Part shown: positions 1 to 64,000 of the stretch, in pieces
Layout of the letters: every line of letters begins with the position of its first letter
Numbering within the stretch: the stretch's first letter is position 1
NCBI GenBank assembly: GCA_945882415.1
Contig: CAMCWC010000010.1
Location: 1-64,000 of the forward strand
DNA length: 64,000 bases
Source: Chthonomonas calidirosea
GTDB lineage: Bacteria > Armatimonadota > Fimbriimonadia > Fimbriimonadales > Fimbriimonadaceae
Direction: 5' to 3'
Program-made: the position numbers and the translations under genes
Notes under the pieces: model-generated
What the model was told of the DNA's origin: nothing
Seen by the model: the letters and a program-made list of their open reading frames with translations, nothing else
Database searches by the model: none

Positions 1-179
1 AAGAGAAGCCGCATTGGGGGGCTCCCAAGCTTCGCGAACTGCTGTTTCGCAAGTTTCCCTCGGATGTCAAAGTGCCGGCGGTGAGCACCATTCACGCCGT
101 TTTGGACCGTCACAATCTGGTTCAGCCTCGCAAAGGGCCACGTCACCGGTCGCCCATTGATCAACTTCTCCTCCAGTAG
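1..179 (+). pseudogene. IS481-like transposase fragment
   Basis: An open frame runs from the window edge to TAG at 177-179. It reads HWGAPKLRELL, then AVSTIHAVLDRHNLV, then a basic stretch QPRKGPRHRS. This resembles the helix-turn-helix and linker segment before the DDE integrase core of IS481-type transposases. The stop comes right after the basic linker, where the family normally continues into the catalytic core, so this is a truncated remnant. No terminal inverted repeat is recognisable. The upstream half is outside the window. Confidence 0.6.
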
Positions 180-211
180 ATCGAGAAGCCGACACCAGCC
201 CAAAAGGAAAC

Positions 212-247
212 GAGCCACGAGCTAGATTTTTATCCAGCTCGTGGCTC
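212..247. terminator. 12-bp perfect stem-loop downstream of the FG-GAP gene
   Basis: GAGCCACGAGCT at 212-223 pairs with its exact complement at 236-247 around a 12-base T-rich loop. It lies 26 bp beyond the stop of the minus-strand gene at 274-3204 and just after the transposase fragment. No U-tract follows, so it could be a weak terminator or a leftover of the mobile element. Confidence 0.45.
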
Positions 248-273
248 GCACCTGTGTCTGTCTCTAGGGATCC

Positions 274-3204
274 TTAGTTGACGGTGATCTTTACCGCCTT
301 CACGCCGTGATTCAGAATCTTCACGTAAAGGTTCGTAACTCCGGCTTTCAAGCCAGTAACGGGGAACGTTACAGAGCTCGCTCCGCCGGAGATCGCGGTC
401 AGCCTTGTCGAAGGAAGTGAAAGCACTCCGGCCTTCTGCGAGGTCACATCAACAACAAGACGCGCACCGAGCGGCACGGCAGCGTTTAAAGTCACCGTGA
501 CCATGCTGTCTTGTCCGACGGTGATGCTGGTCGCGGAGGCCGTCACCGTGGTGATCGCGTTGTAGGTCACCGAAACGAGGTCCGTCTTCGTTGAACCCTG
601 GAAGGTTGCACGGATCGTTCCGTTTTGAAGTGCTCTCGTCGCATTGACAAAAAAGCTGACGAACGTTTCCCCTTCTGGTACGGTCGCAGTTGACGGGACA
701 GAAAGTCCGGTGGTCAGGCTATCAAGCGTAACCACGTATCCGCCAGCGGGTGCTGGCGAAGAAAGACGAACCGTGCCAACCGTTATCGTTCCGAGGATGA
801 AGTCGGAAGCGTAGAGTTCGGTGATGTAGATGGAGGAAGGATTGACCGTGATGGTGTCCGACTTTTCGTTAAAGCTCGGCGTACCTTCGACCTTTACCAG
901 TGTGGGCGAAGCAACGGATTTACCGGTTACGACGAATGTTGCCTTAGTTTGTCCACCTGGCACCGTGACGGTCGCCGGGCAGTCCAGACCGGTTGAATCG
1001 CTGTTGGCTAGCGTCACCAACAAGCCACCAGCCGGGGCAGCTGACTGAAGCGTTACTGTGCCGATGGCTGTTTCGCCAACGGTGACGGCATCTGAGCCGA
1101 AACTTACGCTGCTAACGCGTGGTGTTCGAACGGTGATTTGGCCACTACCCGACGTAATTCCATCGCCGGAAGTGGTGACGGTAACCAGCGTATCGCTCGT
1201 TACCAACGAACTCATCGCAGTAAACGTGGCGCTGGTTGATCCCGAGGGGATCATGACCGAGGCAGGAACCGTGAGTGAACCACTATTGCTAGCTAAGTTA
1301 ACACTGAGAGTCGATGTGGCAGCAGATGCAAGCGTGACCGTGCCGGTAACGCTCTTTCCGCCAGCGATTCCTAAGGTTGGGAAGGAAACGTTTGCCAGAA
1401 CCGGCGCGGCTGCCTCCATTCGGTACACATAAGCACCACCTTTCTTGCTGTCCTTAACGTTCGCACCGACGATGAATGAGTCCCCAGAGACCGACAACGC
1501 ACGGCCAAACTGGATGTAGCCCGATCCGTAGATGGACAGATCGCTTGGCAGCAAGGTTGAGCTGTAACTCCAGCCTGAGCCGTTAGGTTCGAAAGTATGT
1601 ACTCCACCTCTTCCGTAATTCGGAGTCAAGTAATCGCTGAAGTACGCCTCGCCGACAATGATCGAGTCGTTCAAAATCGCGACGGATTCGCCAAAGTACG
1701 CGTAGTTCTGCGGCTCTGGGCTCGAGAGGATTGCTTTTTCGATCCAAACTCCCCCTTCGCGCCGAAATACTAAGACTTTGCCATCGTAATTTTCTAGACC
1801 GTTTCGTGCGGTAACGCAAGCGGTGTCTCCAGAAATCGTAACGAAATGGCCAAGCCCGAAGTAGCTATCGGAAACACTCGGAGCGAGAGTCTGTGATTCC
1901 CAGCCTGCTTCGCCGCGGGTGAAAACGTAGGCATTCCCATGACCTTCGACTTCAGTTGTTCCTTCATAGTAGGCCCCAACAATCAAGTTGCTTCCAGAGG
2001 CGTCAATGGTGCGCCCGAACTCACCGTAGGATTGTGCGTTTGGAGAGATGATCTGGCCTTGCTCCGTCCAACCTGCTTCGGTTGCGGCAAATTCATAGAC
2101 CCTACCGGCATAGTACATACCTTCCAACGGCGCATATGGAGAGCCAACGAAAAGTGATCTTCCGGCTAGCTTGACCGAAATCCCAAACCCAAAGCCGTTC
2201 TGAACATCCGCGCCGGTAAAGCTAGCGCTCTCGGTCCATGTCGAGCCGGACTTTGAAAAGATGTAGACCTTCCCGGCAATTGATTGACCATTGGCCGTGG
2301 AGAGTGGAGACCCAATCGCAACTACATCGCGATCAATTGACACCGAATGCCCAAAGTATGCGTATTGTTCTGGGTCACTTGCTACCAAAGTTGCTTGCTG
2401 CGTCCATGACGAGCCATTTCGAGTGAAGACGTACGCACATCCTGCACCCTCGACTCCGTTTAGGTATGACTGCGGTGCTCCGATTACGGCGGTATCACCC
2501 GAGATCGAAACGGAATCACCCGCATAGAGCCGCTGAATGTTGGGATCTGCGGCGGGGGTGAGGATTGCTTCTTCTGTCCAAGTCGGGTCGATGGTTACCG
2601 GATACACCGCATCTTGGTCTTCGACACCGATTACGATTTCTTGACCCCGTAGCTGCATTGTGGAAGCCAGTTTCTTTCCGGTGGCATCCCAAACTTTGAG
2701 GCCCGAATAGGAAAGATTGTCTTTTGCGCCGTTAAACTCGATGCGGTCACGGCCGGTTTGCTTCGGCTTCGCCCCGGCTGTGGCCAACTTCACCCAGAGA
2801 TTGCCAGTGCCTTGCTTTTTGTCGATTCTGAACCAGTGATGCAGGCCAGCAGCTTCGTTTACGTACCATTCCGAAAAGCCTGGGCGGTCGAAGGAAAGCT
2901 TGCTGAAGCCAGTTTTGTCCTTGCCAAGGCTCGCCTTCGGTTTCGCCGCGAGCACGGAGCTATCTCCGTTTCCGAAAGCAACGGTCCGAACTGCGACATC
3001 GGCAACGGTGACTCGACCGACAGAATTAGCCCGGAACGCAAAGCGACCAGGCTGTTCTCCGGAAAACTCATCTCTATCGGACTTGATGACACGTTGAGAC
3101 TGTGCGAGCGCGAGCCTCAAATCTGGATGGTTTGCAAGGGAATCTTGGCCGGACGGAGCCGGAGCCGCAAGACCCGCAATAAGTGGAAGCAGGATCAGGT
3201 GCAC
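274..3204 (-). CDS. Secreted FG-GAP repeat protein with Calx-beta/Ig-like tail
   Basis: 976 aa, GTG start at 3204, short signal peptide (LILLPLIAGLAAPAPSG). Residues about 200-600 hold at least seven integrin-alpha-like FG-GAP blades, each with a pattern such as YFGHSVSIDRDVVAIGSP or EFGRTIDASGSNLIVGAYY, expected to fold as a beta-propeller. Residues about 610-976 carry four repeats of roughly 90 aa with SVTVGETAIGTVTL-type strands, resembling Calx-beta or Ig-like domains. There is no LPXTG or PEP-CTERM motif, so the anchoring mode is unclear. It stands alone between the IS fragment and tRNA-Asn. A surface adhesion or matrix role is inferred from the domains only. Confidence 0.8.
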   Translation of the reverse strand: MHLILLPLIAGLAAPAPSGQDSLANHPDLRLALAQSQRVIKSDRDEFSGEQPGRFAFRANSVGRVTVADVAVRTVAFGNGDSSVLAAKPKASLGKDKTGFSKLSFDRPGFSEWYVNEAAGLHHWFRIDKKQGTGNLWVKLATAGAKPKQTGRDRIEFNGAKDNLSYSGLKVWDATGKKLASTMQLRGQEIVIGVEDQDAVYPVTIDPTWTEEAILTPAADPNIQRLYAGDSVSISGDTAVIGAPQSYLNGVEGAGCAYVFTRNGSSWTQQATLVASDPEQYAYFGHSVSIDRDVVAIGSPLSTANGQSIAGKVYIFSKSGSTWTESASFTGADVQNGFGFGISVKLAGRSLFVGSPYAPLEGMYYAGRVYEFAATEAGWTEQGQIISPNAQSYGEFGRTIDASGSNLIVGAYYEGTTEVEGHGNAYVFTRGEAGWESQTLAPSVSDSYFGLGHFVTISGDTACVTARNGLENYDGKVLVFRREGGVWIEKAILSSPEPQNYAYFGESVAILNDSIIVGEAYFSDYLTPNYGRGGVHTFEPNGSGWSYSSTLLPSDLSIYGSGYIQFGRALSVSGDSFIVGANVKDSKKGGAYVYRMEAAAPVLANVSFPTLGIAGGKSVTGTVTLASAATSTLSVNLASNSGSLTVPASVMIPSGSTSATFTAMSSLVTSDTLVTVTTSGDGITSGSGQITVRTPRVSSVSFGSDAVTVGETAIGTVTLQSAAPAGGLLVTLANSDSTGLDCPATVTVPGGQTKATFVVTGKSVASPTLVKVEGTPSFNEKSDTITVNPSSIYITELYASDFILGTITVGTVRLSSPAPAGGYVVTLDSLTTGLSVPSTATVPEGETFVSFFVNATRALQNGTIRATFQGSTKTDLVSVTYNAITTVTASATSITVGQDSMVTVTLNAAVPLGARLVVDVTSQKAGVLSLPSTRLTAISGGASSVTFPVTGLKAGVTNLYVKILNHGVKAVKITVN

Positions 3205-3463
3205 ACGCGATTCTCGCCGATGCTTTCAGGGAAACGCAATGCTTTTGTTCAAGTGCAGAAAACGATGAAATATATGCCTTATTCCGTTCTCTATTGACTT
3301 TGCCCGGAATGGCCTAGATGCTTTATTTTGCAGAGTTAACGCAAATAAATTTCACTACCTGAAATCCATCCTTCGGCCGATCGGTCTTGATGCTGCCAGC
3401 CTGCAATGCCGAGCCTTGTCGCAGAGAAACTGACCTGGACAGGCTTAGTTGAGGGGAGAAAGG

Positions 3464-3539
3464 TGGCTGCCGCAACAGGACTCGAACCTGTGACCAGCTG
3501 ATTAACAGTCAGCTGCTCTACCAACTGAGCTATGCGGCA
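3464..3539 (-). tRNA. tRNA-Asn (GTT)
   Basis: On the minus strand a 7-bp acceptor (TGCCGCA/TGCGGCA), a GCTC D-stem, an anticodon stem GCTGA/TCAGC with loop CTGTTAA (anticodon GTT), a five-base variable loop, and T-arm ACAGG-TTCGAGT-CCTGT fold as a standard cloverleaf. Discriminator G is followed by an encoded CCA at 3464-3466. Confidence 0.97.
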
Positions 3540-3558
3540 ACGCTATGGAAGATATTAC

Positions 3559-5502
3559 CTAACCTGATTTGCGGAAAACGAGACCCGTTTCAGCGTACAT
3601 CGGTTGGATTTCTACGGCACCGTTTTTCACGGTCACGGTCGAGGTGTTTTCGGCCGTGGCGGCGAGGTCGAGACTCTGGACGGTGTAGGTGCCGTCCAGC
3701 AGCGGCAAGCCGCTGAGGGTGACCTTTGAGCCGGGTTTCGCTAGCAGGCGGACGGAGGCCCAACTGCCTTCGCTGAGGCCGTGCGCTTTTGCGGAATCGG
3801 CAAGGCCGGGCAGGCTGAACGAACTGAAGTTCACCCAGTCCGCGCCAAGGTTTTCGACCTTCACGCTGACTTCACCTTTTGGCACGGCGAACTCGATGGG
3901 TTCCGGAACGCGAGTTTCGTTCTCTCCGGCAGGAAAGTCCCGCTTGTAGACTTCCGCCCCGTTGACGCTGATTCGCAGATTCGCCCCGCCTTTGGAAGCG
4001 CTAGCGATGCGGAAGCGGGCCTTGCCAGGTTCGGCAAGGCGGAATTTGAACTCGAGCGGCACGTACATTGCCTTGTTACCGCCGGTCGCGCCGATGAGGT
4101 ACGAGCTGACTTCGCCTTCTTTGTCCCATTCGGCGGGAAGGTTGAACGTCCCCGTTTTCGACTTGCCCCAACCGATGCCGGGACGGAAGACGAGATCGAC
4201 GTTTTGGCCGGAGATGGTTCGGATTGTGACCGGCGCGGCAGTGCGGTGATTACCAAAATCAGCCGCCTTCATGAACGCGGCGGCGCGAGCGAAGATGGGA
4301 TACAAATTATCCTTCTCGACTCGATCCCAGTACCAGTACTGCCCTGCCCCGGCGTGACCGGCCAAGAGTCCGCCGTAGATGCCGTCGCGAACACCCTGCT
4401 TGTAGTCCGGGCCATCGGGCGGGCCGAACTCACCAAAGAAGCCCGGCTTATCGGTTGGGAACTTGCGCTTGCCGATCGCGGCAAGCACATTGGCCGGATA
4501 GGTATGCGGCTGATAGAAGTCTAGCTTCGCGTAAAACGCGTCCTCGACGGCAGGAATGGGATCGCTGCTGCTGGTGACGAGGTGGTTGTAGGGGTCGATG
4601 CTACGTAGGTAGTCGGCCATTTCTCCGTGCCAGGTTGCGATGTCCGGCCAGCGGTCTTGGTAACGGGCTTCCACCCATTCGACTTCGTTGAAGAGCTCCC
4701 AGCACATGACGCTGGAGTAGTGGCCGTAGCGAGCGACGGCATATCGCAGCCAATTTTTCGAGCGGCGCTTTGCCTCAGCATTCGTGAAGAAATCGCCCGG
4801 ATCCTTGAGGAAGCCGCCTTTTGCGGTGTTCCAAGGATTGTCTTGCCAGTTCGGATTCACGCGGGTGGTCCACTGACCGTGGTGGAAGAGAACGAACTGG
4901 GCATATTGGCCGTGCGTGGCAGAGGCGCTGAGCAGGCTGTCCCACTTTTCGAGCGCGGGCGGGTTGAATTCGCCATCTTTGACCGTGCCTTCGACCGGCC
5001 ACCAGGGGTTCTTGCCGTCCCAGTGACAGGCCCAAATTCGGGTCCAGTTGGTGCCGTTCTCGCCCATCTTCTTGAGTGACTCGGTCATCGGCGGCAGGTC
5101 GCCGTTTTGCCAGCTTAGGTTAAAGCCGAGCGGAACGTAGGTGCTGCCGTCGTCGAAGATAAAGCTGGTGTCTCGTCGCTTAACGAAGCCTTTCGAGATG
5201 GACTCGGTGGCTTGTACGGTTCGAGTGGTGGGAGCTTGAATGCTCGGTTTGCCGTTTCGCAGCAGGGTTGGCGTGTAAGTTCCAGGGGTCTTGGTAACGA
5301 GGATGGCTTTCCAGGAACCATTGCCCGTGTAGAAGGCTAGTCGCTCTTCGGCCTTTCCGTCCGGTGCGGTGAACTTGACCCGGACGTCGTTTTCGGCGGG
5401 ATCGTAAGGGTTGCCGCTGAATTCAATTTTGAATTCAGCGACGGCGGGTCCGTACCACGTTGTAACGAAGCTCGACGTGAGCCCCAGAACTGCCATTAGC
5501 AT
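3559..5502 (-). CDS. DUF5060-type secreted glycoside hydrolase, GH5-like
   Basis: 647 aa with an N-terminal hydrophobic segment serving as signal peptide. Residues about 20-95 resemble the DUF5060 beta-sandwich. Residues about 110-410 form a clan-A TIM barrel: N272-E273 (WELFNEVEW) fits the acid/base and E358 (GFFGEFGPP) the nucleophile of GH5-like enzymes. The C-terminal 230 residues are beta-rich accessory domains of the kind annotated as putative collagen-binding or carbohydrate-binding. The likely role is hydrolysis of extracellular plant or fungal polysaccharide. The substrate cannot be told from sequence. A second in-frame ATG lies two codons in. It is monocistronic, between tRNA-Asn and the AAA ATPase. 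Confidence 0.78.
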   Translation of the reverse strand: MLMAVLGLTSSFVTTWYGPAVAEFKIEFSGNPYDPAENDVRVKFTAPDGKAEERLAFYTGNGSWKAILVTKTPGTYTPTLLRNGKPSIQAPTTRTVQATESISKGFVKRRDTSFIFDDGSTYVPLGFNLSWQNGDLPPMTESLKKMGENGTNWTRIWACHWDGKNPWWPVEGTVKDGEFNPPALEKWDSLLSASATHGQYAQFVLFHHGQWTTRVNPNWQDNPWNTAKGGFLKDPGDFFTNAEAKRRSKNWLRYAVARYGHYSSVMCWELFNEVEWVEARYQDRWPDIATWHGEMADYLRSIDPYNHLVTSSSDPIPAVEDAFYAKLDFYQPHTYPANVLAAIGKRKFPTDKPGFFGEFGPPDGPDYKQGVRDGIYGGLLAGHAGAGQYWYWDRVEKDNLYPIFARAAAFMKAADFGNHRTAAPVTIRTISGQNVDLVFRPGIGWGKSKTGTFNLPAEWDKEGEVSSYLIGATGGNKAMYVPLEFKFRLAEPGKARFRIASASKGGANLRISVNGAEVYKRDFPAGENETRVPEPIEFAVPKGEVSVKVENLGADWVNFSSFSLPGLADSAKAHGLSEGSWASVRLLAKPGSKVTLSGLPLLDGTYTVQSLDLAATAENTSTVTVKNGAVEIQPMYAETGLVFRKSG

Positions 5503-5594
5503 CCCTTATATTTACCGGGTTTCCAACCTGCCTACAAGGATTTTTTCAAATACTAGTAGGTCTGCGTATACAACGGGCTCTAAGTTGGGACGGC

Positions 5595-7097
5595 TTAGTT
5601 GTCGTCGTTCTTGCTGGCGGGTCGGGTTCGGAGCCGGGCCCACTCGCGCAGGTCGCCGATTTCCTCGCTCATCATCACGCTCAGGGGGACAACGCTTTTC
5701 GCTTCGGTGAGAAGGTCCTTCTGGGTCACTTCCTTATCCACGTGGAAGGCGGAATGAAGGGCGCCAACGACAACCTGCTCGATTTCGGCTCCGCTGAATC
5801 CGGCGGTGGCTTCGGCGAGAGGGCCAAGTTTGAACTTGCCCGGATCGCGCTTTCGCTTGGCGAGGTGAATACGGAAGATTTCGGCGCGCTCATCCTTGTC
5901 GGGCAGGTCGACGAAGAAGATCTCGTCGAAACGACCCTTTCGGAGCATTTCCGGCGGGAGGGCGGAGACGTCGTTGGCGGTGGCGATGAGGAAGACCGAA
6001 CTGGTCTTTTCACTCATCCAGGTAAGGAAGGTCGCAAACACGCGGGCGGTGGTGCCGCTGTCGCTGACGTTTCCGCCGCTTACGCCGGCGAAGCCTTTTT
6101 CGAGTTCATCTGCCCAGAGGATGCAGGGCGCAACAGACTCGGCGGTTTTGATCGCCTTGCGAATGTTTTCTTCGCTTTGCCCGACGAGGGATCCGAAGAT
6201 ACGGCCTACGTCGAGCTTGAGCAGCGGGAGGTTCCAGTGGGCGGCGACGGCTTTGGCGGTGAGAGATTTTCCGCAGCCTTGGACACCCAAGAGGAGGATG
6301 CCCTTCGGCGCGGGAATTCCGAAATCGCGGGCTTTATCCGTGAAGCTGGTCTGCCGCTTTTCTAGCCAGTCCTTGAGCAGCTCAAGTCCGCCGACGTCCT
6401 TTAGGTGCGCCTCTGGGGCGTAGTATTCCAGCGTTCCGGACTTTCGGATGATCTGCTTTTTCTCTTCGAGAACGACTTCGACATCGAACTTCTTTCGCTC
6501 GACGAGGCTGCGGGCGAAGGTGCTTTCGATTTCGTCGAGGGTGAGTCCTTGAGCGGATTTGACTAGCAGTTCTCGTTCAAGCGGTTCGAGCTTGGGGTCG
6601 ATGTTGACGTTGTCTTTGACCGCGCTGATGACCTTTTCGAGGCAGGCGGAAATTTCATCCACATCGGGCAGCGGGAAGTCGATGACGGTGACGTCCTTTT
6701 CGAGGTCCGACGGAAGGTTGAGGGTCGGTCCGGTGAGGATCAGGGTTTGGGTTCGGCCGCGGAGCCGGAGCGCGAGGTCGCGGAGGAGGCGCACGACCCG
6801 GTAGTCCTTCATGTACGGGTGGAAGTCGCGGAGGAGGAAGACGGTGTATTCAGGGGCCTCGTGAACTTGGGCAAGGGCTTCTAGTTCTCCGGGCAGGCCG
6901 GAGGTGCGGGTGGCCATTCCGGGGCGCGAGACGGGCGGGCGCATCCCTTGCGTGACCGACCAGGTGTGGACGGTGCGATTCAGCCCGCTACAGATTTTTT
7001 GCAGGGCTTCTTCGACGCGACGCTCCTCCCAGCTCACCACGTAGAGAATCGGGTACTTGGCCCGAATCAGGATTTCGATCTCGCGGATCGGATTCAT
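5595..7097 (-). CDS. Ycf46-like AAA+ ATPase
   Basis: 500 aa. The N-terminal 200 residues ([20 protein letters not shown]) match the non-catalytic domain of the cyanobacterial/plastid Ycf46 group. The AAA module follows: Walker A GVQGCGKS at about 271-278, Walker [11 protein letters not shown] at about 325-334, sensor-1 region [11 protein letters not shown], and arginine-finger segment [11 protein letters not shown] near 385. The C-terminal helical lid ([15 protein letters not shown]) is present. Such proteins act as cytosolic ATP-driven remodelling factors with little-known substrates; Ycf46 has been linked to CO2 use and photosynthesis regulation in cyanobacteria, which need not apply here. 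The ATG at 7095-7097 is the natural start. Confidence 0.85.
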
Positions 7098-7175
7098 GTT
7101 CGGATGATGCTACCGAAATGGTTCGGGCGGCGTTGCGCCGATTGGGTGATAATGCTCAGGGCCAGGGGGAATCCA

Positions 7176-8459
7176 ATGACGGACTTAGACTTGATGCTGC
7201 GGTTTATGCTGCAGGTAATGATCGTTTTGGCGGCCTGCAAAGCCGTCGGCTGGATTGGCTCGAAGTACCTTGGCCAAACGCAGGTGGTGATGGAGATGGT
7301 CACCGGGGTTCTGCTCGGTCCATCGGTGCTGGGGCGCTCGATGCCGGAGCTTCAGGGCTATTTGTTCCCTCGCAAGCTAGAAGGTTTGACCGGCTCGCAC
7401 CCTTCGATGTCGATTCTGTACATCATCGCCCAAATCGGTCTAGTGCTCTACATGTTCCTGATCGGACTGGAGTTCGATATCAAGCTCATCTCGAACCGGA
7501 TTGGTGGCGCAGTATCGGTTTCGCTAGCCGGGATCATTGCGCCGTTTGCGCTCGGGTTTGGGATTGCTTACTTGTATCGCGACCGGACCGACTTGTTTGC
7601 GCCGGCGATCACGGATACAAACGCAGCGATCTACCTTGGCGCGGCGATGTGCATTACGGCGTTTCCGATGTTGGCGCGGATTTTGTACGAACGCGGAATC
7701 GCGCGGACTTCGATGGGGACGCTAGCGCTGGGCGCCGGGGCGACGGATGACGCGGCGGCTTGGTGTCTGCTGGCCATGGTTTTGGCGTTTAGCAAGGGCA
7801 ACATGAGCATCGCGTGGCTCGCGATTGGCGGCGGAATTTTGTTTGGCGTTTTGATGCTGACGCTGGGGAAAAAGTTGCTCAGCCGACTGGCGGTATCCAC
7901 AAATGAGACGGGGAAGTTTTCGCAGGGGCAGATGACGACGGTTATCTTGATCCTGATGGCGGGCGCCTGGTTTACGGATGCGATCGGGATTTACGCCGTG
8001 TTTGGCGCATTCTTGGTCGGGTGTGCGATGCCGCGCGGGCGGTATGCCGAGGCCATTCGAGAGCGGATTGAGCCGATGACGGTTTCGTTCTTGCTGCCGT
8101 TCTTCTTTGTTTACAGCGGGCTCAATACGAACATCAATTTGATTTCTGGAACGGAGCTTTGGACGGTGACGATCGTGATTTGCCTAGCCGCCATCTTCGG
8201 GAAGGGCGTAGCTTGCGCGTTGGCGGCCCGGGCTTCGGGCGAGCCTTGGCGAGAGAGCTGGACGATTGGCACTCTCATGAATGCGCGCGGACTGATGGAG
8301 CTGATTATCTTGAATATCGGCTTGCAGCAGGGCGTGATTACGCCGACGCTGTTCGCGATCATGGTGGTGATGGCGATCGTAACGACGCTGATGGCGTCGC
8401 CGCTGTTCTTGCTGATCTATGGAAAGGTGGAGCCGGGTACGGCTGCGGCGACGGCTTAA
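7176..8459 (+). CDS. CPA2-type cation:proton antiporter (KefB/NapA-like)
   Basis: 427 aa from the ATG at 7176, which has a GGGGGA ribosome site about six bases upstream. The frame extends upstream to 6948, but that part is antisense to the ATPase gene and not membrane-like. About 12-13 hydrophobic segments follow, with TGVLLGPSVLG near residue 45, typical of monovalent cation:proton antiporter-2 (Pfam Na_H_Exchanger), and GAGATDDAAAW in the middle carrying the paired aspartates expected for ion exchange. There is no RCK/TrkA nucleotide-binding tail. Probably a Na+ or K+/H+ antiporter of the inner membrane. Its TAA overlaps the stop of the hisC remnant on the other strand. Confidence 0.88.
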   Translation: MTDLDLMLRFMLQVMIVLAACKAVGWIGSKYLGQTQVVMEMVTGVLLGPSVLGRSMPELQGYLFPRKLEGLTGSHPSMSILYIIAQIGLVLYMFLIGLEFDIKLISNRIGGAVSVSLAGIIAPFALGFGIAYLYRDRTDLFAPAITDTNAAIYLGAAMCITAFPMLARILYERGIARTSMGTLALGAGATDDAAAWCLLAMVLAFSKGNMSIAWLAIGGGILFGVLMLTLGKKLLSRLAVSTNETGKFSQGQMTTVILILMAGAWFTDAIGIYAVFGAFLVGCAMPRGRYAEAIRERIEPMTVSFLLPFFFVYSGLNTNINLISGTELWTVTIVICLAAIFGKGVACALAARASGEPWRESWTIGTLMNARGLMELIILNIGLQQGVITPTLFAIMVVMAIVTTLMASPLFLLIYGKVEPGTAAATA

Positions 8460-8515
8460 AGGGCGCGAAACTCGTTGGCAAAGATTTCGAGCTCTTCCAT
8501 CGTTCCGACGCTGAC
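8456..8515 (-). pseudogene. hisC 3'-end remnant (left direct repeat)
   Basis: The minus strand encodes VSVGTMEELEIFANEFRAL and then TAA, the last 19 codons of a histidinol-phosphate aminotransferase. Bases 8464-8515 match 10588-10639, the end of the intact hisC, at 51 of 52 positions. The last codons differ: the remnant ends in AL-stop, the intact gene in GLSD-stop. Nothing more of hisC is present here, because the next gene ends 15 bp away at 8531. It marks the left edge of the 2.1-kb pseudopilin cassette. Confidence 0.85.
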
Positions 8516-8530
8516 TACTATACTTCGGAC

Positions 8531-9115
8531 CTACTTCTGACCAAGTTTCTCCCGACGAGACGCAATCCATGCCTTCCAGGTTACGAATCCGTCATCTGGC
8601 CCAAGTTCCAACCCATTTATTCCGAGCGACTCAAAATATTCCACATGTTCTTCAACATCTTTGACCCATAACAAGCCGCGATTCCTGCCAGTAGCTTTGG
8701 GGTCAAGTGCCCCAGCTGAATTGAGGATCAGTAATGTGATTGGAGAAACCACTTGATACTTTTCGCCAGTAAATGTGACGTTAAATGAAAGCGTCCCTTG
8801 TCGGTACTCTCGGGTAATCGTTGTAATTGCGCCGTCAGTTTCAAGTTTGGATTCACCAGCCGGCTCATTCAACGTTATCCTTTTGCCGACATGATCCCTA
8901 AGAAATTGCGTTAGTTGTTGATCCGATACGGAACTCCGAATCTTTTCTGCGTCCCAGCGCAATCGATTCACGCACGCGCCGTCTCCCCGCTCAACGCAAG
9001 CAAGCATTTCACGAGCTACTTTCTCCGAAGAATCCGCAGGTCGAAAAATTACGTATAGAATTGTGCCGACGACGCACAAAGCGATCGTCGACACACCAAG
9101 GTTCCTTTTACTCAA
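8531..9115 (-). CDS. Cassette gene A: membrane-anchored protein of unknown function
   Basis: 194 aa. The TTG at 9113-9115 overlaps the TGA of gene B as TTGA. This start aligns residue for residue with the paralogue at 11748-12365 (both reach RP at residue 26), so it is preferred to the TTG at 9121. One N-terminal transmembrane helix precedes a soluble domain with the shared motif VARExxxCxExxDGACxNRLRxDAE and, near the end, VEEHxxYFESxGI. Two conserved cysteines about ten residues apart (ACVERGDGAC) suggest a disulfide outside the cytoplasm. No known family is recognised. Last gene of the D-C-B-A operon. Confidence 0.7.
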   Translation of the reverse strand: MSKRNLGVSTIALCVVGTILYVIFRPADSSEKVAREMLACVERGDGACVNRLRWDAEKIRSSVSDQQLTQFLRDHVGKRITLNEPAGESKLETDGAITTITREYRQGTLSFNVTFTGEKYQVVSPITLLILNSAGALDPKATGRNRGLLWVKDVEEHVEYFESLGINGLELGPDDGFVTWKAWIASRREKLGQK

Positions 9116-9402
9116 TAGCAATCTGTCCCAGGATCACAATTCATTCCATCATTGGTCTTGGTCCGACGCAAGTAGCTTTGGGTCACAGGTTCGCCTACAT
9201 CATTTGCGCAAAAGACGACTTTCTTTTCGTATTTCTTGCAGCTCCCTCCTACGTCCTCCGACCCGCAAAAGACCCAAGTGGCAAACGGAGGTATAGACAT
9301 TCCCTCGCAGAAAGGCGGTGGTGGACAGTTGACACACCAAGAGGAGTAGGAGACAGTTGAGGTAACTGACAGAAATGCGAATGCAAGTGCTTTTAGCTTC
9401 AT
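9112..9402 (-). CDS. Cassette gene B: small secreted cysteine-rich protein
   Basis: 96 aa from the ATG at 9400-9402, which overlaps the TGA of gene C as ATGA. A longer upstream frame is rejected because it lies inside gene C. A signal peptide (MKLKALAFAFLSVTSTVSYS) is followed by a region with eight cysteines, including WCVNCPPPPFC and a C-terminal CDPGTDC. The paralogue at 12365-12553 keeps the signal peptide, the PPFC motif and a similar C-terminal CTSGEDC but is shorter in the middle. Function unknown. The disulfide-rich exported form and position after a pseudopilin suggest an extracytoplasmic partner. Confidence 0.65.
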   Translation of the reverse strand: MKLKALAFAFLSVTSTVSYSSWCVNCPPPPFCEGMSIPPFATWVFCGSEDVGGSCKKYEKKVVFCANDVGEPVTQSYLRRTKTNDGMNCDPGTDCY

Positions 9403-9968
9403 TCTTTCTTCATCCAGTATTCGGCCGATTCGACCGAACCAATGCTTGAAAATTTTAACAGTCTTCCATCGATAGCTGTACCGAGGAAGTGTGTTGGCAA
9501 ATAAGGGTTGTACAAAATTGACCGGGGTGGGGTACAGCCAGTAGTGAATACTAGAGGAAAGCCCTCGCCATGCTTCATTACTACTGGATACCATTCACTT
9601 TGCCGATCATCGGGCGGTCCCCAAGTAAAGCCAGAGTGGATCAACGGATACCAATCACATCCAGGCTCAAATTCGGATTTTTGAAAATACTTCTGCGAAC
9701 GCTCGCGATTCACCATAACGTACAATTGCATAGCGCTGGGCAAACCCATTTCGCTGGATGTACCAATTCGTCCATCACCGTCATGATCCGAGCGGTACAG
9801 GGCCGAGCTCAAGTGCACATTACGTAGTTTTTGGATAGTAAGTGAAACCTTAGCACTTCGTTTCGATGACTGCAGGGCGGGAAAGCTCAAAGCAGCGACC
9901 AGAAGAATGATGCCTAGTACAGAGCAAACTTCTACTAAAGTGAATCCTACTTTTTGACTTTTAAACAA
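9399..9968 (-). CDS. Cassette gene C: type II/IV pseudopilin-like protein
   Basis: 189 aa, probable TTG start at 9966-9968 inside the end of gene D. A short basic leader MFKSQKVG is followed by the prepilin peptidase motif G-FTLVEV and a hydrophobic helix, so cleavage after glycine and N-methylation are expected. The globular part has ALYRSDHDGDGRIGTSSEMG, where DHDGDGR could bind calcium, as in some pseudopilins. It shares long identical stretches with its paralogue at 12543-13124. It lacks the H-X9-DG motif of the other prepilins in the window, so it belongs to a separate group. Confidence 0.78.
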   Translation of the reverse strand: MFKSQKVGFTLVEVCSVLGIILLVAALSFPALQSSKRSAKVSLTIQKLRNVHLSSALYRSDHDGDGRIGTSSEMGLPSAMQLYVMVNRERSQKYFQKSEFEPGCDWYPLIHSGFTWGPPDDRQSEWYPVVMKHGEGFPLVFTTGCTPPRSILYNPYLPTHFLGTAIDGRLLKFSSIGSVESAEYWMKKE

Positions 9969-10384
9969 TCCTCGATGCCTCCCTTGTTTCGAAACTCTTC
10001 AGAGATCAGCCGGTTCGTGATCCGATAAACGATGGGTGCGTTCGTAAGCATCGTTTCAAGCTGTGACGGTTCTAGAAGTTTTGGATTCATAAACGCCTTT
10101 GAGGAAATACTCCAGTGTCTGCTGGCTTTTGCTGAGTCACTACTTAGGAAGGTCAGGCCTTGTGTGCCTCGAACCTTCTTGATGTCAATGCTTCGCGCGA
10201 CACAGGAATCGCAGTCCGGCAACACGGCTAAGCAGCCGTCTGATTGTGGAATCGCCATCCCTATAAGCTTTATGCTGAAATCTTGTCGTTGAGGCTCCTG
10301 CTTGATTTCAAGAGTCGATTTTAGAATTAATCCAGCTCCTACAATTCCAGAGCAAATTCCGACAATCGACCACATTTCTTTCAC
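9947..10384 (-). CDS. Cassette gene D: small membrane-anchored protein, first gene of the operon
   Basis: 145 aa, GTG start at 10382-10384. The start is fixed by alignment to the decayed copy at 13539 (xxExxxIVGI) and by a promoter whose -10 lies six bases upstream. An N-terminal hydrophobic helix (IVGICSGIVGAGLIL) is followed by a domain with CLAVLPDCDSCVARSIDI, holding clustered cysteines. There is no prepilin cleavage motif, so it may be a minor-pilin-like or assembly factor. That is a guess from context. The end overlaps gene C by 22 bp. Confidence 0.6.
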   Translation of the reverse strand: MKEMWSIVGICSGIVGAGLILKSTLEIKQEPQRQDFSIKLIGMAIPQSDGCLAVLPDCDSCVARSIDIKKVRGTQGLTFLSSDSAKASRHWSISSKAFMNPKLLEPSQLETMLTNAPIVYRITNRLISEEFRNKGGIEDCLKVKK

Positions 10385-10390
10385 AGCAAC

Positions 10391-10419
10391 ATACTATCAG
10401 TGCTTTTGGAATTTGCCAA
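10391..10419 (-). promoter_or_regulatory. Promoter of the left pseudopilin cassette
   Basis: On the minus strand TTGGCA (10414-10419), a 17-bp spacer and TAGTAT (10391-10396) form a good sigma70-type promoter. The GTG start of gene D begins six bases after the -10, so the transcript would begin at or next to the start codon (leaderless). The right cassette has the same arrangement at 13546-13574. Confidence 0.7.
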
Positions 10420-10573
10420 GAGAAAAGTGTGATCTCTGGCACAGGGGGGGAATTGCGCCAAATCACGCAAAAATCTCCATTAGCGTCAACTCCGCATTTG
10501 ATAAATTCACGGTTCGCGAAATCCATCCGCTTATACGTATCACATGGTCTACTCGATCGGGTTCAACGCGAGC

Positions 10574-11671
10574 CTAGTCGGACAAACCGCGAAACTCGTT
10601 GGCAAAGATTTCGAGTTCTTCCATCGTTCCGACGCTGACGCGGAGGAAGTTGGGGTGGCCGACGTGCTTGCCGGAGCGGACAATGACGCCTTTTCGCAGC
10701 AGGGCTTGGAAGACTGGGTCGGCTTCGCGGTGGAGGTCGGCGTAGGCGAAGTTTGCGTAGCTCTCGACCGGGGTTCCACCGGTCTGCTCAAACAGATCCT
10801 TTAGGAACTGCAAGCCGAGCGTATTGTTTTCGACCGTCTTTTGCAAGTGCTCGGCGTCATCGAGGGCGGCGACGGCGGCGACTTGGGCGAGGCTGTTGAC
10901 GTTGAACGGCTCTCGCGCACGATGGTACGCGTCCACGACGCTCTTTGGCGCAAAGCCGAAGCCGACGCGGATGCCAGCGAGGCCGTAGGCTTTCGAGAAG
11001 GTGCGGAGGCCGATCACGTTGTAGCCCTCCCGCACGAGGTCGGCGCTGTTTGGCATGTTTGGCGCGTGGGCGGCGAACTCGAAATAGGCTTCGTCAAGAA
11101 CCAGAGTCACGTGACCGGGAAGCTTGTCGAGGAAAGCTCGAATGGCGGTGCCGGTGACGACGGTGCCGGTGGGGTTGTTGGGGTTCGCGACGAAGATCAC
11201 GCGAGTATTGGGCGTGACGGCTTCGAGCATGCGGTCTAGGTCGTGCTTGTGATCGGCGTCTAGCGGAATTTTGGTGAGCTTGGCCGGGGCGAGGTGGGCG
11301 GCGGCATCGTAACGCACGAAGCTCGGGTTGCCCATGATCATCTCGGTGTCGGGACCGTCCAGGAAGAGCAAGCCGATGAGATGAATCAGCTCGTCGCTGC
11401 CGTTTCCGAGGAGGATGTTTTCGGCTTCGAGACCGAACTTTGCCGCGATGGCGTTTCGGATGGCGGCGGCGCTTCCGTCTGGGTACTGGTGTAGGTTCGC
11501 GGCCGCGCGCTGAATGGCTTCGACGGCCAGCGGCGAGGGTCCGAAGGGGTTCTCGTTGCTGGCCAGCTTGACGACGCGATCGAGGTTGAACTCGCGCTTG
11601 ACGTCCTCAATCGGTCGCCCGGGCGCGTATGGCTCCATCTGAAGCACGTTCGGGCGAATGATTGCGGACAT
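10574..11671 (-). CDS. hisC: Histidinol-phosphate aminotransferase
   Basis: 365 aa, normal length for HisC. This PLP-dependent fold-I aminotransferase converts imidazole-acetol phosphate and glutamate to histidinol phosphate in histidine biosynthesis. SNENPFGPSP at the N-terminus, NPNNPTG near 163, DEAYFEF near 193 and the Schiff-base lysine K227 in RTFSKAYGLAGIRVG are all present. The gene lies between the two pseudopilin cassettes. Its last 52 coding bases recur at 8464-8515, and its final residues GLSD differ from the AL ending of that remnant, as if the 3' end had been replaced when the cassette arrived. Confidence 0.93.
   Translation of the reverse strand: MSAIIRPNVLQMEPYAPGRPIEDVKREFNLDRVVKLASNENPFGPSPLAVEAIQRAAANLHQYPDGSAAAIRNAIAAKFGLEAENILLGNGSDELIHLIGLLFLDGPDTEMIMGNPSFVRYDAAAHLAPAKLTKIPLDADHKHDLDRMLEAVTPNTRVIFVANPNNPTGTVVTGTAIRAFLDKLPGHVTLVLDEAYFEFAAHAPNMPNSADLVREGYNVIGLRTFSKAYGLAGIRVGFGFAPKSVVDAYHRAREPFNVNSLAQVAAVAALDDAEHLQKTVENNTLGLQFLKDLFEQTGGTPVESYANFAYADLHREADPVFQALLRKGVIVRSGKHVGHPNFLRVSVGTMEELEIFANEFRGLSD
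10588..10639. repeat. Right copy of the 52-bp hisC direct repeat
   Basis: Identical to 8464-8515 except for one base (T at 10616, C at 8492). The two copies are in the same orientation and enclose 2,072 bp containing the complete D-C-B-A cassette. The position at a gene's 3' end, keeping an intact reading frame, resembles att sites of elements that integrate into gene ends. No integrase is present. Confidence 0.85.
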
Positions 11672-11747
11672 GGTTAGATTGTCCTGATTTTGGGGATCTC
11701 AGAGGTAAGTGATCTTATGCTGAGGAAATCTTCGAGGAGCTGTTGGC

Positions 11748-12365
11748 TCAAGACCTCGGAGCATTCTTCATCTGATTTGCACGAACCCTTGCCAACGAAA
11801 CCTTCCATTGAGAAATAGCTTCAGACCATGGCACGGGCGGAAGCCCAGGCTCCGAGATGAACCCTTTGATGCCAATCGATTCGAAGTAGGGCAGATGCTC
11901 TTCAACGTCGCGTATGCGAACTTCTAACAAATCTGGACCCTTTACGCCGGGTTTCAGGGCATACGCGGAGAACATGATTAGCGTATTGACCAGATTGACT
12001 ACTTGATATTTGCCGCCAGTATTGGCTACGCCAAGCGCGATTACTCCCCCCTTTTTAAAGGACCGAGAAGCCTCATAAAGCTCGTGAGTTTTTCCGACCT
12101 TTAATGACGAAGTCGGCTCGTTGAATGAAAAACGGTGAGAAGTGTGGTTCTTCAACAAGTCTGTGAGTTGCGCATCGGTGATACCATCATCACTTCTTTC
12201 TGCGTCTGCCCGCAATCGGTTCAGGCAGGCACCGTCTGACTTCTCAAGGCACTCGAAAGCTTCCCTAGCCACACGCTCAGGGTCAGATGGTCGTGTAACG
12301 AGAAAAGCAACTACAGCGCATGCGGCAACTCCAACAGAGACGGCAATTTTAGCGCGCAGAGTCAT
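11748..12365 (-). CDS. Cassette gene A', paralogue of gene A
   Basis: 205 aa from the ATG at 12363-12365, which overlaps the TAA of gene B' (TAATG). An upstream in-frame start at 12389 would overlap B' further and spoil the alignment with gene A. It has an N-terminal transmembrane helix, the shared VAREAFECLEKSDGACLNRLRADAE region with two cysteines, and VEEHLPYFESIGI near the C-terminus. It continues about ten residues past gene A. Unknown family. The end lies 76 bp before the hisC start on the same strand. Confidence 0.68.
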   Translation of the reverse strand: MTLRAKIAVSVGVAACAVVAFLVTRPSDPERVAREAFECLEKSDGACLNRLRADAERSDDGITDAQLTDLLKNHTSHRFSFNEPTSSLKVGKTHELYEASRSFKKGGVIALGVANTGGKYQVVNLVNTLIMFSAYALKPGVKGPDLLEVRIRDVEEHLPYFESIGIKGFISEPGLPPVPWSEAISQWKVSLARVRANQMKNAPRS

Positions 12366-12553
12366 TAGCAGTCTTCTCCCGACGTGCAACTCGTCACGTT
12401 ACCAAGCGATTCAAAGTAGGCAATCTGCGGAAGAGGTATTGGGATCAGCACATCGGGGCAGAAGGGCGGGGACGAATATTTAACGCATGTTGAAGCAACA
12501 GGGCGTGAGGAAACAACGGTGAGAAGTGCCCGTGCGGTTGCCTCAATTTTCAT
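12365..12553 (-). CDS. Cassette gene B', short cysteine-containing secreted protein
   Basis: 62 aa from the ATG at 12551-12553, overlapping the end of gene C' by 11 bp. It has a signal-peptide-like start MKIEATARALLTVVSS, then STCVKYSSPPFC and a terminal CTSGEDC. It corresponds to both ends of gene B with the central cysteine-rich part missing, so it may be a deletion derivative. Whether it still works is unknown. Confidence 0.5.
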   Translation of the reverse strand: MKIEATARALLTVVSSRPVASTCVKYSSPPFCPDVLIPIPLPQIAYFESLGNVTSCTSGEDC

Positions 12554-13124
12554 TTCTTTGCATCCAATAAGGCGCGGTATCAATTGGACCTCGGCCTACA
12601 AATCTTATCAAGCGACCTTCGATTCCGGAGCCGAGAAATAGCTTGGGAACGTAAGGGCTTTGTAAGTCTAGCCCGGGTTCTGAACAACCCAGGGTAAAAA
12701 TGAAGGGGAAATCGGACTGGTGCTTTTTAAGCACAGGGAAAAATTGACTTTCTGTAGTTTCAGGCATGGGCCAGACGAAGGAAGCATCATAAAAAGAATG
12801 CCAGTCACAACCACTTTCAAAGTCGGAAGCGCGGAAGTAATGATTTTTTCCGTCCTGTTGTCGTAGCATCAAATGAAGTTGCGCTAGCAATGGGAATCCC
12901 ATCTCACTTGAGGTACCAAATTTCGCATCACCATCATAGTCAGAACGGTATAGCGCAGTGCTCAAATAAACGGCTCTAAGCTTTTGCACTTGAACAACAA
13001 CCTTGCTTGCTCTTTTTGACGATTCAAAAGCTGGATACGTCAAGGCAGCCAAGAAAACTAGGATCCCAAGGACCGCTAAGAGTTCGATAAGAGTCATTGC
13101 TTTTGAGCGTTGGTGCTGATGCAT
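12543..13124 (-). CDS. Cassette gene C', pseudopilin-like protein
   Basis: 193 aa from the ATG at 13122-13124. The prepilin motif appears as KA-MTLIELLAVLGI, with alanine in place of the usual glycine before the cleavage site, which some prepilin peptidases tolerate. After the hydrophobic helix comes ALYRSDYDGDAKFGTSSEMG, nearly the same as in gene C. Two cysteines (SGCDW, TLGCSEPG) are also conserved between the copies. Its start lies four bases after the TAA that ends the decayed gene D'. Confidence 0.75.
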   Translation of the reverse strand: MHQHQRSKAMTLIELLAVLGILVFLAALTYPAFESSKRASKVVVQVQKLRAVYLSTALYRSDYDGDAKFGTSSEMGFPLLAQLHLMLRQQDGKNHYFRASDFESGCDWHSFYDASFVWPMPETTESQFFPVLKKHQSDFPFIFTLGCSEPGLDLQSPYVPKLFLGSGIEGRLIRFVGRGPIDTAPYWMQRNEN

Positions 13125-13127
13125 TGC

Positions 13128-13539
13128 TTATTCCTTCCCCCTGAAAAAACTCATGGCCAATTCTTCCTCACACTGCTCGGCATACCAAAGGTATGTTTGT
13201 GGGGAACTGTTCTCTAACATAAGCACTCACCTTTTCGTCGGCGACGCACTTTTCAAGACGTTTTTCCCGGCGCCTACTTGCTTGGTGTCGGATCGGATGC
13301 AGTAAACGGGCTTCCAGGCATTTTCGCGCCACGGATATGTCCAATGACTTTGCAACAAAGCCGTCGCATTCGAAAAGAACAACGAAACAATTTTGTATAA
13401 AATGCTTTTGTGACACAACCTTTGATTTTTTGCTTAAATTATTTAGATTGCAAAATTGAACCTGAACCTTGGACGTGAGAATGATCGCGACTCCAACGAC
13501 TTCGGAACTGATCCCTACAATGGTTAGGAGTTCATTCAT
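13128..13539 (-). pseudogene. Cassette gene D', decayed copy of gene D
   Basis: The ATG at 13537-13539 opens a frame like gene D (MNELLTIVGISSEVVGVAIIL, later FECDGFVAKSLDI). Similarity then moves to other frames: near 13310-13340 one alternative frame gives IRGAKMPG-FTASD (compare VRGTQG-LTFLSSD). Further on a frame containing an in-frame TGA carries MLENSSPQ-YLWYAEQCEEE (compare MLTNAPIVYRITNRLISEE), ending in TAA at 13128-13130. So at least one frameshift and one nonsense change separate it from gene D. The uninterrupted 123-aa frame to 13168 is only partly homologous. Confidence 0.65.
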
Positions 13540-13545
13540 CTGCCC

Positions 13546-13574
13546 ATTCTATCGTGCGCTGGCATGATTGCCAA
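13546..13574 (-). promoter_or_regulatory. Promoter of the right pseudopilin cassette
   Basis: TTGGCA (13569-13574), 17-bp spacer and TAGAAT (13546-13551) on the minus strand. The ATG of D' starts six bases after the -10. The spacing is identical to that of the left cassette although the spacer sequences differ. Confidence 0.7.
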
Positions 13575-13716
13575 CACAATTTTTTAGCACGGGGAGTGCG
13601 GGCGGAAACCTAGCAATTACGCCAGCAATTGATTGCATGCTAAGGCATTGACGGGCAGCGGCATTCTTTTACTCGTGCAACGGTGAAGACGCCTCGGGCC
13701 GCAATCTGAATAGAGA

Positions 13717-14817
13717 TCAAATTTGGATTGCCGTCGAGACGCTGTGCTCCTGCACTTCGTCTGCCGTGACTTCCCTGCCCAGCTTTTCTGAGAGGTAGAT
13801 GCCCTCGGATATAAGCATCGTGTTGAGGGCGATTTCGGCGGTGGGGATCAGTTCGACTTCGTTGTTAAGGGCGGCGATCCAGTGGGACTGGGAGTTGCCG
13901 TACTTTTTGCCAAGGCCTTCCACGGTTTCCCAGCGGAAGCTGGCGGCGCCGATGTCGGCGGTGGCGCTCATGGCGAGGTTGCCGTAGTTCTTAAAGAAGC
14001 CGAACGGCCAGAGGCGAATACCGGCATCGCTGCCAAGGATGACGTTTCCGTCCAAGCTGTCAAGATTCACGGCCCAGGCTTCGATGATGTCGAGCGACTT
14101 GTTGCCTTCGAAGCGGACGAAGCCTAGGCCGAGTTCTTCAACGTCGTATTGAGCGATCTCGCGGCGCTTCTCGTCCATCCAGATTTCTTGGTAGGTCTTG
14201 CCGGTGATGCGCTCAACCTTCGGATTTCCGAGGAGGAAGAGGTGGACGGAGATGTGATAGACGCCCATGTCGTACAGCGCACCGCCGGCGGCGTTCTTCT
14301 TTTGCACGAATGGAGGGGTCGCATAGCCGTCGACGTATGGTCGGCCACGTCGGCGGAATCCGGTTGAGCGGGAATGGTAGACGTTGCCGAGTTCTCCGGC
14401 GTCGATGAGCTCTTTGGCGGCTTTGACTTCGTTGGAGTAGATCGTTCCGAGTTGGATGTGGAGCTTTTTGCCGCTGCGGAGGGCGGCATCGCGCATGGCG
14501 ACTGCGTCCACGTAGGTTCCGGCCATTGGCTTTTCGCAGTAAGTGTGCTTACCGGCTTCGAGGGCAGCGATGGAGACCGGCGCGTGGAGATTGTTGTATA
14601 GGCAAACGTCGACGGCGTCGATGTCCTCGCGCTTTAGGATTTCACGGAAGTCGGTGGTGACTTCGGGGATGCCGTATTTTGCGGCAGATTTTTCGGCAGC
14701 TTCGCGGTTCAGGTCGCAACAGACGACCATCTCCGCGTCCGGGATGTCCTTGTACGTTTGCATGTGTTGCTGTGCAATCTGTCCACACCCGATAATGCCA
14801 ATCCGAATCTTGCCCAT
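13717..14817 (-). CDS. Gfo/Idh/MocA family oxidoreductase (cytosolic)
   Basis: 366 aa without signal peptide. The N-terminal Rossmann fold begins RIGIIGCGQIAQQHM and the family lysine-proline motif is YCEKPMAG near residue 97. The C-terminal alpha/beta domain starts near 125. Members oxidise or epimerise sugars and cyclitols with bound NAD(P). The substrate is unknown. It is divergent from the SUMF1-like gene at 14888, with 70 bp between. Confidence 0.88.
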   Translation of the reverse strand: MGKIRIGIIGCGQIAQQHMQTYKDIPDAEMVVCCDLNREAAEKSAAKYGIPEVTTDFREILKREDIDAVDVCLYNNLHAPVSIAALEAGKHTYCEKPMAGTYVDAVAMRDAALRSGKKLHIQLGTIYSNEVKAAKELIDAGELGNVYHSRSTGFRRRGRPYVDGYATPPFVQKKNAAGGALYDMGVYHISVHLFLLGNPKVERITGKTYQEIWMDEKRREIAQYDVEELGLGFVRFEGNKSLDIIEAWAVNLDSLDGNVILGSDAGIRLWPFGFFKNYGNLAMSATADIGAASFRWETVEGLGKKYGNSQSHWIAALNNEVELIPTAEIALNTMLISEGIYLSEKLGREVTADEVQEHSVSTAIQI

Positions 14818-14887
14818 AGCATCGCGTAGTTTGCTGTAGTTGGCCCGATTTGTCTAGCCCAACTTCGAGCGTGATGCATCGGCCAAA

Positions 14888-15634
14888 ATGAGCCGTATGT
14901 TCACGGTTTCTGTCGCGTTGGCAACGTTGCTCGTGTCTCCCCAGTCCGCCGCTCCGTTTGAGGAGAAAATTCCCGGCACGCTCGCGAGTTTCAAGATGCA
15001 GCCAATTCCGGCCCCGCCGGGCGGCAAGCCGTTCTACATTTCGACAACCGAAGTCACCTGGGACGTTTTTGACATTTGGGCGTTCCGATTGGATCAGAGC
15101 GTTGAAGACCAGGCGAAGGGTATGGACGCGGTTTCTCGTCCGAGCAAGCCGTACGGCGCTCCAGACAAGGGCTTTGGCCATAAGGGCTACGCTGCGCTGG
15201 GCATGACCTACTTAGGCGCCCAGACGTTCTGCGGCTGGCTGAGCAAGAAGACCGGCAAGAAGTACCGGTTGCCGACCGAAGCCGAGTGGGAGTACGCCGC
15301 TCGCGCCGGTGCCACCACCGAGCCGGAGTTGGACCAGGTGGCTTGGTTCTGGGACAACGCGGAGGATAAGGCTTGGGGCGTTGGTACGAAGAAGCCAAAT
15401 GCGTGGGGTCTGTACGACACCCTTGGCAATATGGCGGAGTGGGCAGTTGACAAGGACGGAAAGCCGGTCACTTGCGGCGGCCACTACCTTTCCAAGAAGG
15501 GGCAAATTGGGTTCACGGCTCGCGCTTATCAGATTCCGAAGTGGAACGAAAACGATCCGCAGAACCCGAAAAGTCGGTGGTGGCTGTCGAACGCGCCGTA
15601 CGTCGGAATTCGTCTAGTTTGCGATTTGCCGTAA
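14888..15634 (+). CDS. Secreted SUMF1/FGE-sulfatase-domain protein
   Basis: 248 aa with an N-terminal signal peptide. The domain is recognisable from STTEVTWDVFDIW near 57, LPTEAEWEYAARAG near 128 and NAWGLYDTLGNMAEW near 165. These are hallmarks of the formylglycine-generating-enzyme fold, which here is more likely a structural or sugar-binding module, as in many exported bacterial members. The paired cysteines that activate sulfatases in true FGE are not evident. No sulfatase gene is in the window. Confidence 0.82.
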   Translation: MSRMFTVSVALATLLVSPQSAAPFEEKIPGTLASFKMQPIPAPPGGKPFYISTTEVTWDVFDIWAFRLDQSVEDQAKGMDAVSRPSKPYGAPDKGFGHKGYAALGMTYLGAQTFCGWLSKKTGKKYRLPTEAEWEYAARAGATTEPELDQVAWFWDNAEDKAWGVGTKKPNAWGLYDTLGNMAEWAVDKDGKPVTCGGHYLSKKGQIGFTARAYQIPKWNENDPQNPKSRWWLSNAPYVGIRLVCDLP

Positions 15635-15692
15635 CTGGCTATACTCGCAAACAAGCGGGGCTCGTTCCCTGCATATTCACGGAGCACTTTCA

Positions 15693-16943
15693 ATGTCGAA
15701 CCAAAATGAACTCTCTCGCCGCGATTTGATCGCGAAGACGGCCGTGGCCGGCGCCGCAATGGCCGTCCCTTCTTTCGTTTTTGCCGGTTCTCAGGCGCAG
15801 ATTAAGGTTGGCTTGATCGGATGCGGCGGTCGTGGTACCGGTGCGGCACAGGACAACATCGAAGCCGATTCAAGCACCGTTCTGTGGGCAATGGGCGATG
15901 TTTTCCCAGACCGGCTTAACGGCTCTCGGGATGGCCTGAAAAAGCTCGGGGACCGATACAAGGTTACGGACGACCGCGCGTTCAGCGGTTGGGACGCCTA
16001 CAAGAAAGTTATCGAGAGCGGCGTTGATGTTGTGATCCTTACCACTCCTCCGGCTTTCCGACCGATGCACCTCAAGGCTGCAATCGCAGCCGGAAAGCAC
16101 GTCTTCATGGAGAAGCCGGTTGCCACCGACGCGCCGGGAATCCGCAGCGTCATGGAGTCGTCGGACATCGCGGCATCGAAGAAACTTTCGATCGTGGCCG
16201 GAACTCAGCGACGACACGATTTTGCCTACCGCGGCGCGATGGAGCGAATCCACAACGGAGACATTGGCGACGTTGTTGCGCTCTACGCCTATTGGAACCA
16301 AGGTGGCCTTTGGATGAACCCACGACAGGAAGGCTGGTCCGACATGGAATGGCAGCTTCGAAACTGGCTGTACTTCGCTTGGCTCTCGGGCGACCACATC
16401 ACCGAGCAGCACGTTCACAACCTTGACGTTTGTAACTGGGCCATGAAGGGACACCCGGTTAAGGCAACCAGCCTTGGCGGACGACAGGTTCGAACCGATA
16501 AGGCATACGGCCATATCTTCGACCACTTCGCGACCGAGTACGAGTATGCGAACGGCGTGAAGATGCTGAGCATGTGCCGCCAGATTGACGGTACGGCTTC
16601 TCGTGTTTCGGAGCACATCGTTGGTTCGAAGGGTACGAGTAATGCTCAATCCATTAAGGCGGCTAAGGCCTGGCGATTCGAAGGCGACCGAACCAATCCT
16701 TACGTTCAGGAGCACAAGCACCTGATCGCTAGCATCAAGGAAGGCAAGCCGATCAACGAAGGACGACAGGTTGCAGAGAGCACACTTACGGCGATCATGG
16801 GCCGAATGTCGGCTTACACGGGCCAAGAAGTGACCTGGGAGCAGGCGCTGAACAGCACGGAAAGCTTGATTCCAGCAAACCTTGGTTTCACCGCGCTCGA
16901 AACGCCAGCGGTCGCGATTCCGGGCAAAACCACGCTGAAGTAA
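15693..16943 (+). CDS. Twin-arginine-exported Gfo/Idh/MocA oxidoreductase
   Basis: 416 aa. The Tat signal SRRDLIAKTAVAGAAM precedes a Rossmann fold starting KVGLIGCGGRGTGAAQ. The conserved EKPVATD lies near 140, and DHITEQHVHNLDVCNW near 240 supplies the catalytic histidines usual for exported members of Planctomycetes and Armatimonadota. It heads a tight operon: the next gene begins two bases after the TAA, followed by galT and an unknown gene. A -10-like TATACT at 15640-15645 lies upstream. Probably oxidation of a sugar or glycoside in the periplasm. Confidence 0.87.
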   Translation: MSNQNELSRRDLIAKTAVAGAAMAVPSFVFAGSQAQIKVGLIGCGGRGTGAAQDNIEADSSTVLWAMGDVFPDRLNGSRDGLKKLGDRYKVTDDRAFSGWDAYKKVIESGVDVVILTTPPAFRPMHLKAAIAAGKHVFMEKPVATDAPGIRSVMESSDIAASKKLSIVAGTQRRHDFAYRGAMERIHNGDIGDVVALYAYWNQGGLWMNPRQEGWSDMEWQLRNWLYFAWLSGDHITEQHVHNLDVCNWAMKGHPVKATSLGGRQVRTDKAYGHIFDHFATEYEYANGVKMLSMCRQIDGTASRVSEHIVGSKGTSNAQSIKAAKAWRFEGDRTNPYVQEHKHLIASIKEGKPINEGRQVAESTLTAIMGRMSAYTGQEVTWEQALNSTESLIPANLGFTALETPAVAIPGKTTLK

Positions 16944-16944
16944 G

Positions 16945-17865
16945 GTGGAAATCACCCGACGAGAGATCATTCAGTCTGGCCTTGCGGCCGGACTGACCGT
17001 CGCCGCCGCGCCGCTTGCGGCGGCGTTTCCACGCGATAAAGCCATGGCACCCAAATTCAAGCTCAAATACGCGCCGCACTTTGGCATGTTCCAAAACCAC
17101 GCCGGCTCAGACCTCGTCGACCAGTTGAAGTTCGCGGCCGACGAAGGGTTCACCGCCTGGGAAGACAACGGCATGAAGGGCCGCTCCGTGGCCGACCAAG
17201 AGCGTTGCGCAAAGGCGATGACGGACCTTGGAATCACAATGGGCGTCTTCGTTGCGAACGACATTGACTGGAACAACCCGACCCTTACGACCGGATCGAA
17301 AGATCACCTAGACAAATTCCTGAAGAATTGTCAGGACTCGGTAGAGGTCGCTAAGCGCGTGAATGCGAAGTGGATGACGGTGGTGCCGGGCACGTGCGAT
17401 CTGCGCCAAGACATTGGTTTTCAGACGGCAAACGTGATTGAAGCGCTTCGCCGAGGCAGCGATATTCTCGCGAAGCATGGTCTTGTTATGGTGCTGGAGC
17501 CGCTCAACTTCCGCGACCACCCAAATCTTTTCTTGAACAAGATTCCGCAAGCGTTTAGCATCTGCCGCGCGGTGAACAGCCCCGCTTGCAAGATCCTCTT
17601 CGATATCTACCACCAGCAGATCCAAGAAGGAAACTTGATTCCGAATATGGACCGGGCCTGGAGTGAGGTTGCTTACTTGCAGATTGGCGACAATCCGGGC
17701 AGAAACGAGCCTACGAGCGGCGAGATCAACTATCTCAACGTGTTCAAGCACGTAAACGCGAAGGGCTTCACGGGCGTGCTTGGGATGGAGCATGGGAACT
17801 CGAAATCCGGAAAGGATGGCGAGAGAGCGGTTATCGACGCTTACCGAAAGTCGGACGCGTTCTGA
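16945..17865 (+). CDS. Tat-exported hydroxypyruvate isomerase-like TIM-barrel protein
   Basis: 306 aa with GTG start at 16945. Tat signal TRREIIQSGLAAGLTVAAAP, then an AP-endonuclease-2/xylose-isomerase-like TIM barrel. VLEPLNFRDHPN near 183 and LFDIYHQQIQEGN near 215 carry the Glu, Asp and His metal ligands typical of hydroxypyruvate isomerase and sugar-phosphate epimerase families, and GMEHGNSKSG supplies the last acidic ligand. Translationally linked to the oxidoreductase before it, so both probably act on the same sugar outside the cytoplasm. Confidence 0.83.
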   Translation: MEITRREIIQSGLAAGLTVAAAPLAAAFPRDKAMAPKFKLKYAPHFGMFQNHAGSDLVDQLKFAADEGFTAWEDNGMKGRSVADQERCAKAMTDLGITMGVFVANDIDWNNPTLTTGSKDHLDKFLKNCQDSVEVAKRVNAKWMTVVPGTCDLRQDIGFQTANVIEALRRGSDILAKHGLVMVLEPLNFRDHPNLFLNKIPQAFSICRAVNSPACKILFDIYHQQIQEGNLIPNMDRAWSEVAYLQIGDNPGRNEPTSGEINYLNVFKHVNAKGFTGVLGMEHGNSKSGKDGERAVIDAYRKSDAF

Positions 17866-17870
17866 GCAAC

Positions 17871-18884
17871 ATGAGCGAATTTGATCCCGAGTTGCATCCG
17901 CACCGGCGGTTCAACCCGCTGCTAGACGAATGGGTTCTGGTGTCGCCGCACCGGACCCAACGTCCTTGGCAGGGGCAGCAGGAGAAGTCTTCTCTTCCCG
18001 ACCGCCCGGCTTACGACCCGACGTGCTACCTTTGCCCTGGCAATGTGCGGGCCAATGGCGAGGTCAACCCGGCTTACGAGAACACTTTTGTTTTCGTTAA
18101 CGACTACTCGGCGCTTCTATCCGGCACACCGGAGGGGGTTCTTGAAGATGGATTGTTCCGATCCGAGGCAGTGCGGGGCGAGTGCCGTGTGATTTGCTTT
18201 TCACCTCGGCATGACCTGACGCTATCTCGCCTGAACCAAAGCGAGTTGGAGCTCGTGATTGACTTGTGGGCTTCGCAGTCGGCGGAGCTTGGAGCACGTT
18301 ACGGCTGGGTGCAAATTTTTGAGAATCGAGGCGAAGCGATGGGCGCTTCGAATCCGCATCCGCATGGCCAAATTTGGGCAAGCGAGCATTTGCCGAGTTT
18401 GATCGTTCGTGAAGGTGCGTCGCAGGCTCGCTACTTTGCCGAACACGGCTCGCCTCTACTTCTAGACTACGCCGAGCGCGAGGTTGAATCGGGCTCGCGG
18501 GTGGTGTACGCGAATGAAGATTGGGCGGTGGTTGTGCCGTTTTGGGCAACGTGGCCGTTCGAAACGATGGTGCTTCCGCGGTTTGCGGTCGGTCGGCTTG
18601 AGGAGATTAAAACGCAGCGGCAGAGCCTTGCAGATGCGCTCCAAGGACTGCTCAAACGATACGATTCCTTGTTCGATTGCCCGTTCCCGTACAGCATGGG
18701 TTGGCATCCTGCCCCATATTCTGGAGACTTTACGTCGTCTTGGCAGCTACACGCCCACTTCTATCCGCCATTATTAAGAAGCGCAACGGTTCGAAAATTT
18801 ATGGTTGGATACGAAATGATGGCGGAAGCCCAGCGAGACTTAACTCCGGAACAAGCAGCCCAGCGGCTACGGGATGCTATTTAG
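17871..18884 (+). CDS. galT: Galactose-1-phosphate uridylyltransferase
   Basis: 337 aa, normal for bacterial GalT. The enzyme exchanges UMP between UDP-glucose and galactose-1-phosphate in the Leloir pathway through a uridylylated histidine. ASNPHPHGQIWA near 160 is the HxHxQ-type active site. CYLCPGN near 44 gives the N-terminal zinc cysteines, and FTSSWQLHAHFYPP near 285 the second-domain signature. It starts five bases after the isomerase stop and its TAG overlaps the GTG of the next gene, so it is third in a four-gene operon. No galK or galE is nearby. Confidence 0.93.
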   Translation: MSEFDPELHPHRRFNPLLDEWVLVSPHRTQRPWQGQQEKSSLPDRPAYDPTCYLCPGNVRANGEVNPAYENTFVFVNDYSALLSGTPEGVLEDGLFRSEAVRGECRVICFSPRHDLTLSRLNQSELELVIDLWASQSAELGARYGWVQIFENRGEAMGASNPHPHGQIWASEHLPSLIVREGASQARYFAEHGSPLLLDYAEREVESGSRVVYANEDWAVVVPFWATWPFETMVLPRFAVGRLEEIKTQRQSLADALQGLLKRYDSLFDCPFPYSMGWHPAPYSGDFTSSWQLHAHFYPPLLRSATVRKFMVGYEMMAEAQRDLTPEQAAQRLRDAI

Positions 18885-19417
18885 TGGCTAAGCCAGTAAC
18901 CTTTATCACTCCGCCAAACCGAATTGAGCGCTGGAAAAAACTATGGGCGACGCCAAAGAAACTCAACGAAGCCGAGACCGACGCGGCGTTTGACGAGTTC
19001 TTGGACAATTTGGTGCCAACGCACATGCACACGTTGTTCCTGCGGAAGTTTGGCCTGCCCAAAGCATCCTTCGGAAACCGATTCTTCAACGACGAATCGA
19101 TGTACCAAAACTGGGATCTGAAGCTGACTCAGCTCCTCGCCGCGGAAGGGCCGCACATCGAGGCCACGGTGATTTACGGGTCGCCCGACAAGCTTGAAGC
19201 CCACACGCTGCGCGGCGAACGTCGACGATCCCTGAGGGACATCGTGATCGACGATTGGCACGCGGCTTGCGCCATCGTCCGCTCTGACCGCGTTCATCTG
19301 TACGTTTTCATTGAGCCCAAAATGCGGGGCTGCATCGTTCGGTCGCTCAAACTCTCGAACGTTGCCGCCGAAGGGGAAACGTCCGAAGAACCAGAGTTTG
19401 TTGAGTTCGAACCCTGA
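18884..19417 (+). CDS. Conserved-looking protein of unknown function
   Basis: 177 aa. The GTG at 18884-18886 overlaps the TAG of galT (TAGTG). The longer frame back to 18677 lies inside galT and is rejected. The protein is soluble, with no signal peptide or membrane helix. The readable middle HMHTLFLRKFGLPKASFG precedes a beta-rich half (EATVIYGSPDKLEAHTLRG, RVHLYVFIEPKMRG). I do not recognise a family. The position suggests a link to the sugar operon, or simply co-transcription. Confidence 0.65.
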   Translation: MAKPVTFITPPNRIERWKKLWATPKKLNEAETDAAFDEFLDNLVPTHMHTLFLRKFGLPKASFGNRFFNDESMYQNWDLKLTQLLAAEGPHIEATVIYGSPDKLEAHTLRGERRRSLRDIVIDDWHAACAIVRSDRVHLYVFIEPKMRGCIVRSLKLSNVAAEGETSEEPEFVEFEP

Positions 19418-19466
19418 GCGGCAGAATCTGCTGAGAACACTCTTTTCGCGAGGCATCGTGCGGGCA

Positions 19467-19500
19467 GTTAACACTGCCTTAACGTCGTGTCAGACAGAAT
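19467..19500 (+). promoter_or_regulatory. Pho-box-like promoter of the alkaline phosphatase
   Basis: GTTAACA (19467-19473) and CTTAACG (19478-19484) repeat with an 11-bp period, like the TTAACA direct repeats bound by PhoP in Bacillus and related response regulators. CAGAAT at 19495-19500, ten bases after the second repeat, would be the -10, and ATG follows six bases later. The location before a phosphatase supports phosphate control. Confidence 0.72.
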
Positions 19501-19506
19501 GAGAGG

Positions 19507-21036
19507 ATGAAGTTTTCGCGACGTTCACTTTTAGGCACCGGTCTTGCGGGTGCTGCTGGCATCGCATCCGGCGCTGGCGCGTTTGCGTCCTTGCAGGGCT
19601 ACGGCGCGAAGCAGTCCAAGATCAAGAACATCATCTTCTTGGTCGTTGATGGCATGGCCCACCAGACGATGGGAATGGTCGACGTGCTTAGCCAGTTGAA
19701 CGCCGGAAAGTCGTCTTACTGGGGTTGGCTGATGGACCAAAAGTTCGTAACGAACGGTCTGCAGGCCACCCGATCCCTCAACTCAATTGTTACCGACTCG
19801 GCCGCGGCGAGCTCGGCCTGGGGCAGCGGTCAACACATTTTCAACGGGATGATCAACATGTATCCCGATCAGACCGCTTTGAAGACGCTGACGACTTTGA
19901 TGCATGAGAAGGGCGTCCGAACCGGCCTTGTGACGACGACCACGATTACGCACGCGACTCCATCGGGCTTCGCTGTTTCGATCATCAATCGTGACCTTGA
20001 ACCGATCATCGCCGAGAAGTACTTGACCTCCGGCGTGGACGTTTTGATGGGCGGCGGTAACCGACACTTTGCGGGCGACAAGCGCAAAGACAAGCGCGAC
20101 ATGTATCCCGAGTTTGAAAAGGCGGGCTATACAGTGGTCAAAGATCGCGACACGCTGATGAAGACCAAGAGCAAGAAGGTGCTTGGCATTTTCTCCGAGA
20201 GCCACCTCCCGTTCTCGGTCGACCGAAACAACAGCGCAGAACTTCAGAAGACCGTCCCTACCTTGGCCGAGATGACGAAGCACGCGATCGAGAATCTCAA
20301 GGACAGCAAGAACGGGTTCCTGCTTCAAGTTGAAGGCGGCAAAGTTGACCACGCTGGCCACGCGAACGACCTCGCCTCCATCGTTTACGATCAGATCGCT
20401 TTCGAAGAAGCCGTCAAGGTTGCAGTTGAGTTTGCGCTTAAGGACAAGGAGACCCTGGTCATCATTACCGCCGACCACGCCACCGGCGGGCCATCGGTAA
20501 ACGGCATGGGCGACGAGTACGTGGATTCCAACAAGGGACTCATGAGCGTTAACGGAATGAAGGCGAGCTACGAGGTGCTGGCCCGAAAATTTGGCGCCAG
20601 CCCAACCGCAGATTCGATTCGCGACATCATCAAGGCCGATCTTGGTCTCGAGCTGAGCGCGGCCGAAGCGTCTGCGATTGTGGCCGGGCAAAAGGGCCAA
20701 GGGCCGTTCAACATTAGCGGGTTCCTGAAGGCGAGCGGAATGACCATGGCCAATATCTTGGGCAACCACACCGCGGTCACCTGGACGAGCGGAAACCACA
20801 CCGCCGAGCATGTGCTCGTGACAGCGCTAGGACCTGGCAGCGAGATGATCAAGGGACTCACCCGCAACGTTGAGTTCTTCGACTTCATGTTGGCGGCTAA
20901 AGGAATCAAGCACAAGAATCCGACGATGGACTACGCAACGGCGCAAGGGCATTACGAGAAAATGAAGCTGAGCCTTGACCAGGAATGGATTGAAATGCAT
21001 TCTGTGCATGAAGATTGCGGTTGCCACCACGGCTAA
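19507..21036 (+). CDS. phoA: Alkaline phosphatase, Tat-exported
   Basis: 509 aa. Tat signal FSRRSLLGTGLAGAAGIAS, then the alkaline phosphatase superfamily core: metal-binding FLVVDGMAHQT near 44-54, nucleophile S98 in IVTDSAAASSAWGSG, EGGKVDHAGHAND near 275, ITADHATGG near 320 and SGNHTAEHV near 420. It hydrolyses phosphomonoesters outside the cytoplasm to release phosphate. The C-terminal CGCHHG tail is unusual and may bind metal. Transcribed alone from the Pho-like promoter with no room for a leader. Confidence 0.92.
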   Translation: MKFSRRSLLGTGLAGAAGIASGAGAFASLQGYGAKQSKIKNIIFLVVDGMAHQTMGMVDVLSQLNAGKSSYWGWLMDQKFVTNGLQATRSLNSIVTDSAAASSAWGSGQHIFNGMINMYPDQTALKTLTTLMHEKGVRTGLVTTTTITHATPSGFAVSIINRDLEPIIAEKYLTSGVDVLMGGGNRHFAGDKRKDKRDMYPEFEKAGYTVVKDRDTLMKTKSKKVLGIFSESHLPFSVDRNNSAELQKTVPTLAEMTKHAIENLKDSKNGFLLQVEGGKVDHAGHANDLASIVYDQIAFEEAVKVAVEFALKDKETLVIITADHATGGPSVNGMGDEYVDSNKGLMSVNGMKASYEVLARKFGASPTADSIRDIIKADLGLELSAAEASAIVAGQKGQGPFNISGFLKASGMTMANILGNHTAVTWTSGNHTAEHVLVTALGPGSEMIKGLTRNVEFFDFMLAAKGIKHKNPTMDYATAQGHYEKMKLSLDQEWIEMHSVHEDCGCHHG

Positions 21037-21058
21037 GCAAAGTCACGCATTTACGTAG

Positions 21059-21087
21059 TTGGCAAGGGGCGGCGTTTAGGTTAAGCT
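21059..21087 (+). promoter_or_regulatory. Promoter of the isomerase/VOC operon
   Basis: TTGGCA at 21059-21064, 17-bp spacer, TAAGCT at 21082-21087, then seven bases to the ATG at 21095. The fit to sigma70 spacing is good, and transcription would start at about the start codon. Confidence 0.6.
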
Positions 21088-21094
21088 ATTAAGG

Positions 21095-21862
21095 ATGGCG
21101 TCGCCCATATCAATCCAGTTTTGGACCCTGAGAACCATACTGAATGCGGAAAGTGCGCCAGAGATCATGCAAGAACTGGCCAAAATTGGCCTAAACGGGG
21201 TAGAGGGCGTAGCGCCCGGCTTTTCTAACTCCGATTTTCGCAAGTACATGGCCGATCTTGGAATGGTCATCAGTTCCAGCTTTGGTCCAACGCCAGAACC
21301 AGACAATCTACAAAAGATCGTTGACGACCTTGGTGAGTTGGGAACCAACCTTCTGACAGGTGGCTTTTGGATTCCTGATCTTGTAACTAAGGATTCCATC
21401 AAGACGTCGGCCGAAAAGTTGGCCTGGGCCATTCCTGAACTGAAGAAGCACGGCATTGAGTACGCCATGCACAACCACTGGATGGAGTTTGAAACTCGAG
21501 ACGGGACTCGGGTTATGGATCTCATGATTGAGCACTGCCCTGACCTCCGGCTGGAACTCGATATTTATTGGGCAAGCAACTTTGGCGAGCATAACAGTGC
21601 CGACATCTGCCGCCAGTACGCTGACCGCATTACGCTACTGCACGTGAAGGATGGCCCCTTGGTCAAGGACCAGCCAATGGTCCCACTCGGACAAGGAAAA
21701 GTGCCGGTTCGAGATTGCATCGAAGCCTGTCAGCCAAAATGGTTAGTCATAGAGCTTGATGAGTACGAGGGTGACATGATGCACGCCGTCCGCGAAAGCT
21801 ATCAATTCCTTATGAAAGAAAAGCTTGGCCTTGGCCGAGTTGCCGTGGACGAAAACCCATGA
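21095..21862 (+). CDS. Sugar phosphate isomerase/epimerase family protein
   Basis: 255 aa, cytosolic TIM barrel of the AP-endonuclease-2 superfamily. The N-terminus (SIQFWTLRTILN) and EYAMHNHWMEF, LRLELDIYWAS, ITLLHVKDGPL and WLVIELDEYEGD supply the expected His, Glu and Asp metal ligands in order. Such enzymes interconvert keto- and aldo-sugars or epimerise inositols. Overlaps the VOC gene by four bases (ATGA), so they are co-translated. Confidence 0.84.
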   Translation: MASPISIQFWTLRTILNAESAPEIMQELAKIGLNGVEGVAPGFSNSDFRKYMADLGMVISSSFGPTPEPDNLQKIVDDLGELGTNLLTGGFWIPDLVTKDSIKTSAEKLAWAIPELKKHGIEYAMHNHWMEFETRDGTRVMDLMIEHCPDLRLELDIYWASNFGEHNSADICRQYADRITLLHVKDGPLVKDQPMVPLGQGKVPVRDCIEACQPKWLVIELDEYEGDMMHAVRESYQFLMKEKLGLGRVAVDENP

Positions 21863-22209
21863 ACGCCAGAAGCATCACCTTTTTGCCAACCAAGAATCTT
21901 AAGGCGACCGACCGCTTTTACCAAGGCATGCTCGGGCTACAACTTGCGCTCGACCAAGGCGTCTGTCGCATTTACTCCGTTGGCATTGATGGCGCGTGGG
22001 GATTTTGTGAGCATGTGCCGCTGCTCGACGATCCGAGCAAAGTCACCCTCACCATGGTGGTTCCAGACGTCAACGAGTGGCATGTTCGCCTTACCGTTGA
22101 AGGTGCAACCGTAGACGGTCCGCCGCGGATCAACCAGCGATTCGGGATCCAGCATTTCTACACAACCGACCCGAACGGCTATCGGCTCGAAATTCAGAAA
22201 TTCCTCTGA
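21859..22209 (+). CDS. VOC (glyoxalase/bleomycin-resistance) family protein
   Basis: 116 aa, one vicinal-oxygen-chelate module pair. FLPTKNLKATDRFYQGMLGL opens the first beta-alpha-beta unit and HFYTTDPNGYRLEIQKFL closes the second, with the glutamate in the usual last metal position. Function may be a dioxygenase, isomerase or binding protein. The coupling to a sugar isomerase suggests a catabolic role. Followed by a strong terminator. Confidence 0.85.
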   Translation: MNARSITFLPTKNLKATDRFYQGMLGLQLALDQGVCRIYSVGIDGAWGFCEHVPLLDDPSKVTLTMVVPDVNEWHVRLTVEGATVDGPPRINQRFGIQHFYTTDPNGYRLEIQKFL

Positions 22210-22220
22210 GCCTTGTACAA

Positions 22221-22266
22221 AAAGAAGGGCGAGTCACCGCTGGTGACTCGCCCTTCTTTTTGTTTT
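22221..22266. terminator. Strong bidirectional terminator
   Basis: An 18-bp perfect stem (22221-22238 with 22242-22259) with a three-base loop, flanked by A-rich sequence on one side and a T-run to 22266 on the other. It serves the converging VOC gene and the thioredoxin-like gene. Confidence 0.9.
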
Positions 22267-22269
22267 GCC

Positions 22270-22716
22270 TTACTTCTTGGCGAGGAACGGCTTGATTTCG
22301 CCGATCCAGCTTGATGGAGTAGAACCAGGCGTGAAGCCCGAAGTTCCGAGCACCTTGCCGGCCGAGTTCAAAATCAGGACGGTTGGGAATCCTTGGATTT
22401 CATACTTGTTGGCAAGCGCTTCGTTCTGCTTGCTCAGCTTCGCATCCTGCTTGGTTCGGCGTGGGAAGTCTAGCTCAAGGAGGACCACGTTCTTCTCGGC
22501 CCACTTCATGAACTCAGGCTTAGAGAAAACGTCCTTGTGCAAGCGGATGCATGGAGGGCACCAGTCGCTGCCGGTGAAGTCAGCTAGGATCGGCTTGCCC
22601 GTTTTCTTAGACTGCTTCACTGCTTCGTCATAGCTGGTCAACCACTTTGGACCAGCAGCCATTGCACCGGCAACCAGGAGCAGCGCCGCAATACTAAAGA
22701 AACTCTTCATACCCAT
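22270..22716 (-). CDS. Periplasmic thioredoxin-like protein
   Basis: 148 aa with signal peptide (FFSIAALLLVAGAMA). The thioredoxin fold has active site GSDWCPPCIRLH near 50-60, which differs from classical WCGPC, and the cis-proline region GFPTVLIL. Likely a thiol-disulfide reductase or isomerase exported to the periplasm. A promoter TTGATC-17 bp-TACCGT can be read at 22726-22754. Confidence 0.85.
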   Translation of the reverse strand: MGMKSFFSIAALLLVAGAMAAGPKWLTSYDEAVKQSKKTGKPILADFTGSDWCPPCIRLHKDVFSKPEFMKWAEKNVVLLELDFPRRTKQDAKLSKQNEALANKYEIQGFPTVLILNSAGKVLGTSGFTPGSTPSSWIGEIKPFLAKK

Positions 22717-22750
22717 GTAAAACGCACGGTACCACGATTCAGTTCATTGA

Positions 22751-24580
22751 TCAAAGCTTTTTAAGGCTAAATCGCCGATACTTTGCCAACCCGAGTTGAG
22801 CATTGTTGTGACTCAGCCCCACGAGACCCACTTCGACCGGGCCCTCAGCGATGGTCACGGAGTGCAGCAGTTCAAGCGCTTTCCCTTTGCGGGCAACAAA
22901 TCCCTCGAGTTTGGTTCCGGTTCGGCGAAGGACGAGTTGCGTGCCAGCGAGGTCGCCAGTAGCGGCTTTCGGACCTGTCATTTCTTTTCCGGCTGTTTCT
23001 CGATGCGCGAATTGCGCCTCGCCCGATGGGAAAACGGAGAGCAAGGTCGCGGCGGCATTTGGCTCGAGCCCGAAACGGACCATGACTCCAGCTTTGGCGT
23101 ACGCATCGGTATCTCGCAACGCTTCGATTTCGCAGGAAATCTCGAAGTCTCCCGAGACCGACTGATGCAGGAAGCGGAACTGGTCACGGTCGCCCCAGAT
23201 ATCGCTTCCGCCGCCGAAGAGTTCGAGCTGGGGTTCTCGATACTTAGCACCGCCTGGTCTGGCGCCTCCGACGTCGGTCTGCATCCATCCGGGTACAGCG
23301 TCGTTCGCGGGTGCGACGAGAATGGGTACCGGTGGCTTTGGTAGTGGATCGAACTTTGGATTCTTCGCGACCATGAACTTTCGCAGGGGCTCATTTACGG
23401 CTAGCGCCATTGTTCCGAGCCCCGTCATGTACGACTCAATCGCAGCTTTCGAGTCCTTTCGGAAGTCGATCTTGGGGGCTGGCGCCTTGCTGGTGACCAT
23501 TCCCCATGTTGCCGATCCGACGCCGCCATCGCGGCTCATCACCTTATACGACCACATCGTGCTCATCCATCCATAGGAGGCATGGAGATCGTAGTACCGC
23601 CGCATCATTCCCGCCCCGCCGGCGCCGTTGAAGACCACATTGAACTCGCCGATCAGGAACGGTGCGTTCGTCGCATTCTGTTGTTTCTCAACCTCTTTCA
23701 AGCGATTAATGTGCGCGACGTGAGTTGGGACGGTCGGCGCTCCGCCGCCGAACAGACCGGGATAGTAGTGCATTTGAAAGCCGACATTCTTCCAGCCGTT
23801 CTGCTTCGGGTTTCCGTAGTGGCCGAAGTCGTCGTAGTTGCCCATCGCAAGGATCAGCTTCTTGTTGTCGATGGCACGGACGACGGGATACAGCCGCTTG
23901 AAGAGGGCTACTTGCTGGGGTTTGGTGCCGCCGTATGGCTCGTTAAACAGGTCGTATGCGACTACATTTGGGTTCGAGCGGTATCGCTTGGCAAACTCTT
24001 TCCAAAGCCACTCGGCTCGCACTTGATTCGATTCAACCGTCCAGACTTTGTTTTGCTCGCTACGGCCGGTATGGTCATACGGGCTCTGGCCGCCCTGGAT
24101 ACCGTGAAGGTCGATGATGGTGTACATGCCGTGTTCGGCGGCCTTCTTCACCGCAAGGTCCACCCAGCGGAAGGCGTTAGGCTTCAGCCTCATCGGGGCG
24201 CGGTCGTCTTCGAACATTCGATAGTTCAGCGGGAGCCGAACTAGGTTGAAGCCAAAAGACTTGATGAGCTTCCAGTCTCGGTCCTTCATCCAGTTGGCGT
24301 AGAAGGTTTCCATCAGTCGGTCCTTCTCTGCCTCACCAAATCGGCTGGTCAGGATCTCCTCAACCTCGTACTGGTCTTTGTAGCCCGAGAGTTCGAGCAT
24401 CCACATTTCGAGGATCAGCCAGTTTCCGAGATTGCAGCCTTTGAGGGTGACGGGCTTTCCGCTGGCCGTGACCATCTTTTCTCCCCGGGGCAAAAGTTCC
24501 GGTAGGTTCTTTGTTTGCGCTACGGTCGCCGATGACACGAGGAGGGCTAGGGCTGCGATCATGATAATTCGTTTTATCAC
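22751..24580 (-). CDS. Secreted GH5 glycoside hydrolase with C-terminal LamG-like domain
   Basis: 609 aa, GTG start at 24580 (an ATG six codons inside is an alternative). Signal peptide to about 21. GH5 catalytic domain about 25-400: LKGCNLGNWLILEMWML opening, acid/base E214 in AYDLFNEPYGG, nucleophile E312 in FLIGEFNVVF. The N-terminal layout resembles exo-beta-1,3-glucanase-type GH5. Residues about 430-609 form a DUF1349/concanavalin-like domain (FRFLHQSVSGDFEISCEIE). Probably cleaves extracellular beta-glucan. Divergent from the small membrane protein at 24628. Confidence 0.87.
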   Translation of the reverse strand: MIKRIIMIAALALLVSSATVAQTKNLPELLPRGEKMVTASGKPVTLKGCNLGNWLILEMWMLELSGYKDQYEVEEILTSRFGEAEKDRLMETFYANWMKDRDWKLIKSFGFNLVRLPLNYRMFEDDRAPMRLKPNAFRWVDLAVKKAAEHGMYTIIDLHGIQGGQSPYDHTGRSEQNKVWTVESNQVRAEWLWKEFAKRYRSNPNVVAYDLFNEPYGGTKPQQVALFKRLYPVVRAIDNKKLILAMGNYDDFGHYGNPKQNGWKNVGFQMHYYPGLFGGGAPTVPTHVAHINRLKEVEKQQNATNAPFLIGEFNVVFNGAGGAGMMRRYYDLHASYGWMSTMWSYKVMSRDGGVGSATWGMVTSKAPAPKIDFRKDSKAAIESYMTGLGTMALAVNEPLRKFMVAKNPKFDPLPKPPVPILVAPANDAVPGWMQTDVGGARPGGAKYREPQLELFGGGSDIWGDRDQFRFLHQSVSGDFEISCEIEALRDTDAYAKAGVMVRFGLEPNAAATLLSVFPSGEAQFAHRETAGKEMTGPKAATGDLAGTQLVLRRTGTKLEGFVARKGKALELLHSVTIAEGPVEVGLVGLSHNNAQLGLAKYRRFSLKKL

Positions 24581-24589
24581 ATTTCGCCG

Positions 24590-24618
24590 TTACGACGCGA
24601 CACCAGATTGGATACAAT
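24590..24618 (+). promoter_or_regulatory. Promoter of the small membrane protein gene
   Basis: TTACGA (24590-24595), 17-bp spacer, TACAAT (24613-24618), then nine bases to the ATG at 24628. Confidence 0.55.
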
Positions 24619-24627
24619 TTCTACGGG

Positions 24628-24921
24628 ATGAAGTTTATTGACCAATTGAAGTCCAACGAAGGGAATTTGCTCGCGGCTGGCATTGCATGGACCATCGGAC
24701 TCGCTTGGTTTACGCTTGGCGGCTTCTACCTCGGCACGATCTTCGGCAAAAAGCACGTTTACGATTTGCAGGCGAAAGACCTTACAGGAATTGGCCTTAA
24801 CGGTCTGATCATTGGATTCCTTGTTGGCGTCGGAGTTGCAACCTTCATCACCTTCGCTTATCCCAAGTCAACCAAGCGAGACGAAGAAGCAGAAGCGGCC
24901 GCCGAACACGCCCACCACTAA
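24628..24921 (+). CDS. Small two-helix membrane protein, unknown function
   Basis: 97 aa. Two transmembrane helices, about residues 14-40 and 55-78, are joined by a short loop (GKKHVYDLQAKDLTG). A charged cytoplasmic tail ends in EEAEAAAEHAHH. No family recognised. Its own promoter and the good start context support a real gene. Confidence 0.7.
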   Translation: MKFIDQLKSNEGNLLAAGIAWTIGLAWFTLGGFYLGTIFGKKHVYDLQAKDLTGIGLNGLIIGFLVGVGVATFITFAYPKSTKRDEEAEAAAEHAHH

Positions 24922-24929
24922 GGTATTCC

Positions 24930-25973
24930 CTAGTAGGTTCGGCCCTTCCACTCGGTTTTTCCGGTCTTCCGCCAAATCATCGAGCGGACAATCGTGGCGG
25001 CTCCGATCGTCAACACGAGCGGCATCACGAGCACCGGCCATTTTGAGGCCCGGGCCGAGAGCGACACCATTAAGCCGGACCACGTCAGCAGAGCGAGGGT
25101 CCATGGTTCAAGAACCCATCCCCATCCCAAGAAAAGCAGGAAGAGTGCGAGCAGCGTACTGCCCAGATATGAATTGGTGATTTCGAAAGAGTTCTTGCTG
25201 AATCCGTCGAAGGCTTGTCGCCAAGTTTCGTACATGCGCACGGTCATCACTTGCGTGAGGTTGAGAGTCCAGACCTTCACGCCCTTTTTGGCGAGCAGTC
25301 GCCCCATGGCGACATCTTCCATGATGCGTCCTTTCACCGCTTCGTGCGGCGCGATGGCTTCGTAAGTGGATCGTCGCCAGGCCTGAATTTGTCCGTTCAG
25401 GAATTGGCTATGCCCAAGCCCGGTGCGATCAACAAGGCCGAAGGGGTTGCTCGCGAGCAGAATCCAACCCACCCACGCGGCAAAAAGTGGTTCGAGCCCG
25501 CGTCCGGGAAACACCTTTGGGATTCCCGTGATGACACCCAGCTTTGGATCCGTCTCGGCCATGTGGGCTAAACGCGCGATGAAGTCTGGGCACACCTCCG
25601 TATCGGCATCTAGGAGGATTAGCCACTGGTTTTCGGGATTTTCGTGCGCATGGTGGCAAAGGGTGTAGCAAGCCCGGTTCTTCCCCGTCCAACCTTGCGG
25701 CAGCGGCGAAGACGAGCGGATCACACGCGCGCCGAGCGACTGGGCAACTTCTCCGGTTCCATCGTTCGAATCGTCATCGAAAACGACGGTTGGAATCTGT
25801 TTCACCAGTTCTGGGAGCAGTCGCCTCAGGTTCTCAGATTCGTTTCTAGCCGGAATGAGCGCGATCCAACCGGTGGCTAAGCCATCAATCTTTTGAGTTG
25901 GCCGCTTCATCAGCAGCCAATTGACGGTACTCACTGTCGCGTTCAGGCCGTACAGCACCCACAGCAGGGTCAC
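24930..25973 (-). CDS. Membrane-associated family 2 glycosyltransferase
   Basis: 347 aa, GTG start overlapping the TGA of the GH18 gene (GTGA). An N-terminal hydrophobic helix precedes a GT-A fold: ALIPARNESENL, VFDDDSNDGTGEVA, WLILLDADTEVCPDF (the DxD metal site) and the QAWRR acceptor motif. Three C-terminal transmembrane helices follow. The layout is that of GT2 enzymes of the HpnB/CrtQ kind, which glycosylate membrane lipids or carotenoids. The acceptor here is unknown. Confidence 0.83.
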   Translation of the reverse strand: MTLLWVLYGLNATVSTVNWLLMKRPTQKIDGLATGWIALIPARNESENLRRLLPELVKQIPTVVFDDDSNDGTGEVAQSLGARVIRSSSPLPQGWTGKNRACYTLCHHAHENPENQWLILLDADTEVCPDFIARLAHMAETDPKLGVITGIPKVFPGRGLEPLFAAWVGWILLASNPFGLVDRTGLGHSQFLNGQIQAWRRSTYEAIAPHEAVKGRIMEDVAMGRLLAKKGVKVWTLNLTQVMTVRMYETWRQAFDGFSKNSFEITNSYLGSTLLALFLLFLGWGWVLEPWTLALLTWSGLMVSLSARASKWPVLVMPLVLTIGAATIVRSMIWRKTGKTEWKGRTY

Positions 25974-26920
25974 CGGTTCCAGAACTCCGGATCATCGGAG
26001 CCGAGATACCAGATGGTAATGCCTGGAATGCCATATCTTTTCGCGATCCCATGTTTCGCCCACATCGCTTGAGACCCGGAGAAATAGACCTTATCTTTCA
26101 TCAGCTCACCGCTCATGAGATCCATTACGGCTTCACGGCGGTTAAAGTCTTCGATGCGCAGGCTCAAGGCGGGTTTTCTGGACCAGTCGTAGCCGTAGCC
26201 CGCCACGCCTAGTCGCAATTTTTCTCTAGGAACCCGAGTTAGGGCGTACTTGACCACTCGCTCGACCCAATCATTTGGCGCAATTGCCCCGGGTTCGCTG
26301 GTATCCCAGTGGAAATCGTAGGCCATGATGCGCACCGAATCGGCCGCGGCCCCGAGCGCCTTCCAGTCATGCGCATTGGGCGCTTCCCAACCCACCTTGT
26401 CGCTTTCTTTCGCATGGACAGTGACGCTGAGGTGCTTCTTCCCCATTGCGGCCTTCAGCTCGCGGACGAACGCGCTGTAGCGGTCCACGTCATCGGCTTT
26501 CATCGCCTCGTAGTCAAGGTCCAGACCGTCGAGCTTGTCTACCTTGATGAACTGCAGAAGCTGATCGATGTGGCGCTTTCTACTCGCCGGGGTGGCAAGC
26601 ATCTTTGTGATTCGAGTGGGCTCAAATCCGTTCTCGCCGTAGTTGTTGATCATGCCGAGAAGACGGATTTTGCCGGCGGTGATCTTTCGCACTTCGGCCC
26701 GAAATTCCGGGGTGACGCCGTAGGCGTACTTCACGCTGCCATCGGGCTGAACGGTGAGCCAGCCGGGAAGAATCTCAGACAGCTTTGCTCTTCGAGCCTT
26801 CAGCGCCTTTAGGCAGTTGGGGTTCCAACTCACGATCCAAGCCGACCGTTGGGGGTCGGGATACTTTGGTTTTGGGGTCTGTTGACTGATCCATCCAAGC
26901 GCCATTGCCGTGAGCAGCAT
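25970..26920 (-). CDS. GH18-family glycosidase (spore-germination YaaH-like or chitinase-like)
   Basis: 316 aa with a short N-terminal hydrophobic leader. The TIM barrel carries the DxxDxDxE signature as DGLDLDYE with catalytic E138, and SVRIMAYDFHWDTSEPG and LRLGVAGYGYDW further on. The single barrel without inserted chitin-binding modules fits small GH18 members acting on chitin or peptidoglycan-type glycans. A TAGCCT hexamer sits six bases before the ATG. Co-translated with the glycosyltransferase. Confidence 0.83.
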   Translation of the reverse strand: MLLTAMALGWISQQTPKPKYPDPQRSAWIVSWNPNCLKALKARRAKLSEILPGWLTVQPDGSVKYAYGVTPEFRAEVRKITAGKIRLLGMINNYGENGFEPTRITKMLATPASRKRHIDQLLQFIKVDKLDGLDLDYEAMKADDVDRYSAFVRELKAAMGKKHLSVTVHAKESDKVGWEAPNAHDWKALGAAADSVRIMAYDFHWDTSEPGAIAPNDWVERVVKYALTRVPREKLRLGVAGYGYDWSRKPALSLRIEDFNRREAVMDLMSGELMKDKVYFSGSQAMWAKHGIAKRYGIPGITIWYLGSDDPEFWNR

Positions 26921-26959
26921 TTGGCTAGGCTACCTTTCCCAGACCCCGACTGATCTGCG

Positions 26960-27481
26960 TTACTTTCGGCGATAAGTGGACTTCATGAACGAACGCCAAC
27001 TGCCATCTTCGCCCTGGCCCCAGGCGGTCATCGTTCGGGTGTTTTCGTCGATGAGTTCGTGCACGTCGCGGTAGTTTGCGGTTTCGCCGTCCTTCACCAT
27101 GCTCGGCCCTTCGCAGTCGAGGGTCATGACCTTGCCATCTTCGCTCAGCTCGCCGAAGTACTTCCAGAGGTGCGAGGACGCGGAAGCGAACCAGCAGCCG
27201 CGATATTCATTAAACGAAACGTCCCACCCAAGGGCCAGTTTGTGGTGCATAGATTCGCCGTCGGGCATCGTCATTTCGCCCTCGCCGAAAGCCCAAAGTC
27301 CGCCGAGCATGGTCACCGTCTCGCTGCCTTCGCTGGTCATCTCTGGTCCGGTTGGTCCCATCGACATTTCGGTGGTGATGCTCCATTCGCCGACGAGGTT
27401 TTGTAACCAAGCGTGTTCGGCAACCGGCTTGGTTCCGGACGGCGGGGTTTCTTCTGGCGTGACTTCAGGGGTTTCGCTCAT
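26960..27481 (-). CDS. DUF1579 family protein
   Basis: 173 aa, no signal peptide. A proline/glutamate-rich start is followed by the DUF1579 domain: LQNLVGEWSITTEMSMGP, a beta-barrel-like series and STYRRK at the end. Members are lipocalin-like and of unknown function. A perfect TATAAT lies on the minus strand at 27492-27497, ten bases before the ATG. Confidence 0.85.
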   Translation of the reverse strand: MSETPEVTPEETPPSGTKPVAEHAWLQNLVGEWSITTEMSMGPTGPEMTSEGSETVTMLGGLWAFGEGEMTMPDGESMHHKLALGWDVSFNEYRGCWFASASSHLWKYFGELSEDGKVMTLDCEGPSMVKDGETANYRDVHELIDENTRTMTAWGQGEDGSWRSFMKSTYRRK

Positions 27482-27541
27482 AGCGAGACCGATTATACGA
27501 CGGTGAGTGATGTGTGATGTAATATGTTTTCGGCGATTGCT

Positions 27542-29680
27542 TTAGTCCGTGATCACATCCACTTCTGCGTAGCCGATCTCGTTGTTGCCGTCGGTGTTTC
27601 GAAGCGCTCGCAGCTTGATGTAGCGGCCCTTGGTTGCCGCGAATGGTTTGATCTGCCACACCCGATTGTTCTTGATGTTCGAGAACTCGCCTTTGTCCGC
27701 CAGCTTCCATTCGACGTTGTCGGTGGAGACATAGAACTCGTATTCCGCAATGACGCCGGGGCCCCACATGCCTTGGTCGGGGAAGTATTTGAATCCGGAG
27801 AGCGTCTTTTCCGCGCCGAGGTCAATCACTAAGTCGATGGGGAGCGTCTTGTCCCCTGGCTGCTTCCAAGAGGTGGCGGGGTTGCCGTCTAGGAGGTTGT
27901 ACGGATCGTTGCCGGTGACGCCGAGGATTTTCCAGTCCTTTCGGTTGATGTCGAACTTCTCGTGCATCACGGGGCTGAACTTGCCGGTGGATGGGTCAAA
28001 CGCGATGGCATTGACTTCGACTTTTCCATCGCCGGTCGGAACCGGGCCGGTGAAGCGGGGCGACTTTCCGGTTGGAGTCGTGCCGTCGAGGGTGTAGTAG
28101 AAGTGCGGGCCGACGTCGGCACTGGCGATCTGAACTTCCCCTTGTCGGTTGCGGGTGATGACCGGGGCATCGAGGATCAGCGGCGCGTTGAACAAGCCAA
28201 TCGAGGAGATCAGCGGTGCCGCATATGTGTCGGTGATCCTCAGGCGTACTTTGGTCGCGGTGACGGCTGGGAAGCGAAGAATTCGCTTGTAGCCGATGGT
28301 GCTTCCTCGGGCTACTTCCATCCACTTGTTGTCGACAAATGCTTCGACGCTGAAGCTTCGCACTCGCTGTCCAAGCGGGATGTACTCCTGCGCTTGGAAG
28401 CGGTTGAAGAGGGTCGGCTTGGCCAGATCTAGGGTTAGGGTTGCTTGCTTGACGCTGTCATCCGTCGCCCAGTAGGTGTCCTGCTTTCCGTCCGCCACGT
28501 TTTGTGGAGCGAACTGCATGGCTTCGCCGCGGGTGTTTGAGGCGGTGGCTTTCGCCTTGCTCGCGAGGTTAACGGCGAAGGTCTCCTTCACCACTTTGCC
28601 CATCTCGATCGCGTGTTTAATGTCGGTCGGGTGGATTTGGCCGTTCGGCATGATCGGGAAGTTGAGGAGGAAGGTGGCGTTTCGGCCGATGGAGGCGTAA
28701 TAGCTGTCCAGCAACTGCGGAACGGTTTTCACCTTGCCGTCCTCGCTGGGGTGATAGAACCACTCGGGGCGGATGGAGGTGTTGACCTCGGCCGGGACCC
28801 AGGCGTTGCCGCCTTCGAGCCCGAAATGCAGCATCGGCCAGGTGACCTCGCCCTTGGCGTCTAGGGTGCTCCAGTTGGTTTCGCCCACGTAGCCCGATTC
28901 GGTACCGACCCAGCGCAGGTCGCCGCGGTCTCCGCCGTCGTTCCAAATCACGATCTTCGGCTGGAGCTTCCGCACGAGGGCGTAGGTGTTGGCCCAGTCG
29001 TAGTACGTCTTTGCGTCGATCTTGCGGTTCTCGTTCGCGCCGCCGTAGTAGCCCGTTCCGCCGTTTGCGCCGTCAAACCAGACTTCGAAGATATCACCGT
29101 ACTGAGTGAGAAGTTCGGTGAGCTGTTTTCGGAAATAGGTGATGTACTCGGGTCGGCCGTAATCGGCGCGGTTTCGATCCCAGGGGGAGAGGTAAACGCC
29201 GAACTTGAGGCCGTACTCCTTGCAGGCATCCGCGACTTCCCGCACAAGGTCGCCCTGCCCTTTCTTCCAAGGGGCGTTCTTTACGGAATATTCGCTGTAC
29301 TTTGTCGGCCAAAGGCAGAAGCCGCTGTGGTGCTTAGCGGTGAGAATGACGCCCTTCATCCCCGATTCCTTGCAAACCCGCACCCACTCGCGGGCGTCGA
29401 GCTTGGTCGGGTTGAAGAGGTTGATGTCCTCGTTCCCAAATCCCCACGACTGATCGGTGTAAGTGTTCAGCCCGAAGTGGATGAAGGCGTAGTACTCCAT
29501 CTCCTGCCACCGCATCTGGTTCTCCGAAGGCACCGCCCCAAACGGCGCCGGCGGCTTAACCTGCCCGCTCGCGGCGCCGATGGTGAAGAAGCAAAAAAGG
29601 ATGGCGGCAAGGATGGTTGGGGTCATGGGTCTCGTGATCGCGACCAGCGGGTTGCGTTCAGTGCTGTTGGGCTGGTCCAT
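27542..29680 (-). CDS. Secreted alpha-L-fucosidase (GH29) with F5/8 type C domains
   Basis: 712 aa, signal peptide after a basic start. GH29 catalytic barrel about 45-370: WQEMEYYAFIHFGLNTYTDQSWG, LTAKHHSGFCLWPTKYSEYS, and the nucleophile aspartate in FEVWFDGANGG. Two discoidin-like (F5/8 type C) sugar-binding domains occupy about 390-500 and 585-710, with a chitobiase/hexosaminidase C-terminal-like module between (YYTLDGTTPTGKSPRFTGP). It releases terminal fucose from glycans outside the cell. Single gene; the next upstream gene is 420 bp away. Confidence 0.93.
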   Translation of the reverse strand: MDQPNSTERNPLVAITRPMTPTILAAILFCFFTIGAASGQVKPPAPFGAVPSENQMRWQEMEYYAFIHFGLNTYTDQSWGFGNEDINLFNPTKLDAREWVRVCKESGMKGVILTAKHHSGFCLWPTKYSEYSVKNAPWKKGQGDLVREVADACKEYGLKFGVYLSPWDRNRADYGRPEYITYFRKQLTELLTQYGDIFEVWFDGANGGTGYYGGANENRKIDAKTYYDWANTYALVRKLQPKIVIWNDGGDRGDLRWVGTESGYVGETNWSTLDAKGEVTWPMLHFGLEGGNAWVPAEVNTSIRPEWFYHPSEDGKVKTVPQLLDSYYASIGRNATFLLNFPIMPNGQIHPTDIKHAIEMGKVVKETFAVNLASKAKATASNTRGEAMQFAPQNVADGKQDTYWATDDSVKQATLTLDLAKPTLFNRFQAQEYIPLGQRVRSFSVEAFVDNKWMEVARGSTIGYKRILRFPAVTATKVRLRITDTYAAPLISSIGLFNAPLILDAPVITRNRQGEVQIASADVGPHFYYTLDGTTPTGKSPRFTGPVPTGDGKVEVNAIAFDPSTGKFSPVMHEKFDINRKDWKILGVTGNDPYNLLDGNPATSWKQPGDKTLPIDLVIDLGAEKTLSGFKYFPDQGMWGPGVIAEYEFYVSTDNVEWKLADKGEFSNIKNNRVWQIKPFAATKGRYIKLRALRNTDGNNEIGYAEVDVITD

Positions 29681-29840
29681 CGGCGGAGGTGTCGGCTACA
29701 GGGTCATTTTGGCCGGTTTAGCGTGGCAATCTGGAGGGAGCTGCATCCGTCTGGGCGAGTGAGGCGTAGATCAGGTTTCTAAAGATCAGTGTTCATTTCA
29801 CCGAGTTCTCTTCCTAGGAAAGTGTATGCAATCCAAGGGT

Positions 29841-29895
29841 TGGTGGACTATCCAGAGATTGAACCTTTGACTGCTACAGTCTAGTTTCTACCGCC
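29841..29895 (-). pseudogene. Decayed tRNA-Val-like remnant 1
   Basis: Lies in the 420-bp gene-free stretch 29681-30100. On aligning with the tRNA-Val at 31758, TGGTGG (CCA end), GATTGAACCT (T-loop), TGAC, CTACAGT (anticodon stem) and TCTACC (D-arm) all appear in order, but acceptor and T-stem pairing is lost. Probably a relic of the same tRNA. No other feature is seen in this stretch. Confidence 0.45.
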
Positions 29896-30100
29896 TGGAC
29901 GTCTGAAATAGTTGTTGCTAAGATTTATGCGCAACACAAAAGCGCTAGACGTGCTTTTAAGGCGGTGGCTACTTTCGAAAAGAAGTCCAGCATTTGAAAC
30001 TGCGCAAACTTGTGAACACTATGCTCCTCCTACGGGGAATCAGCCGATCCAAGCCGCGTCGAGCTGCCCCTAGTTTCGGTGATGTAAGGTTAATCACGAA

Positions 30101-30679
30101 ATGGATGCGTTTGAGCAGATCGTCAAAATTGTCTTGGAAGGACAAGGGTGGTGGGTTCGTCAGGGATATAAAGTACGTCTGACCAAAGAGGAGAAAGTAG
30201 CAATTGGGCGACCTTCTACACCTCGATGGGAAATTGATCTTTTGGCCTTCCAACCTGGAACGAACAGGCTACTAATTGTAGAGTGCAAATCCTTCTTGGA
30301 CTCTTTTGGAGTACGAGCGAGTGAGTTTATCGACTCTGATTTACCAACAAAGGGTCGCTACAAGCTCTTCAACGAAGCGAAGCTGCGCGAAGTTGTCTTC
30401 AACCGGCTAAAGGAACAACTCGTAACAGAAGGCTTGGGATTGCCGACTTCCTCTGTCGGCTTTGCAATGGCTGTGGGAAAATTCAAGTCTGCCGCTGACC
30501 GACAAGCGCTGCATGCTCTATTTGAATCTCGTGACTGGCAGCTCATTGACGATTTGCAGCTTCGAGAATGGGCATTGCAACTCTCCGAACGCGGGTACGA
30601 GGACAACGTCGCCACCATCGTAGCGAAGCTTGTCGCACCAGAAAGGACAAGGACCCGAAAGAGCCGTCAAGTTGAGTAG
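30101..30679 (+). CDS. Stand-alone PD-(D/E)XK nuclease-like protein
   Basis: 192 aa. The core WEIDLLAFQPGTNRLLIVECKS near 45-66 has the D...ECK pattern of the restriction-endonuclease-like fold, with an upstream glutamate near residue 4-13 in the first helix. Similar nucleases occur as Mrr-like or NERD-type proteins. No methyltransferase, helicase or specificity subunit is adjacent. The base composition is lower in GC than the neighbours, and the gene sits between two tRNA-Val remnants, suggesting transfer. Role could be defence or DNA processing. Confidence 0.65.
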   Translation: MDAFEQIVKIVLEGQGWWVRQGYKVRLTKEEKVAIGRPSTPRWEIDLLAFQPGTNRLLIVECKSFLDSFGVRASEFIDSDLPTKGRYKLFNEAKLREVVFNRLKEQLVTEGLGLPTSSVGFAMAVGKFKSAADRQALHALFESRDWQLIDDLQLREWALQLSERGYEDNVATIVAKLVAPERTRTRKSRQVE

Positions 30680-30771
30680 TACCGGAACCCTCTCCGCATG
30701 CTAACTGAATCTTCGGAAGGATTGCTTCTGGTGGTCGGGGGATGTTCGAGGGCCTGCGAAAGGTCTAAAAG

Positions 30772-30814
30772 TGGCGAGCGGTACAGGGATTGAACCTGTC
30801 ACCTCTACAAGTGT
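30772..30814 (-). repeat. tRNA-Val 3'-half remnant 2 (att-like)
   Basis: On the minus strand this reproduces the 3' half of the tRNA-Val at 31758, from the anticodon loop (ACAC) through the T-arm (ACAGGTTCAATCCCTGT) to the encoded CCA, with few mismatches. No 5' half is found nearby. Partial 3' tRNA copies of this kind are left at the far end of elements integrated into tRNA genes. It lies in the 306-bp gap 30680-30985, which otherwise holds only the PhyH promoter. Confidence 0.7.
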
Positions 30815-30946
30815 TTAAAGAGTTTGAAACCGAAGCCTCGAAAAAGTTGAATCCAAGGCGGCTGTGAATCTCTCCATCCCTACGAGCTATCTACAGTCCT
30901 CTAAACGAACCCACCACGGGTCTCGCCTTAGTCTGCACGCCTAGGA

Positions 30947-30975
30947 TTGACCCTAGGTGCTGCGCACACTATACT
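30947..30975 (+). promoter_or_regulatory. Promoter of the PhyH gene with CCTAGG repeats
   Basis: TTGACC (30947-30952), 17-bp spacer and TATACT (30970-30975), a strong sigma70-type match. CCTAGG occurs on both sides of the -35 (30940-30945 and 30952-30957), a spaced palindrome that could be an operator. Confidence 0.7.
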
Positions 30976-30985
30976 GAGCCGGACC

Positions 30986-31732
30986 ATGGAGGAAAACTCT
31001 AAGCTTGCGGAGCAATTTTGGGAGGAGGGCTTCCTCGTGCTTGACGGCTTTCTTGAATCCCTCAAGATGGATGAGCTTAACGAGTGCATCCTAGAGAATC
31101 TTGGCAAAGCGCCGGAGAACCTCCATTCGGATGAGTTCCTCGAAAGGTCGGGGGCCGACGTGGTGCCGTGGTTCCCTCAGCATCATGGGATCACCGCATT
31201 CGATGAAGTGGCCAACAACCCCCGGTTGCTGGAACTCACCACTGCGCTCCTCGGGCCAGAATGGCAAGAGCTTTACAGCATGGTGATGTTTTCGCGCCAG
31301 GGGAGCAAGGGGCAGTCTTGGCACCAAGACTGCCCACCCGAATTCCCTAGTCATTTCAACCTCAATCGTCTCGTCTACACCCACGACGTGACGCCCGAAA
31401 TTGGCGGGCAAACGGTCGTGGTTCCTGGGAGCCATCGGCAGGGGGTGATTCCGATCGGTGACCCAGATGGGGTGTTAGAGGGTCAGCATGTGCTGGAACC
31501 GAAACGGGGCACGCTGGTGCTCCTTCACGGCCACACTTGGCATCGGGTGTTGTCGGTCAAAGGCACCTATCGCGTTTCGACCAATTTTCGCGCATGCCCG
31601 CAGGGAGTTCCGAAGGATGTCACGGATGTGTGCGTTTACCGAAACATGCGCTATCGATTCTCCACCGGAGTATTCGTTGAAGATCGACTTGCCATGCCTG
31701 ATCGCGTTCAGACCGGCACACCGACGCATTAG
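30986..31732 (+). CDS. Phytanoyl-CoA dioxygenase (PhyH) family protein
   Basis: 248 aa from the ATG at 30986; an upstream TTG in frame is part of the -35 box. Fe(II)/2-oxoglutarate dioxygenase fold: the HxD pair in QSWHQDCPPEFPSH near 113, GGQTVVVPGSHRQG near 145 and distal GHTWHRVLS near 185 with a following arginine for 2-oxoglutarate. Members hydroxylate lipids, small metabolites or antibiotics. The substrate is unknown here. It lies alone between tRNA-Val remnant 2 and the tRNA-Val gene. Confidence 0.85.
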   Translation: MEENSKLAEQFWEEGFLVLDGFLESLKMDELNECILENLGKAPENLHSDEFLERSGADVVPWFPQHHGITAFDEVANNPRLLELTTALLGPEWQELYSMVMFSRQGSKGQSWHQDCPPEFPSHFNLNRLVYTHDVTPEIGGQTVVVPGSHRQGVIPIGDPDGVLEGQHVLEPKRGTLVLLHGHTWHRVLSVKGTYRVSTNFRACPQGVPKDVTDVCVYRNMRYRFSTGVFVEDRLAMPDRVQTGTPTH

Positions 31733-31757
31733 TGGTGGCCTGTTGAACCTAATTCGA

Positions 31758-31832
31758 TGGTGGGCGGTACAGGGATTGAACCTGTGACCCCTACAGTGTC
31801 ATTGTAGTGCTCTACCACTGAGCTAACCGCCC
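31758..31832 (-). tRNA. tRNA-Val (GAC)
   Basis: Minus-strand cloverleaf: acceptor GGGCGGT/ACCGCCC, D-arm GCTC-GAGC, anticodon stem CTACA/TGTAG with loop ATGACAC (anticodon GAC), T-arm ACAGG-TTCAATC-CCTGT, discriminator A and encoded CCA at 31758-31760. Partial copies of its 3' half lie at 30772 and 29841. Confidence 0.96.
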
Positions 31833-31865
31833 GAGCGAAGGTTCATTATGACACAACCTTCGGCA

Positions 31866-31895
31866 CAAAAAAAGGGTGCCGGCGTACCGGCACCC
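31866..31895 (-). terminator. Terminator of the PEP-CTERM gene
   Basis: GGGTGCCGG (31874-31882) pairs with CCGGCACCC (31887-31895) across a four-base loop, and the A-run at 31867-31873 is a U-run on the minus strand. Confidence 0.9.
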
Positions 31896-31910
31896 GAGAA
31901 TCTGCGACGA

Positions 31911-32522
31911 TCAGGCCGACTTGCGGCGGCGGAAGAAGCCGAGGGCGCCGAGGCCGAGGACGGCGAGGGAGGCTGGCTCTGGGACGGGGTTCGATGCGAC
32001 GACCGAGACGTTGTCGATGTGGCTGACGAGGCCGTTCGTGTAAGTCAAGAACTTGATCGTGCTGGCACCGGTCGCGGTGAATTCGAAGCTGTATCGCTTG
32101 GTGGTGTTGCCCGCTTCGTTGCCCTGGAGGTTGCTGCCGAAGGAAGTTCCGTTGACCATGAAGTCGACGCCGCCGTTGTACTGGGTGCCGCCGGTGTAGA
32201 CGTCGAAGCTGACGGTGTACTTTTTGCCTATCTGGGTGGCGAGGGTCTGTTCGATCCCGCTGCCGGCTTTATCCGACGTGCCGCTGAGGTCCAAGTGCTG
32301 GGTCTGTTGTCCGAGATAGCCGTTGCCGGTCAAGGTGACGTTTCGGCCGGATGGTCCGACGACGTTCCAGCCAGTAAGGCCGGTCGAACCCACGGCATAG
32401 TTCGTGGAGCCGCCAGACAAGGCGTTGGCTTCGAAGGTGCCGTTGATAACAAGGGATGCCTGAGCAGCAAACGGGAGAACGAGGGCAGACGCGGCAAAAG
32501 CGATTCGTGCAACAAACTTCAT
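31911..32522 (-). CDS. PEP-CTERM sorting-domain protein (DUF642-like)
   Basis: 203 aa from the ATG at 32520-32522. The frame extends much further upstream, but that part is antisense to the acetyltransferase. Signal peptide IAFAASALVLPFAAQA, then a jelly-roll-like domain (INGTFEANALSGG, GWNVVGPSGRN, HLDLSGTSDKAGSGIEQTL) resembling DUF642 or choice-of-anchor domains. The C-terminus NPVPEPASLAVLGLGALG-FFRRRKS is a textbook PEP-CTERM tripartite signal, cut and anchored by an exosortase encoded elsewhere. Probably a surface or matrix protein. Confidence 0.9.
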   Translation of the reverse strand: MKFVARIAFAASALVLPFAAQASLVINGTFEANALSGGSTNYAVGSTGLTGWNVVGPSGRNVTLTGNGYLGQQTQHLDLSGTSDKAGSGIEQTLATQIGKKYTVSFDVYTGGTQYNGGVDFMVNGTSFGSNLQGNEAGNTTKRYSFEFTATGASTIKFLTYTNGLVSHIDNVSVVASNPVPEPASLAVLGLGALGFFRRRKSA

Positions 32523-32603
32523 GATTAAAAGTATGGATGCCCGGGCCGTGACTTCCTGTACCCATTTCATGGTCACGCGAACCCGGTAGCTCAAAATGGA
32601 CGC

Positions 32604-33272
32604 ATGGCAACCATCCGCATCCTTGAGTCTCGAACGGATCCGCAGTTCTGGCCGACGCTCGAACTCTACGTCGAGTCGTTTCCGCGCGATGAGCGCGTAC
32701 CGCTCGGGCGGATGGCAGAGTTTTTTGGCGGCGATGCGCGAGAGGGGAAACAAGAAGGCAGCGTTTTGTGGCGAGTTGCGATTGCCGAAGAAGGGAGCGA
32801 GCTGGCGGGGTTCCGGGTGTTCGCCGTCGACCTGCAGTCCGGCTTGGTGTTTCTTGTGTATCTCGCCGTCGATCCTCGGTTTCGCCGGCGCGGGATCGGA
32901 CAACATCTCATCGACTACGCGAGAGACGACAGTCAGCGGGAACTGGGCGAGAAGCCGCTGGTCGCGATGTTTTTGGAGTGCGAGCGGCCCGAGCTGGTTC
33001 AGGGCGAAGAGCACGAAAAGCGGAAGGAGCGCCTTCGGCTCTTCGGCAAGTACGGGGCGCGCATCATTAGCCGGTCGTATGTGATGCAGAGCATGGGCGA
33101 AGGGCGCGATCCGGTGCCGATGATTCTGCTCGCGTATCCGATTGCTGAACAGATCGATTGGGTTGAGGCGGTGAAGTCGTTCCACCGCCGCTTCCATAGC
33201 CTTCCGGCTGGGTCTTACCTCGAAGTCGAGTGTCTGAAAGGTTTAGAACCTACTCCGTTGATTCCGTACTGA
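32604..33272 (+). CDS. GNAT family N-acetyltransferase
   Basis: 222 aa. The GNAT core is VFLVYLAVDPRFRRRGIGQHLIDYA near 88-112, including the acetyl-CoA pyrophosphate loop RRxGIG. Acceptor unknown. Divergent from the PEP-CTERM gene; its 3' end overlaps the converging lipoprotein gene by 23 bp. Confidence 0.82.
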   Translation: MATIRILESRTDPQFWPTLELYVESFPRDERVPLGRMAEFFGGDAREGKQEGSVLWRVAIAEEGSELAGFRVFAVDLQSGLVFLVYLAVDPRFRRRGIGQHLIDYARDDSQRELGEKPLVAMFLECERPELVQGEEHEKRKERLRLFGKYGARIISRSYVMQSMGEGRDPVPMILLAYPIAEQIDWVEAVKSFHRRFHSLPAGSYLEVECLKGLEPTPLIPY

Positions 33273-33588
33273 TCGACCCGCCTGCGGCCGCTCCGGCGGC
33301 TCGTCTGGCTTGGTCTTTCGCGGCCTGGCCGACGCCCGATCCGCCACCCTGAATGTTCTCGGTGCCCGTCATCGGGGTCATTCCGCCCATAGCTCCGCTT
33401 CCGATCGGCGCGACGCTTCCCCCACTACCCTGGGCCGTGCTAGCAGGCGCCGTGCCGCCGGGTGCCGTGGCGCCAGGCGCTTCCGCTGGGACGGCAGGCT
33501 CGGCTGGCTTTGGCGGCTCGCAGCCAACAAGCAGTGCCGTAGCAAGGACAAGCGTCCCGGACAAAAGAAGACCCATTCGATTTCGCAT
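33250..33588 (-). CDS. Small proline/alanine/glycine-rich lipoprotein
   Basis: 112 aa. A lipobox LLVGC at residues 19-23 follows a signal peptide, so the mature protein is predicted to be lipid-anchored. The rest is low-complexity (PKPAEPAVPAEAPG, then GSGAMGGMTPM) with no recognisable domain. Function unknown. Confidence 0.65.
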   Translation of the reverse strand: MRNRMGLLLSGTLVLATALLVGCEPPKPAEPAVPAEAPGATAPGGTAPASTAQGSGGSVAPIGSGAMGGMTPMTGTENIQGGGSGVGQAAKDQARRAAGAAAGGSISTESTE

Positions 33589-33626
33589 GTCAGTATCTTA
33601 ACCCTCCGTCGGCTCATAATCTAGAG

Positions 33627-33971
33627 GTGAAGCAACTTTCTCTCGTAGTCTGTGCAGCAATCTTGGCTGGGTGCATTGGGCCACAAGAAACGGCGGTCGA
33701 GAAAGAAGCGCCTGGAGCGGTGAACCGAATCGGCCAAGCTCCGGTAGCGGGCGAAGATGCGACGCCAACCGGTACGGGGGAAGACAGTGGCCGGAGCCGC
33801 CTGAACATTGGAATGTTTGTGGACGATGTCATCTCGATCAAGGGTGCGCCCGCGCGGAAAGTGCATTCCCACGAAACCGAAGGTCAACATCTCGACATTT
33901 ATGAGTACGACGACGTGAAGGTCACCTTCGAAAAAGGGAAGGTTTCGCGGATCGAACCGATCAACAAGTAA
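33627..33971 (+). CDS. Small lipoprotein, unknown function
   Basis: 114 aa, GTG start at 33627. Lipobox ILAGC at residues 12-16. The C-terminal half (FVDDVISIKGAPARKV, HLDIYEYDDVKVTFEKGKVSRI) resembles the compact SmpA/OmlA-like fold of small envelope lipoproteins. CATAAT lies six bases before the start. Divergent from the neighbouring lipoprotein gene. Confidence 0.68.
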   Translation: MKQLSLVVCAAILAGCIGPQETAVEKEAPGAVNRIGQAPVAGEDATPTGTGEDSGRSRLNIGMFVDDVISIKGAPARKVHSHETEGQHLDIYEYDDVKVTFEKGKVSRIEPINK

Positions 33972-34045
33972 TCGAGAATATTCTCAGGCCACTGTACAAC
34001 ACTAATCCACAATTCTCGGTCCGCAAACCTCGGTAAAGTAGCCCC

Positions 34046-35593
34046 ATGGTTACGGCCCTGATAGCCGGTGGATTATTGGCAATGACGCCCTCGCAGCAAG
34101 CAAAAAGCGATTTCGAAAAACGTGCAAACGACTGGCGCAATGGTGCCGTGGTCTACCAAGTTTTTGTAGACCGCTTTGTTCCACCAACGAACATTGCGGC
34201 CAAGCAAAGTTTGTATCAAACTCCCCTAAAGCCTTGGACCGAGTTACCTAAGGCGCGGTTTGATGAGAAGACCAAGTCCTACCCCCACGTTTACGACTTT
34301 TGGGGAGGCGACCTCAATGGTCTGTCCACGAAGTTGGACTATATCCAGCAATTAGGGGCGGATGTCGTTTATCTCAACCCGATTTTCACCTCACCCAGTA
34401 ATCACAAGTACGACACTACCGACTACCTAGAGATAGACCCCCAACTCGGAACGATGAGCGATTTTAAATCGCTTCTCAAACAGGTCCATGCCAAGAAAAT
34501 GCGCCTGATGCTTGATGGGGTTTTCAACCACATCGGTAACGAGTCACCGATTTTTCTCGAGGCAAAGTCGAACCCGAAGAGCGCAAGGCGAGATTGGTTC
34601 TTCATCGGAAATGAGTACGAAAAGGGCTATCGCGGTTGGGCGGGCGTGAGCTCAATGCCAGCTTTGAAGCTCGAAAATCCCGAGGTTCGGGATTACCTCT
34701 GGAGGTCTAAGACGAGCGTAGTGAACGATTATCTCAAGCTCGGGATCGATGGCTGGCGACTGGACGTCGCCTTCGAACTCGGACCCGATTACCTTTCGGA
34801 ACTGACAAAGTCGGCCCACGCCACCAAGAAGGGCTCGGCGGTGATCGGCGAAATCTCGGGATACCCCGCCGAATGGCACGGGGCGGTAGATGGCGTTTTC
34901 AACTTCCACAGCATCAACCTCGGCATCGAAATGCTGAACGGAAACGTGAGCGGTGGCCAAGTGGGTCAGATGTACGACGACCTCGTCGCCGATGCCGGAA
35001 TCGAACCACTTCTAAAGGCCTGGCTAATAACAGACAACCACGATACGCCGCGACTTTCGAGCGTAGTAAAGGATACCGAAACCCGGCACTTGGTGAAGGT
35101 TCTACAAATGACCCTACCGGGATCCCCCTGTCTCTACTACGGAACCGAACTCGGCCTACCTGGCGCGGGCGACCCCGAGTGTAGAGCACCTATGCCATGG
35201 GATAAAGTCACGGACTCCAATCCCGACTATGCGAGTACCAAGAACCTTTTGAAATTACGGAAAGCAATGCCGGCGCTCAAGTACGGCGACTACAAGTCGC
35301 TTCGAACCGACAAGTTGCTCGCATTCGCTCGCACCACCGATCGACTTCAGGACACCGTCATCGTGGTCATGAATCCGACGGCCAAAACGGTTAAGGAATC
35401 CTTCGCTTCGCGGGTCGGCCGAATCATGAGCTGGGGCGAAATGCTTGACGTTATGACCGGGAAAAAGTATCGTTCGATCACCGGAATGCTGAACCTCGAA
35501 TTGCCCGCAAAGAGCGCGATGATCCTGGTCCCCAGCACCGACCCATTTGGCGGTTACTCACCCTATCAGCGCATCCTCGATTCCGACGGCTAG
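34046..35593 (+). CDS. Alpha-amylase family (GH13) glycosidase
   Basis: 515 aa with a short hydrophobic leader (TALIAGGLLAM), possibly exported. The GH13 regions appear in order: region I LMLDGVFNHIG, region II GIDGWRLDVAFE (nucleophile Asp), region III AVIGEISGYPAEW (Glu) and region IV LITDNHDTPRLSS (Asp). The loop and active-site layout resemble neopullulanase/cyclomaltodextrinase or maltogenic amylase without their N-terminal domain. Acts on alpha-1,4-glucans or maltodextrin. TAAAGT sits six bases before the ATG. Confidence 0.9.
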   Translation: MVTALIAGGLLAMTPSQQAKSDFEKRANDWRNGAVVYQVFVDRFVPPTNIAAKQSLYQTPLKPWTELPKARFDEKTKSYPHVYDFWGGDLNGLSTKLDYIQQLGADVVYLNPIFTSPSNHKYDTTDYLEIDPQLGTMSDFKSLLKQVHAKKMRLMLDGVFNHIGNESPIFLEAKSNPKSARRDWFFIGNEYEKGYRGWAGVSSMPALKLENPEVRDYLWRSKTSVVNDYLKLGIDGWRLDVAFELGPDYLSELTKSAHATKKGSAVIGEISGYPAEWHGAVDGVFNFHSINLGIEMLNGNVSGGQVGQMYDDLVADAGIEPLLKAWLITDNHDTPRLSSVVKDTETRHLVKVLQMTLPGSPCLYYGTELGLPGAGDPECRAPMPWDKVTDSNPDYASTKNLLKLRKAMPALKYGDYKSLRTDKLLAFARTTDRLQDTVIVVMNPTAKTVKESFASRVGRIMSWGEMLDVMTGKKYRSITGMLNLELPAKSAMILVPSTDPFGGYSPYQRILDSDG

Positions 35594-35598
35594 CCAAA

Positions 35599-36153
35599 AT
35601 GCGATCGTTCACCAATCTGGAACTTCCCTCCGACCGGCTGCTGCTCCGACCGTTGCAGCAAGGCGATGCTGAGGAGCTGTTCCAGATTTTCTCGAACCCA
35701 CAAGTGATGCGCTACTGGAGCCATCCGGCCTGGGAGACCATCGCCAGCGCAAGAGAGCAAATTGAGCTAGACGAGGTGGAACTTGCTGAGGGCGATCACT
35801 TGCGGATGGGGATTTTTCGAAAGCAAGACGACGCCCTCATCGGAACCTGCAGCCTATTCGCCTTCGATATGCAAAACCGCCGGTGCGAACTAGGCTATGC
35901 GCTGCATCCCGACGCTTGGCATCAGGGCTTCATGCAGGAAGCCCTCTGCGTACTGCTGGACTACGCCTTCGACACGCTCAATTTGAACCGTCTTGAGGCA
36001 GACATCGACCCACGCAATGTCGCTTCCGCAAAGAGCCTGGAACGCTTGGGCTTTGTGCAAGAAGGACTGCTCCGACAACGGTGGATTGTGGGTGAGGAAG
36101 TCTCTGATTCGGCGTTGTACGGGTTGCTGAAAGAGGACTGGCGCAGTCGTTAG
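35599..36153 (+). CDS. GNAT acetyltransferase, RimJ/RimL type
   Basis: 184 aa. LPSDRLLLRPLQQGDAEELF at the N-terminus and LGYALHPDAWHQGFMQEAL and LEADIDPRNVASAKSLERLGF mark the RimJ/RimL-like acetyltransferase_3 group. Such enzymes acetylate N-termini of proteins or small amines. It starts five bases after the amylase stop, so it is probably co-transcribed. The 235 bp after it hold no clear feature. Confidence 0.87.
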   Translation: MRSFTNLELPSDRLLLRPLQQGDAEELFQIFSNPQVMRYWSHPAWETIASAREQIELDEVELAEGDHLRMGIFRKQDDALIGTCSLFAFDMQNRRCELGYALHPDAWHQGFMQEALCVLLDYAFDTLNLNRLEADIDPRNVASAKSLERLGFVQEGLLRQRWIVGEEVSDSALYGLLKEDWRSR

Positions 36154-36388
36154 CAAGAAAAATTTCGGAAATTTTCGCAAAGTTCCGAACTTTCGAATCC
36201 TTCAGAAACTTGTGAGGCTCTAACTAGATGGGGACGAAAAACGCTGGTTCGTTCGAAACGGTGGAATCTCTTCCCCAGCTTCACAGCGTCGTGGAACTCT
36301 CGCCGTACAGGATTTGAAGAGAATCCCAACACCTGTTCTGTGCAGACCCAAAGAGGACCGGCGGTTGAACTGCCGGATACCGTGATCC

Positions 36389-37729
36389 ATGAGTACCGAA
36401 ATCCTGGCAAGATTCCAATTTGCCTTCACATCCGCGTTCCATTACCTTTTCCCTCCCCTCAGCATCGGCCTTGGCCTGATCCTCGTGATCATGGAAGGGC
36501 TCTACCTAAAGACCGGTAAACCGATCTATCACCAGATGACCAAGTTCTGGGTGAACGTCTTCGCCGTCATCTTCAGCCTAGGCGTCGCCACCGGGATCGT
36601 TCTCGAGTTCGAATTTGGCACCAACTGGGCCACCTATTCCCGCTACGTAGGCGACATCTTTGGCAGCGCCCTTGCCGCCGAAGGCATCTTTGCCTTCTTT
36701 CTTGAATCTGGCTTCCTTGCCGTGCTCGTGTTCGGCTGGGATCGAGTCAGCCCGAAAGTGCACTTCCTGAGCACCTGCATGGTCGCGCTCGGCAGCACCT
36801 TCAGCGCCGTGTGGATCATCGTCGCGAACTCGTGGATGCAAACTCCCGCGGGCTACAAGATCGTTGGTGAGGGCAGAACCACCCGAGCCGAAATCACCGA
36901 TTTCTGGGCGATGGTTTTCAACCCAAGCGCAATGGACCGCCTTTCACACACCGTGAGCGCGGCTTGGATCACTGGGGCATTCCTTGTCATAAGCGTCAGC
37001 GCCTACTACCTTCGCAAGAATCGACACGTTGACTTCGCAAAAGCCAGCATGAAAATCGGTCTGACCGTTGCGGTCATGGCCAGTTTGTTACAGCTTTTCA
37101 CCGGGCATAGAAGCGCAGACGGAGTCTCGGTCAACCAGCCAGCAAAGCTCGCGGCTTTTGAGGGTCACTATGATTCAAGCAAGCCGATGGACGGCTATTT
37201 GGCAGGCTACGTTGACGAATCGACCCAGTCGGTAAAGGGCGTGCGAATCCCGGTGGATGGCTTCACAAGTTGGCTGCTTTACAAGGACGCATCTCGACCC
37301 GTCACCGGACTAGACAAGTTCCCGAAAGAAGACCGACCTCCGGTCCAAGTCGTGTTCCAGACCTATCACTTGATGGTCGGCATCGGATTCACGCTGATTG
37401 GTCTCTCGATCCTCGCCGGCTTCATGGCGTGGCGGAACATCCTGTGGCAGAACAAGCTCTTCTTGACCGTGCTCAGTTGGTCCGTGCTGTTGCCGCAACT
37501 TGCTAACCAAGCCGGCTGGGTGTCGGCAGAAATGGGTCGCCAGCCGTGGGTGGTGTACAACATTCTGCGCACGAAGGACGGCCTTTCGAAGGTCGTGAAA
37601 GCCGAGCAGATTCTGGCCAGCATCATCATCTTCGGCGCCATCTACGCGCTCCTCTTCTTCCTCTTCATCTATCTTCTGAACAAGAAGATCAAGACTGGGC
37701 CAGCCGTAACGGCGGAGGTGCCAGCATGA
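36389..37729 (+). CDS. cydA: Cytochrome bd ubiquinol oxidase subunit I
   Basis: 446 aa, nine or so transmembrane helices. [21 protein letters not shown] carries the heme-b595 ligand histidine, [15 protein letters not shown] and the periplasmic Q-loop follow, and [14 protein letters not shown] is the signature GRQPW motif. With CydB it oxidises quinol and reduces oxygen to water with high affinity. The Q-loop is of the short type. Overlaps cydB by four bases (ATGA). Confidence 0.95.
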
Positions 37730-38754
37730 ATCCGTTCAACTACTTGCCTGAAATCTGGTTCTTTCTCGTTGGTGTCCTCTTGCTTGGATACGCGATTCTG
37801 GATGGCTTCGATCTGGGCGTCGGAGCATGGCTTCTCCGAGCAAAAGGCGATACCGACCGGCGAATGCTTCTGAACGCCATCGGCCCCGTTTGGGATGGCA
37901 ACGAAGTCTGGCTTGTTGTCGGCGGAGGTGCGCTATTTGCCGCCTTCCCGAACGTCTATGCCACCGTATTCAGCGGCTTCTACTTGCCGTTCATTCTGCT
38001 GCTCGTCGGCCTCATCTTCCGCGCGGTTGCGATTGAGTTCCGGAGTAAAGAGGAAGACACACGCTGGCGGTCCTTTTGGGATGCGAGCTTCTCAATTGCT
38101 TCCATCCTGATTGCCGTCCTGAGCGGAGTCGCGCTCGGGAACATCGCCCTCGGCGTCCCGATTGGTAGCGACGGCGAATACGCGGGCGGGTTCTTCAACC
38201 TGCTGAATCCCTACGCGCTGATCACGGGCGTCACCGCCCTGGCGCTATTCATGATGCACGGAAGCATCTATCTCGTACTCAAAACGGAGGGCGAGTTGCA
38301 GGAAACGGCGCGCGGCTGGGTGAAGACCGGCATGATCTTCTTCATCGTGATGTACGGCATATTGACGATGGCGACCCTCATCTTTGCGCCTCACATGGCT
38401 TCGAAGATTCAGAGCAATCCATGGTTCATCTTCCTGCCGATCGTGACGATGCTATTCGTCGCCAACGTGCCGCGCGAGATCTCTCGTGGCAAGGAGATGA
38501 ATGCGTTCCTTTCGAGCTGCGGCGTCATTGGCTCTCTGCTCGCTCTGTTTGGACTGGGGCTGTTCCCGAACCTTGTGCTCTCGAGCCCAACCGCGGCGAA
38601 CAGCCTCACCATTTACAACTCGTCGTCAAGCCAGGCCTCGCTGACCACGATGTTCTACATCACACTCCTCGGATTTCCCTTTGTAGTGGCTTACACAGTT
38701 GCCATCTATTGGGTTTTCCGCGGGAAAGTCCAGTCGCACTCGTTGCACTACTAA
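37726..38754 (+). CDS. cydB: Cytochrome bd ubiquinol oxidase subunit II
   Basis: 342 aa from the ATG at 37726, in the ATGA overlap with cydA; the frame upstream of this lies inside cydA. EIWFFLVGVLLLGYAILDGFDLGVG at the N-terminus and GPVWDGNEVWLVVGGGALFAAFP are signature sequences of CydB. Eight or so transmembrane helices. No cydX or cydDC is seen beside it. Confidence 0.95.
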   Translation: MNPFNYLPEIWFFLVGVLLLGYAILDGFDLGVGAWLLRAKGDTDRRMLLNAIGPVWDGNEVWLVVGGGALFAAFPNVYATVFSGFYLPFILLLVGLIFRAVAIEFRSKEEDTRWRSFWDASFSIASILIAVLSGVALGNIALGVPIGSDGEYAGGFFNLLNPYALITGVTALALFMMHGSIYLVLKTEGELQETARGWVKTGMIFFIVMYGILTMATLIFAPHMASKIQSNPWFIFLPIVTMLFVANVPREISRGKEMNAFLSSCGVIGSLLALFGLGLFPNLVLSSPTAANSLTIYNSSSSQASLTTMFYITLLGFPFVVAYTVAIYWVFRGKVQSHSLHY

Positions 38755-38759
38755 GCCGT

Positions 38760-38798
38760 TTTGGATTGGCCGGTCCCGGATGGACCGGCCAGTCCAAA
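38760..38798. terminator. Long stem-loop after cydAB
   Basis: 38760-38776 pairs with 38782-38798 over 17 bp with one wobble and a five-base loop. There is no U-tract. It separates cydB from the DUF1275 gene and probably terminates or protects the cydAB message. Confidence 0.6.
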
Positions 38799-38813
38799 CG
38801 CTAAGCTAGAACG

Positions 38814-39485
38814 GTGACGCGCTACGATCGTTCGTCCATCAAACTCGCGGTCGGGCTTGCCGCGCTGGCGGGCTACGTGGACGCGTCTGGATTTCTCGCG
38901 ACGGGCGGACTGTTCGTCTCGTTTATGAGCGGAAACTCGACCCGATTCGCGGTTCAGCTTTCCGAAGGCAAATTCGAACTTGCGGGTCTGACGCTGGGCG
39001 TGCTCGGGCTGTTTGTGACGGGCGTCGTTCTGGGGTCTGTCATTTCTCGCGTGAGCGCGGCTCGCCGGAAGGCCGCTGTTCTGTTCTTTGTCGGAACCTG
39101 TCTCAGCATCGCCGCCGTGTTGTACGGACTCGGACAGCAGCGTGCAAGTACGGCCCTCCTGATCCTTGCCATGGGCGCAGAAAACACCGTGTTTCAACGC
39201 GATGGCGAAGTATCGATCGGCCTCACTTACATGACTGGCACCCTCGTGAAGCTCGGCCAGCAGATCGCCGGCATGTTCTTCGGCGGCCCGCGCGACGGCT
39301 GGCTCCGATATGCCCTCAGTTGGAGCGGGCTGGTGACCGGCGCGGTTCTTGGCGCGCTGGGACACTCCTACTTTGAGCGATACAGCCTGTGGCCTGCGGC
39401 GGTGGCTGCGTTCGCTTTTATGTTTGTTGCCAATAGACTACAGTCCGCTGAACCTGAGCCCGCGCGACCTAACGATCAGGCTTGA
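38814..39485 (+). CDS. DUF1275 (YoaK-like) membrane protein
   Basis: 223 aa, GTG start, with TAAGCT six bases upstream as a possible -10. Six hydrophobic segments. KLAVGLAALAGYVDASGFL and LFVSFMSGNSTRFAVQL at the N-terminus and ENTVFQRDGEVSIGLTYMTGTLVKLGQ in the middle are the DUF1275 signatures. Function of the family is not established. Confidence 0.9.
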   Translation: MTRYDRSSIKLAVGLAALAGYVDASGFLATGGLFVSFMSGNSTRFAVQLSEGKFELAGLTLGVLGLFVTGVVLGSVISRVSAARRKAAVLFFVGTCLSIAAVLYGLGQQRASTALLILAMGAENTVFQRDGEVSIGLTYMTGTLVKLGQQIAGMFFGGPRDGWLRYALSWSGLVTGAVLGALGHSYFERYSLWPAAVAAFAFMFVANRLQSAEPEPARPNDQA

Positions 39486-39504
39486 AAGTCGGTATTACTA
39501 ATCA

Positions 39505-39798
39505 GTGGTCAGCTCTGCGCTCGCACGGTTCAAGTTCATCGGAATGCTCGAAGGCGCGTCGTTCCTCATCCTTCTTCTCATCGGAATGCCGCTGAAATAC
39601 ATCGCAAAGATGCCGGAGGCGGTTTACATCACAGGAAGCCTGCACGGCTTCCTTTTCGTGGTGTACATCATCGCGCTCCTGCTCGCCTGGAACAAAGAAA
39701 AGTGGCCGTTCAAAACGGCCTTCTTTGCCGGAGCGGCTTCAGTGCTCCCGCTCGGCCCGTTCGTTTTCGACCGCTGGTTAGAAAAGCAAAAGGCCTAG
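39505..39798 (+). CDS. DUF3817 membrane protein
   Basis: 97 aa, GTG start. Three transmembrane helices. RFKFIGMLEGASFLILLLIGMPLKY and VYITGSLHGFLFVVYIIALL match DUF3817 (YdzA-like). Function unknown. Its stop TAG at 39796-39798 overlaps the converging stop of the DUF1080 gene. Confidence 0.88.
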   Translation: MVSSALARFKFIGMLEGASFLILLLIGMPLKYIAKMPEAVYITGSLHGFLFVVYIIALLLAWNKEKWPFKTAFFAGAASVLPLGPFVFDRWLEKQKA

Positions 39799-40568
39799 CT
39801 CTTCAGAATCTGCACTTCAATCTTTCGGAACTGAACCGGGTGGCTCTCGGACTGAAGGCTGATCGTGCCTTCTGGAATGAGAAGCTGTCCGTCTCGGATG
39901 AGCTTCTTGCCATCGGCATCTTTCGGATCAAGCTGCGGCTTCGAGTAGCGCATGACTTCCTCGCCGTTGATGCGGTGGATGATTTCGCCGGTGCCGTGAA
40001 CTTCCACCTCGGCGGTCACCCACTGTTCGCCCGGGAAAGTCTTGGAAGTTGACTCCGTACAGTGCTGCGTGTGCAGCTTGCCCTTGTATTCAACATTGGT
40101 GCCGGGCGTGCAGAGGTTCGCGGTAGATCGAGTCTGGCCGGCATCTGCACCCAGAAACTGGACTTCGATCGAAACCGGGAAGTCCTGATCGAGTCCGATC
40201 GTTTCTGGCCGTTGGCCGTGGATCATGAAGCCCGAGTTTTTGTACGCCCAGCCCGGCCCGCCTTTGCACTGCTCGCCAATGAACCGGTACTCCGCCCGAA
40301 TCTTGTAGCTGCCGTAGGGCACTTTGTAATACAAGTGCCCATACCGCTCGTTGAAGTTTTCGTACTTTTCGTAGCCAACCGTGATCGCGCCGTCCTGCAC
40401 TCGGAACGTGTTGCCGAAGTTGTCACCCAGCTTGTAGCCCTTGATCTTGGGCGTCCAGCCGCTCAGGTCTTTCCCGTTGAAAACGGAGAACCAGTGGCCA
40501 TCCAAAGTGGAATTGGCCACGGTCGGAGCAAGGAATAGGGCAGCGAGAAGAGCGACCGGCGCACGCAT
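39795..40568 (-). CDS. Secreted DUF1080 (3-keto-disaccharide hydrolase-like) protein
   Basis: 257 aa with signal peptide (VALLAALFLAPTVANS). One concanavalin-like DUF1080 domain: WFSVFNGKDLSGWTPK, YGSYKIRAEYRFIGEQ, NSGFMIHGQRPETIGLDQDFPVSIEVQ, ending in FRKIEVQIL. Members cleave 3-keto-glycosides produced by Gfo/Idh/MocA-type oxidases, of which an exported one is at 15693. The link is an inference. Confidence 0.9.
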   Translation of the reverse strand: MRAPVALLAALFLAPTVANSTLDGHWFSVFNGKDLSGWTPKIKGYKLGDNFGNTFRVQDGAITVGYEKYENFNERYGHLYYKVPYGSYKIRAEYRFIGEQCKGGPGWAYKNSGFMIHGQRPETIGLDQDFPVSIEVQFLGADAGQTRSTANLCTPGTNVEYKGKLHTQHCTESTSKTFPGEQWVTAEVEVHGTGEIIHRINGEEVMRYSKPQLDPKDADGKKLIRDGQLLIPEGTISLQSESHPVQFRKIEVQILKS

Positions 40569-40593
40569 CGCACAACGCTACCCCGAACGATGG

Positions 40594-42969
40594 TCAGTCT
40601 TCGTCGCGAACATCCATCCCGAACCGGCGAACTGCTCCCGGATACGGCACGTTGCCCTTCACGCTCCGCCAAATCGCTTCGTTCAAAGCGATTTCCTGGC
40701 TCAGCGTCAACTGGTCGGGCTCGGAAAAGTCGATCGCTGCGAGCAGCGGAGTTTCTTTCGCCGCCGGATTCTTGGCTTCGAGGTCCGTCTTCGGCCGCTT
40801 GGCCACATACGGCGTGAGATCTGGCTTGTTGTGGAAGCTGCGATACATCGGCGTCGCAGCGGCATCGAACTGGCTCATCGGCTGCAAGCCAAGAATCAGC
40901 TCGATCGTCCGAACCGTCGAAGTCGTCGTGTAGTGAGTTCGGTCCAAGCCGGAGTTCCGGGTGTACGGAGAAATCACGAGGCTGACCGTTCGGTGCGCGT
41001 CCACGTGGTCCGGCCCGTTCTGCGCATCGTCTTCCAGAACAAAGATCGCGAACTTCGACCAGTAGCTACTCTTGGAGATCGTCTCAACGAGCTTGCCAAG
41101 ACCGTAGTCGTTGCTTGCCACCGATGCCTGTGGGGTAAAGGCTCCCGCACGGGTACCGCTCGTGTGGTCTTCGCTCAGGGCCATCACCATGAAGTCCGGC
41201 ATCGTCTTCTTCGCTTCAAATTCCTTGAACTCGTTGATGAAGATGTCGACCGCTTTGTAGTCTCGCTCGTTCTTTGATCGCGCCGAAGCCCAGGCGTCGC
41301 TACGGCGGTCGGTGGTGTGATAGTAATAGGTTCGGTAGGTCTTCCCGGCCCGACGAACGTGGTCCCAGATGAAGCCGGATGGGGTCGTCGAGAGTTCCAA
41401 GCTCAACCGCGGTGTTCCCTTTCCGCTGTACTGCTGCGGCCAGGTGCGCTGCATGAAGTCCGGAACGTAAGCGCCCTTACTCCAATGGTGCCCGTCAACC
41501 GAGACTTCGCCGCTGGCGTAGAAATTGTCTTGTAGAACGAAGTCCATTGCCAGTTGGCGGTGGTTCGGGGCGACGTCTTCTCCGAACAAAGTCAGTTTCG
41601 GATCGCCGTTGCCGTACGGCTTCCCGTTCTTCTTCAGGTCGCCGAACATCTGGTCGTAGGTTCGGTTTTCCTTAATGATGTAGAGAACGTGCTTGATCGG
41701 CGACGGGTCGCCGAGTCGACTTGGGATTGGGCTCGTGCCCGCTTTCGGCGCGGTCAGTGGCTTTTCCACGACGCCTTCTCGATACGGCGACAGATCGCGA
41801 ACTTGCTTCGACATCTTGTCCAGATCCGCTCCCTTCGGCACGTCGACCTTTGTGAGGAGGCCCTTGAGGAGAACAACGATGTACGGATATCCCTTCGGCG
41901 CGATCGGATCGATCTTGTCGGTATCGCCGTTCGGTCCGGTTCCGTAACCTTTGCCGGCAGCGGCGAGGAGGGTCTTGCCATCGGCGAGCACGCCTAACGC
42001 GGTCGGATACGCGCCGGTTGGGACAAACCCTTCCACTCGGGTCGCCATTCGGTCAGCGATGTTCAAGATTCCGACGCAGTTGTTGTCTGAGTTTGCGACG
42101 TAGAGTCGCTTTCCGTCGGCGGTCAGCGCCAATGCATGTGGGGTTGAACCGGCCGGAGCATTTGGCCAAGGCCGAATGTTTATTCGCTCTTCTCGGGTGC
42201 CCGTGTAAAGGTCAAAGATATCAACGGTGTCGTCGTTTCCGCACGAAACAAACAGTCGCTCGCCCTGGACGAGCAGGTCGTTCGGGTGCCGTCCGGTTGC
42301 GTAGCTCTTAGTGATCGTGAATTCGGTCGCGTCGATTCGGATGGCTCGCTCTGCGCCTTGAAGCGAAACAAGCATGTCGTAGCCCACGCGTCGAACCTGG
42401 TACGGAGATGACCCAACCGGCAACGCCAGCTTAGCGACGGACGCGCCCGTTTCGAGGTCAATCTTGCGGAGCTCATCTCCGGCCGCAAGGGCAACGACCA
42501 CATACTTTTCATCCGCCGTTAGCTGTAACCCTGCCAGCCAGCCGGTGTTGCCCTTGATCTCGGTAACCGGCAAGGTCTTTTCGAGTTTGAGTTCTCCATC
42601 CAGCGCGACCGAAACGATGTGAATGTTATTCCCGGTCCCGCCGCTCACCACGAGCTTGCTCGAATCTGCCATCCAAGCCATGCCGATCCATGCGCGGCCG
42701 AGGCTTAACTTCTTTGCGACTTTGCCCGTAGCAGCATCAACTACGAATAGCTGATGACTCCCTTGCCCCGCCGAAACGAAAGCAATCCATTTTCCGTTCG
42801 GGCTAGACACCCCACCCGCCGCGAGGTCACCGATGGTTTCGCTCGGACCTGCCGGGGAGATTCGCCAACCGGAAGGGAGATAGGTCGCTACTTTCGGCTG
42901 AAAAGCGGTGAACGCAACGGCCGAGGCAACAACGGCGATTCCGGCAAAAAGGGTTAGTTTCTTGTTCAT
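40594..42969 (-). CDS. Exported beta-propeller/phosphoesterase fusion
   Basis: 791 aa from the ATG at 42967-42969; a GTG five codons upstream overlaps the previous stop (GTGA) and is possible. Signal peptide, then a YncE-like seven-blade propeller about 40-370 (GVSSPNGKWIAFVSAG, LALTADGKRLYVANSDNN). A phosphoesterase domain of the phospholipase C/acid phosphatase family follows from about 420: HVLYIIKENRTYDQMFGDL, GEVSVDGHHWSKG, MALSEDHTSG, FVLEDDAQNGPDHVDAHR. Such proteins are annotated as bifunctional YncE/alkaline phosphatase family. It lies downstream of the Pho-like prepilin gene on the same strand. Confidence 0.88.
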   Translation of the reverse strand: MNKKLTLFAGIAVVASAVAFTAFQPKVATYLPSGWRISPAGPSETIGDLAAGGVSSPNGKWIAFVSAGQGSHQLFVVDAATGKVAKKLSLGRAWIGMAWMADSSKLVVSGGTGNNIHIVSVALDGELKLEKTLPVTEIKGNTGWLAGLQLTADEKYVVVALAAGDELRKIDLETGASVAKLALPVGSSPYQVRRVGYDMLVSLQGAERAIRIDATEFTITKSYATGRHPNDLLVQGERLFVSCGNDDTVDIFDLYTGTREERINIRPWPNAPAGSTPHALALTADGKRLYVANSDNNCVGILNIADRMATRVEGFVPTGAYPTALGVLADGKTLLAAAGKGYGTGPNGDTDKIDPIAPKGYPYIVVLLKGLLTKVDVPKGADLDKMSKQVRDLSPYREGVVEKPLTAPKAGTSPIPSRLGDPSPIKHVLYIIKENRTYDQMFGDLKKNGKPYGNGDPKLTLFGEDVAPNHRQLAMDFVLQDNFYASGEVSVDGHHWSKGAYVPDFMQRTWPQQYSGKGTPRLSLELSTTPSGFIWDHVRRAGKTYRTYYYHTTDRRSDAWASARSKNERDYKAVDIFINEFKEFEAKKTMPDFMVMALSEDHTSGTRAGAFTPQASVASNDYGLGKLVETISKSSYWSKFAIFVLEDDAQNGPDHVDAHRTVSLVISPYTRNSGLDRTHYTTTSTVRTIELILGLQPMSQFDAAATPMYRSFHNKPDLTPYVAKRPKTDLEAKNPAAKETPLLAAIDFSEPDQLTLSQEIALNEAIWRSVKGNVPYPGAVRRFGMDVRDED

Positions 42970-42980
42970 TTCTGTAAGTC

Positions 42981-43844
42981 TCACTTACTCGCGTTAAATT
43001 TCGGCAGCGTGCTCACCAATTTGCGCAGCATCTTCTGTTCTTTCACCACAACCTGCAGCATCAGATCGTCAACTTTCGCCTGCTTCGCTTCATCGGCAAG
43101 CGGTTTTCGGATCGCGACGTCAGAGATTTCTTCCTTGGTAAGCCCCGCTTCCTTGCCGACTTCGTAGATGACGTTCCCGAGCTGGACGCTCTGTTTTTCT
43201 CGGTAGTCCTTGCTCCAAGTTTTGAATGTGGCCTGTTCTTTCTCCCACACCTTTGCCGTTTCGGGAGAGGCCTTGGAAAAATGCTTGATCCCGTCGGTGT
43301 AGACCTGATTGACGAGGGAAAGCCCTGCGGCAACGCTGAGGGTCGTAATCGGTTCTAGTCGAATCACTCGGTATCCCGCGACTTGCAGGGCAGTGTAGTA
43401 CTCGCCCGCTTCGGCGCTGTTGTCCTTGGAGAGCTTCTCGCCGTGCGCGGAAAGACCGCGTAAAACACTCAGGCTCGATTCATTTTCGTGGGCCGGAAGC
43501 TCGGGGATGTAGTGGATGACGTCCTTCTTTTCGTTGCCCGCAAGCAAAGATTTCGTTGCCGCGGCGGTGTCGCCTTCCTTCGCCGCAATGGCTGCTCGGA
43601 GGTAATCGGTGTATCCATTTTCCGGCTTGGCCTCTTCTGCCTTTTTCAGCAGTTCCCGCGCTTTCGAAGGCTCTACGTTAGCCGTTTCCGACACTCCTCG
43701 AAACGCCTCGCCGACGGTCGTGTCGACGTATTGCTGGTCGAGGGCGGCGTTCATCCTGAGCATCTCCGAGCCTCGAGTGGCCCAAAGGTAGCCAGCAACG
43801 GCCAAGAGAACAAATGCGATCAGGGGTAAGGACTTCTTAAGCAT
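42981..43844 (-). CDS. Membrane-anchored helical protein, unknown function
   Basis: 287 aa. An N-terminal transmembrane helix (LPLIAFVLLAVAGYLWA) precedes an almost wholly alpha-helical, lysine- and glutamate-rich domain with TPR-like pieces (ARELLKKAEEAKPENGYTDYLRAAIAAKEGDTAAATKSL split by loops). No family recognised. The stop TGA touches the start of the phosphoesterase gene, so the two are co-transcribed and probably function together, for example in export or activity of the phosphoesterase. Confidence 0.68.
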   Translation of the reverse strand: MLKKSLPLIAFVLLAVAGYLWATRGSEMLRMNAALDQQYVDTTVGEAFRGVSETANVEPSKARELLKKAEEAKPENGYTDYLRAAIAAKEGDTAAATKSLLAGNEKKDVIHYIPELPAHENESSLSVLRGLSAHGEKLSKDNSAEAGEYYTALQVAGYRVIRLEPITTLSVAAGLSLVNQVYTDGIKHFSKASPETAKVWEKEQATFKTWSKDYREKQSVQLGNVIYEVGKEAGLTKEEISDVAIRKPLADEAKQAKVDDLMLQVVVKEQKMLRKLVSTLPKFNASK

Positions 43845-43876
43845 ACGGTTTCGCTCAGATTAGCGGTTTTGCCGAG

Positions 43877-43906
43877 AAAAGGGTCCATCCCTTTCGGAAT
43901 GGACCC
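43877..43906 (-). terminator. Terminator of the minus-strand prepilin gene
   Basis: GGGTCCAT (43881-43888) pairs with ATGGACCC (43899-43906), with inner CC/GG pairs possible, and AAAA at 43877-43880 is a short U-run on the minus strand. Leakage would feed the two genes downstream. Confidence 0.75.
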
Positions 43907-43923
43907 TGAGTTACGCGTTGACC

Positions 43924-44826
43924 TTATCGGTCGCAGCCGGCTTCTTTGGTTGGGAAGCCGCAGTAGTCTTTGGTTTCCGTTTCCCAGTAGGTGAAGATTC
44001 CAGCCTGCTGGTATTCCCAAACGAGCTGTCGGATGGACTTCGCGGTGCCGGTGCTGGTCTTGTAATCCAGTTCCTTCTGGTACTTCGCGTGACCGTCAGC
44101 AAACGACCAGTTTCGGCCGCCCGTGTGTCGCTGTCCTCGCTCCCATCGACCGGTTCCGTTTCCGAGGTTGCCGTAACCTGGGACGGTGTACCAACCGGAG
44201 AAGTTGAGGCCGCTGACTCGGGTCGAACCAACGTCGGTCGAGTAGAACATGTTGGCTGGCGTACCGATCTGGCTGAGGTTTCGGCCTCGATCGCCGGTCC
44301 ATGGGCCTTCGCTGACTCGTCGGTAGCCTGGCATCAGAAGGTAGTTACCAGCGTACGACGCAGGAAGAACCTTAACGAATTCGAGTCCGTTGTTGACGTC
44401 GGCCATGCCAACGTAAGCGCCTGGGACGCCAGCCGCCAAGAACATCTTTTCGAAGCAGCCTTCACCTGGCTTTCCGAAAACGCCCTTGTCAGCGTCGGCT
44501 GGACAAGCGATCATCTGCCAGTTCTTGCTGTATGGGAAGATTCCGGTGAGGAAGCTCTGAACGCCCGAGAATTCGTCGTTGAGACCAGCCGTTCCACCTG
44601 GAGCCGAACAGGGTCCGATCCAGCCGGTTTCAGGAAGCATGTCATCGTAATCCGAGCTGTAAAGAATAACCGCAGTTCCGATCTGCTTCTGGTTGCTCAA
44701 AGATGTGGTTTTCTTTGCCGCTGCCTTGGCCTGGGCGAAAACTGGGAATAGAATGGCGGCGAGAATCGCAATAATCGCGATAACGACGAGAAGTTCAATT
44801 AACGTAAAAGCATGCTTCTTGTGCAC
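43924..44826 (-). CDS. DUF1559-like prepilin with H-X9-DG motif
   Basis: 300 aa, GTG start at 44824-44826 preceded by GGAGGAG. Leader MHKKHA, then FTLIELLVVIAIIAILAAI, the prepilin peptidase site with Glu5. The globular part includes LYSSDYDDMLPETGWIGP and, near the C-terminus, RHTGGRNWSFADGHAKY, the H-X9-DG motif of the planctomycete/armatimonad pseudopilin family. Such proteins probably build type II secretion or type IV-like fibres. It is expressed from a promoter with three Pho-box-like repeats. Confidence 0.88.
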   Translation of the reverse strand: MHKKHAFTLIELLVVIAIIAILAAILFPVFAQAKAAAKKTTSLSNQKQIGTAVILYSSDYDDMLPETGWIGPCSAPGGTAGLNDEFSGVQSFLTGIFPYSKNWQMIACPADADKGVFGKPGEGCFEKMFLAAGVPGAYVGMADVNNGLEFVKVLPASYAGNYLLMPGYRRVSEGPWTGDRGRNLSQIGTPANMFYSTDVGSTRVSGLNFSGWYTVPGYGNLGNGTGRWERGQRHTGGRNWSFADGHAKYQKELDYKTSTGTAKSIRQLVWEYQQAGIFTYWETETKDYCGFPTKEAGCDR

Positions 44827-44856
44827 AATAGTCTCCTCCGGCTACCCGGACTGCCT

Positions 44857-44902
44857 AGCATAGGCATCGACATTGTTAAGCAAGGGTTAAGTTTTCGTTA
44901 AA
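44857..44902 (-). promoter_or_regulatory. Triple 11-bp-repeat promoter of the minus-strand prepilin gene
   Basis: Reading the minus strand: TTTAACG (44896-44902), CTTAACC (44885-44891), CTTAACA (44874-44880), exactly 11 bp apart, then 11 bases to the -10 TATGCT (44857-44862). Orientation, period and distance to -10 match the alkaline phosphatase promoter. Confidence 0.72.
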
Positions 44903-44921
44903 TCGTTCATAACAAATGAAC

Positions 44922-44956
44922 CTTAACAGCATGTTAACCGTCAAAGGCGGCTTACT
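44922..44956 (+). promoter_or_regulatory. 11-bp-repeat promoter of the lipoprotein gene
   Basis: CTTAACA (44922-44928) and GTTAACC (44933-44939), 11-bp period, then 11 bases to CTTACT (44951-44956), a weak -10, and six bases to the ATG at 44963. Back to back with the triple repeat of the divergent prepilin gene. Confidence 0.62.
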
Positions 44957-44962
44957 TAGCTC

Positions 44963-45319
44963 ATGCGACGACTCATTTGGGCGGTTCTTCTGCTATCGGC
45001 TTTTGCACTAGTTGGATGCGGAGAGTCCTCCGCACCGGTAAGCAGCGAGCAGACCCGAGAAATGACCAGCACCCCATGGGGGATGTTCAGCGGCACCGGA
45101 AGAAGCGAAGGCATGCAAGTTCAATTTGATGCTGGAAACGAGATGACCTTCACCGATTCGACCGGCGCAAAGTCAGGAACGTACACCATGGACGAGGCAG
45201 CAAAACAGATCACCGTTGACCTCAATGGGCAGAAGCAAGTGTGGGGTTACAAGCGAGATGGCCTGAATCTAGAGATCACCTTCCAGGATGGTCGCACCGG
45301 CACGTTCACGATGCAGTGA
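44963..45319 (+). CDS. Small lipoprotein of the phosphate-type block
   Basis: 118 aa. Lipobox ALVGC at residues 15-19. The mature part (MFSGTGRSEGMQVQFDAGNEMTFTDSTG in pieces) looks like a small beta-sandwich with repeated strand-turn-strand units, similar in size to DUF-type lipocalin-like lipoproteins. No family recognised. It is 15 bp from the halogenase-like gene, so probably in one transcript with it. Confidence 0.72.
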   Translation: MRRLIWAVLLLSAFALVGCGESSAPVSSEQTREMTSTPWGMFSGTGRSEGMQVQFDAGNEMTFTDSTGAKSGTYTMDEAAKQITVDLNGQKQVWGYKRDGLNLEITFQDGRTGTFTMQ

Positions 45320-45326
45320 TCGAAGT

Positions 45327-45344
45327 CTTAACAAATGCTTAACT
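45327..45344 (+). promoter_or_regulatory. 11-bp CTTAAC repeat across the start codon
   Basis: CTTAACA (45327-45333) and CTTAACT (45338-45344) with the same period and orientation as the neighbouring Pho-like boxes. The ATG of the halogenase-like gene lies between the two halves, and no -10 is seen at the expected distance, so it cannot act as the ordinary activator site for this gene. Confidence 0.35.
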
Positions 45345-47035
45345 ATGACGTCGCAATCATCGGGGGCGGTCCTGCCGGGAGTACGCTCGGTACCTTAATC
45401 AAGAAGTACGCACCAGGTGCTTCCGTAGTCATATTGGAACGCGAGCAGTTCCCCCGTGAGCATGTTGGGGAAAGCCAGCTACCCCTTATCGGAAGCATCC
45501 TCGACGAGATGGGCGTTTGGGAGAAAGTTGAAGCGGCCAACTTCCCCATCAAAATTGGCGCCACGTACCGCTGGGGCAAAACGGACGACCTTTGGGATTT
45601 CGAGTTCTTGCCCGGCAAAGACTTTGTTGGCGGGGATCGTCCGTCGAAGTACGACGGTGAACGCCGCAAGACCGCGTTCCAGGTTGAACGGTCCATCTAC
45701 GACAAAATCCTCCTCGACCACGCGCGAGAATGCGGCTGCGAAGTTCGAGAAAACACGTCCGTCGCCCAAGTTCTCCATGAGGGCGGGGCGGTTGCCGGAC
45801 TCCAGACCACCGGCGGTGAAGTCAAAGCCAAATACTATGTCGACGGAAGCGGAAATGCCGCGATCCTTCGCCGCGCACTTGGCGTTACGGTTGATGAACC
45901 AAGCCGACTCAAGAACGTCGCCTTCTGGTCCTATTGGGACGATGCCGAGTGGGCGGTGACCCTTGGCAAGGGTGGAACGAGGGTCAACGTCATGAGTCTC
46001 GGCTACGGCTGGCTCTGGTTCATTCCCATCTCCGCGACTCGAGTCAGCGTCGGCCTCGTTCTCCCGGCCGATGCGTACAAAGCCAAGAAGCTCCGACCAG
46101 AAGATCTGTACCTTGAGGCGATCCAGAGCGAAGCGCTGATTTCGAAGCTCTTAAGAAACGCAACCCAGCAAGGACCTGTGCACGGCACTAAAGACTGGTC
46201 GTTTGTCGCCAACCAAATGGCGGGGCCAAACTGGTACTTGGTCGGCGAGGCCGCCGGATTTGCTGATCCCATCCTCGCCGCCGGTCTCACTCTCACCCAC
46301 ACCGGTGCACGCGAGCTTGCGTACATCCTTGTAGATCACCTGAAAGGAACAAATGATCGCGATTGGCTGGCTTCGCACTACCAAGTCACCCAACAAAAGC
46401 GGATTCGCCAGCACATCCGCTTTGCAGACTACTGGTACACCGCCAACGCTCACTTCTCTGAGCTAAAGGAGTTCGTCACCGAAATCGCAAAAGACGCGGG
46501 ATTAGAGCTAACGCCGAACGAAGCCTTCCAGTGGCTCGGTACTGGCGGATTCATCAACGATGACTGGCGCGTGGCGCGGGTGGCAACCTTTGCCCTTGGC
46601 GCGACCAAGCAGCTCACCCAGTTCTTCGGTGAAGGCGATTCCACTTGGGAAATTTCGAAGTTCAGCCGCTTCCGAGCCAACCTTGCGGGTGCCGAAGTCG
46701 AGACCGTCCCCGCGTTCCACATGGGCCAAATCTTGCTTAAGCAGTCTCTCCGCCGAGGTGAGGAAGTGCTGCCTCTGGTCGGCGTCTACCAAAAGTTGGC
46801 CGACTTTCTACAGCTCGAACGTACCGCGAAAGAGGTTCAAACCTTTCTATCGATCACATGCCCGTCTCCGGCGGCGTATACCAACGGCATCGAAGTCTTC
46901 GAAGCGATGCTCGTTGCCGGCTGGGTCACTGGCCGCTGCGAGGCCGGCATACCAGGGTTCGAAATCCGCACTCCCGACCAGTCCGAAGTTCTACATCTGA
47001 ACAATGATCAAGTAGAACTAATGATGAATTCTTAA
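45335..47035 (+). CDS. Flavin-dependent halogenase-like oxidoreductase
   Basis: 566 aa. FAD-binding Rossmann motif DVAIIGGGPAGSTLG at the N-terminus, GESQLPLIGSIL near 50 and WLWFIP near 228, fitting the WxWxIP motif of tryptophan and phenolic halogenases. The C-terminal 150 residues form an extra helical domain. It may halogenate an aromatic compound or be a related monooxygenase/reductase: motif presence alone does not prove halogenation. No flavin reductase or biosynthetic cluster is adjacent. The ATG start is fixed by the Rossmann strand beginning two codons in. Confidence 0.78.
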   Translation: MLNYDVAIIGGGPAGSTLGTLIKKYAPGASVVILEREQFPREHVGESQLPLIGSILDEMGVWEKVEAANFPIKIGATYRWGKTDDLWDFEFLPGKDFVGGDRPSKYDGERRKTAFQVERSIYDKILLDHARECGCEVRENTSVAQVLHEGGAVAGLQTTGGEVKAKYYVDGSGNAAILRRALGVTVDEPSRLKNVAFWSYWDDAEWAVTLGKGGTRVNVMSLGYGWLWFIPISATRVSVGLVLPADAYKAKKLRPEDLYLEAIQSEALISKLLRNATQQGPVHGTKDWSFVANQMAGPNWYLVGEAAGFADPILAAGLTLTHTGARELAYILVDHLKGTNDRDWLASHYQVTQQKRIRQHIRFADYWYTANAHFSELKEFVTEIAKDAGLELTPNEAFQWLGTGGFINDDWRVARVATFALGATKQLTQFFGEGDSTWEISKFSRFRANLAGAEVETVPAFHMGQILLKQSLRRGEEVLPLVGVYQKLADFLQLERTAKEVQTFLSITCPSPAAYTNGIEVFEAMLVAGWVTGRCEAGIPGFEIRTPDQSEVLHLNNDQVELMMNS

Positions 47036-47065
47036 CAGTCACTTAACGCAATAGCGGAATACTGT
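47031..47065 (+). promoter_or_regulatory. 11-bp-repeat promoter of the plus-strand prepilin gene
   Basis: CTTAACA (47031-47037) and CTTAACG (47042-47048), 11-bp period, then 11 bases to TACTGT (47060-47065), which fits TAnnnT. The first repeat overlaps the stop codon of the flavoprotein gene. A leader of about 24 bases with AGGTGA precedes the ATG. Confidence 0.7.
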
Positions 47066-47095
47066 TGCCCATCTGCGATTCCGCAGGTGAGCAAT

Positions 47096-48079
47096 ATGAA
47101 AAAGGCATTCACCCTCATCGAACTGTTGGTTGTTATCGCAATCATCGCCATTCTTGCCGCCATCCTCTTCCCCGTTTTCGCACAGGCAAAGCAGGCCGCT
47201 AAGAAGACCGCTGACCTCAGCAACACCAAGCAGATCGGTCTCGGACTGCAGCTCTACATCGCAGACTCAGACGACATCTTCCCTCCAAGCAATCACCGAG
47301 AGAACAACTCCTCGGCGAACGAAGTTCACTGGAGCTGGATGGTTCTTCCTTACATCAAGAGCGAGCAGCTCTTCGTTTCTCCGGCTGACTCGATCGGCGG
47401 ATGGGCACCAGGTTGCTTCAACGAAGCAAACAACAACCGAGGCTTCGGAAAGCCAGGCATCCAGGGTAACGGCTGTGTTCAGCAGGGCTACCAGGCTGGC
47501 GTGTACACCCTTCAGGTCGGACGAATCTCCTACGTCGCAAACCAGGCCATCATCGGTCGAAAGCGACAAGACAGCGACACCGCCAACGTTGTTAGCGCAA
47601 CCTCGATCGACGGCGTAAGCTCGACCATCCTCGTTGCACCAGCCACCGAAAAGCAGTTCTGCATGCAGACCACGGCCGGCGGCGAGTTCCGCAGCTACCG
47701 ACCAGCTTTCGGTATCGGACGAAGCGGACAGCGAGACCTCAGCGGTTCTTCGCTTCCTTCCGCAGCTGACCTTCCACTCGAAGCTCTCACCGTTAGCGGC
47801 GCAAACACCGCCACCGGAAAGTGGGCTGGAAAGGGCACCGTCGGCCAGGTCTTCGATTGCGAGCTCCGAACAACCAACGGCGGCGCGACCCACACCCTTC
47901 GATACACGAACGGTGGCCGATTCGACCAGGGCAACAACTACGTCTTCGCAGACTCGTCCGCGAAGTTCCGAAACACGTTGCAGACCTTCGATGTCCGCAA
48001 CTACGCTTGGGGCAAGCAGGCCTACTCGCTCGGCGGCAGCGTTGTTGTCGACCCAGCGACTGGCTTCCCAGTCAACTGA
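47096..48079 (+). CDS. DUF1559-like prepilin
   Basis: 327 aa from the ATG at 47096, which has AGGTGA five bases upstream; an in-frame GTG at 47087 overlaps that ribosome site. MKKA-FTLIELLVVIAIIAILAAI is the prepilin signal. LQLYIADSDDIFPPSNHRE follows, similar to the copy at 43924, and near the end FDQGNNYVFADSSAKF stands where the H-X9-DG motif would be, with histidine and glycine lost. Codon use is strongly biased to C-ending and CGA codons, as in a highly expressed gene. The phytase gene follows after a stem-loop. Confidence 0.87.
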   Translation: MKKAFTLIELLVVIAIIAILAAILFPVFAQAKQAAKKTADLSNTKQIGLGLQLYIADSDDIFPPSNHRENNSSANEVHWSWMVLPYIKSEQLFVSPADSIGGWAPGCFNEANNNRGFGKPGIQGNGCVQQGYQAGVYTLQVGRISYVANQAIIGRKRQDSDTANVVSATSIDGVSSTILVAPATEKQFCMQTTAGGEFRSYRPAFGIGRSGQRDLSGSSLPSAADLPLEALTVSGANTATGKWAGKGTVGQVFDCELRTTNGGATHTLRYTNGGRFDQGNNYVFADSSAKFRNTLQTFDVRNYAWGKQAYSLGGSVVVDPATGFPVN

Positions 48080-48097
48080 GCCTAAGCTCACATTCAC

Positions 48098-48131
48098 GCG
48101 ATGGCTACCGGGTACACCCGGTAGCCATCGC
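48098..48131. terminator. 15-bp perfect stem between prepilin and phytase genes
   Basis: GCGATGGCTACCGGG (48098-48112) pairs perfectly with 48117-48131 around a TACA loop. There is no U-tract. The phytase ATG is 16 bases further on. It could attenuate read-through or stabilise the prepilin message. Confidence 0.7.
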
Positions 48132-48146
48132 TGCGTCTACACCGCC

Positions 48147-49139
48147 ATGATCCACGCCATCCTTCTTGCCGCCATCCCCTTCATCCCGCCAACACTGGCC
48201 ACCCAGCCGGTGCCCGACGATGCCGATGACCCCGCGATTTGGGTCAACAAATCCAATCCTTCGCAATCCCGCGTGATTGGGACCAACAAGGTTAAGCGAC
48301 CCACCGGCGGACTTTACGTTTTCGACCTCGACGGCAAGATCGTGCAGAAGATCACCGGTCTCGACCGACCGAACAACGTCGACGTCTATCAAAACTGGAA
48401 CGGGCTGGACATCGCCGTTTGCACCGAGCGACTGCAGGGACGACTTCGAATCTATAAAATTGATCCTCGCGGAACCCTATCCGACTTCACCGGCAAGACC
48501 GACGTCGCGATGAAAGGCACGGCCGACTACGGCGAGCCGATGGGCATCGCCCTTTGGAAGTCGAAGGCCACCGGCAACGTCTACGCCCTCGTGTCCCCTA
48601 AGCTCGGTCTGGCGGAGTCGTATCTGGAGCAATACCAGCTTAAGATGAACCCGGCGACCGCGAAAGTTGACGCGATCTTCGTCGGACGTACCGGCCAGTT
48701 CCTCGGCGGAAAAGAGATCGAATCGATCGCCACCTCGGTCGATGGAATCAGCGCCTTCTACAGCGACGAAACCTATGGCAATCGCCAACTCGTTCTTCAA
48801 GACCGCCCAAACGGCTACATGGACGCCCGTCCCGCCTGGAACACCGACTTCAAAGGCGACCACGAAGGCATTGGCCTTTGGGAGAAAGGCGCAAAACGAT
48901 TCGCGGTCTTTACCGATCAGTTGAAGGACCGGAGCGTTTACACCGTGACCTCGTTCACCGGAACGCGACTCGGCCAGTTCACCGCCGGCGCGGATGAGAC
49001 GGACGGCATCGCCGTCACCTCCGCAAACCTGGGGCCGAAGTTCCCAGATGGCCTAATGGTGGTGATGGACAGCAAGAATCGGCGTTTTCTTTATTTGGGC
49101 TGGCGCGAGATCGCGCGAACGCTCAAACTAAAGAACTGA
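48147..49139 (+). CDS. Beta-propeller phytase (3-phytase type)
   Basis: 330 aa from the ATG at 48147; the frame upstream overlaps the prepilin gene. Signal peptide IHAILLAAIPFIPPTLA. The family signature VPDDADDPAIWVNKSNPSQS opens the six-bladed propeller, followed by VIGTNKVKRPTGGLYVFDLDG, DRPNNVDVYQ and DHEGIGLWEK. Acidic clusters supply the calcium sites. It removes phosphate from inositol hexakisphosphate outside the cytoplasm. Being downstream of a Pho-type promoter supports this. The TGA overlaps the next ATG by one base. Confidence 0.9.
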   Translation: MIHAILLAAIPFIPPTLATQPVPDDADDPAIWVNKSNPSQSRVIGTNKVKRPTGGLYVFDLDGKIVQKITGLDRPNNVDVYQNWNGLDIAVCTERLQGRLRIYKIDPRGTLSDFTGKTDVAMKGTADYGEPMGIALWKSKATGNVYALVSPKLGLAESYLEQYQLKMNPATAKVDAIFVGRTGQFLGGKEIESIATSVDGISAFYSDETYGNRQLVLQDRPNGYMDARPAWNTDFKGDHEGIGLWEKGAKRFAVFTDQLKDRSVYTVTSFTGTRLGQFTAGADETDGIAVTSANLGPKFPDGLMVVMDSKNRRFLYLGWREIARTLKLKN

Positions 49140-50251
49140 TGCCAGAAACCGAGAAGCCAGAGCAGGAACGACCGGCGAGCCCTTGGGCGTTCCAAGTCGC
49201 GGTCGTTGCTGGCATCCCCGTTCGGCTTCACATCACGTTCCTCCTGTTCCTCGTGTGGATCGGCTGGACCGGTCAAAGCCAATCCGGTTGGCAGTGGCCG
49301 ATCTACGTTCTCGCGGTGTTCTTCTGCGTCGTACTGCACGAATTCGGCCACGCCCTGACCGCCAAAAAGTACGGCATCAAAACCACGAACATCACCCTCT
49401 ATCCGATCGGCGGAGTGGCGATGCTCGAAAGCCGCCCGACCGCAAAGCAGGAGCTTTGGGTGACCATCATGGGGCCAGCCGTGAACGTCGTAATTGCCGG
49501 GTTGCTGTACCTCTACATGTGGATTTCGCCGCAGCAGTTTCAGCTGACCAGCGACATTCGCGTTGGCGGAATTCTGCCCGCGCTCTTTTTCACAAACATC
49601 TCCCTTGCCTTGTTTAATCTCATCCCGGCGTTCCCGATGGATGGAGGAAGGATTCTGCGCGCCGCGCTTTCGCTTCGATTGGGCGAGTTGCGAGCGACCC
49701 GGATCGCGGCCGGAGTTGGCCAAGTTGTCGCTATCGGGCTTGGCGTTGCGGGCATCATCACCAGCCAGGTGATCCTGATGTTAATCGCCTTCTTCGTTTT
49801 CCTAGTGGCGGGGCAAGAGCTCACCTCAACCGTCACCCGATCTCTCCTGGCGGGCCGAAAAGTGCGCGATGCGATGATGCGAAACTTTGCCACTCTCCCG
49901 CACGGAACCACCCTTCAGGAAGCGAGCGAATTGCTGATCGCGGGTAGCCAAACCGACTTTCCCGTGACCTCGGGCAGCGACGTGCTAGGAATCCTTGAGC
50001 GAAGCGAACTCTCGATCGGCCTCACCGAAGACGGACCACACGCCTATGTCGCCGGTCGAATGAACCGTAACGCCAACCGTTGCCGACCCGATGACGACCT
50101 AGAATGGGCCGCCGAACAGTTCGCCGCCGCCGGAAGACGTCCCGTGCTGGTCATGGAAGGCGACGACCTTGTGGGCATGCTCACTCAGGAAAACCTAAGC
50201 GAGTTCATCATGCTCCAAGACGCCGCTTCGCGACGGAAAAAGCCTGGCTAA
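49139..50251 (+). CDS. Site-2-protease-like M50 peptidase with two CBS domains
   Basis: 370 aa. Zinc motif H67-E-x-x-H71 in VVLHEFGHALTAKKYG and the third-ligand motif FNLIPAFPMDGGRILRA near 157, in a six-helix membrane domain. Residues about 240-365 hold a pair of CBS modules (MRNFATLPHGTTLQEASELL and MNRNANRCRPDDDLEWAAEQF), which may sense adenosine nucleotides. The SpoIVFB-like layout suggests regulated intramembrane proteolysis. Coupled to the phytase gene by TGATG. Confidence 0.92.
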   Translation: MPETEKPEQERPASPWAFQVAVVAGIPVRLHITFLLFLVWIGWTGQSQSGWQWPIYVLAVFFCVVLHEFGHALTAKKYGIKTTNITLYPIGGVAMLESRPTAKQELWVTIMGPAVNVVIAGLLYLYMWISPQQFQLTSDIRVGGILPALFFTNISLALFNLIPAFPMDGGRILRAALSLRLGELRATRIAAGVGQVVAIGLGVAGIITSQVILMLIAFFVFLVAGQELTSTVTRSLLAGRKVRDAMMRNFATLPHGTTLQEASELLIAGSQTDFPVTSGSDVLGILERSELSIGLTEDGPHAYVAGRMNRNANRCRPDDDLEWAAEQFAAAGRRPVLVMEGDDLVGMLTQENLSEFIMLQDAASRRKKPG

Positions 50252-51525
50252 TCCAGTTGCCAATACGAAGCTGTTGTGCAGAGACGAGCCTCATCTCTAG
50301 CCTTCGAAGCTTGATATTGAAACATGTGATGGCCCTTAGGGCACCGGATGGGGCCGAGGTGGACCACTTCAAATCCCCATGATCGCGCCGTTTCGACTTG
50401 AAACTGCCAAGTCTCACTCGTGCGATTGATCGCCTTCTCGTGAGTTTGGTGCACGTTAGGACTCGCGCAGAAAGCAACACCATCCCAGGTCCGAGAAGGA
50501 CGGTTTCGATTGAGCTCGGTGAAGTTTCCGGCGCTCCCAGCGATGAATTGAACGCTTGGTAGGAGTTGCCGGTAGTCGGGCAGGTTGGCCTCCAAAGCGG
50601 AATAGTCAGCGAAGACGATGCCGACGACGTCGAGCTCCATCTCAGCAATGACTTGAAGACGGTCGCCCGGTTCGCCAACCAACCACACGAGTGGCCTTGG
50701 ATCGTGCTTCAGCAACTCAACTAGCCCAGATCGGAATTGATCTGCCGAGTCGTCGGCGTGGCTCCAAAAGGTGATTGCATGTCCGTAGTGATCGCCGATT
50801 TTCGTTCGGGTGTCAGTTGTCACTCGGGCATTTTCACGGTACAGGCGCCGATCCATTGGATTCTCGGCGACCGTAACGGTCACGGTTTGATGCACCGGCA
50901 CTCCCGCAGGCAAAAGGTAAGGTCGCGGAAGTCGAGCCGGGCGCCCGTATGTTTTGTAGGAGTAGTCCGACCAATTTCTCTGGTCCTCCATCTCGAACAC
51001 CTCATGCTCAAACTCGAATGATACGAGATGTCCCGCCACTTCGTGCTCGAGCCTTCGAATATCAACGAATGGTTCGTGCGGGGAAATGAGGGTCGGGAAT
51101 GCTCCACGGGTCTGCGTACCGTCCGGGTGCGTGACGACCACTCGTTCGGCGTGAACCTCGTCCGGGTTATGCAGGACGCAGAATCCAGTTCGGCAGGTTT
51201 GAAAATCGTACTGCGGTGTTGCGATGAGAGCGTAACACAACTTCGACTCTTGAACGGTGACATGAACTTCGAGCTTGACGGCCACCTTGCCACCTTCAAT
51301 CGCGTCGCCCGACCAGAAAAGCTCCGCGCCACCGCCGACGTTTTCTTCGATCCGAACCCTGGCATCCTGAATATCAAGCGTCCCCCAGTGGGCGTTGCGG
51401 ACCGCCGGATAGAGATCTTCGACAAACGTCGCCAACCCGATCTGCACGGATGAGACCGCGCCGCGCGCAGGATCAAACTGGACGACGAATTCTTCAAACT
51501 CGAATTGGTATTCCGGCTGACTCAT
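50248..51525 (-). CDS. D-apionate lactonase-like protein, shortened
   Basis: 425 aa from the ATG at 51523-51525, which overlaps the TGA of prfC (ATGA). Resembles ApnL-type D-apionate lactonases: GFCVLHNPDEVHAERVVVTH, GAFPTLISPHEPFVDIRRL, VFEMEDQRNWSDYSYKTYGR in the N-terminal beta domain, and FTELNRNRP and DGVAFCASPNVHQTHEKA in the middle TIM-like domain. The family's C-terminal domain is missing: the protein ends 60 or so residues after that region. Its activity is therefore uncertain. Stop overlaps the converging M50 gene by four bases. Confidence 0.72.
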   Translation of the reverse strand: MSQPEYQFEFEEFVVQFDPARGAVSSVQIGLATFVEDLYPAVRNAHWGTLDIQDARVRIEENVGGGAELFWSGDAIEGGKVAVKLEVHVTVQESKLCYALIATPQYDFQTCRTGFCVLHNPDEVHAERVVVTHPDGTQTRGAFPTLISPHEPFVDIRRLEHEVAGHLVSFEFEHEVFEMEDQRNWSDYSYKTYGRPARLPRPYLLPAGVPVHQTVTVTVAENPMDRRLYRENARVTTDTRTKIGDHYGHAITFWSHADDSADQFRSGLVELLKHDPRPLVWLVGEPGDRLQVIAEMELDVVGIVFADYSALEANLPDYRQLLPSVQFIAGSAGNFTELNRNRPSRTWDGVAFCASPNVHQTHEKAINRTSETWQFQVETARSWGFEVVHLGPIRCPKGHHMFQYQASKARDEARLCTTASYWQLD

Positions 51526-53129
51526 GCTTTCACCAAATTCCGCTTCCAATCCGCTTGTCTATGGAACGTGATCTTGGGATTCTTGTCGATCAGATAGCCC
51601 AAGTGCCACTCCGAGCCGATGAGTACAGCAGGCTCCCCGGTTCGAGTAAGTACGGCCTTCGCGTTCGAACCCCAATACACCGCGGCGATCTCCGCCTCGT
51701 CGCCCTCGAGCCAGCACATCAGGTCGTAGGAAAGTGGCTCGAGCATGGTCTTCACTCCGTACTCGGCCTCTAGCCGGTATTGGATAACCTCAAACTGCAA
51801 CCGACCAACCACGCCGAGAATCGGGTTTCGTTGCGAGGACTTCGGATCGAAGAACACGTCCGAAAGCCCTTCGTCGCAAAGCTGCTCGAAACCTTTTTCA
51901 AAGTGCTTAAACCGGTCGATGCTCCGGTTCACAAGCGTTGCAAACATTTCCGGCGCGAACGGCGTGACCTCATGAAAAGTCCGCGTCCCCTTGGCCGAAA
52001 GCGAGTCGCCAAGAATAAATGCTCCCGGATTTGTAAGCCCTACGATATCGCCCGCATAGGCTTCCTCCACCGTCTCGCGGTCGTTAGCAAACAGACGCTG
52101 TGGGCGCGTCAGGCGGATCTGCTTGCCCATCCGCGCGTGGTTCACCTGCATGTCTTTCTCAAACCGCCCGCTAACCACGCGCATGAAGGCGATTCGGTCG
52201 CGGTGATTCGGATCCATGTTCGCCTGAATCTTGAAGATAAACCCGCTGAACACCTCGTCTTCCGGCTGAACTTCCACCTCGTCGGCGGTCCGGCTCTCCG
52301 GCGGTGGAGCCATGCCGAGGAAGCGGTTAAGGAATAGCTCGACCCCGAAGTTCCAGATCGCCGAGCCAAAGAAGACCGGTGACAACTCACCCGCGAGAAC
52401 CTTTTCCTGATCGAACTCTTCTCCCGCGATGCTGATGAGTTCGATCTCCTCCTTCAGGCGAGACAACTCTTGCGGCGTCAGCGCCGCTCGGGCCTCGTCG
52501 GAATCGAGCGGGAACACATCTACCGTCGCCTTCTGCGATCCGCCACCAACGCGGTTGAACAAATGCACGGTTTCCGACTCGCGGTCATAGATGCCTCGGA
52601 ACTCGTCACCCTGCCCGATCGGCCAGTTCATCGGCACGTTCTTGATCCCGAGGGTGTCCTCAACTTCCGTCAAAAGGTCCAGCGGACCAATGCCGGGGTG
52701 GTCCATTTTGTTGATGAACGTGAAAATTGGAATCCCTCGCTGGCGGCAAACGGCGAAGAGCTTTTTCGTCTGCGTTTCCACGCCCTTGGCGTTATCGATG
52801 AGCATCACCGCGCTATCGGCGGCGGTCAGCGTTCGGTAAGTATCCGCCGAGAAATCATCGTGGCCGGGGGTGTCGAGCAGGTTCAGGACGTGATCGCGGT
52901 ATTCGAACTGCAACACGGTCGAGGTGACCGAAATCCCTCGCTGCTTCTCCAGTTCCATCCAGTCGGAGGTCGCCTTTCGCTGGTTCTTCTTCGCCGTAAC
53001 GGTGCCCGCAAGTTGAATGGCACCCCCGTAAAGCAGTAGCTTCTCGGTGAGGGTCGTCTTCCCCGCGTCGGGGTGGGAGATGATGGCAAAGGTTCGCCTT
53101 CGCGCAATTTCGGAAGCCAGTGCTGCCAC
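51522..53129 (-). CDS. prfC: Peptide chain release factor 3
   Basis: 535 aa, standard length. A translational GTPase that removes RF1/RF2 from the ribosome. P-loop ISHPDAGKTTLTEKLL near 17-32, switch I region, DTPGHDDFSADTYR, NKMDHPG and the RF3-specific C-terminal domain (LGVVGRLQFEVIQYRLEAEYGV). Co-transcribed with the lactonase-like gene. Confidence 0.95.
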   Translation of the reverse strand: MAALASEIARRRTFAIISHPDAGKTTLTEKLLLYGGAIQLAGTVTAKKNQRKATSDWMELEKQRGISVTSTVLQFEYRDHVLNLLDTPGHDDFSADTYRTLTAADSAVMLIDNAKGVETQTKKLFAVCRQRGIPIFTFINKMDHPGIGPLDLLTEVEDTLGIKNVPMNWPIGQGDEFRGIYDRESETVHLFNRVGGGSQKATVDVFPLDSDEARAALTPQELSRLKEEIELISIAGEEFDQEKVLAGELSPVFFGSAIWNFGVELFLNRFLGMAPPPESRTADEVEVQPEDEVFSGFIFKIQANMDPNHRDRIAFMRVVSGRFEKDMQVNHARMGKQIRLTRPQRLFANDRETVEEAYAGDIVGLTNPGAFILGDSLSAKGTRTFHEVTPFAPEMFATLVNRSIDRFKHFEKGFEQLCDEGLSDVFFDPKSSQRNPILGVVGRLQFEVIQYRLEAEYGVKTMLEPLSYDLMCWLEGDEAEIAAVYWGSNAKAVLTRTGEPAVLIGSEWHLGYLIDKNPKITFHRQADWKRNLVKA

Positions 53130-53162
53130 GTCGGGAGATTGTACTTTGCGCCGGGTGGCCGC

Positions 53163-54158
53163 TCAATCTCGCGACGCGGTAAGGAAGCCACCGTAGTCCA
53201 ATTTGCGATCTCGCCAAACCGAATGGAAATGCACTTTGTCCGGGAAGTTCGCCCCCGGCTGGCAGATGAACTCGATCCACGCGCTCGGTCCGTCGATTCG
53301 CACGTAGTCACCCGGCTTGCTCTGGGCGGTCGTCCCAGAAATCGCAACTCGCGTCTCGCCGAGTTCGGCAAAGTACCGCTTCTGGTAGGCGTCGGCAAAC
53401 GGCGAATCGCCGGTGTAAGCGATGATCGCCTTCTTGACCCAAGCTTGCGATGCCGGCGAGAGCTCGGTCACCGGGACACCCTGTCGAGCAGGAAACTTTC
53501 CGTCGTTCCCTGGCCCCACCACGACGTCGCCAAACGAATCCTTCAGGATCGCCTTTGTGACTTGGTCTGGCGTGAGTGACTTCGCGAGACCGGTGATCGC
53601 CGCTCGAACATTCGCGATCGGTGTAATGGTCTTACCGTCGGATTCGAACGACTCTGGCTCTAGCCCGAGAAAGTACGGCGAACTCCAGCCGCTCTCACCC
53701 TTTACCGTAATGTTCGCGGCAATGTGATGCCCGCCCAATTGAATCATCCATGGCTCGGTGCGAGATGGCTCTCCCAAAATGGCGACGATGTACTGATTCG
53801 AGCTGTATGAGCCAGGACGGATTTTCTCCAACACTCCATCCGCTGCCCGAATGGATTGGAACCGATCGAAACCTTTCAAACCAAGGACGGTTCGTGCAAG
53901 CTTAAGCGCTGCGGCGAGTTGGGGTTCGGTCAAGTCGCTGAACTGTACACCGTTCCGAATCTGAACTCCGCCCGGCAAGTTGCTCCATTTCGCTGCAGAT
54001 TCCTTCGTCAGCGGCAGTTTGGCCTTACCCACCTGAGCTGGTGTGAGCGTGGCCAGGAAGTCTTGGGTCGCTGCGTAGATTGGGTGTTCAGACCGCATCG
54101 TAGTTGGTGGCAGCGCCATAGCTTGGAGAAGAAGCAATCCGAGAAGTTGGTGCGCCAC
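53163..54158 (-). CDS. DUF3500 family secreted protein
   Basis: 331 aa from the GTG at 54156-54158, which gives a compact signal peptide (AHQLLGLLLLQAMALPP); the frame continues upstream to 54296 without a good leader. DUF3500 features: QYIVAILGEPSRTEPWMIQLGGHHIAANIT in pieces near 150-180, GPSAWIEFICQPG and HFHSVWRDRKLDYGG near the C-terminus. Histidines in these motifs suggest a metal site. The family has no firmly known role. Confidence 0.82.
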   Translation of the reverse strand: MAHQLLGLLLLQAMALPPTTMRSEHPIYAATQDFLATLTPAQVGKAKLPLTKESAAKWSNLPGGVQIRNGVQFSDLTEPQLAAALKLARTVLGLKGFDRFQSIRAADGVLEKIRPGSYSSNQYIVAILGEPSRTEPWMIQLGGHHIAANITVKGESGWSSPYFLGLEPESFESDGKTITPIANVRAAITGLAKSLTPDQVTKAILKDSFGDVVVGPGNDGKFPARQGVPVTELSPASQAWVKKAIIAYTGDSPFADAYQKRYFAELGETRVAISGTTAQSKPGDYVRIDGPSAWIEFICQPGANFPDKVHFHSVWRDRKLDYGGFLTASRD

Positions 54159-54249
54159 GGGAAAAGTGTAGAGGATTCGCCGGAAGCGCGATAGAGCGAC
54201 TTTCGTTCGCGGCCCTAGCGGAGTGCCAGTCTCAACGTATATTGTAAGT

Positions 54250-54519
54250 GTGGACGGTCCAATGAACGAGGTCGAACAGTACGGAACAATTGCCATGCGG
54301 GAAATGCAAGAAGCCCTTTCCCGTAGCCGTTCGGTGCTGTATGCCTTGTTCGGTGAAGTCGCAGGTGAGCAGATTCGGACAAACCGCGACCTTCGACCCC
54401 TCGTTTCTCAAGTTGTCCAATCGAAGGGGCAAGACCAAATTGCCGTGAATGCCCTCAGAACCGCTGCCGAGCTTGCACTTCCTACTTTAGGGAAGACCGA
54501 ACTGACATCGGCGTTGTGA
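54250..54519 (+). CDS. Small helical protein, unknown function
   Basis: 89 aa from the GTG at 54250; TATATT at 54238-54243 lies exactly six bases upstream, as for other leaderless-looking genes here. Another ATG at 54262 is possible. Composition is that of a soluble helical protein (REMQEALSRSRSVLYALFGE, AVNALRTAAELALPTLG) with no recognised family. The 167 bp before rpmG hold only the rpmG promoter and a small AGGCG/CGCCT hairpin. Confidence 0.5.
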   Translation: MDGPMNEVEQYGTIAMREMQEALSRSRSVLYALFGEVAGEQIRTNRDLRPLVSQVVQSKGQDQIAVNALRTAAELALPTLGKTELTSAL

Positions 54520-54610
54520 ACGTGATCTCTGTCCCCCGCCGGTGAAGGCAGGAAACCGCCCGGAAAGATCTGTAAAAGATGAGGAATTGATACTTCTCGG
54601 GGCCAGAGCC

Positions 54611-54640
54611 TTGCATCCTGGCGGACACTTCAGGGATAAT
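54611..54640 (+). promoter_or_regulatory. Promoter of rpmG-rpmF
   Basis: TTGCAT (54611-54616), 18-bp spacer, GATAAT (54635-54640). A small hairpin AGGCG-gaagta-CGCCT lies in the leader. No clear Zur-type palindrome is seen. Confidence 0.5.
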
Positions 54641-54686
54641 CTTAGGTCCGATAGGCGGAAGTACGCCTGACGGTCCCAGGAGAATC

Positions 54687-54854
54687 ATGGCAAAGAAATC
54701 TGAAGCGCGCGAAATCATTCGCGTGGTGTGCACCGAAGACGGTAAGAACTACTACACCACCACGAAGAACAAGCGCAACACCACCGAGCGACTTGAGCTC
54801 AACAAGTACAACCCCCGACTCCGCAAGGTGACCTTGCACCGGGAGAAGAAGTAA
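54687..54854 (+). CDS. rpmG: Ribosomal protein bL33, zinc-ligand-poor form
   Basis: 55 aa, start at 54687 with AGGAGA upstream. [21 protein letters not shown] in pieces, then [19 protein letters not shown], is bL33. The zinc-binding form has two CxxC pairs. Here only one cysteine (VVCTED) remains and the second pair is replaced by NPRL, so it belongs to the C-minus form. Followed after one base by rpmF. Confidence 0.93.
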
Positions 54855-54855
54855 G

Positions 54856-55044
54856 ATGCCAAACCCAAAACGACGTTTTAGCCACCAGCGAACGGCACTG
54901 CGCCGAACTCACTACACCACCGACCTGCCAGAGATTCAGCTGAACAAGCAGGCTAGCAGTGAGCCATTCTTCCTTCGCTTCCATGCCAATTCCGACGGCG
55001 TCTACAAGGGCCGTCAGCTTCCCGGCTTCAAGCAGAAGGGCTAA
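54856..55044 (+). CDS. rpmF: Ribosomal protein bL32, cysteine-free form
   Basis: 62 aa. MPNPKRRFSHQRTALRRTHY is the bL32 N-terminus, and GVYKGRQLPGF corresponds to the GYYxGR end. The four zinc cysteines expected between them are all absent (LRFHANSDGVY instead). So bL32 and bL33 in this operon are both zinc-independent. A strong terminator follows. Confidence 0.9.
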   Translation: MPNPKRRFSHQRTALRRTHYTTDLPEIQLNKQASSEPFFLRFHANSDGVYKGRQLPGFKQKG

Positions 55045-55065
55045 TTACCCGCCAAAACCTGGGGC

Positions 55066-55109
55066 AAAGACCCATCCAATCCGACCGGTTGGATGGGTCT
55101 TTCTGTTTG
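55066..55109 (+). terminator. Terminator of rpmG-rpmF
   Basis: AAAGACCCATCCAA (55066-55079) pairs with TTGGATGGGTCTTT (55089-55102), nine-base loop, then a T-rich run. Confidence 0.92.
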
Positions 55110-55134
55110 TCCGAGACGTCTAGATAAGTGCCAC

Positions 55135-56796
55135 ATGATCGTAGAGCTAACCGTCGAGAATTTGGCCATCATCGAACGCGCCGAGCTCCAAATGGGACCG
55201 GGGTTCACTGCGCTGTCCGGCGAGACCGGCGCGGGCAAATCGTTGCTTATTGATGCCATCGAGCTCGCCATGGGCGAACGAGCCGACACCGAACTCGTGC
55301 GCACCGGTGCTCCCAAGGCCAGCGTCCAGGTCGTCTTCGATCTCTCCAGCCAGCCCAGCCTTCGCGAAAAGTGTGCCGAATTCGGCGTGGACCTCACAGA
55401 AAATCTCCTCTTTGTTCAGCGCGAGGTCATGGCGGAAGGTCGGTCCGTTGCCCGGCTCAATGGCAAGACTTGCCCGGTCGGCACGCTCCGCGCCCTCGGT
55501 CCGCTCCTGGTCGATCTCCACGGCCAGCACGATCACCAGGCCCTTCTCGACCCCGTGCGGCACTTGGCGTACCTGGACGCATGGATTGGCCCAGAGCTCA
55601 CTCCGCTGCTTTCGGCGGTCGCAGACCGACTTGTCGCGTACCGCGCGGCCCATCAAGCTCTCCGTGCCTTTCGGTCGAATATTAGAGACCGCGAGCACAA
55701 GCTCGACCTGCTGCGGTTCCAAGTGAAAGAAATCGAAACCGTGTCTCCCGTCGCGGGCGAATACGAAGAACTCGAATCCGCTCTTCAGCGACTGAAGTAC
55801 TCCGAAAAGCTCGCCGAAGGGGTATTCACCGCCCTGTCTGCCGTCGCCGATGCGGATGTCAATGCCCAAGACCAACTTGGCCACGGCGTCCAGAGCCTGC
55901 AATCCCTCCTGAAGTTCGACGAAGCCCTCCAAGCCCCCCTCGACCGCCTGACGGCAGCAATGGCCGAGTTGGATGAAGCCATTGTTTACCTTCGAGACTA
56001 CGCAGAGTCGCTCGACGCCGACCCAAGTCGGCTAGATGAAGTCACCGAGCGGATGGATGCCCTCAAGCGACTTCGGCGGAAGTACGGAGAAAACGAAGCC
56101 GCCATTCTCGAATTCCTCATCAAAGCCCAGAACGAGCTCGCGCTCCTAGAAGATGCCGAAGCCAGCGAAGACTCACTCCTCGATGACGAGAAGAAGGCAG
56201 GCACCGAACTCATGGCCGCTTGCGCGAAGGTCACCGCCTTACGACTTGCGAAAGGCATCGACTTCGCCGAAATCGTCGCCGATCAGCTTCGCGACCTGGG
56301 CATGGAGCGGGCCAAGTTTGATGTCCAGCGCACCGATAAAGACCCCGACGAAACGGGGGCCGACGAACTCATCTTTCTTTTCTCCGCCAATGCCGGCGAG
56401 GACCCGAAGCCGCTCAACAAAATCGCTAGCGGCGGAGAAATGAGCCGCGTCATGCTCGCCATCAAAACGGCCCTCGCAGGACGGGCGGGAGTGCCGACGC
56501 TGATCTTCGACGAAGTCGACGCCGGTCTCGGCGGACGCACCGCCGCCATCGTCGCCCGCAAGCTAGCCGAGCTCGCGACTCACTATCAGGTGCTCGTCAT
56601 CTCCCACTCGCCGCAAATCGCGAGCCGAGCGACAACCCACTTCCGAATCTCAAAGGCCGAGTCGAATGGTCGCGTCACAACCCGAATTGTCGGACTCCAG
56701 CCAAAGGAACGCGAGGAAGAAATCGCCCGCATGCTCGCAGGAGAACACGTCACCGAATCCGCCCTCGCAAACGCGAGAGAGCTACTCGGCCTTTAA
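55135..56796 (+). CDS. recN: DNA repair protein RecN
   Basis: 553 aa from the ATG at 55135; the frame upstream runs through the terminator. An SMC-like ATPase: Walker A SGETGAGKSLLIDAI near 29-43, DLHGQHDHQALLD near 130, a coiled-coil region about 160-350, signature ASGGEMSRVMLAIK near 437 and Walker B PTLIFDEVDAGLGG near 460. Acts in double-strand break repair with RecA. The 3' end overlaps the converging CCA gene by 15 bp. Confidence 0.95.
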   Translation: MIVELTVENLAIIERAELQMGPGFTALSGETGAGKSLLIDAIELAMGERADTELVRTGAPKASVQVVFDLSSQPSLREKCAEFGVDLTENLLFVQREVMAEGRSVARLNGKTCPVGTLRALGPLLVDLHGQHDHQALLDPVRHLAYLDAWIGPELTPLLSAVADRLVAYRAAHQALRAFRSNIRDREHKLDLLRFQVKEIETVSPVAGEYEELESALQRLKYSEKLAEGVFTALSAVADADVNAQDQLGHGVQSLQSLLKFDEALQAPLDRLTAAMAELDEAIVYLRDYAESLDADPSRLDEVTERMDALKRLRRKYGENEAAILEFLIKAQNELALLEDAEASEDSLLDDEKKAGTELMAACAKVTALRLAKGIDFAEIVADQLRDLGMERAKFDVQRTDKDPDETGADELIFLFSANAGEDPKPLNKIASGGEMSRVMLAIKTALAGRAGVPTLIFDEVDAGLGGRTAAIVARKLAELATHYQVLVISHSPQIASRATTHFRISKAESNGRVTTRIVGLQPKEREEEIARMLAGEHVTESALANARELLGL

Positions 56797-58167
56797 AGCC
56801 GCAACCAGTCGTTCCCTCGCGCCCGATTCATCCCCGACGGCCAGATCTCCGTTAAGCACGAGTTCGGTTAGCCAAGCCTTCCACTTGCCGATTTCCGAAC
56901 CGGCCGAGAGCCCCGTGATTTCCATGATTTGTCCACCCGTCAGCGGAGACTGCAATTGGTCCGGCGGCGTGGCATGCGAAACCGCCGCCAATTGCGCTCG
57001 CACCGGACCGAGATCAAGCTGGCGCACATCTGCTTTCAGACCGTTCGCATCTGCCTCGACCAGCCGAAGCAAATCGTCGACTGCCTCACCATACTCTCGC
57101 CACAGCCGCCGGGCCGCGCTGGCGGAGAACGTGGGTGCGCTGCCAATCCGCATGTGCCCTCGAACCAGGTGACTGATCGCAACCGCGTCACGCTCCGAGA
57201 ACTTCAGCCGCCGTAAAATCTCCAGCGACATCTGCGCCCCGATGACCTCGTGGTTGAAGAATCGGATCCGCCCGTCTTCCTCCACCGTTCGCGTTACCGG
57301 CTTCGCGACATCGTGAAGAAGCGCACCCCACCGGACCGTCAGCGAGTCGCCTGCTGCAGCCGAATTATCAAGCACCTTGAGCGTGTGCCCCCAAACATCG
57401 GCATCGTGGTAATGCCCCTGCGTCACCCCGATCATCGTCCGGAACTCCGGCAACATCCGGTCGAGCAATCCGAGCGTCATCAAATCCTGAAAAGCGGAAG
57501 ATGCGGAGCGCAGCATCAGAATCTTGTTGAGCTCGTCGCGAATCCGCTCAGCACTGATAATCTCCAGCCGGTGGCTTTCCTCGGCAATCGCTTCGTAAAG
57601 CCCCGGCGCCGGTGAGAAGCCGAGCTTCCAACGAAAACGGACCGCGCGCAGCATCCGCAGCGGGTCCTCCGCAAACGTAGTGCGCGGATCTTTGGGCGTC
57701 CGCAAGAGCCGATCCTGCATATCCGCCAGACCTGTCCCCAGCGTGTCAATCACTTCGCCCGTGAACAAGTCTGCCCGAAGCGAGTTCACCGTGAAATCGC
57801 GTCGCAACGCATCCTGCATATAGTCCGCCGGCTCCACCGTCGGCTTTCGCGACTCGCCACGGTAGCTCTCGGCGCGCGCGGTGATGAACTCAACCGCTAC
57901 ACCGTCGATGGAAAGCATCGCCGTGCCGAATTGCTCATAGGTCACCGGATAGTGGTCCGCTAATCCTGCCTCGTACAAAAACTGAACGAGGGCTGTTGCA
58001 TCCCCTTGGGTCCCGAGGTCGAAGTCGTCACTTACCGTGTTGCCCAGAAGGGCATCGCGCACCGCGCCGCCCACCAGAAACAGGTCCGTTTCCCACGCGC
58101 TACCGCGGAGCGCAGCCGCGACTTTTCCCAGCACGGGATGGATGAGGGGCAGGTTAAGTAACGGCAC
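56782..58167 (-). CDS. CCA-adding enzyme/poly(A) polymerase with HD domain
   Basis: 461 aa from the GTG at 58165-58167, which has GGAG about seven bases upstream; a longer start would run into the divergent S9 gene. Class II nucleotidyltransferase head: FLVGGAVRDALLG with DDFDLGTQG (metal aspartates), RRDFTVNSL and EDPLRMLRAVRF. An HD domain about 245-340 (HVWGHTLKVLDNS-like, LLHDVAKP) follows. It builds or repairs the tRNA 3' CCA, or adds poly(A); the families are hard to separate by sequence. All three tRNAs here already encode CCA. Confidence 0.88.
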   Translation of the reverse strand: MPLLNLPLIHPVLGKVAAALRGSAWETDLFLVGGAVRDALLGNTVSDDFDLGTQGDATALVQFLYEAGLADHYPVTYEQFGTAMLSIDGVAVEFITARAESYRGESRKPTVEPADYMQDALRRDFTVNSLRADLFTGEVIDTLGTGLADMQDRLLRTPKDPRTTFAEDPLRMLRAVRFRWKLGFSPAPGLYEAIAEESHRLEIISAERIRDELNKILMLRSASSAFQDLMTLGLLDRMLPEFRTMIGVTQGHYHDADVWGHTLKVLDNSAAAGDSLTVRWGALLHDVAKPVTRTVEEDGRIRFFNHEVIGAQMSLEILRRLKFSERDAVAISHLVRGHMRIGSAPTFSASAARRLWREYGEAVDDLLRLVEADANGLKADVRQLDLGPVRAQLAAVSHATPPDQLQSPLTGGQIMEITGLSAGSEIGKWKAWLTELVLNGDLAVGDESGARERLVAALKAE

Positions 58168-58210
58168 GATTATCTCCGTTAGACCGTATTCGGTAAAACA
58201 GGCACATTCT

Positions 58211-60589
58211 ATGACGTTCATTCTCACCGTATCTCTCCTAGCATTTCAAGCTAAGTCGTCATTGCCCGCCCCAACCGTTCCGCCGCTGAACGAAAATCCC
58301 GTCCTCGCTCAGCTGGAAACCAAGGCCGGACTCCGTTTTGATGATATGTTTCCGCGCCGCGGGATCAACGGCAAAACCGCGCGTGGCCTCAAGTGGTCGC
58401 CCGACGATCGCTATCTCGCCTACCTCTGGAACCCGATCGACGATCGAGGAAGCGACCTTTGGCTCTATGACACCAAGTCGGGCGAAAGCAAGCGACTCAC
58501 GAGCCCTCAGCTTATGTCCGCCTTCGACCGCGATGCCTTAAAGGCGGTTGAGCGCTACCGAAAGGAAGACGAAGAGTGGCAAAAGGTCGAACTCATGAAC
58601 GACCTCGAGTACCGAGAGTGGCGGCTGAAGCGCAAAGAAGAGGACGCTAAACGACGAGAACCTCAGCCGAACTACAACGGCATCAGCGAGGTCAATTGGT
58701 CGCCGAAAAGCGACGAGATTCTGATGACCTTCAAAGGCGACGTCTACCGCTGGAAACTCGGAGAAGCCAAGCCAGAGCGACTCACCAAGACCAAGGACAA
58801 CGAATCTCAGCCAAAGTACACGCCAGCTGCGGATGGCTTCACCTACTCGCGAGGCGGCAGCGTCTACCGCGTCAAGTTCAACAGCCCGATTGTCGAGCAG
58901 CTGAACCCAGATTTGCCAAACAACCTCCCCGTTTTCGGCTACAACATCTCGCCCGACGGCAAGAAGCTACTGATCAACGGCGGACGCGACACCGGTCAGG
59001 ACCGACAGATTCAGTACATCTCCTACCGAGACCGATTCGCAAAGGCGGTAACCACCGGTCGTGGCGTTTCTGACGACGAGTTCAAGAACGAGCAGTACTT
59101 GTTCGTGTACGACATCTCCGCAAACGACGACCCAACCAAGCCAGAACAAAAGCCTTGGGAAGTTTGGAAGTGGGCCGGCGGAAAGGAGTGGCAAGAACTC
59201 TCGCTAAACGAGCGAGCTTGGAGTGCCGACTCGAAGAAGGTCGTCTTCGCGACTTGGAAACGAATTCAGAAGGACTTCGCCGTTGTTGTCGCCGACCTTG
59301 AGAAGAAAGAACTCAAGACGATCTACAAGGCGAAGCCAGACGGTGAGCACGGAACTCCCGGAATGGCCGATCCGTTCTTCACCCCCGACGGCACGAAGGT
59401 CATCACGATGCTCGACGCATCTGGCTACCGACACGCTTGGATGCTCGACCCGGCCACCGAAGGCGCGACCCAGATCACAAAGGGCGAATACGAGGCCTAC
59501 CCGCAGCGAGTCTCTCCAGATGGAAAGACCCTTTTTGTCACGGCAAACAAGGAGCACCAGGCCCGCAATGACCTCTATGCGGTGAACATGGCGGACTTCG
59601 AAATGAAGCGCCTTACCAAGCAAGACGGGTTCTACACCGAGCCCGCCATCAGCGATTCCACCAAGCAAATCGCCGCGCAGTTCCGAAACTGGAGCAACCT
59701 CACCGAAACCTTCGTGATGGACGGTGGCGAAAAGCGGATCACCACTTCGCACCGATCCAGCATCTTTGAGCGCAACAACAAGGTCAAGCCTTCGCTGTTC
59801 ACCTTCAAGAACCGACACGGGCAGACGATTCACGGGTTCATGTTCAAACCAGCCGACATGAAGCCGAACGAAAAGCGACCGTTGATGATTTATGTCTATG
59901 GCGGTCCGCTCGGAACCGGAAAATCGGTTGAAGATGGCTCCCTCAACACCACGGCTTACTGGTTCAACCAGTACCTGACGCGAGTAATGGGCTACGTCAC
60001 CGTAACCATCGACACGCGCGGCCAGAGCGGCTACGGCAACGTGTTTGGCAAGGCCAACTTTGAGCAACCTGGCATTCCGCAGACCGAAGACCTCAGCGAC
60101 TGCGCTAAGTTCTTGATCCAGAACCACGGAGTGGACCCAAAGAAGGTCGCGCTTAACGGATGGAGCTTTGGCGGCTTCCAAACCCAGATGTGCATGTACT
60201 CCGCCCCAGACGTGTTCACCCTCGGCATCGCCGGTGCAGGACCAACGGAGTGGCAGAACTACAACACTTGGTACACCACCGGCGTCATCGGCGCGGTGCC
60301 CAACTCGAAGCCAGATGACCTGGACAAGTACTCGTTGACCTACCTGGCCAAGAACCTGCGCTCACCGCTCCTCCTTCTGCATGGCATGGAAGATGACAAC
60401 GTGCTGTTCCAGGACACCGTGAACGTCTATCGTAAGCTCCTACAGTACGGCCGCGGACCGCTCGTAGAACTCGCCCTTGACCCGACGGGAGCCCACGGAA
60501 TGGGTGGAGACATGGACAGCCGCGACCGCCACGCCATCTACCTCGCCTTCATCCAGAAGTGGTGGGGTCCTTTCATCGCCGGCAAGTAA
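58211..60589 (+). CDS. Secreted S9 family prolyl peptidase (DPP IV-like)
   Basis: 792 aa from the ATG at 58211. Signal peptide FILTVSLLAFQA, an eight-bladed propeller over about 60-510 (LKWSPDDRYLAYLWNP), and an alpha/beta-hydrolase domain with the triad Ser652 (LNGWSFGGFQTQM), Asp in GMEDDNVLF and His in DPTGAHGMG. Cleaves short proline-containing peptides outside the cytoplasm. Divergent from the CCA gene with 43 bp between. Codon use is biased towards CGA and C-ending codons. Confidence 0.92.
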   Translation: MTFILTVSLLAFQAKSSLPAPTVPPLNENPVLAQLETKAGLRFDDMFPRRGINGKTARGLKWSPDDRYLAYLWNPIDDRGSDLWLYDTKSGESKRLTSPQLMSAFDRDALKAVERYRKEDEEWQKVELMNDLEYREWRLKRKEEDAKRREPQPNYNGISEVNWSPKSDEILMTFKGDVYRWKLGEAKPERLTKTKDNESQPKYTPAADGFTYSRGGSVYRVKFNSPIVEQLNPDLPNNLPVFGYNISPDGKKLLINGGRDTGQDRQIQYISYRDRFAKAVTTGRGVSDDEFKNEQYLFVYDISANDDPTKPEQKPWEVWKWAGGKEWQELSLNERAWSADSKKVVFATWKRIQKDFAVVVADLEKKELKTIYKAKPDGEHGTPGMADPFFTPDGTKVITMLDASGYRHAWMLDPATEGATQITKGEYEAYPQRVSPDGKTLFVTANKEHQARNDLYAVNMADFEMKRLTKQDGFYTEPAISDSTKQIAAQFRNWSNLTETFVMDGGEKRITTSHRSSIFERNNKVKPSLFTFKNRHGQTIHGFMFKPADMKPNEKRPLMIYVYGGPLGTGKSVEDGSLNTTAYWFNQYLTRVMGYVTVTIDTRGQSGYGNVFGKANFEQPGIPQTEDLSDCAKFLIQNHGVDPKKVALNGWSFGGFQTQMCMYSAPDVFTLGIAGAGPTEWQNYNTWYTTGVIGAVPNSKPDDLDKYSLTYLAKNLRSPLLLLHGMEDDNVLFQDTVNVYRKLLQYGRGPLVELALDPTGAHGMGGDMDSRDRHAIYLAFIQKWWGPFIAGK

Positions 60590-60597
60590 CGTCGAAA

Positions 60598-60625
60598 GCC
60601 GCCCCTAGTACAATCTAGGGGCGGC
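60598..60625. terminator. Stem-loop terminator after the S9 gene
   Basis: GCCGCCCCTAG (60598-60608) pairs with CTAGGGGCGGC (60615-60625), six-base loop, no long U-tract. It lies just before tRNA-Leu. Confidence 0.8.
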
Positions 60626-60637
60626 CTCTGAGCCGGA

Positions 60638-60723
60638 GCCCGGGTGGTGAAATGGTAGACACAGGGGACTTAAAATCCCTTGCTTGCAAGAGCGTGCGAG
60701 TTCGAGTCTCGCCCCGGGCACCA
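60638..60723 (+). tRNA. tRNA-Leu (TAA)
   Basis: Acceptor GCCCGGG/CCCGGGC, anticodon stem GGGGA/TCCC with anticodon TAA, long class II variable arm (TTGCTTGCAAGAGCGT), T-arm GCGAG-TTCGAGT-CTCGC, encoded CCA at 60721-60723. Confidence 0.97.
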
Positions 60724-60751
60724 AGCCGCCGTCTGGAACGTCAAAAGAATC

Positions 60752-61405
60752 ATGGTCACGCTGGAACCAAGCGTCAAGGATGAGATCGTCTCCCGCCTAA
60801 AGGCGGTGCCGGGCGTGAGGAAGATTGTCTTGTTTGGTAGCCACGCAACAGGCTCGGCGAATGAAGACAGTGACGTTGACCTATGGGTTGAAACGGATAG
60901 TTCAGCTTCATATCATCAACGACAAGTGCAAATGTTGTCCGCACTTCGCGGTATGAAGCTACCAATCGATGTCGTTGCGCTTACCCCTCAGGAATCAGAT
61001 ACACAGTGGGGAGTTCAGGGAACCCTTGGGTTCGACGTTGCAAGAGAAGGGGTCGTGCTCTATGAAGCTAGAAGAGCACGAGGTCTTAACGCGGAAAAGC
61101 AGAAAGACATTGTCCGCACTTTAGCAGCCGTCGAAGGGGTCCGCAAGATCGTTCTCTTTGGTTCTCATACTCGTGGTGAGGCCGGGCCTGACAGCGACAT
61201 TGATCTCTGGATCGAAATCGAGACGCCGCTAAGTTTCTATGCACGGCACGCAATGATCCGCGAGAAACTGTATGGAATCTCGGGACCGTTTGATTTGTAT
61301 CCCGTCACACCTGCTGAAGCGGAGATGCAGTCGCGGGAGCTCAATTCGATCACGAGCGAAGTGATGCGTTCGGGAGTGACGTTGTATGACCAGCAAAACA
61401 GCTGA
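60752..61405 (+). CDS. Tandem double MNT-type nucleotidyltransferase
   Basis: 217 aa from the ATG at 60752. Two complete minimal nucleotidyltransferase modules in one chain: copy 1 has G29-S30 in LFGSHATGS, D41/D43 in EDSDVDLW and D73 in LPIDVVAL; copy 2 has G137-S138 in LFGSHTRGE, D149/D151 in PDSDIDLW and D181 in PFDLYPVT. Both keep all three metal aspartates. MNT proteins normally have one such module and are antitoxins that AMPylate their HEPN partner. The next gene is a HEPN protein with 20 bp overlap. It starts 29 bp after tRNA-Leu. Confidence 0.85.
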   Translation: MVTLEPSVKDEIVSRLKAVPGVRKIVLFGSHATGSANEDSDVDLWVETDSSASYHQRQVQMLSALRGMKLPIDVVALTPQESDTQWGVQGTLGFDVAREGVVLYEARRARGLNAEKQKDIVRTLAAVEGVRKIVLFGSHTRGEAGPDSDIDLWIEIETPLSFYARHAMIREKLYGISGPFDLYPVTPAEAEMQSRELNSITSEVMRSGVTLYDQQNS

Positions 61406-61757
61406 ATGGATAGACCGCGCAAAGGCTGACCTACTCGGCGCCCAAATTTTGTCTGAATCAACAGGTCTTGAGAACTTAGTTTCTTACCACTGCCATCAAT
61501 CCGCCGAGAAGGCGCTGAAAGCGGTCCTTGTTGAAAAGGACGTTTCGTTTCCGAAGACGCATGACCTTCCAGATTTGGCTGACCTCGTGGAAGCCTCGGG
61601 CGTCGATGTAGATTCGGTCCGACACGTCCTCGCGATTTTAAATGCTTACTCTATGGCCCCCCGCTATCCGGGATTTGAAACGAATGTCGGCGACCTTCCT
61701 GGCCTGCTAGATATCGCAAAAGATATCCTCGCCTTTTGCCTCAAAGTTATCGGCTAG
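61386..61757 (+). CDS. HEPN domain protein (toxin partner of the double MNT)
   Basis: 123 aa. HEPN fold: AEWIDRAKADLLGAQIL, then SYHCHQSAEKALKAVLV, KTHDLPDLADLV and LNAYSMAPRYPGFE. The canonical RNase motif RX4-6H is not clearly visible; the arginine of APRYPG is in the usual position of the non-canonical PF05168 group. With the preceding gene it forms a HEPN/MNT-type toxin-antitoxin or related module. Toxicity is not shown by sequence. Confidence 0.85.
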   Translation: MTSKTAEWIDRAKADLLGAQILSESTGLENLVSYHCHQSAEKALKAVLVEKDVSFPKTHDLPDLADLVEASGVDVDSVRHVLAILNAYSMAPRYPGFETNVGDLPGLLDIAKDILAFCLKVIG

Positions 61758-61768
61758 TCAGACCTAAC

Positions 61769-62776
61769 TTAACTGCGCAAAACATACTTCGCCCGCAAAA
61801 ACGAAACCTGATCGATCAACTCCCGGTTCTTTGCGGAATCAAGCCGACCCCAGCGCTTGCCGTACCAGCCGTCGCTTCCCACAGGGATCGCGGCAAGGGA
61901 CTTCACCGGATCGAATGCGAGTACTTTTCGATGCGGTAGCAAGTTCTCAAACAGCAGGTGCGCAAAGCGAGCTTCGTCACGGATGACCTGCGACTCCGGG
62001 TCGACCCATCGACGATAGCAAGCCTTAGCGAGTTCATTGGTCTCGGGCACGCGCAGTTCCCTTGCGGTTCGGAGCATCAGGGCGGAGTTGTAGCTCCACT
62101 TCGTTTTCTCGATTTTCCCGTTCAGGTCGATGCTATCCCAGTAGAGGCCATCCGACGGGTCGCGCAAATTCTTGAGAGTCCAGTCGTAGATTTCTTGCGC
62201 CTTCGCTCGGAGTTTCTTTCCATCCCGATATTTCCCCACCGCCAAGCAAGCTGCCGCAACCGGGGCGTTGGAGCAGGTGTTCTTTGAAGCCTTATCCGAC
62301 TCTCGCCAATAAATCCCGCCACCGAGTTTTGCGTCTTCCCCGCTCAGCGCATATTCCAAAGCGCGCTCCGCCCGATCCAGAAACCGCTTCTCTTTGGTCA
62401 GTTCAAAAATCTCGACGAGAGCCATCGCCATCCAGGCGTTATCGTCGTAATAGCGGTCAACCGGCTTCGGGCCGGGTAGCACGTCATAGCCCGGCACGGG
62501 TCCTTTCGGGTTCCAATACACCTCAACTGCGTCCGCATACCGAATCAAACCAGGCCGCAAAGTAGAGTCCACGCGGGCCGCCGCGACCCAGGCACTGAGC
62601 ACGACTCCAACCGTCCAGTTGAACGCGACGCCGCTCGCCTTGCCCTCGGGCGAAATCGCTTCGGCCAGAAGGGATGAATTCGGCACCGAATAAGCCCGGA
62701 CCGCCCGCTCGAAATCGAGGTTAGTGTCTTTTAAACACGCGACGGGCGACGAAACAACCAAAAGCGCGGCGATCAT
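61769..62776 (-). CDS. GH76-like alpha-1,6-mannanase family protein
   Basis: 335 aa with a hydrophobic leader (IAALLVVSSPVACL). An (alpha/alpha)6 barrel: VDRYYDDNAWMAMALVEIF near 108 has the paired catalytic aspartates of GH76, and KLGGGIYWRES, NAPVAAACLAVG and WSYNSALMLRTAREL are further family motifs. Cleaves alpha-1,6-mannan, as in fungal walls. TATGAT on the minus strand just upstream is a possible -10. Confidence 0.85.
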   Translation of the reverse strand: MIAALLVVSSPVACLKDTNLDFERAVRAYSVPNSSLLAEAISPEGKASGVAFNWTVGVVLSAWVAAARVDSTLRPGLIRYADAVEVYWNPKGPVPGYDVLPGPKPVDRYYDDNAWMAMALVEIFELTKEKRFLDRAERALEYALSGEDAKLGGGIYWRESDKASKNTCSNAPVAAACLAVGKYRDGKKLRAKAQEIYDWTLKNLRDPSDGLYWDSIDLNGKIEKTKWSYNSALMLRTARELRVPETNELAKACYRRWVDPESQVIRDEARFAHLLFENLLPHRKVLAFDPVKSLAAIPVGSDGWYGKRWGRLDSAKNRELIDQVSFLRAKYVLRS

Positions 62777-62912
62777 CTTAACATCTCCGGGTCTATCATA
62801 GCGTCAGAGTGATCAGAGCCATAGGGCACGCAATGTCCTGGGACTTTGCGAAATTTCTTCTCAAGATTGAACGAATCGCCACTGCGAAACACTTATTAAT
62901 GTACGTGCTCCC

Positions 62913-64000
62913 ATGACGCCAATCCGAAGTGTGCTCCTCACCACCGCGTGCCTGACGTTACTCGTGCCCTCGTTAGGTCGGGCATGCATCAACGACACCG
63001 ACACCGTCGAGTTCGAACTCAAGAACATGAACTTGCTTGAGGAAATCAAGCAGACCAAACGCAGTACGGATAAGCGACGTTTGATCGGCGATCTGATTAT
63101 CCGCGCGGCATCGGGACGGTTCGAGCGATATCCGAAGAAGTACTACGAAATGCGAATTGCCGCACTCGAGAGAGAGCCAAAGCTCGACGCATATTCCGCA
63201 GACGATCTCGCGGTTGCCTACGACCGGATCGGCGATAGCAAGTCGGCAATGCGCGTGATCCGAGCGTCGCTGCCCCAGCGAAAACCTGGTTCCGAGGAGA
63301 TGTATCGGTTCCATGCCAACTACGGCACCTTCATTGCCCACAACTGGTTTAAGGGCGGCGCAAAGAAATCGGAAGTCAGTCAGTTGGATGAAGCCGCAGC
63401 GCAGATTGAATCCGGACTAAAAATCCGTCCCGATGCGCATTTCGGCCGAGAGCGTGTTCAGCTTCAACTGTTACGATTTGTGGCCGCTCATACGCGGGGC
63501 ACGGAGAAATTGCCACTGTATAACTATTTAAACCAGACGTTGACGGATCATGAGATCGCAATCGGCCTTTGCGGTTTAGTGATGATGGGGGCCGCATACG
63601 AGTCTCCAGACGTATTTGCCGCAATAACCCAGACTGGCTACTACGTGTCTGAATCCGGACGAAGGGTCGCCCGCTACAGGGCGGCAGAGCTCCTCAAAAC
63701 GCGAAAGCCAATCTCGGACTTCTTTGATGAGGAGTTGAATGAGCTTCTTAAGGATAAGCAGTTCCTTACGCGACCGAACCGCGCGGCAAGGTTGTATTCA
63801 AAGGTTCGACAAGATGGGGAAAAGGTTCATCAAAAGCGAACGGCCTATATGCTTGCCCGGCTCAATCGAGGCGAGCATCCTGACTGGACTGAAGAGTTCT
63901 GGTCGGACTGGGAAGAGCCCCCATATTTGGTTCTTGAGAAAGAGAAGCAAGGGCCGATCGTCAGGCAAGCAGACTACGTGCCCCTCGGTGCTGCAGGATT
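62913..64000 (+). CDS. Exported protein of unknown function, cut by the window end
   Basis: An uninterrupted frame of at least 362 codons from the ATG at 62913 to the window edge. Signal peptide SVLLTTACLTLLVPSLGRA, then a helical, repeat-like protein: FERYPKKYYEMRIAALE, DDLAVAYDRIGDSKSAM, IESGLKIRPDAHFGRE, suggesting TPR-type helical pairs. Unknown function. The stop is outside the window. Confidence 0.8.
   Translation, partial: MTPIRSVLLTTACLTLLVPSLGRACINDTDTVEFELKNMNLLEEIKQTKRSTDKRRLIGDLIIRAASGRFERYPKKYYEMRIAALEREPKLDAYSADDLAVAYDRIGDSKSAMRVIRASLPQRKPGSEEMYRFHANYGTFIAHNWFKGGAKKSEVSQLDEAAAQIESGLKIRPDAHFGRERVQLQLLRFVAAHTRGTEKLPLYNYLNQTLTDHEIAIGLCGLVMMGAAYESPDVFAAITQTGYYVSESGRRVARYRAAELLKTRKPISDFFDEELNELLKDKQFLTRPNRAARLYSKVRQDGEKVHQKRTAYMLARLNRGEHPDWTEEFWSDWEEPPYLVLEKEKQGPIVRQADYVPLGAAG

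Follow-up and report, generated by a model that had tools for sequence, protein, structure and literature searches.

The valine tRNA gene with a GAC anticodon in the window, which is the whole 64,000-nt stretch analyzed here from a member of the Armatimonadota (genome G000, 3.36 Mb in 38 contigs), is followed by two displaced and decayed copies of its own 3' end, which delimit two islets with one gene each. We consider it very probable that these two remnants result from stepwise site-specific integration at the 3' end of tRNA-Val, by elements whose integrases are gone. The first-pass annotation had also proposed stepwise integration at one tRNA, and this is supported both by a divergence that rises with the distance from the tRNA and by the presence of integrases at the tRNA-Val genes of relatives.

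The tRNA-Val(GAC) gene (31758-31832, minus strand) is intact according to ARAGORN and is identical at 75 of 75 positions in the sister species (G014). It is the proposed integration site, i.e. the former attB, now forming the attL side. A repeat search of the window places the tRNA and the two remnants in one direct-repeat family, with start-to-start distances of 931 and 986 bp, and both remnants lie downstream of the tRNA in its own orientation, consistent with the earlier claim of three copies in the same direction. In a local alignment, remnant 2 (30772-30814, minus strand) covers nt 34-75 of the tRNA, including the CCA, with five substitutions, one inserted base and a score of 31.5, as expected from the 3' half that had been reported there. 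It starts in the anticodon loop, which is one of the known crossover subsites within tRNA genes (PMC4383910). Remnant 1 (29841-29892, minus strand), again with the CCA, covers nt 17-75 with a 7-nt gap, a score of 24.5 and 80% identity across nt 36-75. The more decayed copy annotated at 29841-29895 is thus real and indeed more diverged, but it reaches further into the tRNA than a 3' half and ends at 29892. Since it extends to the D-arm, it could be a decayed copy of the whole tRNA.

The significance of these scores was estimated from 944 tiles of 130 bp, taken from both strands of the same window, for which the top score was 13. This formal alignment of the three copies, called for in the first-pass annotation, puts both remnants well above the background, including remnant 1, for which a score at chance level would have counted against that annotation. 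Chance matches were therefore rejected as an origin of the remnants, and so was a different tRNA, tRNA-Val(GAC) giving the best score among the tRNAs of the loci examined. Both remnants carry the T-loop variant AATC, which is also found in the tRNAs of the window species, of G014 and of G011; the other tRNAs of the family, read by eye, have AAGTCC. An intact tRNA gene accompanied by a 3'-end fragment, located downstream and in the orientation of the tRNA, is part of the Islander definition of a tDNA island, and both features are present here.

The islets are inserted between flanks that are common to the window and the sister species. On the outer side, an α-L-fucosidase gene (27542-29626, minus strand; PF01120, 1.6e-38) has its orthologue at the same place in the sister, with 92% amino acid identity, and the spacer upstream of it (29627-29755, minus strand) is old flank outside the islets, of which about 130 bp still align with the sister, only 1 of 500 shuffles being equally good. 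On the inner side, upstream of the tRNA, a PEP-CTERM protein gene (31911-32570, minus strand; PF07589) shows 88% amino acid identity with its counterpart, and the sister also keeps the acetyltransferase and amylase-like genes on this side, as well as the genes following the fucosidase on the other. The DNA homology between the two species on the tRNA side ends exactly at the CCA of the tRNA. Between tRNA-Val and the fucosidase, the sister has neither islet and no remnant, including beyond the 712-aa gene without Pfam match that occupies its slot (L009:4137-6275) and that is absent from G000. The tRNA-Val slot is therefore a variable site, but the sister does not offer a clean empty one, its slot being occupied, and no uninterrupted junction was found. 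A relative of the 712-aa gene, interrupted by two stop codons, is found in another genome (G006:C1:676641-678737), about 4 kb downstream of tRNA-Val.

The age of the remnants can be compared with the split between the two species. The divergence at fourfold sites between the window species and the sister ranges from 0.46 to 0.97 (JC) for seven neighboring genes, and half of this figure gives a per-lineage divergence of about 0.23-0.49. The divergence from the tRNA (JC) is 0.13 for remnant 2 and 0.23 for remnant 1, these being rough values from 42 and 40 positions, respectively. Under free drift of the remnants, remnant 2 would postdate the sister split, and remnant 1 would be as old as the split or younger. 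On the same assumption, and with the same roughness, the inner remnant is the younger one, which fits the order predicted by stepwise accretion at a tRNA.

The gene between the two remnants (30101-30679, plus strand) is convergent with tRNA-Val(GAC) and encodes a 192-aa protein without Pfam or PHROG match. Nevertheless, this protein contains a D46...E61-C-K63 motif, which is invariant in three homologues, and its residues 3-64 weakly match the Upx profiles of PADLOC (3.6e-4) and NCBIfam (1.8e-4). Its AlphaFold model (pLDDT 76) resembles the PD-(D/E)XK protein Upx (9wuf, Foldseek probability 1.00) and AF1548 (1y88). The D...E-x-K motif of the PD-(D/E)XK superfamily on its core fold is found in the sequence and the model taken together, so that the gene product is a predicted PD-(D/E)XK-type nuclease, in agreement with the initial assignment. 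Weak sequence and fold similarities also link it to the Upx anti-phage protein (PDB 9wuf; NF042954), which, however, has about 1,240-1,270 residues; the score of 18.8 bits is far below the cut-off of 1900 set for a full-length match, and the protein is not assigned to the Upx system.

The nuclease islet has a low G+C content (0.498, compared to 0.563 for the window), and the nuclease has a very restricted distribution. It is present in 2 of 291 Armatimonadota genomes, each time adjoining tRNA-Val(GAC) and in the same orientation, and was not found in any other member of the genus or family searched. The second genome (G060) is an SZAS-2 MAG, which belongs to another genus of the same family. 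Its nuclease, 72% identical at the amino acid level, is part of a defense-type island (JAFDWR010000003.1) and ends at most 50 bp from the tRNA 3' end. In contrast to the window, the far side of this nuclease is occupied by hsdM, a DUF5655 gene and hsdS, forming a type I restriction-modification operon transcribed away from it, and a search of the 20 kb around the nuclease revealed no displaced tRNA fragment. An orphan 3' half of tRNA-Val(GAC) (nt 32-75, 95%) does occur in this genome on a contig other than that of the tRNA (G060:C1:1090292-1090335; L076), with no integrase recognized among the neighboring ORFs. A more distant homologue (47%) is located on the Rhizobium plasmid pC6.5e, where its gene shares 8 bp with a CDS annotated as a tyrosine-type recombinase and has for neighbors genes annotated as retron-type HNH, ATPase, helicase and antitoxin. 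No relatives were found in phages or viral contigs. In our reading, the nuclease gene travelled as cargo of tyrosine-recombinase elements, and their integrase would have been lost here.

The second gene, between remnant 2 and the tRNA as indicated by the first-pass annotation, is located at about 30986-31732 (plus strand) and belongs to the PhyH dioxygenase family (PF05721, 3.4e-10; 41 bits compared to a gathering cut-off of 22). It is also convergent with tRNA-Val(GAC), its stop codon being 25 bp from the tRNA 3' end, and it is not present at this site in the sister. Its closest homologues are few (52%, 45% and 43% identity) and located elsewhere, none of those in G007, G015 and G011 being beside a tRNA gene. 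Conservation of the nuclease and PhyH genes at this site in relatives, which would have pointed away from integration, is thus not observed. The G+C content of the PhyH islet is ordinary (0.557, compared to 0.563 for the window), and its foreign status is deduced only from the fact that it lies between tRNA copies and is missing from the sister, which makes it less well supported as foreign than the nuclease islet.

The comparison of the region downstream of tRNA-Val across relatives, proposed together with the initial reading, reveals variable content and tyrosine integrases. Indeed, integrases of the PF00589 family are found just downstream of tRNA-Val in five genomes (G018, G019, G020, G021 and G038): those of G018 and G019 that sit at the GAC gene share 59% identity, and further tRNA-Val genes are occupied in G018, G020, G021 and G038. 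Displaced 3' copies of tRNA-Val occur 15-45 kb away in G018 and G038 and, by our own count, 12 of 12 partial 3' copies located on the contig of their tRNA-Val are downstream of it and in the same orientation. In G018, a 15-kb element lies between two complete copies of tRNA-Val(CAC) (G018:C3:233236-248401; L047), with an integrase adjoining the tRNA and a ResIII-type restriction gene. This element is likely an intact island of the kind left as relics in the window.

We hypothesize that tyrosine-recombinase elements integrate at the 3' end of tRNA-Val(GAC) in this family of Armatimonadota. A nuclease-bearing element would have entered first, its own tRNA end restoring tRNA-Val and the original 3' half being pushed outward to become remnant 1. 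A PhyH-bearing element would then have integrated at the restored tRNA, so that the first islet moved further out together with remnant 2. Each islet now measures about 0.9 kb with one gene: the integrase and the remaining genes may have disappeared later, or they may never have been carried, the elements having been mobilized by an external integrase. As already noted in the first-pass annotation, no integrase is left: no integrase or integrase gene fragment was recognized in either islet, the ORFs being those of PhyH and the nuclease, and the three PF00589 genes of G000 are all on contigs other than that of the window. The accompanying claim of a cargo of one gene each holds for the present state; nevertheless, one gene per islet is probably what remains after loss and not the original size, given that the nuclease of G060 borders a type I restriction-modification operon.

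Other histories of the site were weighed against this one. A single insertion between the tRNA and remnant 1, with remnant 2 being an internal copy of the attachment site or a later internal duplication, is one of them; no strain with only one islet was found, so that two events are not seen directly. We nevertheless regard it as unlikely, because the divergences of the two remnants are ordered as stepwise accretion predicts and the G+C content is not the same in both islets. The nuclease could also have been inherited vertically at tRNA-Val from the family ancestor and lost nearly everywhere, only the PhyH islet being recent. The shared tRNA, orientation and 72% identity in another genus are compatible with this, and synonymous sites are saturated, which does not indicate a recent transfer. 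Such a history is quite unlikely, given that the gene is missing from all other members of the genus and family searched, that its neighbors in the window genome and G060 are unlike, that remnant 1 has a base variant specific to the clade of the window species, and that its divergence is under that of the sister split.

Decayed tandem duplicates of tRNA-Val, between which the two genes entered later by other means, are suggested by the short tandem tRNA-Val-like copies that adjoin tRNA-Val genes in the genus (including G000:C8, G006 and G008) and by the part of the D-arm included in remnant 1. However, these tandem copies are 50-100 bp apart, compared to about 950 bp for the remnants of the window; most of them have a hairpin where the anticodon arm would be, which these remnants do not have; and the sister has none. 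As tandem duplication also gives no reason for this rare nuclease to adjoin tRNA-Val in G060 as well, we give it very little credence. Finally, the units of roughly 1 kb might be mobile themselves, as minimal cassettes whose single gene points toward the tRNA. An integrase encoded at some other locus would mobilize them, and they would accumulate in series at tRNA-Val, somewhat as cassettes do in an integron. The presence of the nuclease beside tRNA-Val(GAC) in two genera is compatible with this, as is an interval of similar size at tRNA-Val(GAC) in G008, about 1 kb long and also with one gene; we consider such cassettes highly improbable all the same.

Several other tRNA-linked sites were noted. 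The tandem tRNA-Val-like copies that have the hairpin TCCCG(A/G)...(T/C)CGGGA instead of an anticodon arm were observed at G000:C8:98963-99110 (L028, L103) and at L019, L023, L057, L104 and L106; among 291 Armatimonadota genomes, the exact hairpin pattern occurs 11 times, in 5 of them, and never more than about 400 bp from a tRNA-Val gene. Its stem shows matched changes, and some of these copies include only the 5' half of the tRNA, others only the 3' half. The survey of tRNA copies in G000, covering about half of its tRNA genes, identified a copy of nt 17-76 of tRNA-Ala with an altered anticodon arm (L087, G000:C7), which has the orientation of tRNA-Ala(CGC), lies 3.66 kb downstream of it and possibly marks a further islet. 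Exact 3' copies of 18 nt of tRNA-Glu(CTC), about 0.7 kb downstream (L097, G000:C11), and of 19 nt of tRNA-Lys(CTT), within 100 bp (L089, G000:C18), were also found. A tyrosine integrase gene (PF00589, 1.3e-14) starts about 120 bp downstream of tRNA-Ser(TGA) (G000:C7:131823-132540; L100), possibly representing an intact tRNA-targeted element. In G012, a 48-nt 3' copy of tRNA-Pro, 100% identical and 5.3 kb downstream of tRNA-Pro(GGG) (L018, G012:C45), is probably another recent islet in the genus.

The site represents an ordinary route of mobile DNA entry, its notable detail being a rare nuclease at the same tRNA in two genera. This undescribed family of small nucleases is tied to tRNA-Val sites in these genera and, in the plasmid case, to a tyrosine integrase gene. 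In a little-studied phylum, tRNA-Val appears as a recurrent entry point for foreign DNA, with relatives carrying restriction and other defense-related genes there, and displaced tRNA ends can order successive insertions once the integrases are gone.

Compared to the tRNA-Val islands of relatives (15 kb and 45 kb in G018, 16 kb in G038, and that of G019), the islets share the same tRNA, the same side and a similar extent of the 3' copy, whereas these islands keep their integrase and are at least 15 times larger. Islander maps genomic islands in tRNA genes, tandem arrays included, and drops candidates without integrase or shorter than 2 kb (PMC4383910). The window resembles Islander islands in its intact tRNA, its displaced 3' fragments downstream in the same orientation, its variable cargo and a crossover in the anticodon loop region, but differs from them in that its intervals are without integrase and each below 1 kb, or 1.9 kb together, compared to the 2-200 kb of Islander. 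Apart from integrase, size and an uninterrupted site, which the occupied slot of the sister does not show, the site fits the definition of a tRNA-gene integration hotspot, and the islets are best called relics of tRNA-targeted elements.
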